From the NCBI GenBank assembly GCA_026929865.2, contig CM049398.1:13411001-13475000 (forward strand): 64,000 nucleotides of DNA, written 5' to 3'. How positions within the stretch are numbered: position 1 is the first letter of the stretch; each line of letters starts with the position of its first letter. Shown one piece after another: positions 1 to 64,000 of this stretch. The position numbers were made by a program, and so were the translations under genes. The notes beneath the pieces are model-generated. The model saw only the letters and a program-made list of their open reading frames with translations, did no database searches and had not been told where the DNA came from. Source of the stretch: Hyperoplus lanceolatus. Its lineage: Eukaryota > Chordata > Actinopteri > Uranoscopiformes > Ammodytidae.

Positions 1-26
1 TCGTCTGCGAGGTGACGATTTTGTTG
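1..26 (+). other. possible 3' end of an exon at the window edge
   Basis: The first 26 bases are followed directly by gtaagatg, a good vertebrate splice donor, and then by T-rich intron-like sequence. Two of the three forward frames are open over this short stretch. It could be the tail of an exon cut by the window edge, but 26 bases are too few to judge coding potential. Confidence 0.2.
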
Positions 27-3000
27 GTAAGATGTTTTTCTACATTGAGTCATACATCACTCTAATATCTATTCATATTATTACCTTTAAATCATTTCAG
101 GTGTTCAATATATATTTTCACATAATGTTTGCCCTTTTCTAATACACTGGTTAAGTAATATTGATTTTTCCTGTTAATATTTTGCATAACATTTACATTA
201 AATTCTGCTGATTTGGCATCATAATTCATCAGTACTATTAAGTTTCTTGTTGGTACTTAATTTAGTTCACCATTACAGAAAGCGCCTAATTAACAGTTTT
301 CATTATTTTAATGCAGGTAATTGAACCTATTCTGCTATTATTAAAATAAATATTTGTTTTCACAATAATATGTTTGACTTGGGAGTTTTTCATTGTTAGG
401 AACTCCTTGTTAATCAAGGCTGATCAGATTACTGTAGAATCTTACATAGACAATTATGTTTACTTTGCGCTACAGTGATTCTCACAGGCGATCAAATTGT
501 CTCTCATGAATTAGTTTTATAGGTAATGTGCTGATAACCAAAATGAAGTTATATTGCTGTCAGCAAGGTGATGAAGTGCCTCAGCAAACAATTTACAAAC
601 ATGTGAAAATCATTGCAGACGTGCCAAGAAAAAATTAGGCAGGATTTAGAATGTAAATGGAATATAGTATCTCTGCTAATGGTATGCAAATATAATCCCT
701 TAGTCATTTTGGGATCTCAGATGCAGCTGCCAATGAATTACAGAAGATGCACACAATCCTTAGAATCTACTTATTTTCTTTGGCCTATATAAAGAGGAAA
801 TGTGAAAATAAGAGGAGAATTAGCCACAACATCAATGATTTGAATGTAATATATTCACAGGTAAATAAAGTTTTGCTCTTTATTATTGACTACTAATTCA
901 CACAAGTGGTATTTACAGTGGGCTACTGATTTATTGTTAGTGGTGAGAAACTAGATCATTAGTTTCAAATCTTGACAGATTCTTCCTCTAACCTGATCTA
1001 CAAAATATTCCCATTTCTGGTGACAGTGAAAAACACAACATAGGAGCGCAAAGAAAGAGACTTTTGACTTTGAAGTCTCTGAATTAAAATGACAAAGGCG
1101 CATGGGAACGCCATATTAAGATGAATAACAATTAACAGTGTGAGTCAAAGCTTTGGGGACAAAACATTGCCTTGAATTACAAAATATATTACAGAAATTA
1201 TTACAGACCCAGCCGACATGGGTTTAATTCAAAATATCAAGATTTCATAGTTGAAACACAGTTTGAATACAAACCAAGCAAGAAGCAAAGGTTTGTGTAT
1301 CACAAAGACATATTTTTCACTTTAATAAGCATTTAATTGAGCAGTGTTCCTTCCATAGTGTATAAGCAATAATACATAGATGTTTCTGCATGGTGTTTAA
1401 AAAAGGGAATTTTACAATTCCATATTAAACGGAGGTTTTCAACGAATAAATTTAAATACTTTAAATACTTTTTAAGAAGCTTATACATGCTATGAGCCAA
1501 AGTATAAACCGGCTTAGCGAGGTAAATCTTGTTCACCAACTATTGACCACATGTTCGCATGGTGCACAGATATATTTTCAGCACCTTCTCTAATAGGTGG
1601 TTTTCTGAAGCTTGACTACCTGAAGCTATTACTACCTGTAATCATAACAACATAAAGGTATCATTGGAAATGTTACAACTCCTGAGCTATAACCCCCTGC
1701 TATTGCAAATACTCAAAATCCACATCTGAAGATACTTGAAATGAATATGATAGGACCAATGGTTGTGATAATGTGAAATGTAATCAACCTGCCATGAGCA
1801 CGGGACACCAGCAACTATCACTAAATTTAGTCTTTGTGATGCCTTCCCCTTCATTTGTACTGCACCACTTCTGAGAAAGTGATACACCAGTGACCCTTTA
1901 TGTCAGCCTGTCTAAGCTTTGATGGCAATGTCAGTAGAATAAAAAATATATAATGTCCTTGTAGTCCCTGTTGCCTTTTAAAGTCATCCTGATTTTCCAA
2001 ACCATTGCCTTTGAGAGATGAGAATCAGTAAAGAGCGAAATATCCTATTTGAGCAGTGCCTCACACCAGCAGACGTACACAGAAAGGGGACCTTGTTTTT
2101 GTCAGTAAATCAACATTGCCTGTAAATCTTGTGGCTGCATACAAGGGGGGCAGTCTTCATCCTTCAGGTTTGTCTCAGTCCTCTGCATAGTGGACTGTTT
2201 CCAATGGTTCCCTGTATTTTAAAGACCTTGAACGTGTTGCAGTACAGGCTCATTTTCTGTGGATAAAAACACTTTCTGTTCTAATGTGTCACACTATGTA
2301 CTATAAGCGTGATCGCAAAAGTAATTCTACCCAATTCCCTATAAAACTAGACAAGAATAGTAAACATTTCGATTTTCAAGGAGATGAAGAAGTAAGACTT
2401 TACCACCAGAACAAATGGTGCATAGTACAGTACCACTTCAATGTACTGCATATAGTCACCAGCTAAGTGCCAATAAATGTAAAAAATTGTAATTCAAGCA
2501 GATAGTTCTTCATCCACCATTTCCCCATGGGATCCTTTTCTAAAATTACAATACAGCTCCATCTGTCTATCAATTTAGAAAGTACTTCATAGCAAATAAT
2601 AAAAAACTCTGAAGTCTAATTTTAATTACAGAACTGGATGAGATTTCAAGAAAATATAAAGGGACATCTTGTGCGCCTTTGACACGTCACGCGAGCAGGA
2701 AGTGTAGCAGAGGAGAGGATCTCTAGGTTATTCACGAGAACTGAACTCCGAAAAGGCATTGGACCATACATAATCATTTTAAAGAACTATGTTTATTAGG
2801 GAAGTGACAATATGTTGTGCAGTGCGTTTTCAATAGAACCAACATGTTGGTTAACTAGAGTACTCCTGTCAAAATACAGTATTATAATTACTAGATAAAA
2901 AAAATAATACTAATAACGTTTTTAATTAGTTTTTTTTATTATGGATGGTTAACTTGTTTGCTTTTTGTTACAACTTTAAGAGACGTAGAAATGACCTAGA

Positions 3001-3084
3001 GCAAATTAGGCTACAGATGGCTAAAGTGTTCTACATCTGATACGCATAAAATACAATATTTACAGTACATGTTAACTCATAATG
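27..3084. other. unassigned AT-rich non-coding DNA
   Basis: I see no convincing gene, transposon end or tandem repeat here. Open frames are short (60-68 codons) and unremarkable. It is consistent with intron or intergenic DNA. Confidence 0.6.
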
Positions 3085-4340
3085 TTATGCAGCTTTGACT
3101 TCTTTCACATTACATGATGCAGGCAAGGTTGTAAGCACACTGTCTGGAAAAAGGCACGAAAATGGAGATGCATCTAAAGGCGATATGACGCAGATGTTGC
3201 TGTCAATAGCTTCCTTCTGCATACATCAAAATGTGGAGCCCGGCCATGTATTATTATTTTCAAAACAAACTCCGCAGATAGATTCACAGAGGGAAAAAAA
3301 GGGGTTTAGAGGACTGAATTTTTCCATCTGAGATGCTAATTTGACAGCTGTTTCATTTCCTACATTTGAATATAATAGGATGACAACGTGAGAAATCCTT
3401 TGTGCTTTGACATTCTCAAAGTCTATTTCGGTGTTAATCCCTTGTATACCTTCTACAAATGTGTCAGTATAATGCCCCAAACAATCAGAAGAACGTCATT
3501 CATCTATAGAGGATATTTTGCCAATATTTTCATCAACATCCTGGATATCTTGCATATTAGGATGATTAAGATTTTGAAGCAATTTAAAAAGCAGTTTCAG
3601 AAATGCTGCAGACAGTTCAGATGCAGGTTTTCAGTTGTGGGGCAGGCTCTGACTACAATCAGATTTCACTGATTTCCTGCATCCTATTGCTGCAGAACCA
3701 CAAGAAAGGATCAATTTGACGTTGGTAAATGTAACTCTTAATGGTCGGTGTTAATTTAACACATGGCATTTGAGAGGTGTTGAAAAGAGGCACATTTTCA
3801 AAGCCAGTGATGCAGTTATCTGCTCCACAGCTCGCCCCAGCCATTGGCATATAGTCACACTCTATCCATTATTAATCACATGGTTCTCAAGGACGATGTC
3901 TGTTCAAATTAGTATGCAGAGAGCGCTAAGATCACTTACCAGCAGTGACTTCTTTTTTTTAAACGTGTCATATTTTTCCACTGCACAAAATAGCCATTGA
4001 GTTTTAGCTGGAACATTTTAGGCTTTACAGAGTTTGCAGTAAAATACTTCAGTAAGATATCCTGTAAGATTAATATGTTTACTTTATCTCCATCTTGTTT
4101 TTCTGAATAAACCTCTGCTAAAAAAGGGTGTTTCATTGTACTCTATTCTATATTTTTAACAAAATAGTTATGTTATTATCATTGCTCACATGGCAAATCA
4201 TTTACTTTCATTCAACAAGAGTTTGGAAACAGCAATTAACAAAACAATCTCACCTCAAGTTCGTAGCTGATCTGGACCTTTCAATCGTAACAATCTTTAT
4301 CAGCAAGGTGAGTTTTTGCAGTTGTTATGGAATTATAGAT
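3085..4340 (-). pseudogene. decayed multi-exon coding remnant, unidentified
   Basis: The minus strand reads like old coding sequence. An 87-bp candidate exon (4340 down to 4254) lies between an acceptor ending ggacag and the donor gtgaga; it is open except for one TGA. A second candidate (4142 to 3940) follows a weak acceptor and ends at the donor gtaagt; its 67 codons are open and in phase. A third open block (about 3853 to 3659, containing LTPTIKSYIYQRQIDPFLWF) can join in phase. Further down, 3480-3226 is open (SHVVILLYSNVGNETAVKLA) but shifts frame at a T run near 3300, and a last frame ends at the TAA at 3087-3085. Retained introns argue against a processed copy. I do not recognise the protein. 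It could be a decayed host gene or an old transposon gene, and chance cannot be excluded because frames of 60-80 codons are common in this AT-rich window. Confidence 0.3.
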
Positions 4341-5561
4341 CTGTCCAGTTATTATTATATTTAATACTTTTAATCCAAAATGAATAAAATAAATACATAA
4401 ATAAAGCAATTCATTAAAACGAGCAATTAAAAATGTAAGCTTCCAATATCTAGAGTTGAGTGACAACCGTGTGAACTCAATCTGCTGATGAATACAGTAT
4501 ATGAGAGCCAGTTTCAGTGACTGTTAATAAATTAAAACTTAGCCTCAGTTGTATGCTGAGTTGCACACAAGTATTTTGTTGGTTTGTCGTTGCAGTTCAC
4601 ACTACGGTAGTTGCCCATTTTTTTGGGACGTATATGCTGCTCATGGATTCCTAGACCTGCTAATATGAGAGGGTTGTAGTTCATAAACCCATATTCACTC
4701 ATATTCATGCTAGAAGATTAAAGTATTCTAACAAAGTTAATTTAAATCACTTTATAGAGGGCAAAGGTTCACAGATAACATTTCAGGGACAATCCCTTAT
4801 TAAAATACAAAAAGCTATTATGGATTATGTGTGGATGACTTCAGTCTAACTAAAGGTCTTCTTTCATGTAGGGAACTAGTTGAAAGCCAGGGTCTAATCA
4901 GTGCACACTTAGGGGTTGACATTCAGCTAATGCATCATCATGCTGTAATATATTCATCCCCCTGCGATTTCCTGAGAACAGGTTGTATTTGAATAGGGAG
5001 GATTTATCAGTGTGCTGCCATCTACTCACTTTAATTGTAACTGTGGGTGAACAACACTAGTGAGTTGGCTTAAAACTGTGCCACTTTTCCATCAACAGCA
5101 GTGGGACATGGCTGCCTCTCTGAGTGAAAACAGGTAGTCAATTGACGGGCAGGCAGAGGGGGATTTGGGGAGTTCAAGGAAGTGAAAGTAGTAGTGTCAA
5201 GTTTCCTTTCCAGTGGAACTTCACCTTCCCCAAAACCTATTGTGGCATTTTAAGGTGGCAATAGCTCCACAAGGAATTGAACCGGAAAACAACAGCATCT
5301 AATGGGGAAAGTATCATTTTCTCTCCCTAAAATTAGTCTGCCATACCTTTACTCATCAGTGAATGGAAAGGGACTCGAGCAGCACTGTGACCCCTCAGTC
5401 GTAAATGCCATGCACTCTGCTGACTGGTGGTTTAAAGACTTTTAAAACCTCAGTGTTCAAATAGGACATAACCTTTGTTTGGCATTCATGCAGTTTATGA
5501 AGAGGAAAGTCAAAAATGTGGCTCATTACATTACACATCATTTGTATAAAGATAACGTATC

Positions 5562-5566
<5 letters not shown>
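4341..5566. other. unassigned non-coding DNA
   Basis: No supported gene or repeat. If the minus-strand remnant at 3085-4340 is real, its upstream exons should lie here or beyond, but I could not identify one. Confidence 0.5.

Positions 5567-5627
<61 letters not shown>
5567..5627. repeat. (TG)n microsatellite
   Basis: An uninterrupted TG dinucleotide run of about 61 bases. The apparent cysteine/valine and threonine/histidine open frames across it are artefacts of the repeat. Confidence 0.98.
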
Positions 5628-5628
<1 letters not shown>

Positions 5629-6205
5629 GTGTTTCTTCAGTACTCATAAAGAAAAATGTGCAATGCAAAGAGAGAAATCCCCATTGCAGTCTCACAGTCA
5701 ACGACTGACTTGAGTTGTCTTTGAACTCTAGATTCAAAATAGATTTTTCCTTTAAGTTTCTTAAATGGGTTGGGGCTGTCACCCTATTACCGCCACCCCA
5801 ACCCCTCTGTGACTTTTTCCCAACATACTCTCATTAAATTTGAATGTGTGTGAGGGTATGTTTCAATCGAGGAGGAATCATCACAGCTTCCCTCAGTGGC
5901 TTTGTCGTCCTCATTGTTTCCCACATTAAGTTGTGTAACCACAAACACATTTGAGTAATAGGTATGATTTGTCACCAACACTGAAACTGGCACCCCGCTG
6001 CTGCACTGATTTCAGAGATAGCATGATTTGACGCTTAGGTGACTTGATCCCTTGTAGCGTAAGGCCCTCGAGTGCAAGACACTTAACCTGGCCAGTTAAT
6101 CACCCATGCTAATGATGTCTGCTGTTAGTCCATATGCTGTACGTCAGGGTCCAACATTGAACAGATTTTATATAATCCACGTGTATTCTAAAACCTTGGT
6201 ATGTG
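5628..6205. other. unassigned non-coding DNA
   Basis: No transposon end or tandem repeat is visible. A 68-codon minus-strand frame (5993-5787) has a protein-like composition, but no clear splice sites or recognisable motif. Confidence 0.5.
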
Positions 6206-6725
6206 TGTTGTCAGTTGAGGTATTTCCACCTCCGTTCCTACCCTTATGGTAGGGCGGGGTTTATGCTAGACGGCGATAGCAGTATCGGTCCGTGGAACAA
6301 CTGCGGTCAAGCCAGCGGTCTCTCGTTTTTGCTTCACCAAACCAGCCGCTTCTATATGCATTCCCCCCGTGTTGAGAGCGTATTTTAAATGCACAGAGAC
6401 GGCTCGGTGCAAGCTAACAGCCAGTCAGTGAACAGCGCTGGCTGCGGCAGCATACAAGGCTAACTATGGTGACATCGTTGCAGCAGGACACAGATTACTG
6501 ATTAATTTAATGAAAAGGAAAAACACCACACAGTAAACATTGCTGCGCCGGCATTTTTCGTTAAACACAAGACTCTCTTCACTTTTGCCGAGGTGGCGAC
6601 TACACAAGGCGGTTAAATGCGGAAATGATTTTTTCCGAACAATCAACGCACGGCAGTGTGTAGCTGCACCTTTTCGGGATCCTTTTAGATGACCAGTACC
6701 AGCTCTGCTCGGTGTAAACAAGGCA
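6206..6725. mobile_element. degraded PIF/Harbinger-like MITE (copy 1)
   Basis: This is homologous over most of its length to the complete element at 51464-52227, for example cctaccctta, ggtagggcggggttta, gtcaagccagcggtctctcg and ctgattaatttaatga in the same order. The right terminus ctcggtg-aaac-aaggca, followed by taa, matches the other copy's right TIR and its T(A/T)A target duplication. The left inverted repeat is not recognisable. The 133-codon minus frame that overlaps it is not a gene: it resembles the frame in the other copy only because the DNA is homologous. Confidence 0.75.
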
Positions 6726-7900
6726 TAAGCGGGCTTATCTTGGCCCTGGTCGTAGTTTATTACTTTGTTTGATTTGATCATATTAGTCAAACAATACAGT
6801 GAGACATTGAGGTGAGACTTAGGTATTAGGTTTAGAGACACTAGGTGAAGTTTAATCCAAAACATAAGTAATGCTATATCCAGTTGGGTCTGATCGAGGC
6901 CAGATCATGTCCTCAACAAAAGCAAACTGTACAAGAGTTTGTTTGTACCCTGAACACCTGTCCAACAAGGTCATGGTGTGGTTGTATTGGTCAACACCCG
7001 AGGGTGATTGTTGTGTTCACACCTGCCCAAACAAACTGCACCAAGGAGGTAAACCCTCTACGGTTCAATTCAACCATCTAAACAAGGCAGGTGTGAAAGC
7101 ACCTTTACACATTAAGAACGACTAAACCCAATTGACATTGTGTGAGATATTTTTGACAACTGCTATTTCTAAAGTAAACTTGTAAGGTCAGGGTTTTTCT
7201 TGATTGGGTATTAGAATACTTTAAGATGTTATGTTTTTTACATATGAAATCATACTGTATTTTATAGATAGAAACACAGAGTTTTTGTGGTTCATATTAC
7301 TTTCTGAGAAAGATAAGAGTTTTAAAGGGGAATTATTGCAAGGTAGTATTGCTCTTCCATAAAGTTTGGTGGGGGATATAAAAAATTATGGTCAATCAAT
7401 GCAACAGAGGCCAAGATATCCAAAAGTTATGACCCTACGATGAGTCAAACTCTAAAAACACTGGATTCTACACATTCTATGATGTAACCTAGAACATCTT
7501 TCTTTTTAATTAGACCAGATGCCAATATCCCTTGACCTCTGTTTTGTTACACATGTTTTGGAGTTCCAAGCTCCAAGATGAAAGACGTGATGTTAATCAA
7601 CACATACATTTTTCAAGCGACGTCTGTTTTCAGTTTAACTAATACTACAATTGTCTTCTCAAGTGCCTCTTTTTTTTATCAAAATCTCTTTATTTTTTTG
7701 TTTGTTTTTTTTAGTGCGTCCACTACATCTAACTCTCAAACCGGAAGCCCTCAAGTGCCTCTATAAATTAAATAAAGTTTAAATATTTTTTATTTCTTAG
7801 ATGATTTTGGTTTACAAAAAAAAATATAAAAAATAAAAAGATCATATATTTAAGAATTTCTGTTATTTATTCTTATATTCAAAACCAGCGTTATATACTT
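6726..7900. mobile_element. weak MITE-like segment and unassigned DNA
   Basis: About 6880-7117 ends in ggtgtgaaagcaccttta, a terminus style shared with the segments ending at 23815 and 30367 in this window, and common in fish MITEs. I could not find its left end. From 7120 to 7900 the sequence is AT-rich and I see nothing else. Confidence 0.3.
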
Positions 7901-8109
7901 AAAGAGCACCTATTCTGCTTTTGTCAACTTTTATGACCTATAAATGTTGTTATAATGATTTATAATCATGTTTAACCATACTAAAGTGTCAAATAATGAC
8001 TTACATGCATTTAGACGTATTCCTTGTTGACCGTCTGGGGTGGCTGTGCAGAGCGCTAAACACTAGGACAGCCGTTCGCGATTCACTTGTTCAAATTTCC
8101 GCGATTTAT

Positions 8110-8425
8110 GGTGCTGATGGTGCTTTACCCAAGCTTACCGGTGCTAACTTGGTTCATAAAGCAAAACTGATAACTGTACACAGCAGGCAACAGACACATA
8201 GGCTATTCACAGAACTTATGGGAGCAAACTGTGACTATTATGTTTTCATCCATCTTAATTTCCTCTGTCCGTCGTCCCGAAGTGAGTGACGTCGGGAGGA
8301 GCTCAACACTGATTGGCTATCACGGTGCGGCCGACGGCAAAAAGTTAAATATTTACAACTCCTGCAGCGGTCGCGCCGCCCTATTCGCGCCGCCCTGGCC
8401 GTGTCGCGTGAATGGGCGGCGGCGG
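8110..8425. repeat. GC-rich dispersed repeat, copy A
   Basis: This stretch matches 30032-30367 closely (gctgatggtgctttaccc, cacagcaggcaacagacaca, ttttcatccatcttaattt, cgtcccgaag), followed by CpG-rich sequence. Flanking sequence differs between the two copies. The ORFs over it on both strands come from the GC-rich composition. Copy B ends in a terminus-like tgttggcacctttaa, which is absent here. Confidence 0.8.
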
Positions 8426-8874
8426 CGCCCAAAGTACATTGACTTTCTATGTAAAAGTCTTCCGGAAGGTAACCAATCACAACGCAGTGGGGTTGGCAGG
8501 AGGGGGGCGAGGGGGCGGAGAAGGACAAAGCCTGGTGTTGACAGAGTATGCTGAGAGCGCCCAGATGAGGACGAGTTTCCCAAAAATCGACATAGTTTTT
8601 TGTGCTGTGATTCGTGTCAGGTTGCTATAGGAGTCATTAATGAGAAATTAAAGCCACCACGAGTAACATGGTCCTTTGGCGGCCCCTTTGGACAAAAGCG
8701 GTAGTATTTTTACGACGCCCGCTGTCGCAAAGCTGTTTTCTAGCTCGTGCCAGGCGTGAACTGAGAAAGGTGCACTATAGTGCATGTCCGTGTGTTTAAA
8801 GTGTGAGGGCACGGACTCTTTTCGGCTCTGTGAGAGTGGTTTTGACACTGCATCAACTAATGCCAGTCAGTACC

Positions 8875-9989
8875 CAGTGATGGGAACGTTACCTTAAAAA
8901 AGTAATTAGTTATAGTTACTCACTACTTGTTCCAAAAAGTAACTGAGTTAGTAACTGAATTATTTTATAATAGAAGTAACTAGTTACCAGGGAAAGTAAC
9001 TATTTGCGTTAGCCTACTGTAAAAAAAAAAAGAAATTTGCTGTATGTCAACAAATTTGGATTTTTCTGAGCAGTTTTCACAAGTCAGTTGAAATGAGTAG
9101 AACAGACAGGTAGGCCTACTTGTAGGTTACATAACCTTCAATATTTATTGCACATCAACAGACAGCAAGAGGTTTATCCTGCACTTGGCCTAGCCTATTT
9201 TGTTCTCAACAAAACCTAGTAGAGGAAACTGTTGAATCCGTGCTGATCTGCTATCACTGGATTCATTTCAGGGGTGTCAGCTAAAACACCACTTAAGGCC
9301 AAAAACTTCAGACTATGAAGCATTAGACGATGAGAGGAGCAGTAAGGATTTATCCTATGTTTATTTTCTTCTTTAACATGCACAGCAGCATACAGATCCC
9401 AGGAAAATAACAGTAGCAATATTCGGCTCATGATGACACGCTAAACAGCTGTTGCAACCGGCGAATCGTGGCTGTTTAATAACGTACATAAATTATAATT
9501 TATAGAGATCGGGAAACTCCATGCACTTACTCTCAAGGGCGATGCAAACAAACTCAGGGAGAGCACGTTTCAACCGTGGATTGATAGGTGGTTACTGCGG
9601 CAACACGCACGCTCACACAACAGAGAGAGAAAGAAAAAGAAACTTCACTAAACAGGCGCTCCGGCTGACGCTAGCTGACAGTTATAATGTCATCCACACT
9701 GAATAAAACACATCTTAAAACAGTATAAGAAATAACAATTGCTTATCTTGTTGTAAACCCACCGTTCGTTCTCCTTACTAGCAGTTTGTGTAGTAGCCTA
9801 TGGAGCCAGGGGTGCTTTCGGATTGCACAGTTTATTCAATCAAGTCATAGTAACGCACCGCATTTAACATTCAGTAACGATAACGGCGTTGTAACGACGG
9901 AAAAAGTAATTAGTTAGATTACGCCGTTACTGAAAAAAGAACAGCGTTACCTAACGCCGTTATTTTAAACGGCGTTATTCCCAACACTG
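8875..9989. mobile_element. non-autonomous hAT element, 1115 bp
   Basis: The ends are CAGTGATGGGAA and its inverted partner ttcccaacactg. Subterminal aaaaagtaattagtta motifs and AACG repeats are seen at both ends. An exact 8-bp target duplication tcagtacc lies at 8867-8874 and 9990-9997, diagnostic of the hAT superfamily. No transposase coding remains. The TIRs still pair well and the duplication is perfect, so the copy is not very old. Confidence 0.92.
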
Positions 9990-10676
9990 TCAGTACCACA
10001 CACGCCTGATTGCAATGAGTTGATGCAGCAGTGTCACCTAACTACTCTATCTCTCACGGAGCTGAAAGATTACGTGTCCTCACAGAAAGCGAATGAACAA
10101 GAGACGGCAGTTAGTATGGATCACGATGAGGTAAATATGACTATTTCAGATAATGTTCATCTGATGATGTTGAAGCAAAGCAAACTTTGTGTTAGTACCA
10201 ACCGCTCATTCATTTAGGTAAATACTGCAGTCTTGTTCGCTCCTGTGAAATTGTATACACGTTGCTTGGCACGTCCCGCCCGTAGCCTATATCACTCTCG
10301 CTTTTAGCTTTTCTTCATTGCATTCTCTTTTTTTTCTTTGATGGTTCAGCCCCGTTATCAAATAACTGTCTCAAACAAGGCTCCCCTTCCCTCAGGCTTC
10401 TCAAATCGCGTTGCTGCGCCACACTGAAATCTGCGACCAATACGGATATGTGACCATAGAGCCTGAACGAGCGAACTGAAAATCGGACTGGGTGTACGAC
10501 CAGACCAAAATCAGTAATAAAAACTATATAAAAATGTCTTTCTTTGCACTGATGGTCTTGTTTGCTGTTAAAGGTAATTTATGGTTATTAGAGGAAACAT
10601 GAGGCTGTTTAAAAGATATTTAAATGTTACTCCTAGCTGCTTTAAGACCAGAAAAGTAGTATAATAGGAGATCTTT

Positions 10677-15723
<5,047 letters not shown>

Positions 15724-15772
15724 TCAATAAATAAATAATAATAATAAATAAATAAATAAATAAATAAATAAT
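15724..15772. repeat. (AAAT)n/(AAT)n simple repeat
   Basis: Tandem aaat and aat units over about 49 bases. Confidence 0.95.
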
Positions 15773-16148
15773 ACATCTGTCGTAGACAGATTGGTGTTAA
15801 TTATTTGAAAACATAATCATTAATTAAGCATTGTATAAACTACCCATAGGAATAAATTCAGTACAATACTGCTAAAACAAGTTAGCCTCACCTTTTATCC
15901 TGTGAAATACTTAGATTATGTATCAGTTCCCTTGAAGGATTTTGTTATAACCTCCCAACCTTTTTGAACATTTTGTTTAACTTTTCATGCAGCTGCAAAG
16001 CTTTGCAGTTCTCATTATGGTATTTATTATCATGTGCCCTAATTTGTGAAGCTATGGATTATGTGAACTAATGATTGAATTAAGAGTTCTGTGACTGAAT
16101 GCCTAAAACAAACACAGTCACAACATCTATAATCTTTTATGAATAATG

Positions 16149-17194
16149 CAGGGCTGTACGCTTATTTTTTAAAGTGGTAGCACTGGTGCTAGCAAGCAAA
16201 AAAATTCAGTAGCACAAAAATAAATGTGGTAGCACACAAATATGATCGAAAACTTGCATGACTCTAACCCTTGCATTTAGCTCTAATTACCTTTGAGCAT
16301 GTCATCTTGGTTTTATTTGAGATTCTCAATGAATATGATATCCTAGTGTGCAGTAATACTTGTAGAAAAATTAATAGGGGTGCACTGATTGCAATTTAGA
16401 CAAAAGAGTCTAACCTGCCAATGGCAATTTTTTTGCTGATTCAGAATTATTTCCCCCCCATAGAACTATAAAAACAATGTCTATACCTATATATTTTTAT
16501 AAACATATCATTATTATATTAGGCTAATAATAACAAACATTTTTAGAACATTTCATTCTTTTAATGAAAACTATACTTTAAAACATTGAACATATAGCCT
16601 ATTAAATAAATTAGTAAACATAGTTATACAATTTAGGCCAAGTTAAATAGGTTGTGTCAATCTTTGTTTAAATCATAGATAGTTACTGCTGTTGACTGCT
16701 TTCTTTATAGGTCGATGGTTGACTGCAGGGCTGTGAAGCGCTAACTTCCTGTTCTTACCTGCTTCAAAATAAGAGTCAACTCGCATTTGGCTAATAACTG
16801 ACTTTTATTGTGAAGGCGCACAGGAAATGTTCTGTTTGCACACGCACTAACTTGACTGCGTTAATGTAAAGAGAGCCGTCTCCTTCCTGTTTTAACCGTT
16901 GGTGAAGTTAGACGCCATAATCGCCGCACAAGCACAGATCCCGAGCACACATCTTTCACCAGCCAAAGTGGAGGGTAGACTTAATAACTAACTTACTCGC
17001 CTAAGACTACATTCACCCGCATTTGGAGAGTGTTAATGTAGAGCTCTCTAAGCAGTATTTTTGCATAGCTCCTCTGTGTCTCAAACAGACAGCATCTGCT
17101 CATTAGCACTGGTGCGACTGGACTTGTATTCATCATCGCACGTGATCAATTTCAGTAGCAAATGCGATCAAAACTGTCGCACTGTACAGCCCTG
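16149..17194. mobile_element. non-autonomous hAT-like element, 1046 bp
   Basis: It starts cagggctgtac and ends gtacagccctg. Subterminal copies of agcactggtgc occur near both ends. The five bases taatg lie directly outside each end (16144-16148 and 17195-17199). hAT elements normally give 8 bp, so either the outer bases have diverged or the match is partly chance. A motif aggggtgcactgatt near 16378 looks like the start of another, degraded hAT end. No transposase is seen. Confidence 0.7.
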
Positions 17195-17199
17195 TAATG

Positions 17200-18387
17200 C
17201 CAAATGGATGTACAAAGAGGGAAATGGGCCAAAAGAAGAATCAATAATGTATGTACATGGGAAAAAAGTATTAATGGATAGGAAATGTAAAAGACACTTG
17301 TTTTGCTTTGGGGGAAAAAAACAACCATTCCCAGTGCCTGAATTTCGTAAACAAACTGAAAGTTTTGTGACTATGGAGGAACAAAGACAATTGCCAATGC
17401 CTCTGAGAGCTAAGTTAAAGACAGAGGCCGTGAGCACAACGTGTGCGACAAATAAAAATACTTTTATGTCCTTATTTTGTGCTTCTGTGGATTTTCCAAA
17501 AGCAACCAAGTAGGATTTTTCTGTTTAGAGACGAACATCAAATAGCACTTTTATTGAATTACAAAGGCAAAACGTTGAATCCTTAAAAAACATTACATTA
17601 CACATACTGTACTTATTCAATTCCCTTTAAGTTGTGTTAAATTATGCTTTCCTTTCAAAATGCTGGTATGATGAAGTTAATAAAGTTTTTCCTGCTACAC
17701 TCATTCACTCGTGGCGGTGTGCCACTTCTAAATTTTCAATGATCCACCAGCTCTGTGTATTGTATTGTTGCATCTATCATTTTTTCCAGGAATCATTCGG
17801 TCACACAAATGGTATTGTCAATGGCATCATTTCCTGTGTTCTGCACGCTTGATACCGGCTTAACATTAACTGCAAAGTGAACCAATGGCATGAATACAAT
17901 TTAATAGAAAAGCTTATACATCGTCTTTTTTCCTTTAGAGCAATGCAACCAAAAATGCAACCTTCCCTTCATATCCAAACTTATAAACACCAGTGTCAAC
18001 GTAGACAGCTGCTCATTCCCAAAACATGATTGTGACGTAAAGAGAGCAGTCATTCAAGGGTCTTTACAATTTCAGCATTGAAATAAGATTAATGTTATAT
18101 CACAGAGAACAGCTCCCAGATTAAAAATGAAGCCTGTCGTCCAAGATTCTGTCAAAGCAGCCTTTTCCATCCTGTGCAATTTATTGTCTCTAGACGTGCA
18201 TGTCATTCCAGGCTGCATGACAGACTGCTCGTTCTCTGGCTTTTTTTAGGAGATTGATCGATCTTCATTTATATTTTCTGCACATTTTGCCTTCTGTGTT
18301 AGTTATTCATGTCCATAATTCTTATCCCATCATTGTAAATCTATATATCCCTGTTTTGTGCAACCTATGCACTGTTGCAAATGTAAC
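17200..18387. other. unassigned non-coding DNA
   Basis: A 150-codon plus frame (17061-17513) overlaps the end of the hAT-like element and has no recognisable domain. No other structure was seen. Confidence 0.55.
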
Positions 18388-18722
18388 AAAGTACCTTTGT
18401 ATTTTGATACTGGTACTTTACATGAGTATATTTTTTTCCTTCTCTTTTATACTTCTACTCCACTACATATTAGAAGTAAATATTAGATGATGTTTACTTA
18501 CTCACTATCGTACATGTAAAACATATTATAGATTTATAATGATCAATCATTAAAAAAACAACTAGCCAACAGTATAGTCTATCAGTTGTTACATTTATCA
18601 ACATTTGATATTTCCCTGCAAGAAATGTTACTTGTGAATAGTAATTACATTATTATTGATACATTTTGCTTGTAATACCTCTGTACTCTTACCAACTTTT
18701 GATTGTGAGTACTCTCACACTC
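18388..18722. mobile_element. degraded hAT remnant
   Basis: The text aagtacctttgtattttgat, then tactggtactttacatgagt and cttctactccactacatatt, is typical of a widespread fish hAT family. The matching inverted end tgtactcttaccaacttttg lies near 18690. Ends and target duplication are eroded. Confidence 0.6.
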
Positions 18723-19852
18723 GATATATGCTTAGGGAGGCAAATTTGCCAATCAAGTTTGTCTTAAATGCTGTTTACAGGCTGCAGCTTGGTTTCTAAG
18801 TTGGTCCCATCCTTACATTATTAGTTTTACATAAAGCAGGGATATTTCTGGAGATGACGTCTCCTGTTTGATATGTAATGAGTGATTTTGTAGAGAAGTA
18901 ATCTACTTTTGAAGCGCCCTTGGTGCTGAGGGGAGTGCTGTAAAACTGAGAATAAAACCACCTCCAGACTACAGAGCAGCCATTAATCAGAGCCATTGCT
19001 GGCAGTCAAATGCATGCTGTTACGTTCCCTTTGGAGCCTGTTGTGGGATATTTGTCGATTGTCTTTTGCCTCTCTTCCTCTGTCCCCCCCATCCACTTCT
19101 TCCATGTCATTAATTAAAAGCATGTTGCGCATTTCAAGTCACAGCTATATCAGAAATATGCAGACTAATTTTTCCCATCGGGCTGTTTTTCGGCTCGCCT
19201 CTTCTCGTCTGGGAAACTGTCTTTCTCCATTGGTGACAAGAGCCAACGAGCCACAACATCCAGTTCTCTCATTTTGACTCTTGACAACATGAATACTTCT
19301 GCAGAAAAAAAATTGTGTCTGTTTATTTAGTGATGATTAAGGGACCAATTTGACTTGTTATGGTCATTATTTAAGCTGCATTCAACACACACAGTCATCA
19401 CTGGGGTTGCAGCCACTAGGCTTAAGGGAACTGTGACTTAATATGCTTAAATGAGCACTATCTTAATCTGACAGTGTGTGGTGTTTGACAAGAGATGTAA
19501 TTTTCAAAATAAGAAAGCGGTTGAGTGGGTACTGCTGAAATGTAGATTCCACCAACATTTAACTATTTTGCTACGGAAGAACATTTAAAATGTGTGCAAG
19601 AGCTATAGGTTAAACCAGACATTGTACTGTATTTCCTTTAACCTTGAAATAGATTGGAGTGATTCATGTAATTAATGCCTCAAATATTTTCATGTTTGTG
19701 CAAACATGCCACTGTATTCACCTGTGCCGAGCATGCACTGTGCTCTCATAAAACATCTGACATAATTGCCTGTCAGAAGACTGCTCAATTAGTGCTATAC
19801 ACCACACACCCTTTCCTCAGACACACAAGGTGTATCATTTATGGCCCCTGCT
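18723..19852. other. unassigned non-coding DNA
   Basis: No supported feature was seen. Confidence 0.6.
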
Positions 19853-21422
19853 AGGGCTGGGCGATATGGACCAAATCTTATATCACGATATAGTATTTTT
19901 CCTTAAAATTCAATGGATTACAATAACCGTACTGAACTTTAAGCACATTAGATTATTTTCATCTTTTGCTTGGAATTTAAATTTCCATACAAAAGAAAAA
20001 CTGGTGCCAAATACCACACCAGTCTGGCTTTAGTCAGTCAGCGCAAAATAAAAATGACAGCATCAACCAAAGAGCCTACATTTTCCAATTGATAGTAGCC
20101 TATATCAAAATAATGAAAGACTTGAATTTTCCTGCAGTATTTGCTCATCTTCATTTAAAAAAGCTGTCAAAATTAACTAATGACCAAATGTCTGGTAATA
20201 CTTTAACTCCAGCTTCAACACAAATAATATTTTCAAGTTTGACATGTTTTAAAGTTACATAAAACCAGCCTTGCTGGCTGTCTCTAACAATAACAGCATG
20301 GGGGGGAAGCCCCGAGTAGGCTAAAGATGTCATTATGAGCCAGCTAGCTCACGAGAGCTAACCCATGTAGTTTGCGGCTTAAAACAAGTCAACTCTGTGT
20401 CACGGCAACAGCACGCTGAAGCAGCAAGCAAGTTTCCTTTGCCCGATGACATTTTTGACCGTTAAAACCAGCTGCTCTGCCACCGTGACACGGAGTTGGT
20501 TTGTTAACTTTAGTCATGGCGCACCGGAGCTAGACAGCTAGAGCAGGGCCCCAGGACACTGCCTTTTCCGAGCAGCCAGCATGGACAAGTGGCCAAACCA
20601 TTGGTACTGCATGCTGTGAATGGGGCTGGCGGGTGGAGCTTATTTTCATACGGCCCGTAGGCAGATTTCCCTGTCCACACTGTACAAGCGGCGAACAAGA
20701 TTGTGTCTCCGCAAAATTTTTCTGAATATCAATCATAGGATCATACTTCTCTTTAGACCATATACTATTGAAACTTAAGTTTTTTCATTTCAAAACGCCA
20801 CGTCAAGCGTTTTATTAGCCCAACGGCTTTTAACGGCTTTCAGTTTGTTTTCGAGGGAGGAGGAGGGAGTGGGCAGCCGTGGGCAGCTGAACAGAAACCC
20901 ATGGCTAAAACCTTTAGCTTACAATGCTAGATGCTACGGATGCTACAGAACGAGAATGATTCTACATCCGCTACCAGTCCGCTACGTCATGGCTACGCTT
21001 GCCGCCCTTGTTTTCGATAGGTCCATAATGCCGCTACGTCATGCTTTTGGGCCGTATGAATTTCCGCATTAACACTTCCTTGTGGCTTCCCTGCGCCAAT
21101 GAGCAGCTTTCATAGGAATGAATGGGCGCCATGTTTCAATACGGTGTCCATTTCTTTATATGTCCATGAGCTAGAGCAGCAGATGAGGCTTCTTCTGTTG
21201 CGGGTAGAGAAGCTGTATTGCAGCCCAGAACTCTGCTGCAGAGCCCCCGTGTTGTGCGGCGGTGTTACTGCAGTATAACTGTAGGGACTCGGAGGGACAG
21301 CTGCCTTCCGCTCCATCTATGCTCCCGCCACATGAACTTTTTTTCTCCACGATATAAACGGTATGGCCAAATCTCTCCCGGTAGACACTTTCATATCGTC
21401 CACGATATGATATCGTCAGCCG
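19853..21422. mobile_element. degraded hAT element with ggctgggcgatat ends
   Basis: The left end agggctgggcgatatgg and following atatcacgatatag are matched by cacgatatgatatcgtcagc at the right. This is a familiar fish hAT terminus, but the outermost right bases are lost. Inside, gcatacgg and ccgtatga blocks at about 20650-21060 form a smaller imperfect palindrome. No transposase is recognisable. Confidence 0.65.
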
Positions 21423-21430
21423 ATAAAACA

Positions 21431-21689
21431 AGTTAGCGCCGTATAGCATTAGTTAACTCACGCGGTTGTGTGCAGGCGGCTAGCGCCTCATATTATGAAC
21501 CCAAACATGACGGCTATGTCCGGGGGACTTTCACAACAAGTACATCGAAGCACCGGTGTTGATCTACGCCAGCCACGGTCCCCTGTCACAGCCAGGTAGG
21601 GTAATGTTGGCTACTTGGCTTTATGTTGTGCCGCCGTGCACCGATGCTGCTGTAACTGTGTTTGTTATGTAGCTGCCGTGAATATTTTT
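21431..21689. other. CpG-rich segment with one exon-like stretch, interrupted by a LINE
   Basis: An ATG at 21507 opens 89 bases that end at 21595 in ccag followed by gtaggg, which resembles a first coding exon and donor. The LINE at 21690-23548 separates this from 23549-23815, whose right edge ends like a MITE (gtgtgttcgcacctta). It may be the first exon of an old transposase or captured host sequence; the evidence is weak. Confidence 0.25.
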
Positions 21690-21930
21690 TTCATTTTTTT
21701 TCATTTAACTTTTATTTATCCTCGAGAGACCAATTGAGGGGTGACCCTCATTTACAATGGTGTCGAGTTCAAATAAATTCCAAGGAAAAACAACAATACA
21801 TACACAATATTCAATGCAAATACATCAAATACACAACAACAGGTGAAGAGAGAAAAAAACAATTGAAACATTTACATAGTGGTGAAGAGTGGCAGCAATT
21901 AAAATTAAATGGGTGAAAGTACAATATAGC

Positions 21931-22632
21931 CTAATTAAAACAGTTACAGGTAGAGTTTGGCAGATTCAAGATAGTTTGTTTAAATTGATTAAAGGATATG
22001 AAGGTATTTAGTTTAATTTGTTGCTGTAAGTTGTTCCAGGAGTCTGGGGCACTTAAGCTAAAAGCTGTCTTTCCCAGCTCAGACCGGGCTTGTGGGACAT
22101 AAAGCATGAGCATGGCAGTGGAGCGGGTCTGATAAAGCCCATCTGAAATTTGCAACATTTCTGTTAAATAACGAGGAAGCTTCCCGGTCAAGGCTTTGTA
22201 AATAAAAATATGCCAATGTGCATCACGTCTCTCTTTAAGGGAGTACCACCCAACCTTTTCATATAAAAGACAATGGTGTGTGTCATAAGCATCTCCTGTG
22301 ATGAACCTTAAAGCAGAGTGAAAAACAGAGTGTAGGAGTTTAAGACATGAATGAGATGCATGTCGGTAAACCACATCACCGTAATCAAGGACAGACATAA
22401 AAACTGCCTCAATAATCCTTTTCCTACTAAATACAGGGAAGGTGGTTTTGTTCCTATAAAAATAGCCAATTTTTTGTCGTAGTCGACAAACAAGACTTTT
22501 TATTTGGAAATTAAAAGTGAGTTTATCATCTAACCAGATGCCGAGATATTTGTACTCTGTGACTCTTTCAATTAAAAATCCATTCTTTGTAAAAATATTA
22601 AAATCATTAAGAGTTGTAGTTCTTGCTCTGGA
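21931..22632 (-). pseudogene. LINE ORF2 fragment: RT thumb and C-terminal domain
   Basis: Beyond the deletion, a different frame stays open to the stop at 21931. It contains the YKYLGIWLDDKLTF block that follows the RT palm in this superfamily, a C-terminal SVLDYGDVVY block, and the GKTAFSLSAPDSWNNL motif near the end of L2/CR1-type ORF2 proteins. Joining to the upstream fragment is out of frame, so the deletion also caused a frameshift. Confidence 0.85.
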
Positions 22633-23548
22633 AAGTCACAGCAGAGACAGTACTGTGACCTGCCCTAAAACCAGATTGGAATGGGCTCAAAATGGAAGCA
22701 CTAGTTAGAAATGTTTTTAACTGATTACTAATAAGTGATTCTAGAATTTTTGCGAGGCATGGGAGTTTGGAAATTGGCCTGTAGTTATTAAGATTATTTT
22801 TGTCACCACCTTTATGTAAAGGAATTACATGAGCTTTTTTCCAAATTTTAGGAACTATTCCAGAGGAGATCGAAAGATTAAAAATATGGGTAATTTGTTT
22901 TGATATTATATGTGTAGAAAGCTTGATTGAAAACGGGTCCAAATTGTCCTCTCCCATGTACTTCTTGGGGTTGATGGCGAGGAGTGCATCTACAACAACA
23001 CTTGTGGGAAGAAGATCAAGGCTGAAAATAGGAGTTTGAGAGACAGGCGGTACGTTACTACTGGTGGTAGAAGGCATATATCCTCCATTCTGAAAGAGTT
23101 GACCAGCAGCTACAAAATGTTTATTAAAAGCTAAGCCAATCTCTTTTTGATCATTGAGAGTGTGACCATTTAATTTGATCTGAGTGGGAACTGTGCTAGA
23201 ATTGTTCTTATTATAGTTCACAGCTTTCCAAAATAGTGCAGGGTTAGAGTAGCAGTTTGAGATTAATTCAAGGTAGTATTCAGATTTGGCTTTCCTAATC
23301 ATGGATGTGCACTTATTCCTAAGGTGTCTAAAAATAGTCCAATTGGTATTATCTCCAGAGCGTCTAGCTAGAGACCATGCTTTATTTCTCTTCGAAAATA
23401 AATCAGACAGTTCACTTGTAAACCAGGGGTTTGATCTATTTTTTACTCTATGCTTTTTAAGGGGCGCATGCTTGTTTATAATTGAGGTGAAAGTATTGAT
23501 GAAATGGTCTAAGGCTAACTCAACATCCGAATATGCAATGCTGTTTTA
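22633..23548 (-). pseudogene. LINE ORF2 fragment: endonuclease-RT linker and RT fingers
   Basis: The frame is open from the truncation point to the deletion. Visible motifs are PWFTSELSDLFSKRNKAW (linker), IWKKAHVIPLHKGGD followed by NNYRPISKLPCLAKILE, and FQSGFRAGHSTVSAVT. These are the conserved early blocks of jockey-superfamily RTs. The ATG at 23302 is internal and not a true start. The frame runs on about 30 bases past the deletion into out-of-frame sequence before stopping. An intact ORF2 of such a LINE would be several times longer. Confidence 0.85.
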
Positions 23549-23689
23549 ATGCTAGGCTATTTGTGCTGTTCAGTTTGTCTTTTGGCACAGTTGTTGGCCG
23601 TGTTGTTGTTGTTTTTGTGCGGACATGCACGCTGTTGTGTCGAGTCGAGTCTGATCGCAGCCATGGTTAGTTAGGCGAAATACAATATC

Positions 23690-23815
23690 GGGAGGGAGAC
23701 TACGCACGTTACGCGCGCAGAACCAATTTTGACACAAAATGATCAAGCAGCATTTTAGCTGCGTTAGGCGCGTAAATCTTACGCGGGTAACGTGTGTAGT
23801 GTGTTCGCACCTTAA
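23690..23815. mobile_element. MITE terminal fragment
   Basis: The palindrome-like gcacgttacgcgcgc and gcgcgtaa/acgcgggtaacgtg blocks run up to the end gtgtgttcgcaccttaa, a terminus style seen again near 30367. The partner end is not found, or lies on the far side of the LINE. Confidence 0.45.
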
Positions 23816-23837
23816 CTCAAATAACCACTCGTTACAA

Positions 23838-24306
23838 CCAAGCTATGCAGAATACCATCTCTGAACGCAAAACACGACCAACCTTGAAGCAGATGGGCTA
23901 CAGCAACAGAAGACCCCACCGGGTGCCACTTCTGTCAGCTAAAAACAGGAAAATGAGGCTACAATTCTCACAGGATCACCAATATTGGACAATAGAAGAT
24001 TGAAAAATCATGCCTGGTCTGATGAGTCTCGATTTCAGTTGCGACATTCAGATGGCAGGTTCAGAATTTTGCGTAAACAAAATGAAAGTATGGATTCATC
24101 CTGCCGTGTACCATCAACCATGCCATGTTCAAAGTCACCTAAACCCCCTTTCTTCCCCATTCTGATGCTTGGTTTGACTTCAGTGCATTGTCTTGACCAC
24201 GTCTAAATGCCTAAATGCATTGAATTGCTGCCATGTGATTGGCTGATTAGCTTTTTGTTTTTATAAGCCATTAACCAGGTGTACCTAATAAAGTGGCCGG
24301 TGAGTG
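23838..24306 (+). mobile_element. decayed Tc1-like transposon, 3' half
   Basis: The right end ggtgtacctaataaagtggc followed by cggtgagtg and TA is the inverted repeat of a widespread fish Tc1/mariner family. Upstream, the plus strand still encodes a broken transposase: a block like MGYSNRRPHRVPLLSAKNRK, then WSDESRFQLRHSDGRFR, which contains the second acidic residue region of the DDE domain. Frameshifts and stops prevent activity, and the 5' half and left end are missing. Confidence 0.8.
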
Positions 24307-24419
24307 TATATACCTTTTACTGTTGAAAATATGAACAGGAACTTTTTCTTTATTGCAATACGCATTGTCTAAAAAAAATAAAGTGTAACAAATATGTTGA
24401 AATTCAGACATTATGCATT

Positions 24420-24680
24420 TTATCTTACTGCACCCAACCTTACTGAACTCCCTCCCCCCAAACATCAGCATCTCAGACTCAATACACTCATTCAAAAGTC
24501 AACTCAAAACTCACCTCTTTAAGGAAGCATAATGACACCTGACTCCAATTCAAACCTTATTTAAAATGTTTTCTGTATTTTGTTTTCTTTTTCTACATGT
24601 ATGATTCTCTATGATGTAAAGTGTCTTTGAATGACCTCCAAAAAAGCACCATATCAATTCTATCAATTATTATTATTAAC
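24420..24680 (+). mobile_element. L2-type LINE 3' remnant
   Basis: The plus strand encodes the last residues of an L2-like ORF2 (IHSFKSQLKTHLFKEA, then TAA), followed by a 3' UTR and the terminal aagtgtctttgaatgac with an (ATT)n tail. Compare SFKSSLKTFLFPF at the end of the L2 copy at 42440-43550. Confidence 0.75.
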
Positions 24681-24864
24681 AGTCAAGCGATGACCAATGC
24701 CTCTGCTATTGGTTGCAGGGGGAACTGTCAATTATAAATGAATCCAATGTATTACAACACACCTGCTGCTGCTTTAAATAAATAGGCTATAGCATTAATG
24801 CTATTCGTTTAGGCTACCTCTAGGCCAGCGATACATTTCACACATTGAAAAAAAACAAAAAAAA

Positions 24865-24920
24865 CGCCGATGCCGATAATTCCAAAATATGCGATAATCG
24901 GCTGATATAATCGGCAGCAG
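24865..24920. mobile_element. hAT terminal fragment
   Basis: The sequence gccgatgccgataatt and gcgataatcggctgatataa is typical of one end of a fish hAT family. The rest of the element is not recognisable. Confidence 0.4.
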
Positions 24921-26544
24921 ATTCAGTTAATAATGCTAACATGGATTTGAACTTTTGATGAAGAGTACATTCTGAATCCTAAGGAAGAGCAATGCTGTGC
25001 AAAATCGTATTCTATATTATTTTATGCCAGTGACATATTATTTCAGAATGCATACCAGAATGCAGCATTTCAATATTAATAATCTGATGGAAGCTTTTGT
25101 TACTCAAAGCTGGTTATAAAACCTCTGTTGTATCCACACAAAGTCTGAGTTTTTAAAATGTATCCCATCTTATTTTTTCTTATTTTCAGTCATGGTTTTC
25201 AAAGTGAACTGATCACTTTATTGAAATCGTTACGATTCTCATAATTTAAATCAACACATTTGATTCGTTGGCTGTATTTCCTGTGTTTTGAGATGAGTGA
25301 ATGTACATTTATAAGTTGGCCCATTAGATACTTTGCATAGGTAAAATCGCTCACCTACTGTTCCTCATACATTGCCACTTGCCAGTCAAAAGGTCTACAG
25401 AAGCTATCCTCCATTTGCAATGACAAAGTAGCTACACAACCGTTTGATGTGGCTGACATATTGACAGAGGAACGGAGCCCTGACCCTCATTTTCTTTTTA
25501 CATTATTTTGAGTCCAGAGAATATCTGCGGTAATGTACTGTATGATGTTTTGTGAACTTTGATTCATAGGACTCATCTTACTGCAGCTTACCGTAGGGCA
25601 TCAGTGACAAGATCTTATGACTTTTACTGCTTCTGTGTCTGGTTTTGAGGATGCATATGTGAGCGTTGCCAACTGGTGTCTCATTGTGTTTTTTTTGCAC
25701 AACAACAGAAGGTAATGAAATTGAAGTAGTAGACATTGTTTAATTATAATTTATGTCCATTTAGAGTGGCCCAGTGTTCAAAGAGTGCCCACTGTTCTAA
25801 AATATGCAGCTTTCCTAGGGAGTAGCTGCATATGCTAGGACATGTTCATGTTGGTTGTTGCCGGTACACTTCAGGGTTCAGTTGATCTCTGGTCCCTGTT
25901 AATTAACTCAGGTCAGGCAGCTAAAGGCCTGACGGGGGAATCTCTTACGGGCCTGCACATACTGTAGCAGCCATTAACTAATTGAGCATTTAAAGGGGCC
26001 AGATTGCTGTTTTTGGCATGTTCGAGTCAATTAACTATGAACCACATTTACTATGCATTACTGCCATCAATTTACTTTCATAAAATCGAGTCTTAGTTGT
26101 GTTTTCATGCATTCAAAACAGTGTCAAAACAATTTACAGAAACTTTTTTATGCTAGGTAATCCATCGATTTCACATTATATCCATTGTTTCTTTTTTTGT
26201 CAGTCACAGTATAATTTTGTGGCAAATCAAATAATTGGACGTTTTTAACAACAAAAGGGACGAGCGTTTGAACAAAAGTAGATACTTGAAAGACTTGAGG
26301 CTGCCAAACGTCCTTTAAATGCCCCAAAATTACTATCATTACGTTTTTCATGACAACCATTCCTTCATGTTTGTCCTTTTATCTTCTGATATCTTGTGAT
26401 AAAGAACAGTGTGTTTCTCACATGTGGTACCAACGGGACACCAAAATGTTTAACTTTTTCTTCAAAGCCATCTATATAGAAAAATTACGACATTGATTCA
26501 ACCCACAATTGTAATAATCTGTTGCCTGAGAATCACATACTGCC
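24921..26544. other. unassigned non-coding DNA
   Basis: Nothing recognisable; no transposon ends or exons. Confidence 0.6.
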
Positions 26545-26665
26545 TAACTGTGCCCACCATCTCTACCATTGTGTCCTTGAGCAAGGCACTTAACCCCAGC
26601 ACTGCTCCAGAGGCGCTGTGCTATGGCTGACCCTGCACAAGGACCGGCCCTCTCTGGAGTGTGGT
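26545..26665 (+). repeat. SINE core remnant
   Basis: The block gtgtccttgagcaaggcact followed by taaccccagcactgctcc is the conserved central core found in fish tRNA-derived SINEs. It parallels gtccttgggcaagacacttc in the complete SINE at 61646-61909. The tRNA head is lost. Confidence 0.65.
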
Positions 26666-27064
26666 GTCTTGAGGGGATATGCAAATAGACAATTTTCGAT
26701 GTAGCCTCGTGTTAATTTACAAATAAAGCAACTTAATTTAAATAATAATGCATTACCTACTGTAAATCAACATGGAATATTGAAGCATACATTCATTAGG
26801 GGTGGGAAAAATAATCGATTCTCTGATGCATCGCGATTCTCTCTCGAACGATTCTGAATCAATTCAGATAAGTTAATAATCGATTTTTTTTTATATATAT
26901 AGGGGAGAACGGGGGAATCTGAGGCATCGGGTAATGTGAGCCACCCCCTGTATCTAGGCAACGGAAAACATTTGTGGTCATGTGAGATATACTATGTTTT
27001 CAAGCCCCTCTCATTTCCCTATGGCCCTGAAGGAGAGGACCTCATGGTGCTGTGGTAACAGGGG

Positions 27065-28342
27065 TTGACACTTAGGTTACAAAAGCACTTGCCCTTAGGG
27101 CAAGTACAGGTAATGTTTTACTTGCCCGAATGTCGTGTTCACTTTCCCAAAAAACAAATGTTAAACAGTGATATATGCTTATTAAAATATACATTTTAGC
27201 CAACCTTATCTCTTAAATGCAAACACTGCTTACTTGTCTCATCCTGACCACATACAACCAACAACAATTCATATAAGCCTAGATATCAGACATCACATAC
27301 AGCAAAGAGCTTGGTCCTACCACAGCATCCTGAAAGGGCCTCTTTTTGCCATGCACCTGACCTGGCCTGGTTTTGGGGGTCTCAGAAAACTCAGTCTATC
27401 TCAGAGTCAAGCTGAATGTTAGCTTCCACACAAATGTGTTCAGAAAAATGTGACTTATTTTACTTATTCAAAACGGTCACATTGTGCAAAAAAGTGATCG
27501 TCTGCCATAACATGATTAAAGTCCACCATGTTAAAGCTATTGCCCAGTTATACTGTAAGTAAGGAGGGGGATCATTAATTTATTTTCATATTGATACCAT
27601 TATAAAGACTCCACAAACCAAATCTTTATTGATACTTTTCTATTATTTTGTTAAAAGAGAACAGGTATTATTGCTTTAATTGCTTATAAGATGAGTAGAG
27701 CTAAGGATAGGACTTTAAGTATGTCATAATTCCATATTTAGGCCTACTAATTATTTTATATTGCTGGAAAACAAGTTTTTCACCCACACTGTATCATTCA
27801 AGCTTCTCGCGAAAAACTAAACATTCTTTTTTCTTGATGTTACATTTGAACACATCATGATGACCTTTGCCTAATAATCATTTTACTGAGCCGACCTGAA
27901 CACATCACATTTGAACGTTTGCGATTTTTTTTAAAGCTAACTAGTTATTATCCTGCAGTTTTTAATATGGATTTAGGGACTTGCTAAACAGTCACTCGTT
28001 TGTTGATCACCGCTGTTTTGAATGAATGATGAGACGGTGCCGAGCACGTCTGCAGCGGCAGCGGCTCAGCGGACAGGGTTTTTTTTTTTTTTGGAGACGG
28101 GAGTTGAAGCAGGTTGAAGGACTTTCTTCAACACAGTCGAAGGTACAATACTATAGTTGAAGATGACCCGACTCTACTCGATATTTAAAATTACATTATG
28201 TGCCCTCCTGGACTCCATAGCGGTAAGCTCAAACGTTAGGCCTATTGATTTCTGGGTTTTGAATATAGCGGAACCAGGTCCGTATAGCCTAATTAGAGCC
28301 GGCTTTCAGAACGTAGACAGCGAAACTGCGCGCACACAGGCT

Positions 28343-28376
<34 letters not shown>

Positions 28377-28607
28377 TAGAGTGCGAGAGAGAGAGCGTGA
28401 TGCTGCTGGCTGCTCAGCTGCTCAATTGCAAATAGCATATCTATTTTGTGTGGGTTAGCAGGGGGAAAAATTGTTTTGCGGACTCTAAAACACGTGAATA
28501 AATAGCCTAGACTACTGACAACTCCTCTAAAATCCACTTGCCCGTCTGGGCAACCAAAAAGCAATCTCAACTTTCCCAAACATTATTTGGGCAACCGTTA
28601 GTGTCAA
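27065..28607. mobile_element. hAT-like element with CACTTGCCC ends
   Basis: The left end ttgacacttaggttac is followed by agcacttgcccttagggcaagta. The right end has cacttgcccgtctgggcaa and then gcaaccgttagtgtcaa. The inverted termini ttgacact-A-GGTT and the short gggcaag palindromes at both ends define it. No target duplication was found. Inside, near 28163, an ATG-initiated 57-bp stretch ends at gcg followed by gtaagc and might be a captured exon. Confidence 0.55.
28342..28375. repeat. (TG)n(GA)n microsatellite
   Basis: A TG run followed directly by a GA run, with more GA units to about 28397. Confidence 0.95.
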
Positions 28608-28831
28608 TGGCTGGTTAAGCATGTTTTTTTCACCAAAATAGGTATTTTGCATGTAAAAGTACATTTTCTTGCCGTCAACTTAATCAACTGTTGTGCCAAA
28701 GCAAATGTATTCACGTGGAAAAACTTCTATCATACGTGTTGATGAATGTGGTGGCAGATATTGAATGTTGGAATGCTTATTAATGTAATAGGAAACATTG
28801 TATTTATCTTGTATTACTCCTGTATGTCTAA

Positions 28832-29832
28832 TGCCGCTTTTCCACCGCACATGTCGCTCGACTCGACTCGACTCGACTCAACTCAACTCGGTTTGGTAGC
28901 AACACAGGTGGTTTTCCACCGCAAATAGTACCTCCTGGACGTGGGCGGGGTTGTCGTAAGGGGCTGAAAGCGTACTCCGGAGCGAAGTAGCAAAGCAGAA
29001 ATCACGAGCAATTGTTACACTATTAACTGAACCATCCGCCAAAAACACGGATGAAAAATGTTTAAGAAATACCCCCCTTGTATCTGTTTGCTAAAAGAAG
29101 TAGAAGAATATTGCTACGGGCCATTAAAAGGGATGTGTGACTCTGCCACACAGTCAGCTGTAGGGATGCGTCACGTACATCCCTATGCACGTAAACACGG
29201 GCATGATAAAGTTGACTGTTTAGTGCTTGTTTCAGGATACGTGTTTTCAAATGCAAGCCGTGTCTCAGCCTGAATATTTTATTGAGGTAATCAGTTCAGT
29301 CCGAGGCTTGTAATGTAATCGCTCGCTATCATATCTGTCCCAGCTGGCTACTATCTATTTAGCCTAGCTGCTAGCTGCCCTACATGTCTCCTCTCGTATG
29401 TTAAAAGTAACTTCCCCAACAACAAACACTGGGTGAGCTTAGCGAATATATGGAAAAAAAATTTGGATCTGTGATGCAAATCAAATGAAAGACAGCCAGA
29501 GTAGGCTGCACGCTGCATAAATACATTCAAAAGTCCTGGAGAGTTGGGGAGAATAAACAACAGAATGAAGCCGGTAGTCTCTGGCCAATCAAAAGCGTCG
29601 GCAGACGGCCACCACTGATTGGCCAGACAATAGTCTCTGGCCATTCAGTGGCCGGCCGTCTGCCGACGTCACCTTTTAGCATCGGCTCAGCTCGCTTGGA
29701 ACCTAGAGTGAGGCGATACCAAAAAAGCAGCCGCTACCAGGTACGAGGTACCATGAAATTGCGGTGGAAACGCCAAAAATGCGAGTTGAGTCGAGTCGAG
29801 TTGAGCTGATACCATGCAGTGGAAAAGCACCA
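28832..29832. mobile_element. PIF/Harbinger-like MITE, 1001 bp
   Basis: Inverted ends tgccgcttttccaccgca and tgcagtggaaaagcacca, flanked by TAA at 28829-28831 and 29833-29835. The subterminal region contains tandem actcg pentamers at both ends and a second ttttccaccgcaaatagtacc block matched by ggtaccatgaaattgcggtg. TAA targeting and the TTTCCAC motif fit PIF/Harbinger, as in the element at 51464. About 29580-29690 contains an internal inverted repeat with two gtcggcagacggcc blocks. Confidence 0.8.
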
Positions 29833-30031
29833 TAAGGTTAAATTCCTCAAATGTGTATTGAAGAGTACTCAGACTGTACAAGCACTAAACAGTCAACTCC
29901 GCGGCGGTTGGCAGCGCAAATCGCAGGTTCCGCGCCGCGTGATCATATTGGGTCATATTGTGTCCGCCGCCCGACCAGAGTAGCCGCGGCTCTGGTATGC
30001 TGGCGCTGGTGCCTGAGAGCACCAGTCTGCT

Positions 30032-30367
30032 GTGCTGATGGTGCTTTACCCAAGCTAACTGGTGCTAACTTGGTTCATAAAGCAACACTGATAGCTGTAC
30101 ACAGCAGGCAACAGACACAGAGGCTATTCACAGAATTTATGGGAGCAAACTATTATGTTTTCATCCATCTTAATTTCCTCTGTCAGTCGTCCCGAAGCGA
30201 GTGACGTCTGGAGAAGCTCAACGCTGATAGGCTATCGCGGCGGCGATATTTAAAAGTTAAATATTTTCAACTTCTGCGGCGGCCGCGCCGCCCTGGTCGC
30301 GCCGCGCTGCATGAACCGCTCGTCGCCGGCCGCCCATTCGGCGGTGTGCAGTGTGTTGGCACCTTTA
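30032..30367. repeat. GC-rich dispersed repeat, copy B
   Basis: Matches 8110-8425 (see copy A). It ends with gcagtgtgttggcacctttaa, a terminus-like sequence. The left boundary of the shared block is sharp at gtgctgatggtgc. The 117-codon frame here arises from the repeat. Confidence 0.8.
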
Positions 30368-31388
30368 AGATCTCACTTTTCTCACTACAATGAACTACCA
30401 ACATATAAAAACCATGTGATGATATTAGCTAAAGATTAGCCTGAAATGCTAAGAAAGGTAGTTTTTTCTCAAATTGTGGTGGTGGGGGAAAGTGAGCCAA
30501 ATGCTGTGGGGGAAAATGAGACACTAGCCCCTTTTACACAGAGATTGCGGCATATTGACGGAACAACAGCACTCCAATATGCCGGCTCTGCTTGGTTCTG
30601 TGCAAATAACACAAAACCAAGCAACGCCGGCCTGCTGGCGCATTGGTAGCCCCTTTTACACAGCGTTCCGGAATGAAAGAGGTGCTTGTAAACAGTGTCA
30701 GGTGTGACGTAAACATTAAGCGCCGCGCCGGTCAGCTGCTTTACAACAACAACACTGGCCGGTGAATTGAGAGCAGAAGTGCTGGAGCTTGCTGTAAGAG
30801 GGCCGTATTTCACTGTCCCCACGATGTGCCTGTTGATCTAGCTACGCGCTGAGTCCAACATCACTGGGACTGTTAACCAAACTGACAAAATCAATCCGCT
30901 CACTGCTTCACCTCTGTGTCTGGGTTTGTGTGACATGTTGGCTGTGAGCGATTCTCTTTGTGATGGCAGTGCTCTGCCATTCAGACATAGCCTACACATA
31001 CACAGTGTGTGAAGTCACGTTACAGAAGACATAAATAAAGTGTGGATATACGCTCAGACGTAAGGATAATAATAGCGGCAGCGATCCGGTCGCAGCCTAG
31101 CTTAGCATAGCAATAGCTTTCCCACTTCATTGTACAACTTTCCCCGGGCAGAAATAAACTCATAAACTCTGCAAAATGAAGCGTGGGGGTTCGGATTGAG
31201 CAGCGGACTTTATGACCAGCTAGATTATACGCCGTTCCTTTATTTGGTGATTTTTATGGGACATCAGGCCGCCGTGTCTGTGTGTTTGTGTGACAGGTTG
31301 GCTGTGTGAGCGAGTCTCTTTGTGAGGGCAGAGATCTGCCAATCACACATACACACACACGTTACTGTAGGCAGAAATAAAGTGTGGA

Positions 31389-33015
31389 GACTTCCGGGTT
31401 GCAGTGCATGGAGTAGGTGCGTTCGCTCTCTAGCTCCCACTGACTATTTCGGACTTTCCTGATTAAACCCTATTTACATCGATTTTTTTTTGTGCTTGTA
31501 TTGCCGGTAACACTAGTACTGATTTGGAAAAATGCCCAGAGGAAAGAAAGGAGCAAAAAGAGATTCAGCAGAGTCAGATATGTCCTCGGACAGCGTGGCG
31601 CCAGCACTGACGTTGGTGCTAGCTCAATGGCTTCCATTCCGGACCTGCTTGAGCAGCATAGAGCAGCCATAGCCGCGGAGTTCAAGTCATCGTTCGACAG
31701 AATGGTCACTAAGCTAGACAACATCCAGGCCGTGGTCTCAGGCCATGGGAAACGTATAACCGATCTCGAGGAGAATGCAGAAACTGTTTGCGGACGCCTG
31801 GAGCAACTTGAGGCTACGTGCTCCTCACAGCAGGAAGACAACAAGTCGCTGAAATCTAAACTATCGGATTTGGAAGGGAGAAGCAGGAGACAGAACGTTC
31901 GTATTGTGGGCTTACCAGAGTCACTTCAGGGTGCACGCCCCCACGCCTTTTTCTCCGAGCTCCTCGTCAAGGTTTTTGGTGATCAAGTTCTCCCTTCTCC
32001 CCCGGAACTGGACAGAGCTCACCACACTTTGGCACCCAAACCTGGCCCGGGCGAGAGATCGCGGCCCGTCATCATCCGCTTCCACCGATACCAGTTTAAA
32101 GACTTGATCATGAGAGAAGCACGTAAACAAGGCGAGCTGGAATACCACGGCCACAAGCTCCGGTTCTACGAGGATTACAGCGCGGAGGTCGTGAAGCAGC
32201 GGGCTGAGTACAGGGGGGCCATGGCTGGGCTTTATCAGCACGGTCTCCGTCCCTCTATTTTATTCCCTGCGAGGCTTCGCATTACTCTCTAGAGCGGCGA
32301 GAGAAGGTGGTTGCGGTCCGTCTCTGAAGCATCTAACTACATCTCTACATTGGGTGTGAGTCCGTAGTAAATACGATTGCCTGCTGTGAGTATACGAATT
32401 TGGACAAATGCTCTTTTCATATCCCCAGCCAAACTCTCAGACTGATGGTACTACACGCATTTTTTCTCCCTTTTTTAAAAATGAGTAAATCAGCTGGGTG
32501 AGCGTGACATGTTTGTTGCTTGTCATTTTGACGTATTGTTTAGCTCACTCGCTTTTTTTATCTATTTGTATCTCTATTTTAAAATGGCTGGATTAGCGTG
32601 TCTGTTCTTTCTTTTCTTTTTTTTGCCATTTGGACAGCTTGTCTAACTCACGCCTTGTTCTTTTTTTTGTATTTTGAATCTGCTGGGTGACCATGGTATT
32701 TTTGTTTAGTGTGTTGTCAATAATTGAAGAGTAGCTACCCCCTCCCCTCTTTTATTTGATTTAATTTTATTTATTTATTTATTTTCATATTGATTGTTTG
32801 TTTTTGTTTCTTGTAGCGTGTATTTCGTTTATGTAATTTTTAACATTGTGTATTGTTTTTTGTGCTGATTTTTTGATGCAGGATTGTTTGTGGTTGGGGG
32901 TGGGGGTGGGATATGGGCGGGGTGTGTTCGGGGGAAGAAAAAAGGGGAAAAACTTAATCATTGTACTGTAATTGCTTCGCAAATCTTTTGTTGAATAAAA
33001 AAACCTTTGAAAGAA
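31389..33015 (+). mobile_element. L1 retrotransposon with ORF1 but no ORF2 (HAL1-like), 1.6 kb
   Basis: A perfect 16-bp target duplication agaaataaagtgtgga at 31373-31388 and 33016-33031 bounds it. The 5' end gacttccgggttgcag is in the style of fish L1 5' UTRs. ORF1 follows, then about 700 bp of AT-rich spacer or 3' UTR, then cttttgttgaataaaaaaac with a short A/G tail. There is no endonuclease or RT sequence. Long L1-type duplications and an oligo(A)-rich end indicate L1 machinery acting in trans. Confidence 0.85.
31532..32292 (+). pseudogene. L1 ORF1 protein gene, probably frameshifted near its start
   Basis: The encoded protein is an L1 ORF1p-type RNA chaperone: an N-terminal coiled coil (DLEENAETVCGRLEQLEA region), an RRM-like start at SRRQNVRIVGLPES, and a C-terminal domain with RPVIIRFHRYQFKDLIMREA and a final LFPARLRI motif. 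This is the arrangement of ORF1p, which binds L1 RNA in cytoplasmic particles. The main frame is open from a GTG at 31492 and from its first ATG at 31627 to the TAG ending at 32292 (221 residues from that ATG). The natural start is probably the ATG at 31532, whose lysine-rich first residues (PRGKKGAKRD) lie in another frame that ends after 46 codons. So one indel at roughly 31590-31625 seems to separate the start from the body. No ORF2 follows. Confidence 0.8.
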
Positions 33016-34977
33016 AGAAATAAAGTGTGGATATACGCTCAGACTTAGGATAATAATAGCGGCGGCGATCCGGTCGCAGCCCAGCTTAGCCTAGCCTAGC
33101 TTAGCCTAGCTTTCCCATTGTACAACTTCCCCCGGGCAGAAATAGACTCATACGCTCTGCAAAATGAAGCGTGGGGGTTTGGATTGAGCAGCGGACCTTA
33201 TGACCAGCTAGATTATACGCCCTTCCTTTTATTTGGTTATTTTTAGAGGACATCAGGCCGCCGTGGTTAATGTTAAACACACGTCCTTCAACTGCTAACA
33301 TGGTCGCATGTTTAGAACATAGGCTATGGAACGTCAAATGCCCCCCTGTTCCGCATCAACAAGCTGGAGAATTTAAACAGAGAGGCGGAACTGATTGTGT
33401 CGGGAATCTTACTACCCCCCGAGGTAGTAAAATTCCCGGAACAATCTCTCGCACCTTTCTTCCCTCGTTCCGCAACGGTCGCATTTATACAGCAGGGTGG
33501 AGGGCCGAAATTCCGGCATATTCCCGGCTTTCACTGGCTGTGTAAAAGGGGCTACTGTCTCACTTTACCCCACCAGGAGGCACACCAGGAAGACAACCTG
33601 GGGCAACCACACGGAAAGAGCACCTTCTCATCTTTCCCTGTAACCTTCAGGGCTGGAATGTAGAGTAGGCCTAGTTGTAGAGTATGACAGGCTGATGTTA
33701 TAATCCAGTTGGGTCTTCTCCTGTGTTCTGAGTCCCAGGCTATTCGCGCTGGTTCTGATTTTCCTATGCTTTGACGCCCAGACATAAGCTGGCTCTAAGT
33801 GTCCTGTGTTCTGACCCCCAGACTGTGTTCTAATCTAACTGGTTCTATCTTTCATTTGAATCTTATTCAAACCTTTTGAAATATAATATGTTGTATTTGA
33901 TTTTGTTCAGAGTTACTTTCAAGAAAATTTGCTTTGCTTAATTGACCAAACCCCATCATTCTTTTACTAGTCCGACATTAGTTCTGGAATGAGTGGCTAG
34001 CTTTCAGGATTCTAACTGTTACAATATGTGTTGTTATGGTAGTTTCAGAGTGGAAAAAGTAAGTGGATCAGTTTACCCCCAGCTGGTTCACTTTACCCCC
34101 TTGATTTTTCTGGTCTGTCTCAGTTTACCCCACAGCTGGGGTAAAGTGAGCCACATGACAACTTTTTTTAAAACAATCATATTTTCACTGCCCTTTGTCT
34201 TGAAAAAATTCTGCTAATGCCCATTTCTAGGAAACATCCTGAATTAATGGGAAATATGTAAATTTGAGTGATAAATCATTTTAGCTCACTTAGAGGGGAG
34301 CAAATGTAAAAAGTGGCTCAGATTACCCCGTTCTCCCCTATATATATTTTTTATTATTATTTTTTTATTCGTAAATATTAGTACTTCCTGTGCCATTTTG
34401 CATGCACACCACACTTGTGCGAGTTGTTTACAAACATGGCTTCAAAAGGGCTGAGAGCAGCAAACCCATGACCTGCACCGGCTTTATCTCTGTTTACATT
34501 TTTATATGAGAGCTGAATTCCAAGCCATATTCTTTGTACAATGTGTTGAAATGACATCGAAAATAATAGATAATAGAGTAGAAATCCTACAGAAACATGA
34601 TTTACGAGATTAGAAATAAAATAAAACTGAATCGGTTTAGTTTTTACATACTTCCATATTGTGTTGAAATGCAAGCTGCATTGATTATTGCACTGAAAGT
34701 CATATTTCTGACAAAAAAAGCTTTTCTCTTAATACAATATTAAAGAGGGTAATTCATCTGTTGATTGTCTTTAATGATCATCACAAAAGTAGGAAGTGAT
34801 TAGCAAACTCTGAGTAGCAAACTCTGATGTGTATATAAATATATTTTTGAAAATCACACATGGGTATGTACATAAAAAAAAAATTTCATTGAGATGCATT
34901 GAAAATCGGTTTTGAATCGAATCGTTGACCTCTGAATCGGAATCGAATTGTGAGGTGCCAAGAGATTCCCACCCCTA

Positions 34978-35847
34978 ACATTCATACAGTTAATAAAATA
35001 ATATGTCCCCAGTATGATGTTGGGCATTCCGAGATTTGACGTTTTTTTGTTTGTGTTGATGTACCTGATAATATAAAGGCTTTCCCTGAATATTCCCATG
35101 AGCAGTGTGCAGAGTGCAGACTGAGCGCTGTTTGAGGCGCAGCAGATCATTGAAGCGTAGTTTCACTCGACTATAAGTGCATGCTGTCTCTGGAGGAGTA
35201 CGCCAGTGAAGAGAGGAGCTTGCTCTTTCTCCTTCATTGGAAGTGAAACAGCTTCGAACACTGACCTGAGCAAAGTCACAAAATGCACAGATGGAACTTG
35301 AAAAAGATGGTTTACTATATATCGCTCGGTTAGTGGATAAGCAGTCATGCTTTGTCTTATTTGCTTTGCAGGACTGTAAAGCTATTATCACAAAGTGTAA
35401 CATATGTATATCGACCTCAAACGTTATCTTTTGTATTTGCAACAAGATTATATCTCACGGTTCACAAGCTCGTAAACGTCTCTTAACTACTTTCTCAGTT
35501 TTATATGTGGTTAATTTAGCTGTTTGTGCAAAAGATTAGATATGCAAAATAGAGGGATGGATCTCCATTAACAAGAAAACAAATGTGTCTTCCTCTTACA
35601 CTTATGCAGATGTCGGTTTGGACACAGGGGATTGACCAATTAGATTAGGCCCGTTCCTGCTCACTAATTATCATCAGCGGTCATGGTAGGATGCTAATTG
35701 TTAGCACTACAGCCCAACTCATCCAAAACATTGTCCATCTGTTTAGAGTTTGCTATATTAACATTACTAGTGCAATGCCCGTAGGAAGCAGGTAGCTTAT
35801 GCTTGAATGTAACCCATCTATCAAAGTGGGACACACAAACAGATGTA
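34978..35847. other. unassigned non-coding DNA
   Basis: No transposon ends. A 151-codon minus frame (35445-34990) lacks any recognisable domain and overlaps competing frames. Confidence 0.55.
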
Positions 35848-36458
35848 GGCTGTGTCTTGATTCAGGTATTGCAGCCTATGAAGGCTGCATTTGAAGACCG
35901 ATTGCGTCATAGCGGCGCGCAAAGGCTGTCCCGTTTGCAAGGCTCCTTGCAAGGCCCCTCATATGCGGTCGTGAAATGCAGCCTTCGTTTCACGGTTTTT
36001 AAGGCTGCATCAGATGGATCCTTCGCGGCCCAACATATCCCATGATTCATTGTGTTTTTTTCAGAGATGGCATAAAATAAAATAAGAAATAACAAAACAG
36101 CAAAGTGTTGCTCCATCTTCTTAACTTTCAACATCCTTTCTTTTCTTCTTGTACTTTTTTTTCTTTTCGTCTGGTAGGCAACTTCTTTTTCTGTTTTCCT
36201 CCGTTGAGGCTGTCTCCGTTGGCAGCAATCAGGGTTGCTAGGCAGCACAGGAGCGGCGAGTCGTCACGCAAGGTAACGGCTTGTTACGTAAACCGGAAAT
36301 GCTCGTAAACCGTGACCTACGGAGACCGTCTCATTTAACAAGGCTCGTTGGCCTTAAAACCGGCCTTAAAATCGGCCTTCATAGGCTATAGCCTTCATAG
36401 ACCGCGAGACTGCGTCCTACCAAGTGCGTGGTCTCTGTAATGGGACATAGCTGCAGCC
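35848..36458 (+). mobile_element. MITE with GGCTGTGTCTTGATTCAGG ends, copy 1
   Basis: It begins ggctgtgtcttgattcagg and is about 85-90 percent similar by eye to copy 2, sharing gaaggctgcatttgaagacc, ggatccttcg and ggttgctaggcagcacagg. The right end is degenerate (gggacatagctgcagcc). The 113-codon minus frame that recurs in all three copies lacks an ATG at its apparent start and is probably not coding. Confidence 0.8.
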
Positions 36459-36958
36459 TACACATAGGCAGTGTCACACTGTCATTGAAATGGCTGTCAC
36501 GTCACTCGTCAGTGTGACTTACGTTCTTTCTTTAATATTTGTTGCGCCATATATAATCATCTATTCTTTACAGGCAAATCAGCTGAATTTTTTTATTGGT
36601 AATTGCAGCTTGAAGGCAGCAGCATTTATTTTTGCAAACAAAATGAAGGGCATTTTTGCATCTTACATAGTCTTTAGCTCGTTTAGGTGTTAGTTTCTAA
36701 CGGATTCAAAAAAAATTTGGGAAGCGATCGCGTTTATATTCACAGGTAGAAGAGCTATCTGAGAATTTAAATTGAAAATTAAAACGCAATTGACACGCGA
36801 ACTGAAAATAGCGTCACTGTCGCGGAAGTGTTAAACTATACATTAACTCTATAACAGTGAAAATAGCGTAACGTGCGATCTTTAACACTAAAGCGGACAG
36901 GTTTAAGAACGTTTTGTTTGGAAAGTTGGGTGCATTGAATGAGGAAGTAACAGACTGT

Positions 36959-37568
36959 GGCTGTGTCTTGATTCAGGGGTTGCGGTCTACGAAGGCTGCA
37001 TTTGAAGACCGATTGCGTCATAGCGGCGCGCAAAGGCTGTCCCGTTTGCAAGGCTCCTTGCAAGGCTCCTCATATGCGGCAGAGAAATGCAGCCTTCTTT
37101 TCACGGTTTTGAAGGCTGCATCAGATGGATCCTTCGTGGCCCAACATATCCCATGATTCATTGCGTTTTTTTCAGAGATTGCATACAATAAAATAAAAAA
37201 TAACAAAACAGCAACGTGTTGCTCCATCTTCTTAACTTTTATCTTCCTTTGTTTTTTTCTTGTACTTTTTTTTCTTTTCGTCTGGTAGGCAACTTCTTTT
37301 TCTTTTTTCCTCTGTTGACAAGGCTGTCTCCGTTGGCAGCAAACAGGGTTGCTAGGCAGCACAGGAGCGGCGAGTCGTCACACAAGGTAAAACGGCTTGT
37401 TACGTGAACCGGAAATGCTCGTAAACGGAGACCTGCGGAGACCGTCCCGTTTAACAAGGCTCGTTGGCCTTAAAACCGGCCTTAAAATCGGCCTTCATAG
37501 GCTATAGCCTTCATAGACCGTGGGACTGCGTCCTACGTCGGCTGCAACCCCTGAATCAAGACACAGCC
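36959..37568 (+). mobile_element. MITE copy 2, complete
   Basis: Ends ggctgtgtcttgattcagg and cctgaatcaagacacagcc form a perfect 19-bp inverted repeat. The body contains many short internal palindromes of the ttaaaaccggccttaaaatcggcc kind. Directly abutting it on the right is copy 3 in the opposite orientation. Confidence 0.9.
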
Positions 37569-37570
37569 CC

Positions 37571-38055
37571 TGGCAATGAGCCTTGTTAAACGGGACGGTC
37601 TCCGCAGGTCTCCGTTTATGAGCATTTCCGGTTCACGTAACAAGCCGTTACCTTGCGTGACGACTCGCCGCTCCTGTGCTGCCTAGCAACCCTGATTGCT
37701 GCCAACGGAGACAGCCTTGTCAACAGAGGAAAAAAGAAAAAGAAGTTGCCTACCAGACGAAAAGAAAAAAAAGTACAAGAAAAAAAGAAAGGAAGATAAA
37801 AGTTAAGAAGATGGAACAACACGGTGCTGTTTTGTTATTTTTTATTTTATTGTATGCAATCTCTGAAAAAAACGCAATGAATCATGGGATATGTTGGGCC
37901 ACGAAGGATCCATCTGATGCAGCCTTCAAAACTGTGAAAAGAAGGCTGCATTTCTCGGCCGCATATGAGGAGCCTTGCAAACTGGACAGCCTTTGACGCA
38001 ATCGGTCTTCAAATGCAGCCTACGTAGGGTGCAACCCCTGAATCAAGACACAGCC
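37571..38055 (-). mobile_element. MITE copy 3, inverted and truncated
   Basis: It is the reverse complement of copy 2 without the outer roughly 115 bp. It ends ccctgaatcaagacacagcc at 38055. Together copies 2 and 3 make a 1.1-kb inverted repeat, with actgt on both outer sides (36954-36958 and 38056-38060). Confidence 0.9.
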
Positions 38056-38240
38056 ACTGTCTGCTGTGTGTCCCGCTCGTCAATCCAAGCTTTGGTCGCA
38101 GCAGCCAATCAAATCAGACGGAGGCGGGGTTTAGCCGGAGACTAGGCCTACTTCATGCCCGTCGTTACTATGGCCTTCAGCGTGCAAATGTATTTGCCGC
38201 CAGCATGATATAAATATGATAACTGCTACATATTTGGTCC

Positions 38241-38390
38241 AAAAAACCTTACAATCAATCAAGGATGCACACCTTCGTGCCGTGCCCATGCCCAAGCCAT
38301 ATCCATAAGCTCAGGCCGATCTGACTAACAGTCCGAGAGATATGCGAGCCACAGACAGACAGACAGACGTTTCTTGCTTTATAGATAGGT
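38241..38390 (+). mobile_element. possible RTE-type LINE 3' tail
   Basis: Text such as ctcaggccgatctgactaac, gagagatatgcgagccac, then (agac)n and gtttcttgctttatagatag has the look of RTE-like 3' ends with an acag/tatag tail. No coding portion is present. Confidence 0.3.
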
Positions 38391-40834
38391 AAATGGTAAA
38401 TTGAAAAGTGAAAATAAGGTTGAATCATTTGACCGGCTGCTCTTCGACTTGAAAGCAGTGCTAGCGATAACATTAATTTACTAATGTGTTGTAATACGTA
38501 TGTCAAGACTGTGGGGGCCAAAGTAAGGAACAGCTTGTGTAGAGTTAACAAATTTAAGAATATAAAGTTTTGACAAAGAAAAAAAAACAGGTTGGTTTTC
38601 AGTGAATTTACAGCAACCACATTTTGCTTGCATCTATAGATGTCATTTTGTAAAAGCACAACCTGCTCTAATTCGGCAGTTTTTTAGATTAATGCCTTTT
38701 GAGCTGCTTTAAGAAAAATATCCCAAAAGCCTGTATCATGCTCCAGTGTACATTTAAAAGGCTATGTATCCAAGGCCTTACTGAACTGTGGATTAAGCCC
38801 AGTGACAGGGGTCGTGGTAAACTCCTCCTGTCTGGGTTATCAGCCTCTGACAGCCCGCTGCTCTCTGATCGCTGCTGCCGTCACAGGAGCATGCATCACA
38901 CACTTGTCAAAGCGCCTCTCCTCCGCCCACCCCCTTTCTGCTGAGAGTCAACACCACAGTCTCACCACCACACATGTATTTACGTGCTCGCAGACACTCT
39001 CACAAAGCGGGCATGCACACACACAGGCACATACACACACACTCAGACATTCACATACTGTACACTTATACGGACACAGTTTCCTTTATGGTGACAAATC
39101 CTGCCTGAGCTGGCTCCCGTCTGTGAGTCACGGCGTGGTGTGGTGTACGAGTCAAACTCCCCCGTCATCTGCCTTTCCCAGATGGATCCGCGGGGCGTCC
39201 GAGGGCGAGGGGCCTTGTGTGATGTCCGCAAATTGCAGAACGTTTTCGGACTCAAACCCCCCAATGATCCCGATGGAGAGCAGACACATATAAAGGTGAA
39301 TGGGGGCAACATCGCGGCTTGACTGGGGTTTTAATCCAATAAACCATGATTTCACTGAATCACTGCGCTGATCCCATTTTCTCTGTGTACATATCCGTTC
39401 TTTCATCGTGGCTCCTATTTGCCCTATAATGGGATTAACTCCGATGACACCAATCTGAAATCTAGCTTTAAACTCTGCAGTGTGAGTCTTATTTCACGGG
39501 TTATTCCCATAAGGAATAAAACATGGCTTGGGTTACATAATTAGGTTTCTCCCTCTCAACCCAAATGTAAATGATGACAGAATATTGATGAATAGCCCAG
39601 TGTGTGTAATTTTTTGTTTTCGCCTGGCCCCCTGGTCAAGATGCCCCCAGAAACACAGCAAAAACTGACAAACCATGTTAATCAATGTGTCAGTAAAATA
39701 TGTAGAGGGCACTGTCATTAATAATGGATGCTGTCAAGAGCAGCTCAAATTCATTGCATCCTAACCCTGCCCCAACCACAACGGGGCTGTGCAGCGAAGT
39801 TAGACTACGTAATTTGGCACTAAAGCTCAAATTTCCTCCATGCCTACATTTAAGACGCATAAGGTTCTCCGTTATTATTGTTTAAACCACCAATAACTTT
39901 TCAAACACAGCTATTAAGCAAGCTTATTACCAAGTTATTCCACTCCATAATAAAATCAACGTGGAACAATTGACCCTGGCGGAACAAAAACCCTTTCACT
40001 CGTCTGTGCCTCATTTTCATGCTGCAACAAGACATTAGAGAGCTGTTACATTGCTCTGTCTCTCATTGCTCCCAGAACCATTAACAATCAACAGTTTCTT
40101 TTTCCCCTTCCACACCCTCGTCTCTTGTTCTTATTGGTCAGAGGCAGAAATACTTGGCCATCTAGTTTGGATGTATGTAGCTACAATGTGCACAAAAGCA
40201 TATGGTTGTGGGTGATTAATGTGGGTATGCATTAAACCATCACTAACCACATTTGACCTCATTGACTGTTTTTTCATGAAGCTTTAAGCTGTTTTTCTTT
40301 TTAAAGAAGGTGCAGTTTTTATTTTGTCTTCTCATTGTGATTGTCTGTAAGGCAGGTATGAAGGTCTTTGTGATAAACACAGAGAACACAGTTAAATTGT
40401 AGCTCACCATTAACCCATCATCCCAAGTAGTGATGAGGAGTGAGATAGTTTGGATATTTTGAAAGCATAACAACTTTTAATGCCCTTTTGATCCTTTACA
40501 CTTGGCTTCATAGGTTGTACATGGTGGTAGACCAGCCTCTATTGCAGATTCTCAATCGTCACATACACTTAAACTCTTTCTAAATTATTTATAAAAACAC
40601 CGGTAAATAAACTAGAGATGCAGCTTTTTGCAACTGTGCTTCAAAGCTGCTGAATACCAAAGCTATTTAGAAGGACTTTTTGTAAAGATAGTTAGTTTTT
40701 GCTTATGAAATCAACTAAAAGCTGATAGAACCAACTTCTCATGAAGCACCCTTTATAAAAGGCTTTATAAAATTGTAATTTCTGGCATTATCTGTGATTA
40801 ATAAAAAATCTACTTTTGCTTGTTTATGTAAGTC
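38391..40834. other. unassigned non-coding DNA
   Basis: Apart from a CA-rich patch at about 38985-39066, nothing is recognisable. A plus frame of 163 codons (38802-39293) crosses the CA-rich patch and has overlapping frames on both strands; I do not support it as a gene. Confidence 0.5.
38985..39066. repeat. CA-rich low-complexity stretch
   Basis: Interrupted acac/cacac runs with intervening gcatgc and tcac. Confidence 0.8.
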
Positions 40835-40935
40835 AAGGCAAGTCAAGTTTATTTATATAGCACAATTCAGACACAAGGTCATTCAAAGTGCTTTACAAGG
40901 GAAAGATTAAAATACATGTAGTTATAAATCATCAA
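40835..40935 (-). mobile_element. L2 LINE 3' tail, minus strand
   Basis: The sequence caaggcaagtcaagtttatt, tatatagcacaattcagaca, caaggtcattcaaagtgctt is the reverse complement of the 3' end of the L2 copy at 43480-43550. Only the tail is present. Confidence 0.88.
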
Positions 40936-42246
40936 TGATAGCAACCTCTAGGTTGGTTTATAAATGTAAAACAACAATAAAAGTTATATTATAAATGAAA
41001 TGTTTAAAGCAGAAGTAGGTAATATATTTATGTTAATATATGTGGTAAATCATACAGTGATCACTTGTATAGTGTGCACGCTTCATAACACACGTCTCTC
41101 ATTCACTCTGCTCTGCACGTAATCGGCAAAAACTTTTCTGGTATGCGCTTACAATGGTGGAGCAGGTAAAAATCCTTACCAATGTCGGTTTTTATTGTTT
41201 TTATCATGTTTTATTGCACTTACGGATCTAAGATGACACTAGATAACTCGCTGTTTGACAGGAAGTTAGCTAACATAATTTTGCTTACTTTTCTTTAAAA
41301 AAAATCTATATTAAAGTGGCATAAGCTTTTAATAAGCCGTCAGCAAATGTTCATGAGGCGGTCATAAATGTTAACAAGTCGCTGATGAAGGTGTTTTAAA
41401 ATAATCCATCTATTCTGCAGCTTTAAATGTCAATGAATATTTAATAAACGAATGTGGCCCAGATGCCCTCGAGCTACTTAAGTTGTTCTCAATAATGGCT
41501 TATTACGGATCTATAAAACATCAGTAAATGTTCGTCATCCATGTAAAGATTGACGCGTTAGAAAGTGGTACCTATATGCTGGGTATTCCTGACTTTCTCT
41601 TCATGCACTGGATGGCGTAAGGATTTCATTGCAATTTCCGAGCAAACAACATGTTTGTTTGCAGCCCTGTATTGTAGACTGTATGTGGTTCTCCGCCTCT
41701 CCTCAGAATCTGTTGAGTGGTGTTGAGATCTTTGGGCCGGTAATGTAATTTACTCTAGACACTTGCTCATATTTCTTTTCCTTCAGTTTTCATTAATTTT
41801 ATCAGGCACAGTCCTGAACTGGATCCAGCTTTACATTTTATGCATGACTTAAGTGTTTCAACCCCTCTGAAAATTCACATAAAAAACTCACTTATTGTGT
41901 AGCACAAGTTCTGGCTCTAACTTAAGAAAAAAATGTCAAAAAACAAATTGGTTATTGTCTTTTCACAAAACCCTTGAGTAAACAGTGAGTTTTTGTAGCA
42001 TTTCTCTAAGAGCATTGCCTGAGTTATCTTAATGGAAATCAGCTTTTTTGGGGAGCGAAGGCGGACAGGGGCTTGAGCTATATCTGTATTGAATTCAACT
42101 TAAGATGAATAGAAAGGAATTAGATTGTATAGCACATACATACTGTGGAGTGGAGAGAACTCAAGATGTTTATAAAATTGAGGCAGCAAAAATCGTATGC
42201 CTTGTATGCCCATCATATTCACCCAACACATTCCTTATCAACAATT
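40936..42246. other. unassigned non-coding DNA
   Basis: Near 41005 the sequence tttaaagcagaagtaggtaa resembles the left end of the TTAA-type MITE at 49846, but no partner end is found. Nothing else was seen. Confidence 0.45.
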
Positions 42247-42439
42247 GGTAACACTTTACAATAAGGTACACAAAATTGTAGTAGCTACTACATACCTACT
42301 ACATAGATATGTGTTACCTACTACATAGGTTTTTTTTGTGTTACCTACTACATAGTTTTTTTTGTGCTACCTAACACATAGGGTTTTTTTGTGCTACCTA
42401 TGTGTTAGGTAGCACAAAAAAAACTATGTAGTAGGTAAC

Positions 42440-43550
42440 CATTCTTGGCCCTCTTCTATTTAACATCTACATGCTCCCACTAGCTCAGATTATGAATAAG
42501 AACAAATTATGCTACCATAATTATGCAGACGACACACAAATTTACATAACCATATCACCAGGAGACTACAGTCCAATACAGGCACTGAGTAAGTGCATTG
42601 AACAAATCAATGATTGGATGTGCCAAAATTTCCTTCAATTAAACAACGATAAAACTGAAGTAATTGTCTTTGGTGCCAAAGATGAACAATTAAAAGTCAG
42701 CGCACAGCTTACATCCATTATGTTAGAAACCACACCCCAAGCCAGAAATCTTGGTGTTGTTGTAGACTCTGACTTGAATTTCAAGAAACACATAAAATCA
42801 ATCAATAAATCAGCCTACTACCACCTAAAAAACATATCAAGAATTAAAGGGCTTATGTCTCAGCAAGATTTAGAAAAACTTGTCCATGCATTTATCTTTA
42901 GTAGACTTGACTACTGTAACAGTGTCCTTGCTGGCCTTCCAAAAAAATCAATCAGACAGCTTCAGCTAATTCAGAACGCTGCTGCTCGAGTCCTCACTAG
43001 GACCAAAAAGGTGGATCACATTACCCCAGTTCTGAGGTCTTTACATTGGCTTCCAGTCACTCAAAGAATTGATTTCAAAATTCTGATGTTGGTTTATAAA
43101 GCACTAAATGGTTTAGGGCCAAAATACATTACTGATATGCTGATAAGTTATGAACCGTCCAGAGCCCTTAGGTCGTCTGGGACAGGTCTACTTACAGTCC
43201 CTAGAGTTAGGACTAAACGAGGAGAAGCAGCTTTTAGTTTTTATGCACCAACAATCTGGAACAAACTCCCAGAGAACTTGAGGTCTGCTGCAACTCTCAG
43301 TTCTTTTAAATCGAGTCTGAAGACTTTTTTGTTTCCTTTTTAACTTGCAATTTTCATTTTATTTGCTTCTTTTATTATGTTTTTAAATCGAGTTTTAATT
43401 TTTGTTTTATTTTTATTTCCTCTTTTATTCGCTTTTAAATGTTTTATAATGTGTTTTATGTATTCTAATCTTGCCCCTGTAAAGCACTTTGAGTGGCCTT
43501 GTGTCTGAATTGTGCTATATAAATAAACTTGCCTTGCCTTGCCTTGCCTT
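42440..43550 (+). mobile_element. 5'-truncated L2/Maui-type LINE
   Basis: Inserted inside one ggtaac|acaaaa unit of the surrounding array. Left of the LINE the unit reads ggtaac and right of it acacaaaa, leaving at most a 2-bp duplication (ac). It retains the RT from before the YADD motif, the C-terminal domain, a 3' UTR and the tail tgctatataaataaacttgc ending in (CCTTG)n. The minus-strand fragment at 40835 has the same 3' end. Confidence 0.95.
42441..43343 (+). CDS. L2 ORF2 C-terminal fragment (reverse transcriptase palm, thumb and C-terminal domain)
   Basis: The frame is open without interruption from the truncation point to the TAA at 43343; the first ATG (42471) is internal, so this is a partial protein of about 300 residues. 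In order it shows ILGPLLFNIYMLP (RT block before the catalytic site), YADDTQIYI (the YADD catalytic pair), LNNDKTEVIVFG, NLGVVVDSDLNFKKHI, and the L2-specific C-terminal motifs RLDYCNSVLAGLP, NAAARVLTRT, LRSLHWLPVTQRIDFKIL and IWNKLPENLRS. The element makes DNA from its own RNA at the nicked target site. It lacks the endonuclease and the first RT blocks, so it cannot move by itself. The lack of stops suggests a fairly recent insertion. Confidence 0.93.
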   Translation: MLGPLLFNIYMLPLAQIMNKNKLCYHNYADDTQIYITISPGDYSPIQALSKCIEQINDWMCQNFLQLNNDKTEVIVFGAKDEQLKVSAQLTSIMLETTPQARNLGVVVDSDLNFKKHIKSINKSAYYHLKNISRIKGLMSQQDLEKLVHAFIFSRLDYCNSVLAGLPKKSIRQLQLIQNAAARVLTRTKKVDHITPVLRSLHWLPVTQRIDFKILMLVYKALNGLGPKYITDMLISYEPSRALRSSGTGLLTVPRVRTKRGEAAFSFYAPTIWNKLPENLRSAATLSSFKSSLKTFLFPF

Positions 43551-44705
43551 ACACAAAAAAAACCTATATAGTAGGTAACACAAAAAAAACCCTGTTAGGT
43601 TTTTTTTTGTGCTACCTAACACAGGTTTTTTTGTGCTACCTATGTTAGGTAGCACAAAAAAAACCTATGTAGTAGGTAACACAAAAAAAAACCCTATGTG
43701 TTAGGTTTTTTTTTTGTGCTACCTAACACATAGGTTTTTTTGTGCTACCTATGTGTTAGGTAGCACAAAAAACCCCTATGTAGTAGGTAACACACAAAAA
43801 AAACCTATTTAGTAGGTAACACAACAAAAAAACCCTATATAGTAGGTAACACAAAAAAAACCTATGTGTTAGGTTTTTTTTTGTGCTACCTAACACATAG
43901 GTTTTTTTTGTGCTACCTATGTGTTAGGTTTTTTTGTGCTATCTAACACATAGGGTGTTTTTTTTGTGTTACCTACTACATAGGTTTTTTTTGTGTGCTA
44001 CCTAACACATAGTAGCACAAAAAAAACCTAACACATAGGGTTTTTTTTTTGTGTTACCTACTATATAGGGTTTTTTTTGTGTTACCTACTACATAGTTTT
44101 TTTTGTGCTACCTAACACATAGGGTTTTTTTGTACATATGTGTTAGGTAGCACAAAAAATAGAAAAAAAGGGTAGTTTTTTTTTTGTGCTACCTAACACA
44201 TAGGTTTTTTGTGCTACCTACGTGTTAAGTAGCACAAAAAAAACCCTATGTAGTAGGTAACACAAAAAAAACCTATGTGTTAGGTAACACAAAAAAAACC
44301 TATGTAGTAGGTAACACAAAAAAAAACCTATATACTGTAGTCGGTAACACAAAAAAACCCCTATGTGTTAGGTTTACACATAGGTTTTTTTTGTGCTACC
44401 TATGTGTTAGGTAGCACAAAAAAATCTATGTAGTAGGTAACACAAAAAAACCCCTATGTGTTAGGTTTTTTTTGTGCTACCTAACACATAGGGTTTTTTG
44501 TGCTACCTAACACATAGGTTTTTTTGTTGTGCTACCTAACACATAGTTTTTTTTTGTGCTACCTATGTGTTAGGTAGCACAAAAAAAACCTATGTAGTAG
44601 GTAACACAAAAAAACCTATGTAGTAGGTAACACATATCTATGTAGTAGGTATGTAGTAGCTACTCCAATTTTATGTACCTTATTGTAAAGTGTTACCCAA
44701 CCATT

Positions 44706-45987
44706 TCATCCTAATCACTTTGAACCTGATTCATGTTCATGGCACATCGTCAGTGACATGGAAAATGTCCACGGTGAGGCTCAAAATGGATTGGGCGTCC
44801 ATTGTGGCTAATTCTGATTCAAGGAATTGAGACAGCTGCGTTAAGGATGTTAGGCATTAAATAGTTCTCTTTTTCATGGGATTATCTGCCAAGGAGGTAA
44901 TCAGTGTTCAGACGGTGCTGACTGGCACGGCAAGATCAGCTTCCATCCAAGTAGAACACTTCTTCAGGCATGCAAAACATGCAATCTTAAATCAGATAAT
45001 CCCTTTCAATACCAGCCAGGATGTCAATACCCTGACATGAATGGATGGGATACAACAGTTTGGGAAGCTTAACGTTGTTTTTTCGATCACGGTTTGTAGT
45101 GGTTGCTGGCAGGTTGCTATTTTTAGCCTCTGTTTCGATATCAATGTAGTTCCACTGACGCTGTAATGAAAAAACATCTTTGCACCATTGGTGAAACGCT
45201 GTCCTGTCTAATAAAGGAATATCAAGAAGATTTTAGACAATGTTTTTTTCTTTGCACACAAACATTGAAGCTTTTATGGGACCTGGAGATATTGGAGTAA
45301 ATAATTGGACACACAAAGCTAAGACTCAAGTACATCTCGGGGGCTGAACAAACAATCACACAGTGCACATTTGGTTCATATGAGACTGTGATTGTGCATC
45401 ATAACGAGGCTTTTCTGGTGTTTTTATGTGGAAGCGCCTGTCGTCAGTGTGACTAAGCAAGCCTGTCCGAGTCCAGCTGACCGTGACTGTCTGAGAGAGC
45501 TATGAAAACACTTGCCTTTCAAAACGGGCGCTTTGCATCAAATTGTTGACGCTTCACATTCAGATATTGTTAAATGATGAAAATGGAATTGTCTTTTATT
45601 CTATATCGTGCTGCCAAGCATTTGAAATCGTGCACTTAACATATTGGAAATAGCATTCTGTGTTGAATGCAATGTATTTCAAGATGTTCTTATTATATCG
45701 CATCAATATTTGCTGCTGCAGCAAACCGCTTTCTCCATGGATCTCATTAAAGTTTCATTGTGTCGGATCTCATCTTACCTTCTTACCTTGTCATGGATTT
45801 TGTATGCCACTGGAAAATCTGGATGGGTATAAACATTTTATAGATCAGTTGTAGGTTTTGAATTTTTGATCAACATTGAACATGGAGCATATGAATGTAG
45901 GCTACATGTATTTCTATCCCTCTATCCATCCATTTTGTATACTTGCTTCTTCCTGAATTTTAACCCTAAACATAGGCCAGTAAATCC
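44706..45987. other. unassigned non-coding DNA
   Basis: No transposon ends or convincing exons. Confidence 0.6.
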
Positions 45988-46001
45988 CCCTGGCTTTTAT
46001 T

Positions 46002-46188
46002 TATTATTATTACATTTGTTAAAGATTATTTTTGGCATTTTCAATGATTTATTTATAGTGCAGAGGGACATATGAAATGAGGGGAATGACATGCAGAGAA
46101 CTTCACGGGTCAGATTCGAAACAGGTCTGCTACGAGGACTGAGCCTCATGGGAGGGATGCTCTAACCACTACACCATGAGCGCCCCTT
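46002..46188 (-). mobile_element. tRNA-derived SINE with 14-bp target duplication
   Basis: Read on the minus strand it starts ggggcgctcatggtgtagtg with a pol III A-box-like tggtgtagtggttagag and a B-box-like gtttcgaatctgacc, continues into the fish SINE body tgcatgtcattcccc, and ends in (AAT)n. The exact repeat ccctggcttttatt flanks it at 45988-46001 and 46189-46202. It is a retroposon mobilised by a partner LINE, not a functional tRNA. Confidence 0.9.
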
Positions 46189-46202
46189 CCCTGGCTTTTA
46201 TT

Positions 46203-46823
46203 AATTCAAAATGTAATTCTGGTAAAATTATTTGAGTTTTTAACAGGTTTAATCTGAAGCTTTATAAAACTTACTGTAATTTCAATTTGAATTAAAGTTG
46301 GCAATAATGATTTTATATAAATCCTGATTAAATTATGAGCTAAAATTAAAACATGTAAGCCTATATGTGAGTGACCTGTAAAATGCTCCACTATTTTGTT
46401 ACGTATCGACCACTATATAAAAAGCTACAGTATAATGAAGGAAAACTGCTTTGTTTGTATGTTCTGTAATAGTCTTCCTCTATTTTATAAAATAATGAGC
46501 TCTTTGGACATAACTTGCTGTGTTTCGAATATTTTGAGAATTGAAGCATTATATCATCTTTTACATTATGAGAAGGGTGTGAATTTGAAACAGCAGTGGG
46601 CCTGTAAACGAGACACATTTGGACTTAATAAATGGTCCTCAAAATGCATTTAACTGCCTCTCCATGGGACTGTAAAGAAAATAATTTAACTTTCTATTTT
46701 CAACCCTGACAGCTCTATACCTATACTTAATCAGACTTCCCAACTTGTGTTGAGTTTTTTTTTTACTGAATCGGTACACTTACACCAAAAACGTAATGGC
46801 TAGTTTGAGCAGTTTTCCTGTCT
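46203..46823. other. unassigned AT-rich DNA
   Basis: Nothing recognisable. Confidence 0.6.
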
Positions 46824-47307
46824 CCCTGGTAGTAGTCTCGCAAAGCCAGACCAAACTACAGCAAGTAGTATGGTCTGGAAGCACTCTGTTTAGAGCCGTC
46901 TATTCGGGTGGGGAAACCGGGCTAGCCTGTTTGTATTTGTTTAAACCAATCACAATCATCTAGGGCGGGGCTAACCCCGGGAAGCAGCAGCGGTGTCCTG
47001 CAAAATAGTGCCGGGGGGGACTTATTTTGATGGAACGTCTTCACGTCCAGAGACTGTCAGAGAAATGGCTAAACCCGCAAACGCCACACAAAAATTATTA
47101 AAGACAAAAGGAATATACATAGTGTGTTGCTTTCTAACCAGCATGTCAAGACACCATACATTTTAGCCCCGAGGAGCTCACGGGATAACTTAACCAGAGT
47201 TAACTAGCCACGTAGTGTTATCTCTGGTAACATTATCATCGGTAGTTGAGAGGCAAGGCTACGGCGGTCGAGTAGAATTTTTAGCATTCGAGAACTTATG
47301 TCACCAC

Positions 47308-47877
47308 CAGTGTTGCCAACTTAGCGATTTTGTCGCTATATTTAGCTACTTTTCAGCCCCCCCTGGCGACTTTTTTTTCAAAAAGCGACAAGCGACAAAT
47401 CTAGCTTTTTTTCTGGTGTAATTGGTGACTTTTTCGCCGAAGCAAATATCACTTTTAACGCTTCTCAACGAGCAGCGGGAGCCTCCCGGCCCGTCCCCCG
47501 TCACAGAGCACTGACAGACAGCCCGGTCCTCGCGCAGCAGCCCCTCCCAGCTGCAGTCAGAGCAGGAGATACTCCGCTCGTGATCCGTTAGCATCACTAG
47601 CTTTTCCCACCTCTTCTACAGTCTAAGAGTAGTGCAATTCAAAATGTTATGCAGTGTTTTTTAAACCATGAGCATGTAGGCTATGATTACTGCTAGACAC
47701 GTTGGTTGTTTATGCGATTGTCACGTTCATAACACTAGAACCTCATCTATTCAAATATTACTGTATAAAACCCCTGTCTACAAATATGCAAATTAGGCGA
47801 TGACGTCATCTGGCGACTTCTAGCGACTTTTTGGACAGCCAATAGCTACTTTCCTTACTGAAGAGTTGGCAACACTG
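47308..47877. mobile_element. non-autonomous hAT element, 570 bp, nested
   Basis: Ends cagtgttgccaact and agttggcaacactg form a 14-bp perfect inverted repeat. The 8-bp duplication gtcaccac is exact at 47300-47307 and 47878-47885. Subterminal agcgactttttt and tagctactttcc motifs recur in both orientations. It belongs to a fish family recognisable by GTTGCCAAC ends. Confidence 0.95.
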
Positions 47878-48074
47878 GTCACCACCTCCTATCGCTGTAG
47901 TCAGAGCCGTAGTCCGTCTGTTTACAGGCAGAACAGGGTTTTGACGTTGTGAGCGCTACACCAACTGCAGCAAGTAGCCGTAAGAGTTGCTAGGTGATAG
48001 TGGAAGCCGTTGGAATCTTTCCCCGTCGCTAAAACACCGCTGCTTAGTCCCTAATTCACCAAAGAAAGGGAACG

Positions 48075-48275
48075 GCGGATCTTAATCTAGCTGGTTATAA
48101 GGTCCGGTGCTCAATTCAAACCCCCACGCTTTATTTTCCAGAGTTTATGGGGGTATTTCTAAGTTGTACAATGAAGTTGGACAGCTAGGCTAGGCTGTGT
48201 CCCGGACCACCGCCGCCAATATTATTAAGTATTGCCACACTTTATTTCTGTCTACAGTAATGTGACTTCTCACAC
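48075..48275 (-). repeat. segment shared (inverted) with 30910-33263
   Basis: The reverse complement contains taaagtgtgg, taatattggcggcggtggtc, gggacacagcctagcctagc, acttcattgtacaactt and aaaccccacgc-type stretches, in the same order as about 31030-31215. The host elements have different termini. Confidence 0.75.
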
Positions 48276-48277
48276 CC

Positions 48278-48280
48278 TGT

Positions 48281-48314
<34 letters not shown>
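48278..48314. repeat. (TG)n(GA)n microsatellite
   Basis: A TG run passes directly into GA, as at 28342. Confidence 0.95.
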
Positions 48315-48315
<1 letters not shown>

Positions 48316-48490
48316 CGCTGCACATAAGCACACGGGTTGACTGTGAGCGAATTGTTTCCGAATTTGAGGGGGATCACAATAGGGGAAAGCCAGCAACCGG
48401 AAAAGGAGGGGGCTGCGTCAGGGCTGCGTAGCTTTCCGCCGCAAGCGAATAGACGCTGGCGGAAGTGGTCATGCCAGACTACCCTGGTAG

Positions 48491-49841
48491 TGACAGGGGC
48501 TTGGGGATATGCCATAGCCTAAACTTCTCTTTTTGCCTCTTTATGATTTTAAACTCTGTCAGGGACAAAATATTTGCTGCTCCATTTTCACAAAGGTATA
48601 GATTCATGCTTTGTGATGCTAATTAAGGTACTTTTTAGATCAGATTAAGCTTGTTTGCACTTAGGTTGGTATAGAAAGAAGGATTTCCTTAATCATTGAG
48701 CATCTTTCTGGCTTAATATTGATGATGGAGATATCAGCATAATGATCTATACGATTAATAAGTGTCAAGTTTTTTTTATACCATAGACGTGTATAATAAC
48801 AACTGCTGTGATGCTGTTGCGAGCCCTGCCAATGTGACACAATCTGTGAAATTGTACTTTTCCTATTCTGTGGAAAAGTAGAAGCACAATGAATATGCAA
48901 ATACACGTGTAAACTCGTTTCTCCAACCATGGATAACTTTGGGAGTAGACATGGGGTTTGTGCACGTGCGTACAGTACCAATATAATTTGGACTATACAA
49001 GGCGTACACACAGCTTTATAAATCTGACAGAAACGATGTGCCTGCATATTTTCTGTTTGTGCACACACAAAGTGCTACTGTAATTGTTTTGTTTTATGCA
49101 TCTGGCCCCTGCTGGGTAAACTAGCTTACAGACAATAAGTAAACTGTCTCCAGCGTCATTAAATACCTTTTTAATGACAGAAATGTGCACACGTGAACAT
49201 TCCCACGTGCTGCATGATTAATTTAATGCAATTTTGAATCAGACAAAAACAATGAACAGATCAAATTTTAGTGTTGCAGTCCCTGCCCAGGTTTCATTGT
49301 CTGGTAAATTACTACACATACGCATTGAAAGAACGCTGAATTTTATGCGTCTCCTAAAACACAAATTCAATTCTAACGGGGACATAGTGTACCCTTAGAA
49401 AAATATGTGGAGCGCTGTATAAATGTATTTGGGGTGCTGTATATATTTGTGCTTCAGGCCTTGGCACAGCCTGCACATGAACAGTTTACTAAAAGTAGGA
49501 GCCAGACTAGATTCACCTCGCTGGCCATTAGGAAAGACTCTGCTGCTTTTAAAGTGGATGAACTGGGCTGACATAATCTGCCATTACAGAAGTTTATACC
49601 AATCCAGTCTGCTTATGATACTGTATATCGGTTTCCGGATCTCAAAGGTATCACTTTCGGGTTCACCTCATAAGAAAACTATTATTTGTGCTTTGCTGCT
49701 GCTATTGTGTTCACGCAGGTATCTCTTTGGTAGTTCAGACTATTCACACAATGAAAATGTACTTTGTATTTACTGTTAAAAACACATGTTTTCTTTTAAT
49801 ACCATAGAACAGCAAAAAGTCATGAACCATTACTTTGATGG
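48491..49841. other. unassigned non-coding DNA
   Basis: Frames up to 135 codons occur on the minus strand, but no motif, splice structure or repeat is recognised. Confidence 0.55.
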
Positions 49842-49845
49842 TTAA

Positions 49846-50259
49846 AGCTATAGTGCATAATTTCTATCCCACCCATGAGGTATTCTGAGTAATTACAACA
49901 TCACTCGCATATCTACATGAGGTAAGCCTGGGGTGATCATGCATGGATTATATACATTCTGCTGTATGTTCAGGTTTATTTTTAGAAGTTAAATCAACAA
50001 CTGAAATAGTTCTTGGGCGCTTCATGGGATTTTTATGAGCTCCTGCTCCAGTGTGTGTCGGGGGTCATTCCAGTTAGGAAACACTGCAATACTGAGAAAC
50101 AGAGAGAGTTTTGTAACAATAATAATAACAATAATAATATATTTAATTTATATAGCGCTTTTCTTGCACTCATAGCGCTTGTAGAGCTGATCGACTCGTT
50201 TGGCAATGGCTTGAATGCAACCGTCATTCATTTATATGAAAAAGTAACGCACTACAGCT
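49846..50259. mobile_element. TTAA-flanked MITE, 414 bp
   Basis: Ends agctatagtgcataatt and aagtaacgcactacagct are inverted, bordered by TTAA at 49842-49845 and 50260-50263. TTAA targeting occurs in piggyBac and Kolobok elements. Inside, (aataac)n and tatttaatttatatagcgct resemble a LINE or SINE tail. Confidence 0.75.
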
Positions 50260-50263
50260 TTAA

Positions 50264-51000
50264 TTAATGTATTCAGTAGTAGTCTATAAGTGATTAACAT
50301 CATCACTTCAAATCATGACAGCCGATTATAGAGACAGAGTCAGAGCTGGGATGTTGCAAACTTCTTTTTTGTAGCTCTTTTGAAAGAAGGAAAAGCCAGA
50401 AATTGCTGTGTTAAAGCAAACCAGTCCTTCTCCTAGTACACGGTCTCTTATACTCTTAGACCTACTGATTATTTATGTGCTACGGGTAAATGTGCTGAGC
50501 GTGGCTGAGTGTATAAATAGCTGTACTGTACGGACATCATCGGAGGCTTGGGCTCACAAGGGGGGAAAGGGGAGGGGAAAGAGCTTACTACCAGAGCATC
50601 AGATCATGAGCTATACAGAGACGATCCTCCCTGACTCATCAACAACGCAGATAAACTCTGATCCCTCGCAACGCTTGTATAGTCTGTGTGTCAGGGGCCC
50701 ATAGCTCAGCTGACCTCTGTGGCCACTGAAGCACCACTCTGTGTTGTGCTTATTGCATAATTATTCATACGAGATGACTAAGTGAATTATTCAATTACCG
50801 CGTTCCCCCTTTGGTCGGTTCACTGACTTATATGTGGGACATGTTTTAGGATATATGCAGATTTTCAAAAAACAGTTTTCTTTCCTATCACAAATAGCTG
50901 CATAACGAGAGCAATTATTAGAGCGTGTATTATTTGATGTGATTCTCTTAGGCAACTTGTATTATGGCTCGGTGTCGCCACGGTCGCTGTGTACACCGCA
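50264..51000. other. unassigned non-coding DNA
   Basis: No supported feature. Confidence 0.5.
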
Positions 51001-51095
51001 ACTAGATTTTCTCCTTCCCTTCGAAGGAGTCACGATATCCTAATCATGGTAAATGTTACGGCAAAACATCAGCTCATCATTTGACACCTCCACCA
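51001..51095 (+). repeat. 95-bp direct repeat, copy 1
   Basis: Matches 52277-52371 with about four mismatches (actagattttctccttcc, gaaggagtcac, taatcatggtaaatgttacg, catcatttgacacctcc). Copy 2 lies just upstream of the putative first exon at 52393, so copy 1 may be a duplicated fragment of 5' UTR or promoter. Confidence 0.92.
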
Positions 51096-51463
51096 ATTGT
51101 GTTACGTCCCCTTTGGTGGAACCAGGGGTAAACAAGGACCAAACACAACAATCAAATTATATTGACAGAGTCAGAGTAGAAGGTGGCAAAATTTTATTTT
51201 CACAAATCAAAAGTATACCAGAGCCATTAGACAAACCTGTGGGGGAAGTAGTAGGGACCAAAAGGAAGTTGCCAAACAAATGAAACAAGTATAACCAAAC
51301 TAGGCCTTACTAACTAAATGCTGCAACTAAAACCAAACAACTGCTTATCTAAAAAAAAGGGTGAGTCAGGAAAAATACAAGGGTGGCAACAACCAACTAA
51401 CCTAGTGTATTAGACGAAGAAGTACCTACGTGGTTGCATTTGTAGGGGTACCCTACTTACTTA
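51096..51463. other. insert of unknown origin between the direct repeats
   Basis: About 370 bp before the Harbinger element, plus about 46 bp after it, lies between the two repeat copies. It shows no transposon ends. A 76-codon frame at 51053-51283 has no motif. Confidence 0.4.
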
Positions 51464-52227
51464 TGCCTCGTTTCCACCGAGTAGAGCGGGTCGGGTCGGA
51501 GCGGCTCAGAGCGGGACAGCTCACTATTAAGAATCTCGGTGGTGTTTCCACCGCCGACCCTACCCTTACTGGTAGGGCGGGGTTTAGGCTGGACTGCGAT
51601 AGCCGCCGCCAGAATATGGGTCAAACTATCGGGCTGTGGAACAACTGTGGTCAAGCCAGCGGTCTCTCGTTTTTGCTTGGTCAAACCAGCCGCTTCTTTA
51701 TTTATTCCCCCTGTGTTGTTGTGAGCGTAAACGCACAGAGACGACTCGGTGCAACTGATAGAGACAGTGTCGCTCACTGTCTCTATCAGATGTCACTTAG
51801 CTGCCGCAGCAAGCACTGTTCGCTACAGTGCTAGCTGCGGCAGCTACGTGACATCGTTGCAGTGGGACACAGTGTATCCAACTGATTAATTTAATGACGA
51901 GGAAAAACACCACATAATAAACAGTGCTGTGCTCACATTTTCGCCAAAACACAATACTCTCTTCACTCTTGCCGAGGTGACTACACACCGATACACACGG
52001 CGGAAATGATTATTTCGACCAATAAACGGACGGCATGTGTAGCTCCGCCTTTTCGGCACCCTTTCAGGCGGCTGGTACTGCAACGGAGGAGTACCGAAAT
52101 TAGGAGCGGCTCAGAGCGGTTAGGTGCGCTTAAACCGTACCCTACACAACTTTTGGCAAATGAAAAGCCAAACTACCTGGACCGAATCGCTCCGATCCGA
52201 CCCGCTCTACTCGGTGGAAACGAGGCA
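51464..52227. mobile_element. PIF/Harbinger-like MITE, 764 bp, complete (copy 2)
   Basis: Ends tgcctcgtttccaccgag and ctcggtggaaacgaggca belong to an inverted repeat of about 41 bp with one mismatch (tagagcgggtcgg continues it). TTA flanks both sides (51461-51463 and 52228-52230). The interior also holds a perfect hairpin tgatagagacagtg/cactgtctctatca. There is no transposase; it is homologous to 6206-6725. Confidence 0.93.
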
Positions 52228-52276
52228 TTAGCCTTGCTTTGGTATCAACCAGCATGGCAGCCAAGATCAGGTAGAG

Positions 52277-52371
52277 ACTAGATTTTCTCCTTCCTTTCGA
52301 AGGAGTCACAACATCCTAATCATGGTAAATGTTACGGCAAAACATCAGCTCATCATTTGACACCTCCGCCA
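52277..52371 (+). repeat. 95-bp direct repeat, copy 2
   Basis: Partner of 51001-51095. It ends 22 bases before the ATG of the putative first exon, so it is probably the original and part of the 5' UTR or core promoter. Confidence 0.9.
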
Positions 52372-52392
52372 TTTTCTCTGCTTAAACTCATA

Positions 52393-52525
52393 ATGTGTGT
52401 CGCCGCACAGTGTGCAGTGCAGCCCACAGTATACGGGCTTCTGCTTTGCCTTGGGTTGCTGCCTTTTGTCTGGAGCTCTCTCATCTCTGGAGGTCACATT
52501 GGCCGCCATGGAGATACTGTTAATG
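52393..52525 (+). CDS. putative first coding exon of an unidentified secreted or membrane protein
   Basis: The ATG at 52393 opens 44 complete codons plus one base, ending at taatg followed by gtaagtg, a near-consensus donor. The peptide starts MCVAAQCAVQPTVYG and continues with a leucine-rich hydrophobic core (LLLCLGLLPFVW), then SSLISGG and polar residues, which is the layout of a signal peptide with a plausible cleavage near SGG. The frame reads on into the intron for a while, so the open reading frame alone is not proof. Splicing to 56891 keeps the frame. I do not recognise the protein family. The upstream 95 bp is duplicated at 51001. The exon could be a chance hydrophobic frame; the in-phase downstream exon is the main support. 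Confidence 0.45.
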
Positions 52526-53801
52526 GTAAGTGTGCCAACAACAGTGTGGGCAATCAAAGAGGAGCCATATGCTGTCTGTTAAAGCACACTCAGCGGGGGC
52601 AGCAGTGTTACACGGCCGTTTGGTATCTGATGAAAATCACAACATGCATAAAGAGGTTTTGGTTAAACGTGCAGTGTATTGGGGCTGGTATTTCCCCGTC
52701 ACTTGTTGTTTTGTATTCCAATCCACACTGTTTCCTTCAGGAGAAGGGTATCAAACTGGCAGAATTACAGGGCCTTACTCAGATCTGCAGCCTAGCGTCG
52801 TGCCACTGTTCACAATTCATCCAACTGGTTAGCTTGCCATGGACCAAGATCAAAAATGTGCTCCGTTACTTGTTTGTAGGTTTTATAATGGCAATGTGGT
52901 TCCTGGCGTCAAATATTATATTTTTTTAACTTGGCAAGTCAGGCGGGGTGATGTGGATGTGATATGTGCCTAGCTAGCATCCTCACGCATGGGTTAGACA
53001 CCGCGATGAAGAGGGCCCTGCAGCAGGTTCTTTTTCACTCTTCATTAAGAATTCTAAAGGGTGTTTCAACTGAGAGGTGATAATGGTTTCTATGGACATC
53101 GCTGGCCTCCAGTCACACACCAAAGACACAACACATGCTGCAAAAATACATTCAGCAACATGAATCCTGTTTTCTCAGTTTCTGCTGAATGCCCGTCTGC
53201 GAAAAAATGCAGCAAAGGCGCTGAAACGATATCAAATGAGACCTCCATTTTGTCACTACGCTGAGACATAATTCAAGCCTACAGTTATCCAAATGCCTGC
53301 CTCGTCCTGTGTTCCGAAGCACTGAGGACCTGAAACACCGCCGAACAAATAGCTGTTTGTCCTTGACGATGGCTGCAAATGAGAAGGCTGGGTTGCTACA
53401 CCAGGTTTAGAAAAACAGAGAAGAAAAGCAAACCCATACACAGAGACAGCTACAGTTTTCAGTATCTCATGACTCATCAATCATGTATAACGTCTACAAC
53501 ATGTATTCTTATTAGAAAAGTGAGACTGTGCGAATCTAAAGCTTTGAGGTTGTTTTACAGCTGGAACTTTTAGTCGATACATCGATCATTCCATTAACTT
53601 GAAATAAATGAGCAATCCATTGTTTTTTCCCCCAAACTAAATATTTATAGTTACATTTGTATTTTTTTTTGCTCCTGCTTTTCAAAGGCTTTTTTTGTCA
53701 CATCTTTGTTAAGAAAGATAGTTAACTCCATTTCTTTTGATTTTGGACAGATGGTCGGATAAAAAAAGTAATTTGTGATTTTGAAGTATTTTCTTTTTAC
53801 A

Positions 53802-53839
53802 TTTTAGCGAGAACAATTAATTTTAGCGAGAACAATTAA
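53802..53839. repeat. 19-bp tandem duplication
   Basis: ttttagcgagaacaattaa occurs twice back to back without mismatch. Confidence 0.97.
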
Positions 53840-54533
53840 TGAATTATCAGAGAATTAAAAGATAGATTAATTGATAGTGCGGTAATTCATAAGTTTCAGA
53901 ATTGTATTTCTTGCGTTGTGCTTTAGAAGCTTCATGTCCATTGTTTTAATGATCCTCTAGCATGAGCACAAACAGATATGTGGCCTGAGGCAGTTTAGGA
54001 GCCTCATAACATTTGATCTTTGAAGGATGCTTTGAAGCAAATCTGCTTTTGTTTACCAGTGTGCAGCCTTTCACTGTTTTCCATTGTAAAATCGCAGACA
54101 TCCCACACATTTTTTTAATAAGAAAGGCAAGAACAATTAGTAAAATGTGAATGTGAAAATCCCTCTCACGTATCTAATAGCTGTGTCACCGATTGTGCAT
54201 GTAGCGTATGTGTTTGATGTGTCTGCGTGGGAGTGAGATGAGTGGGCGGAGGGGCAGTCAATATGCAGTCACACTTTGTATGATTACAGCTGGATTGGCG
54301 AGCAAAGCTCTTTGGTGATATTTGTAGTGGAGAATGTGCGCATAGGGTGCTTTAATGAATTCCCTCGTATTGGATGCTTCAGGGAACATGGACATGAGAT
54401 GGACGTAACGCAAGTGCAGCATGTGTGAAATTGTGCCTCTCACATCACTGTCTTAGGTCAGTCGGAAAGCTGGCCGTTGGACCTTACTTAATGGCATTTG
54501 AAGAGTAAAGGATCCCTCAGTTGTATTGAAACT

Positions 54534-54620
54534 AGGGATGGGCATTTTAAGAAATTCAATTGATCGATCATCGGGAAAATTAACGAGCAATTATCGAGTA
54601 ATCGTTATCTTTTTTTACAT
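54534..54620. mobile_element. hAT terminal fragment
   Basis: agggatgggcattttaagaa, attcaattgatcgatcatcg and attatcgagtaatcg resemble a fish hAT end. No matching right end was found. Confidence 0.4.
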
Positions 54621-55582
54621 ATTAAAAAATGCCAACAGAACATCCAAAATACAGCGTTTTTACCATAGACTGTATACAAGAGGTTTTTACTCAATCTTTA
54701 TTCCAAGATCTTCTAGGCAAACAACAATCTATTAAGACAAGGCAACTTTTTAAAATAAGATAATAATAAAATGCGGTGCTGGTTAAAGCCCGAGGCTATG
54801 AGCCAACAATGAGCCAATGCTACGATACCTTTAAAGTTTAAACACATATGCGCGTCCTAAGATGCTGCCAAAGACTGCATAAGGGCACGGCACGTTTCTC
54901 TGAATGATAAAGGACCTAACGTTACTTCATCTAATCATCCTGTTCAGATTTTTTCCCCCATATGATGTCACAAGGGGATAAACCACGCCCCCCACACTAC
55001 CAACCTTAGCATCGTCTACTGTGATAACCACACACCCAGATACCTCTGAATCTACATGACAATTAGATTTAAACCGGCAGTTAGATTCGCGGCCAATCAG
55101 AGCAGACTGCTTTTTGCGGCACTGTGAGAAATGTAAAGGTTTTTTTGGACACAGCGCCATGAAAACAGCTTCTGGTAGAAATTACATTTTTTTTTTACCT
55201 GTTAAGCGGTTGTGATGGATGGCTTCTGAGCAGCCTTTGAAGGTTGCTCTCAATGTCAGGGTCTTTTGTGGAGGTCCAGTGTGTTTGCTCTTGGTAGAAG
55301 TGTGAGTTTGGGTTGGTAAATAGTCTTGCTTGGACAAACACCCTGTGTTGCTTTGGCTAGTGCTGATAAAAAAGGGACTGTTGAGATCCTAATCAAGATT
55401 GCTGCTATGGCCATTCAGTGTGACAGACGAGAATCAGCGCTGTTCCTCCGTTCACAATATTCCAGAAAAGGAGGAGGGGGAGGGAAAAGTGATTTGAAGT
55501 GTTATTTTCATTGTCTGCATCTACAAACAGCATCAATTAAATGTGATGGCTCCATGTGCCCCTTAAGCAGTGCATTGTGCAT

Positions 55583-55602
55583 GAGAGAGAGAGAGAGAGA
55601 GG
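55583..55602. repeat. (GA)n microsatellite
   Basis: About ten GA units. Confidence 0.95.
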
Positions 55603-56890
55603 ATTGTTTGTTTTTGCCAATAAGCAGTCCTACAGCAGTTTAAATGAGTTCCAAGAAGTTTGTGTGTTTATGTGCTAATATTTGCACTGAAGTTTTGTTT
55701 GGTTCATCCTGGTCCTGCAGAGTTATGTGCGTATTTGATGGGTGATTGATTAAATCTAGGTGTGCGTCATAGCGCTGCACCAAAGACACTTCAAACTAAA
55801 AGTCTAACTTTTTATTAAACTTCCTTGATGCTCACATTCATTTTAAGCATGTATGTGATAAAAGCAAAGATGGGTGAAGTCTAATTGCACTTAATTGTAG
55901 CATTATATTCCCAGTGATGTGTATACGTCTTACATAATGTTTTATTTCATTGTATACAGCCTTCAAGTATACATTTAAAAGAATGTAATACATAATGCTG
56001 CAACCAAGCATTTTTGGATGAAAGACAGCTAGTCGCTTGAAAATTAAATTTTAAAAGATTAAATCACAAGAAAAATAAAAAGAAGAGTTTTAATATACAG
56101 TCTTGATATAAAACAAAAGAAAAACATGCTACCATTGTTTGGCATGTATGCTAAGAGATAGAAAAACAATTAGTGTATGGACAGGGCACATACCACAGTA
56201 TGGAACAAAGTAAAGTATACTTTCCTTTATGCTTCAGACCAAAATCAGGCTGAAGACGGCATCCCACTCCACGGTCGTCCGCCTGTAAAATCTGTTAAAC
56301 ACATTGGCCTCTTGGTTTGAAGGCAGTAAACGTTAATATCTATTGGCAGAATCAGTGCAGCTGTCACGAAGGAAGTTAAAAGTTGCTGCTAATTAAAATT
56401 AATTAGCTGGTTGTCTGTCACCCATGTCTTTAACTCAATGGTAAATGTGACAGCCATTGTAGTTTCGAACGACAATGAACTGGAATACATTTCTAAAGAT
56501 GTATTGACTTCTTTTTAATATATATTTCAATAACATATTATGTTTCTTTGTTATTCTTTTAAATGTGCAGTCCAAAGTTAATTATCATACAGGCTGAAGA
56601 CTTTTATAAGCAATGTGAATCAAGCAGGAAATAATCTTTGAAGGAGGAGGCAGGTGAAGTCTAAATTTCATACTGCAGAGAGGCTCTAGGCAGAAAAAGA
56701 TTGTTCCACTGCTACAGTAATATCAAATCATTTGTATTGAGTCTGGGATGGAATCAAAGATTGAACCATAAATTGAACCTTTTTATGAATCTGACACTAT
56801 TACATCTGGTGCCGAATGAACACCTCCACCCCCACCCAATGTTATTTGTGCCTCCACATTAAGGTGTGACCGTTTATTTTTTCTCCGCAG

Positions 56891-56942
56891 ACTGCTTTGA
56901 AGTGAACCCTGTGAGGAGCATCCAAAACGACACAAGATTCTG
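56891..56942 (+). CDS. putative internal exon (52 bp) of the same unidentified gene
   Basis: A pyrimidine-rich tract ending tttttctccgcag precedes it, and gtgagttcc follows it; both are strong splice signals. Spliced to 52525 the frame continues as N-DCFEVNPVRSIQNDTRF and then the first two bases of a Trp or Cys codon, so the next exon must start in phase 2. The peptide has one cysteine and an N-glycosylation-type NDT, which fits an extracellular segment after a signal peptide. Neither the third exon nor the gene identity could be found here. Confidence 0.55.
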
Positions 56943-59654
56943 GTGAGTTCCCAAATTGAAATTAAAACCCTCTTCACATTTACATAATATACTTCCATGC
57001 GTAGCCCATTCAGACTGTGAATATGAGCAGGAAGTGATGGGTCAAGAAAAATGGAAAGGCTTTGACAAATATACTATGCAGAAAAAAAACATGTATTCCA
57101 GCCCTGGACACTATCGATCACTCCAGTTATTATTCCGCAGGGTCAGAGTGTTTGCCTTACCATGCATGTCCATTCTCGCTACATTAAACACAAGGGCAAA
57201 CCCAACGGTTTTACCAATTTTCTTATTTTTTTCTCCCACACATAACCTTAAATGGAGACAAGAAAGAATGTTAACATCACAGCATTTAATTTGTATTCCT
57301 CCTCTCTCTGTCACATGCAGATACAACCACATGTTCACACACATTCACAGTCACAGTGTCACACACAAACACACACACACACACACACAGAAAGAGAGAG
57401 AGAGAGAGGCAGTGTTAGCTATCCTCTCACATAGGCAGGGTTGGGCTGGCGCCACGGCTGTTTGCCTCATAGCCTGCGCAATGGGAGTCGGCTCCATTAT
57501 CAGAGCTACTGCTTCGCCACCCTGCAGCAACCCAGCTTCCTCTGCTCCTGCAGATTTAATTTCTTATCTCAATACGGAAAACAGCCCCTCTGATTAACAG
57601 CAGAAAACACCCAGGGCTGCTGTGCAAACCGGTTGAGAATACATACAATAGATGGTTTGATAAACTGGTGAACATGCATAGCACTGATATTCCTCATAGG
57701 AATTTGTCTTCGGTCAAAGATTTTCAAGGGGAATTTGATATTGTTAATAATGATTCATGGAGGTGAAGCTCTCTTCACCATAAATCAGGATCTCTTATGT
57801 GAATGTCTATCATCTGCCACAGCTGCTGCTGTGTACTTCACATGTGCTGCACATTCCAGGAAGGACAGTTGCCTTCTTGTTTGCAGATGGATGAAAGCGT
57901 CACTTCTACTGCTGTACTCTCACATGACATAAACTCAGCTTGAACCGATGCCGCATTGGTTCTCCTTTTGAGAGCAGCTTTATATTCTTAATGGTATGTT
58001 TTCATAAATGCCTTTGTGTAGAAAGGCATGGTGCTTTGGGTTTTTCTCCCTATTTTCCCCCCATTTGCTTCCTTTTTGACATCCCATAAAATGTATTTTT
58101 CGCTCCTTTTGTTAAGAAGCCGACTTGTGGCTTTTCCAGCTCTCCACAAACAGCTTCATCAATGTCATGAAAAGCAGCTACAGTGGTAATTGTATGTCAA
58201 ATATCCTAGGCTCTAAAACGGAAGTTATTGTGTTAGCTGAAGCAGCTAAGTATTGCCCTATACCCTGGCTAAATTAGCTACCTTGTGTTTTACAGTAATC
58301 ACCAGGTAGTGCTATTTTATCTGTGGCCTAAGCCTTCAAGCATAATTTATTACAATCATTAAAGTTTCAAGATCTCCTGGGCCTGTACGGCTTTACAATT
58401 CCTTGCAGGATGATACTTGAAAAATCCTTTACTATGAAGCACATTAAAGCACAAGCATTGTTTATTTTAAATATAACAAATTCACACTGGTGTGTTTTAA
58501 AATAAGTTCCTAATGCAACTTGTTATCTATGTTAAACACGTACAATTGAAAACAGGACAGCACTGACACCAGATCACCAAGTATGTCTTGGGAGACAACA
58601 GCACACGCCAGGCGTGGCGGCTAAACGTTGCAGATATCGAACCTCATCGTTTTCAGGTGGCTAGGGTTTACATGATCTGGCCCTGCGAGAGGGACATTGA
58701 TTTTTCTTGCTTTGAACTGGCCGTCCGATCCTGCAGAATGCTCTTCTGCACAATTGGAGTTGCTGGCCTTGGCATTTGCACTGGGAAGTAAAATTTGGCT
58801 CTAGCAGCTAAATTGGCAGTTGGGTAGAAATAGACATTTAATAATCCATAGTTTGAGCAAGAACAACGCTTTTAGAGACAAAACTAAATATATTTATATT
58901 ATGACCTAGAAATACCGCACATGAAAAGGGTTTTAAAGCTTCTTATGTTTTAATTTAATGAGCAGAGTTTTATCGGAGAGGAGAGGTTGGCCTGAATATG
59001 TGTTTGGAACAGATTAATTTCAGTGTTGTGATTTTTTGGATTAAGATTTTAGCACATTATCCACAAAGAATATTTCAGCATTTGATGAATTAAACCCAGG
59101 TTGATGATGTGTTAATTTGAGATGGTGATTGCGTTCTCATGTTTGGTAGGAAACTGAGCACAGGAAATTAGTTGACACCTTTAGCATCTTATTACATGTG
59201 AGTTCTTAATGACTATACTTTCTTTAGCTTTCTCTCCAAACTTGTTTTGTATATAAAAGACTGCACAGTAGAAGAGCACGACACTCATGCATTTGTTATT
59301 GTCCTCCTCATATAACGTGTTGGTGCAAATGTGTGTAATTTTATGGAGATGTTTTTAATGAGAAATACCACTTGCAAACATTACGACACTTTGCCACCAC
59401 AAATACACACCACAGGTCTTTGAAAAGCGTGTTTAAGCAAGAAAAGACTTAGGGTCATGCAACCAGTTTTACGGAGGACAGTGGTAGTGTGTGAACGTTT
59501 CATTTAGAATATTTGGGAGACAATTAGTCATGTTTCCTCTGTTTATTGTGAGAGAAAAAAATGTATGGAAAGAAAACATTGAGTGCCTAAAAACACACTG
59601 ATAATTGTGTCGGCACACGTTTTCTTCTCTTTTACTATTTCTTTCCTATGCATT
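56943..59654. other. putative intron sequence, no further exon found
   Basis: A 213-codon plus frame (56956-57597) runs across a CA/GA microsatellite and has no domain. The remaining sequence is plain. Confidence 0.5.
57369..57408. repeat. (AC)n(AG)n microsatellite
   Basis: An AC run followed by an AG run. Confidence 0.95.
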
Positions 59655-59781
59655 TTATTTATTAGATAGGACTGTGTAGATTGACAGGAAGGACACTGCA
59701 GGGAGGGTAAAACATGCAGCAAGGGGCCAACACGGATTTGACCTTATCGCACTTGGTATGAGCTGAGCTACTTGGGTGCCC
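59655..59781 (-). mobile_element. degraded tRNA-derived SINE
   Basis: Read on the minus strand: gggcacccaagtagctcagc (A-box region), gtcaaatccgtgttggcccc (B-box region), then ttgctgcatgttttaccctc, as in the SINE at 46002-46188. It is more diverged and has no clear duplication. Confidence 0.65.
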
Positions 59782-59977
59782 TGCGTTGACACATTTTGAT
59801 TAGTATTTTTCCTGTTCAAACTACAAAGATGTGAATCAATTTTTTGTTTTTTTGGCATAATCTCTGTTACTGTCTCAAACTGCTTGCTTGCCAGCTACAC
59901 AACACAACACATACAATACAAACACACTAAACAGAAAGTAAAAAAAGCAGTAAGTTACTTTGTAAATGTATATTTAA
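59782..59977. other. unassigned DNA
   Basis: Nothing recognisable. Confidence 0.5.
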
Positions 59978-61298
59978 TAGTACTGTCAGTTAAACGTGCT
60001 ATTAACGGGGTTAACGCAAACCCATTTTAACGGCGTTAATTTTTTTTATTGCGAGATTCACTCTCTTTTTGGCCTAGCAAACGTTGTAGTTTTTTCTCAT
60101 GCTGTTGCAACAACTAGTAACTTTATAACAACTACAACGTCACAAACTATACATTTATCTCGCAGTTAAGTTACTGTTAATTCAAACTGAACACTTCCTA
60201 CTAACTTCACATTAAAATAATTTAACTGGCAAAACGGCTAACTGTCAAGTACATTTTTACTTTTTTTTAAGCAGAAACCGGAACCTAGCGCTTTCTGTGT
60301 GGGACATGCTCTGGGGCTACGCGATGAAAGAACAGAAAGCAAGCTTGTCATTTGCAAAAGTCCTACTTGTAACCCTGCACTCACACCAAAACCCTCATGA
60401 ACGTTAGTGACAGCCGCCATTAATTAATTTTCACTTTAATTTTCGCTAAAAAGGGTGACTGGCTCCAGCAACGCCATAGCAACCACCGGAACACAGGCGT
60501 ATAGTCCACACAGTCTGAAATAAGCTGTGGATTAACGACTCCCAAAACGGCCTAAAACAACCAGTTTAATTTAGCCTTAATACTTAATACTAATTTGTTT
60601 TATAGCCTTTGTTGTTTTATAGTTTGGTTTTCAATAAAAAAACAAAGTTTCAATTATGTTTGTGTACTCTGTTCTAGGGGTGGGGTATCTACATTGTGGG
60701 TTATTTGCACTGAATTGGATATTATGATATTTTAGAAAAATACACTGAATTACAATGGTGTGTGTTTTAGTGATAATGCAGGAGGGCTAGATCAATAGGT
60801 ATGAATAACATCCAGGAATGGTGCACCGATCAGAGTGCAAGGAGTGATGATGAGGAGACGTAGCTTTCTTTAGACTATATTATTTTCGGCCGTATTTATT
60901 TAAATCCTCTTTATTGTCTTCCAGTTTTCTATAAAACAGTAAAATAAAACACCATTAGTTTTATAAAGCATAATAAATAAATAACTATTGGCTAAACATA
61001 TACTCAACAAAAATGTAAACGCAACACTTTTGTTTTTGCTCCCATTTTTCATGAGATGGACTTAAAGATCTAAAATTCATTCCAGATACACAATAATACC
61101 ATTTCTCTCAAACATTGTTCACAAATCTGTCTAAATGTGTGATAGTGAGCACTTCTGCTTTGCTGAGATAATCCATCCCACCTCACAGGTGTGCCACATC
61201 AAGATGCTGATCTGACATCATGATTAGTGCACAGGTGTGCCTTAGACTGTCCACAATAAAAGGCCACTCTGAAATGTGCAGTTTTGTCTCACAGCAAA

Positions 61299-61548
61299 AT
61301 GCCACAAGCATTGAGGGAGCGTGCAATTGGCATGCTGACAGCAGGAATGTCAACCAGATCTGTTGCTCGTGCATTGAATGTTCATTTCTCCACCATAAGC
61401 CGTCTCCAAAGGCGTTTCAGAACTTCGCACAGCCATTGAAGAGGAGTGGACCAACATTCCACAGGCCACAATTGACAATCTGATAAACTCTATGCGAAGA
61501 AGATGTGTTGCACTGCATGAGGCAAATGGTGGTCACACCAGATACTGA
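61299..61548 (+). pseudogene. Tc1-like transposase remnant lacking the DDE core
   Basis: The ATG at 61299 opens the N-terminal helix-turn-helix DNA-binding segment (MPQALRERAIGMLTAGMS, then VARALNVHFSTISRLQRRF). It is then fused out of frame to the last 40 or so codons of the protein (AIEEEWTNIPQ... CVALHEANGGHTRY, TGA at 61546-61548). Tc1-like transposases are normally about 340 residues, so roughly three quarters, including all three catalytic acidic residues, are gone. The element could only have moved with a transposase supplied in trans. Confidence 0.88.
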
Positions 61549-61645
61549 CTGGTTCTGAGTCCCCAGACCCACAATAAAGCAAAAAAATGCACATTTCAGA
61601 GTGGCCTTTGATTGTGGACAGTCTAAGGCACACCTGTGCACTAAT

Positions 61646-61909
61646 GGGGCGACTGTGGCTCAGTTGGCAGAGCGGGTCGGCTGATGATCAAAGGGTTGGA
61701 AGTTCGATCCCCGCCCTGCCACCTGTGTCACAGTTGTTGTGTCCTTGGGCAAGACACTTCACCCACCTTGCCTCGTGTGAATGTCGATAGTTAGTCTGCT
61801 ATCGCTGTATGAATGTGTGTGTGAATGGTAACGTGGGAATGGGAACAGGTCTCCCTTGCAAAAGAGTCTTCGGTCTCAATGGCATATACCTGTATAAATA
61901 AAGGTTACA
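61646..61909 (+). mobile_element. tRNA-derived SINE inserted in the Tc1 inverted repeat
   Basis: Head gggcgactgtggctcagttg gives the A box (tggctcagttggc), and ggttggaagttcgatcccc the B box. The core gtccttgggcaagacacttc follows, then a body ending tgtataaataaaggttac. Removing it restores the Tc1 repeat sequence ctaat-catgatgtca, with at most a 3-bp duplication (aat). Its tail resembles the tail of the LINE at 21690 (ggataaataaaagtta), a possible partner. Confidence 0.9.
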
Positions 61910-62774
61910 AATCATGATGTCAAATCAGCATCTTGATGTGGCACACCTGTGAGGTGGGATGGATTATCTCAGCAAAGCAGAAGTGCTCACTATCACACAT
62001 TTAAACAGATTTGTGAACAATGTTTGAGAGAAATGGTAATATTGTGTATCTGGAATGAATTTTAGATCTTTAAGTCCATCTCATGAAAAATGGGAGCAAA
62101 AACAAAAGTGTTGCGTTTATATTTTTGTTGAGTGTATATACAGTATAGCAGGCTGATATAACTAAACATTCATTATACAGGAAAAGGTCATACACAAAAT
62201 ATACTCAGATAAATTAACAGACTCTACATAACATGACCGCGCCAAAGAGCAGACATGGGGCCAAGCGGCTACACTGCATGTGCAAGACATCTCCCTTTCA
62301 CGTGATAAGCCGACAACCATAGCAACCAAACGACGCTGCTTAACTTAGCTTAACAACCAACGTCAAACTTGCACATAAACATTATTGATTAACACTCATA
62401 TTGAAACAAAGTAAAAAGGCACTTACATTTTCACGAACTCAATACAGGAGAATTACACAATAAGGCAGGTAACAGAAAGACGATGAGCCACCTGCTGGTT
62501 GCTCTCGCATCAATCACTCTCGGACTAACTGGCAGAAAACGAAACTCAACTTATACACTATAGACTGGGAGCAACTGCTCTTAAAGCGACAGTAACCATT
62601 AATCTCAGAGCCTTTTATACAGTGTGGTATGGGTTAAGAGAATTAAAATGAGAAAAAATAATGACAAAAAGAAATCAAGGGACATTTAGAAAAGGCCTAA
62701 ATAAAAATGTGTGATTAATCGCGAGTTAACTATGACATTAATGCGATTAATCCCAATTAAATATTTTAATCGTT

Positions 62775-64000
62775 TTTAATTTTTAATTAAAGTTGATAAT
62801 TTGGGATGCAGTTAGATGCTTATATAACAGTTATATTTCCCTGAAGTTTGACAAAGTCCCTTATAAGCATTTCCTGAGGCTGCAAAAACGACCCAGTGTG
62901 TTCTATACAAAATTAAATCAATACTATAATGCTTGATGATAAGGAAACAGCCCCAAGCATGTTATTTTATAAATGATTGATATAGTATAATACAATAGCA
63001 GCAATGCAGGGGATACACTTTTGAATGCACATGTGTATCACTTTTACTTTAATTGCGTTTAAACTGTGTCAGATTTCAGTCCCCCGCAGTCTTTTGCAGC
63101 TGACTCGCATGTTCGAAAGGTAAACAATGTTTTCCTCATGATATCATAAAGCAAAACCAATTGACGCGAGTGTAATATCTTGTGAAATTGCAGAGCTCTT
63201 AGATTAGCTATTTTCCTCCATGAGAGCACATTCAGCAGCGTCGAAAATATCAGCATGCCAAAGTATAGATATTTGATTCATTCTCAAATTAGACTCTCTT
63301 CATGCAAATGGCTGTTTTGATGTCTTTTTTTGGCAGCTGCTGCTTTTCTCAGGGCGCTATAATTAAACAGGAGGAGGCCGTAACCTCTCTTTATTCTGTG
63401 TCAGTTTGAGAAATGGCTGTTGCGAAAACACGCCACGAGTCAAAGTAATACGAGGTTGAACAACAGCTAGCTTTGGCACACAATAGAAAACATTTTAAGG
63501 TGCCTGTGTAGCTGAGAATTCATGATCAAAAATCTGTTTGTCGAAAATTTGCTCGACAACGCCGCACCGCATTTTCGTGTTCATCACAAACATGTATCAC
63601 ATCCATCAAGCCTGAAAAATCCAAATTAATGAGGACAGATTATTCTTTGATCATGATTCTGGAGGTAATGGTTTATGTCGTGACACCCCCAATTATATAA
63701 CTAGATAAACACGTTAGAAAATTGGGGTTAATGGTCAACGTTAAGTTAAATTTAACTGAGTTAAAGCCCCTTGAGCTTCTCAAAAATGGTCCTGGTGTTT
63801 TGAGCGCAGCACTCCATCAAAATTAAATAATGATCTTGAATTAGTGAAAATAATTTCAAATTTGTTATCTACTCTGCACGTGTCATCGCCCATGTTTACA
63901 CCCACAAGCGCAGCCCTTCCCCGGATCTGACAGCATCCTCAGTGTACACTTGTATGTCATGATTAAAGAGCACAGACTCATTCACTCTGTCAGAGTTTGC
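62775..64000. other. unassigned non-coding DNA
   Basis: Nothing recognisable; no exon continuing the gene at 52393-56942 was found. Confidence 0.55.

Follow-up and report, generated by a model that had tools for sequence, protein, structure and literature searches.

A probable family of non-autonomous, foldback-type DNA transposons with block-wise repeat arrays in Hyperoplus lanceolatus

Tetris, a foldback transposon of Drosophila virilis, carries TIR-220 repeats (PMC4079207), and the Galileo transposase domain has one binding site lying about 70 bp inward of the element's end and others in the tandem repeats of the terminal inverted repeat (TIR) (PMC3688188). For both elements, it has been proposed that longer arrays raise transposition. 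In yeast, template switching is described to invert spacers and to homogenize the arms of inverted repeats, with spacer inversions seen only where the arms are over 9 bp (PMC8604942). Here, we analyzed a 64,000-nt stretch of DNA from Hyperoplus lanceolatus (the window), in which positions 42247-44697 hold a TIR element packed with an array of 25-28-bp units. Our main reading, to which we assign a probability of roughly 0.8, is that this element belongs to an abundant non-autonomous foldback-type DNA transposon family, in which a subterminal repeat has been expanded by slippage or unequal exchange and in which local flips have occurred at CCTA-N5-TAGG cores, possibly through switches of template.

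With the TIR taken as GGTAACAC...GTGTTACC, the element is flanked by the 8-bp sequences CAACAATT (42239-42246) and CAACCATT (44698-44705), which match at seven of eight positions and are taken as the target duplication (TSD). A TIR element with such a flank match had been proposed in a sequence-only reading of this DNA and was borne out, except that the TIR is longer than the 85 bp given there. The left TIR (42247-42382, plus strand) starts with GGTAACACTTTACAATAAGGTAC, an end that recurs in the other two-ended elements that were fetched, and its inner part already consists of array units; the right TIR (44562-44697, minus strand) was recognized by its match to the inverse of this end and by arm complementarity. 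The outer 90 nt of the arms (42247-42336 and 44608-44697) are 98% complementary, and the complementarity goes on at 89% between 42337-42423 and 44548-44634, which by eye gives a common TIR of about 136 bp. The TIR end has two matches in the window at up to three mismatches, as compared to a mean of 0.03 in shuffled sequences. The unit motif also lies inside the TIR, as had been claimed: TACCTACTACATAG is present within the outermost 62 bp, and it recurs in units of the G type as well as in one hairpin of the two-hairpin, 71-bp block described below.

In total, 25 matches to the unit 20-mer were found in the whole window (at most three mismatches) versus a mean of 0.00 in 100 shuffles. An array of inverted units is present, but not the strict alternation that had been suggested, since 15 direction switches (8 T-to-A and 7 A-to-T, by eye) occur among the 44 A/T tracts of at least 5 outside an embedded LINE fragment. 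The 25-bp unit likewise stands, and the repeat is better given as 13-bp cores, CCTA-N5-TAGG, joined by linkers of about 14 bp, TA[G/A]CAC-A(7-8), with both parts found in both directions; this scheme fits badly near 44162 and at 44358-44384. The cores are of two types, with N5 being TGTGT in the "T" cores and TGTAG in the "G" cores, and the flips in the window copy are nearly confined to one of these types. The LINE fragment separates the array into a left part (42310-42439), in which the order is G-, G-, T-, switch, G+ and which contains a perfect 43-bp palindrome (arms 42340-42382 and 42397-42439), and a right part (about 43551-44634), in which cores and linkers run in both directions. The right part includes a local higher-order repeat at 43563-43772 (plus strand), with two tandem copies of 101 and 109 bp by eye in the order G+, A-to-T core, T-, T-to-A core; a tandem-repeat analysis of 43552-43809 gave a period of 111 with 2.4 copies. 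At 43916-43928 a solitary core is inverted while the flanking linkers keep their direction, and at 44013-44026 a solitary linker is inverted while the flanking cores keep theirs. Three adjoining T cores at 43590-43649 have lost 2-4 nt each, as judged by eye; one loss can be read as common to an inverted pair and one as common to a direct pair. This single case can be read as what arm homogenization would give. The left 193 bp of the window copy is 97% identical to another genomic copy, L063, which is also of intermediate architecture.

The suggestion that the array should form hairpins was supported by folding predictions, all of which apply to a single strand on its own and not to cruciforms in cells. 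A 999-nt segment of the array folded as single-stranded DNA at -361 kcal/mol, as compared to a mean of -129 for 20 shuffles (z -54), with the local repeat at 43664-43772 predicted as two adjoining hairpins and 42340-42439 as a single perfect 43-bp stem. In a second copy, L069 (928 nt), the two arms are predicted to pair with each other along most of the element, at -463 kcal/mol versus a mean of -115 for 20 shuffles. The long TIRs with subrepeats are thereby predicted to be able to fold on each other, as in foldback elements.

A 5'-truncated LINE fragment of approximately 1.1 kb inside the array, from 42440 to about 43550, had been overlooked in the sequence-only reading. This fragment (plus strand), which we take to be of the L2 type, sits in an array linker and comprises the end of the reverse transcriptase, a 3' UTR and a TTGCC tail; its 302-aa open frame matches the end of RVT_1 (E 6.4e-10), and at the DNA level a LINE in a related copy, L017, aligns with it over 1,108 positions at 91% identity. 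It is a later insertion, separate from the transposon. The related LINE in L017, from about position 1663, likewise interrupts an array linker there, but in the opposite orientation; two such insertions in a small sample suggest that linkers with A tracts may be favorable sites for LINE insertion. At 40830-40917 of the window, 88 bp match the tail of the array-borne LINE at 92% identity and probably represent another LINE copy, and two overlapping open frames on the minus strand at 21931-23545, the upstream one of which matches RVT_1 (E 2.4e-8), look like a second LINE. Also, a block of about 0.5 kb is found three times at 35825-38077, twice directly (spacing 1,111) and once inverted, with a best arm pair of 333 nt at 98% identity and a similar open frame of 111-119 aa in each copy; the one such frame that was tested had no Pfam match. 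Another TIR element, with 231-bp arms at 97%, is located at 60998-62137; by eye, remnants that resemble a Tc1-type transposase are visible in it, along with a tRNA-like SINE close to the right arm.

We searched the genome (806.7 Mb, 527 contigs) for relatives. The 31-mer of the TIR was identified at 1,518 places (782 + 736) with at most two mismatches, the exact unit 20-mer at 4,465 places (2,207 + 2,258), and GCGCTACCTATGTGTTAGGTAGCAC, a hairpin 25-mer of the alternating subfamily described below, at 1,906 exact places (979 + 927), with zero matches to the reversed control in each case. The 1,518 ends would correspond to about 760 copies if all were paired, but many are not. We examined 53 sequences, namely the window and 52 loci (of which L024 is part of L084, these two being one element). 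Among the 1,518 places, the first 100 (contigs C1-C4), all of them perfect 31-mers, served for sampling; of these, every close plus/minus pair was read and the lone ends in part, with 18 left out, so young and intact copies are over-represented in the sample. Two ends were present in 38 sequences and one end in 15, and element lengths ranged from 125 bp to 4.7 kb.

Among the 38 two-ended copies, the 8-bp TSD matched at 8/8 positions in 27, at 7/8 in 8, at 6/8 in 2 and at 3/8 in 1. A match of at least 7/8 was thus found in 35 copies, as compared to 176 of 19,462 mismatched-flank controls; one two-ended copy, L023, lacks a matching TSD. No flank similarity was detected among these 38 copies (up to 190 bp on each side, E 1e-10), from which it follows that they are separate insertions, and the common TIR in combination with flanking 8-bp target duplications indicates that the elements were mobile. 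At least one core (at most one mismatch) was present in all 38 two-ended copies and in 14 of the 15 one-ended loci, the exception being L091, so that relatives generally lacking the units, which would have spoken against the sequence-only reading, were not seen. It is very improbable that the arrays are assembly artefacts, whether from collapsed repeats or from chimeric palindromic reads. Arrays of hairpins are difficult to sequence, and the exact copy numbers may be wrong, but the separateness of the insertions, with their unrelated flanks and their TSDs that match, the LINE within the array and the block patterns common to copies all argue against such an origin. Two loci, L016 and L017, have in common the left flank and the start of the array, as would a single insertion that was copied by segmental duplication; within the common start they differ by a 13-bp indel and not by a flip. 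Two copies of the direct type (L082 and L094) have a common non-array interior, aligned over 563-855 bp at 90-94% identity, which was perhaps captured or is perhaps left over from a longer ancestral element.

The family is MITE-like in having common TIRs (the 1,518 ends), a fixed 8-bp TSD and, as judged from the open frames of seven longer copies among the 38, no genes of its own. Neither these frames nor, by eye, those of at least 120 aa in the 15 one-ended loci included a transposase belonging to the family. The only transposase-like frame in the seven copies, that of L068, was rejected as a partner since by eye it appears to be part of a Tc1-type element nested in the copy. We assign the family to no superfamily. 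The 8-bp TSD fits hAT, although a TSD of this length is not unique to hAT, and the column counts of the TSDs showed no clear hAT-type consensus by eye. The Merlin-type domain PF12762 (DDE_Tnp_IS1595) had 11 matches in the genome, and in the 10 loci fetched, with about 1.5 kb on each side, no end was found within 2 edits of GGTAACACTTTACAATAAGG, the best being 3 edits in L105. Near-matches to the TIR end at 3-5 edits in L099 (about 2696-2757) and L105 (about 474) are possibly the ends of a sister family or due to chance. A search of the window against Rfam gave no match at the gathering threshold, and the unit pattern had no match in viral_contigs. It had five single matches in genome_contigs, all to bacterial contigs, which we take as chance because the pattern is 19 bases long with three two-way positions and the collection comprises 257 Gb.

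Architecture was compared in 37 copies carrying four or more tracts. Direction alternates at 85% or more of the steps in 24 of them and at 35% or less in 9, in which units are mostly like-directed, and 4 fall in between. The window copy is counted with the four intermediates, at a tract figure of 0.37 in which the LINE tracts are included. The alternating copies are built from a two-hairpin block of about 71 bp, in which the hairpin GCGCTACCTATGTGTTAGGTAGCAC, at times slightly varied, is followed by an A tract, then by CCCTATGTGTTACCTACTACATAG or its second form and lastly by a T tract. These blocks repeat directly inward from each end to a mirror centre, the position of which varies; exceptions are L075, which has more than one mirror centre, and L025 and L073, which are nearly one-sided. 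In the clear direct copies (e.g., L020, L058), each arm contains like-directed units, and there is a single switch. Independent flipping of every 25-bp unit is accordingly ruled out in the alternating copies, where the block of about 71 bp repeats directly.

We compared 22 alternating copies in 231 pairs, with tracts collapsed (block length 65.3) and L078 and L025 left out. Gap costs were stiff, because under lax ones L078, which has 246 bp, reached 99.6-100% identity to many copies. Nine of the 231 pairs were at least 99% identical, and in these pairs 29 of the 34 gaps of at least 40 deviated from a block multiple by no more than 7 and 5 by more. The corresponding numbers were 83 of 104 gaps at 98.5% identity or more and 234 of 317 at 97.5% or more, as compared to about 23% expected near multiples if gap sizes were uniform. 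For example, L022 and L080 are 99.5% identical over 1,462 columns, with large gaps of 66 and 262 (one and four blocks), and L070 and L080 are 99.2% identical over 1,197, with large gaps of 67, 65 and 133 (one, one and two blocks). Since in-register alignment of a tandem array favors whole-repeat gaps, this ladder documents block-wise difference and not its cause or direction. Relatives with fewer units that differ stepwise, as had been foreseen, do exist, but in the alternating copies the steps are mostly whole direct blocks of about 71 bp rather than single inverted 25-bp units.

The sequence-only reading had also proposed that the array may have grown from the terminal repeat; the unit motif does start inside the TIR, while inverted 25-bp steps do not describe most differences among the alternating copies. 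A process in which the terminal repeat is duplicated time after time in inverted (foldback) fashion, with an inverted copy added at each step, seems unlikely. Such a process could be read from the perfect 43-bp palindrome at 42340-42439, from the losses at 43590-43649 if these are common to inverted neighbors, and from the mirror centre in most alternating copies, but the arms in the 24 alternating copies of the 37 are mostly direct tandems of about 71 bp, and relatives differ mostly by whole blocks.

The left and right 58-bp ends were identical in 21 of 23 alternating copies and differed by one edit in the other two, as compared to 0-8 edits in 12 other copies (2 in the window copy), with L015, L025 and L092 left out. 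The alternating subfamily therefore looks the youngest in this sample. A block termed X2 is located at left position 3 in 13 of the 17 copies with at least 12 blocks. In this comparison, each copy was turned to whichever direction fitted L022 better, a choice that favors agreement, so the position of X2 alone is informative and we make no claim of greater conservation of end blocks. A possible though doubtful explanation is that the array is kept since its units repeat a subterminal transposase-binding site, with longer arrays raising transposition, so that expansion would be selected at the level of the transposon and not be a neutral by-product of slippage at hairpins. The distribution of TACCTACTACATAG over the TIR, the G-type units and one hairpin of the block would suit this, as would the young appearance of the alternating copies and the subterminal and internal binding reported for the Galileo transposase domain (PMC3688188). 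Against it, the sites are putative, no transposase partner having been found in the copies searched, and L078, at 246 bp with very few units and an 8/8 TSD, inserted too, or shrank since.

Direction switches were also assigned to cores. In 23 direct or intermediate sequences, switches were located at 24 of 84 T cores and at 2 of 87 G cores (in L063 and L018), and in 25 alternating sequences at 360 of 438 T cores and at 0 of 250 G cores; a further 202 cores, the context of which could not be read, were excluded (in the former set 21 T and 53 G, in the latter 67 T and 61 G). The repeats are copies of each other and the core counts thus not independent, for which reason no p-value is given. A rule that flips never occur at G cores was rejected, given the two cases outside the alternating copies.

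Under our main reading of a foldback-type family with an expanded subterminal repeat, copies with one TIR and 8-bp target duplications would have been mobilized by a transposase supplied in trans. Further copies of the motif just within the TIR can be followed through the interior in the sequence, and in the alternating subfamily the blocks of about 71 bp, in which related copies mostly differ, would have been gained or lost whole by slippage or unequal exchange. A polymerase template switch between short inverted CCTA/TAGG would flip the stretch between them and homogenize the arms, which would account for the direction flips in intermediate copies such as that in the window; the solitary core flip and the solitary linker flip in that copy are consistent with such a step. 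The window copy would then be a member of intermediate architecture that was hit afterwards by the LINE. Template switching is here suggested by array anatomy and by analogy to the yeast data. Template-switch mutation as described (PMC8604942, PMC8794818) similarly yields an inverted stretch between short inverted repeats and arm homogenization, but there in single hairpins, with spacer inversions only where arms exceed 9 bp, and here in array cores and linkers with arms of 4 bp. A further, speculative and rather improbable idea is that the hairpin pair is the replicating module, in which palindromic cores drive block-wise expansion and independent flips of cores and linkers, and that the alternating architecture made the youngest subfamily successful because each block presents anew a hairpin that the transposase recognizes. 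If so, the family would provide a natural ladder along which repeat growth driven by hairpins and inversion by template switching could be measured in an animal.

With shared ends and arrays that differ block by block, these numerous independent insertions offer a natural experiment on the growth, flipping and survival of palindromic repeats, and the family bears on whether repeats within long TIRs help transposon mobility. Such copies are easily split into simple repeats, which calls for caution in assembly and annotation. The letters of the TIR and of the unit were not found in open-licence papers, and the family may already be catalogued in repeat databases.

Finally, we compared the family to described elements. 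Short non-coding TIR elements linked to tandem arrays include Xstir and miDNA4 in Xenopus and Angel in zebrafish, for which stem-loop models were presented (PMC12628747), and the CMITE arrays of corals (PMC2872659); these were set apart from the window family by their descriptions, not by sequence. Neither the alternating two-hairpin block nor the mirrored ladder appears in the descriptions of Tetris, Galileo, the MITEs or CMITE available in the open-licence literature. Galileo and Foldback have in common with the window family long, internally repetitive TIRs with inner repeats of a subterminal motif, but Galileo is placed in the P superfamily by its transposase, whereas the window family is likened to it by TIR structure alone (PMC3688188). 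Tetris is, in the account available, also a non-autonomous foldback element with a variable number of tandem repeats in the TIR, with repeats that have a stretch in common with the outer TIR, and for which the transposase was not found (PMC4079207). TIR-220 is also described in arrays without a TIR end, whereas all of the 12 arrays first listed on contig C1 contained at least one TIR end (at most 5 edits). The repeats of Tetris measure 220 bp (PMC4079207), as compared to the units of 25-28 bp or the hairpin pairs of about 71 bp, in both directions, in the family described here.
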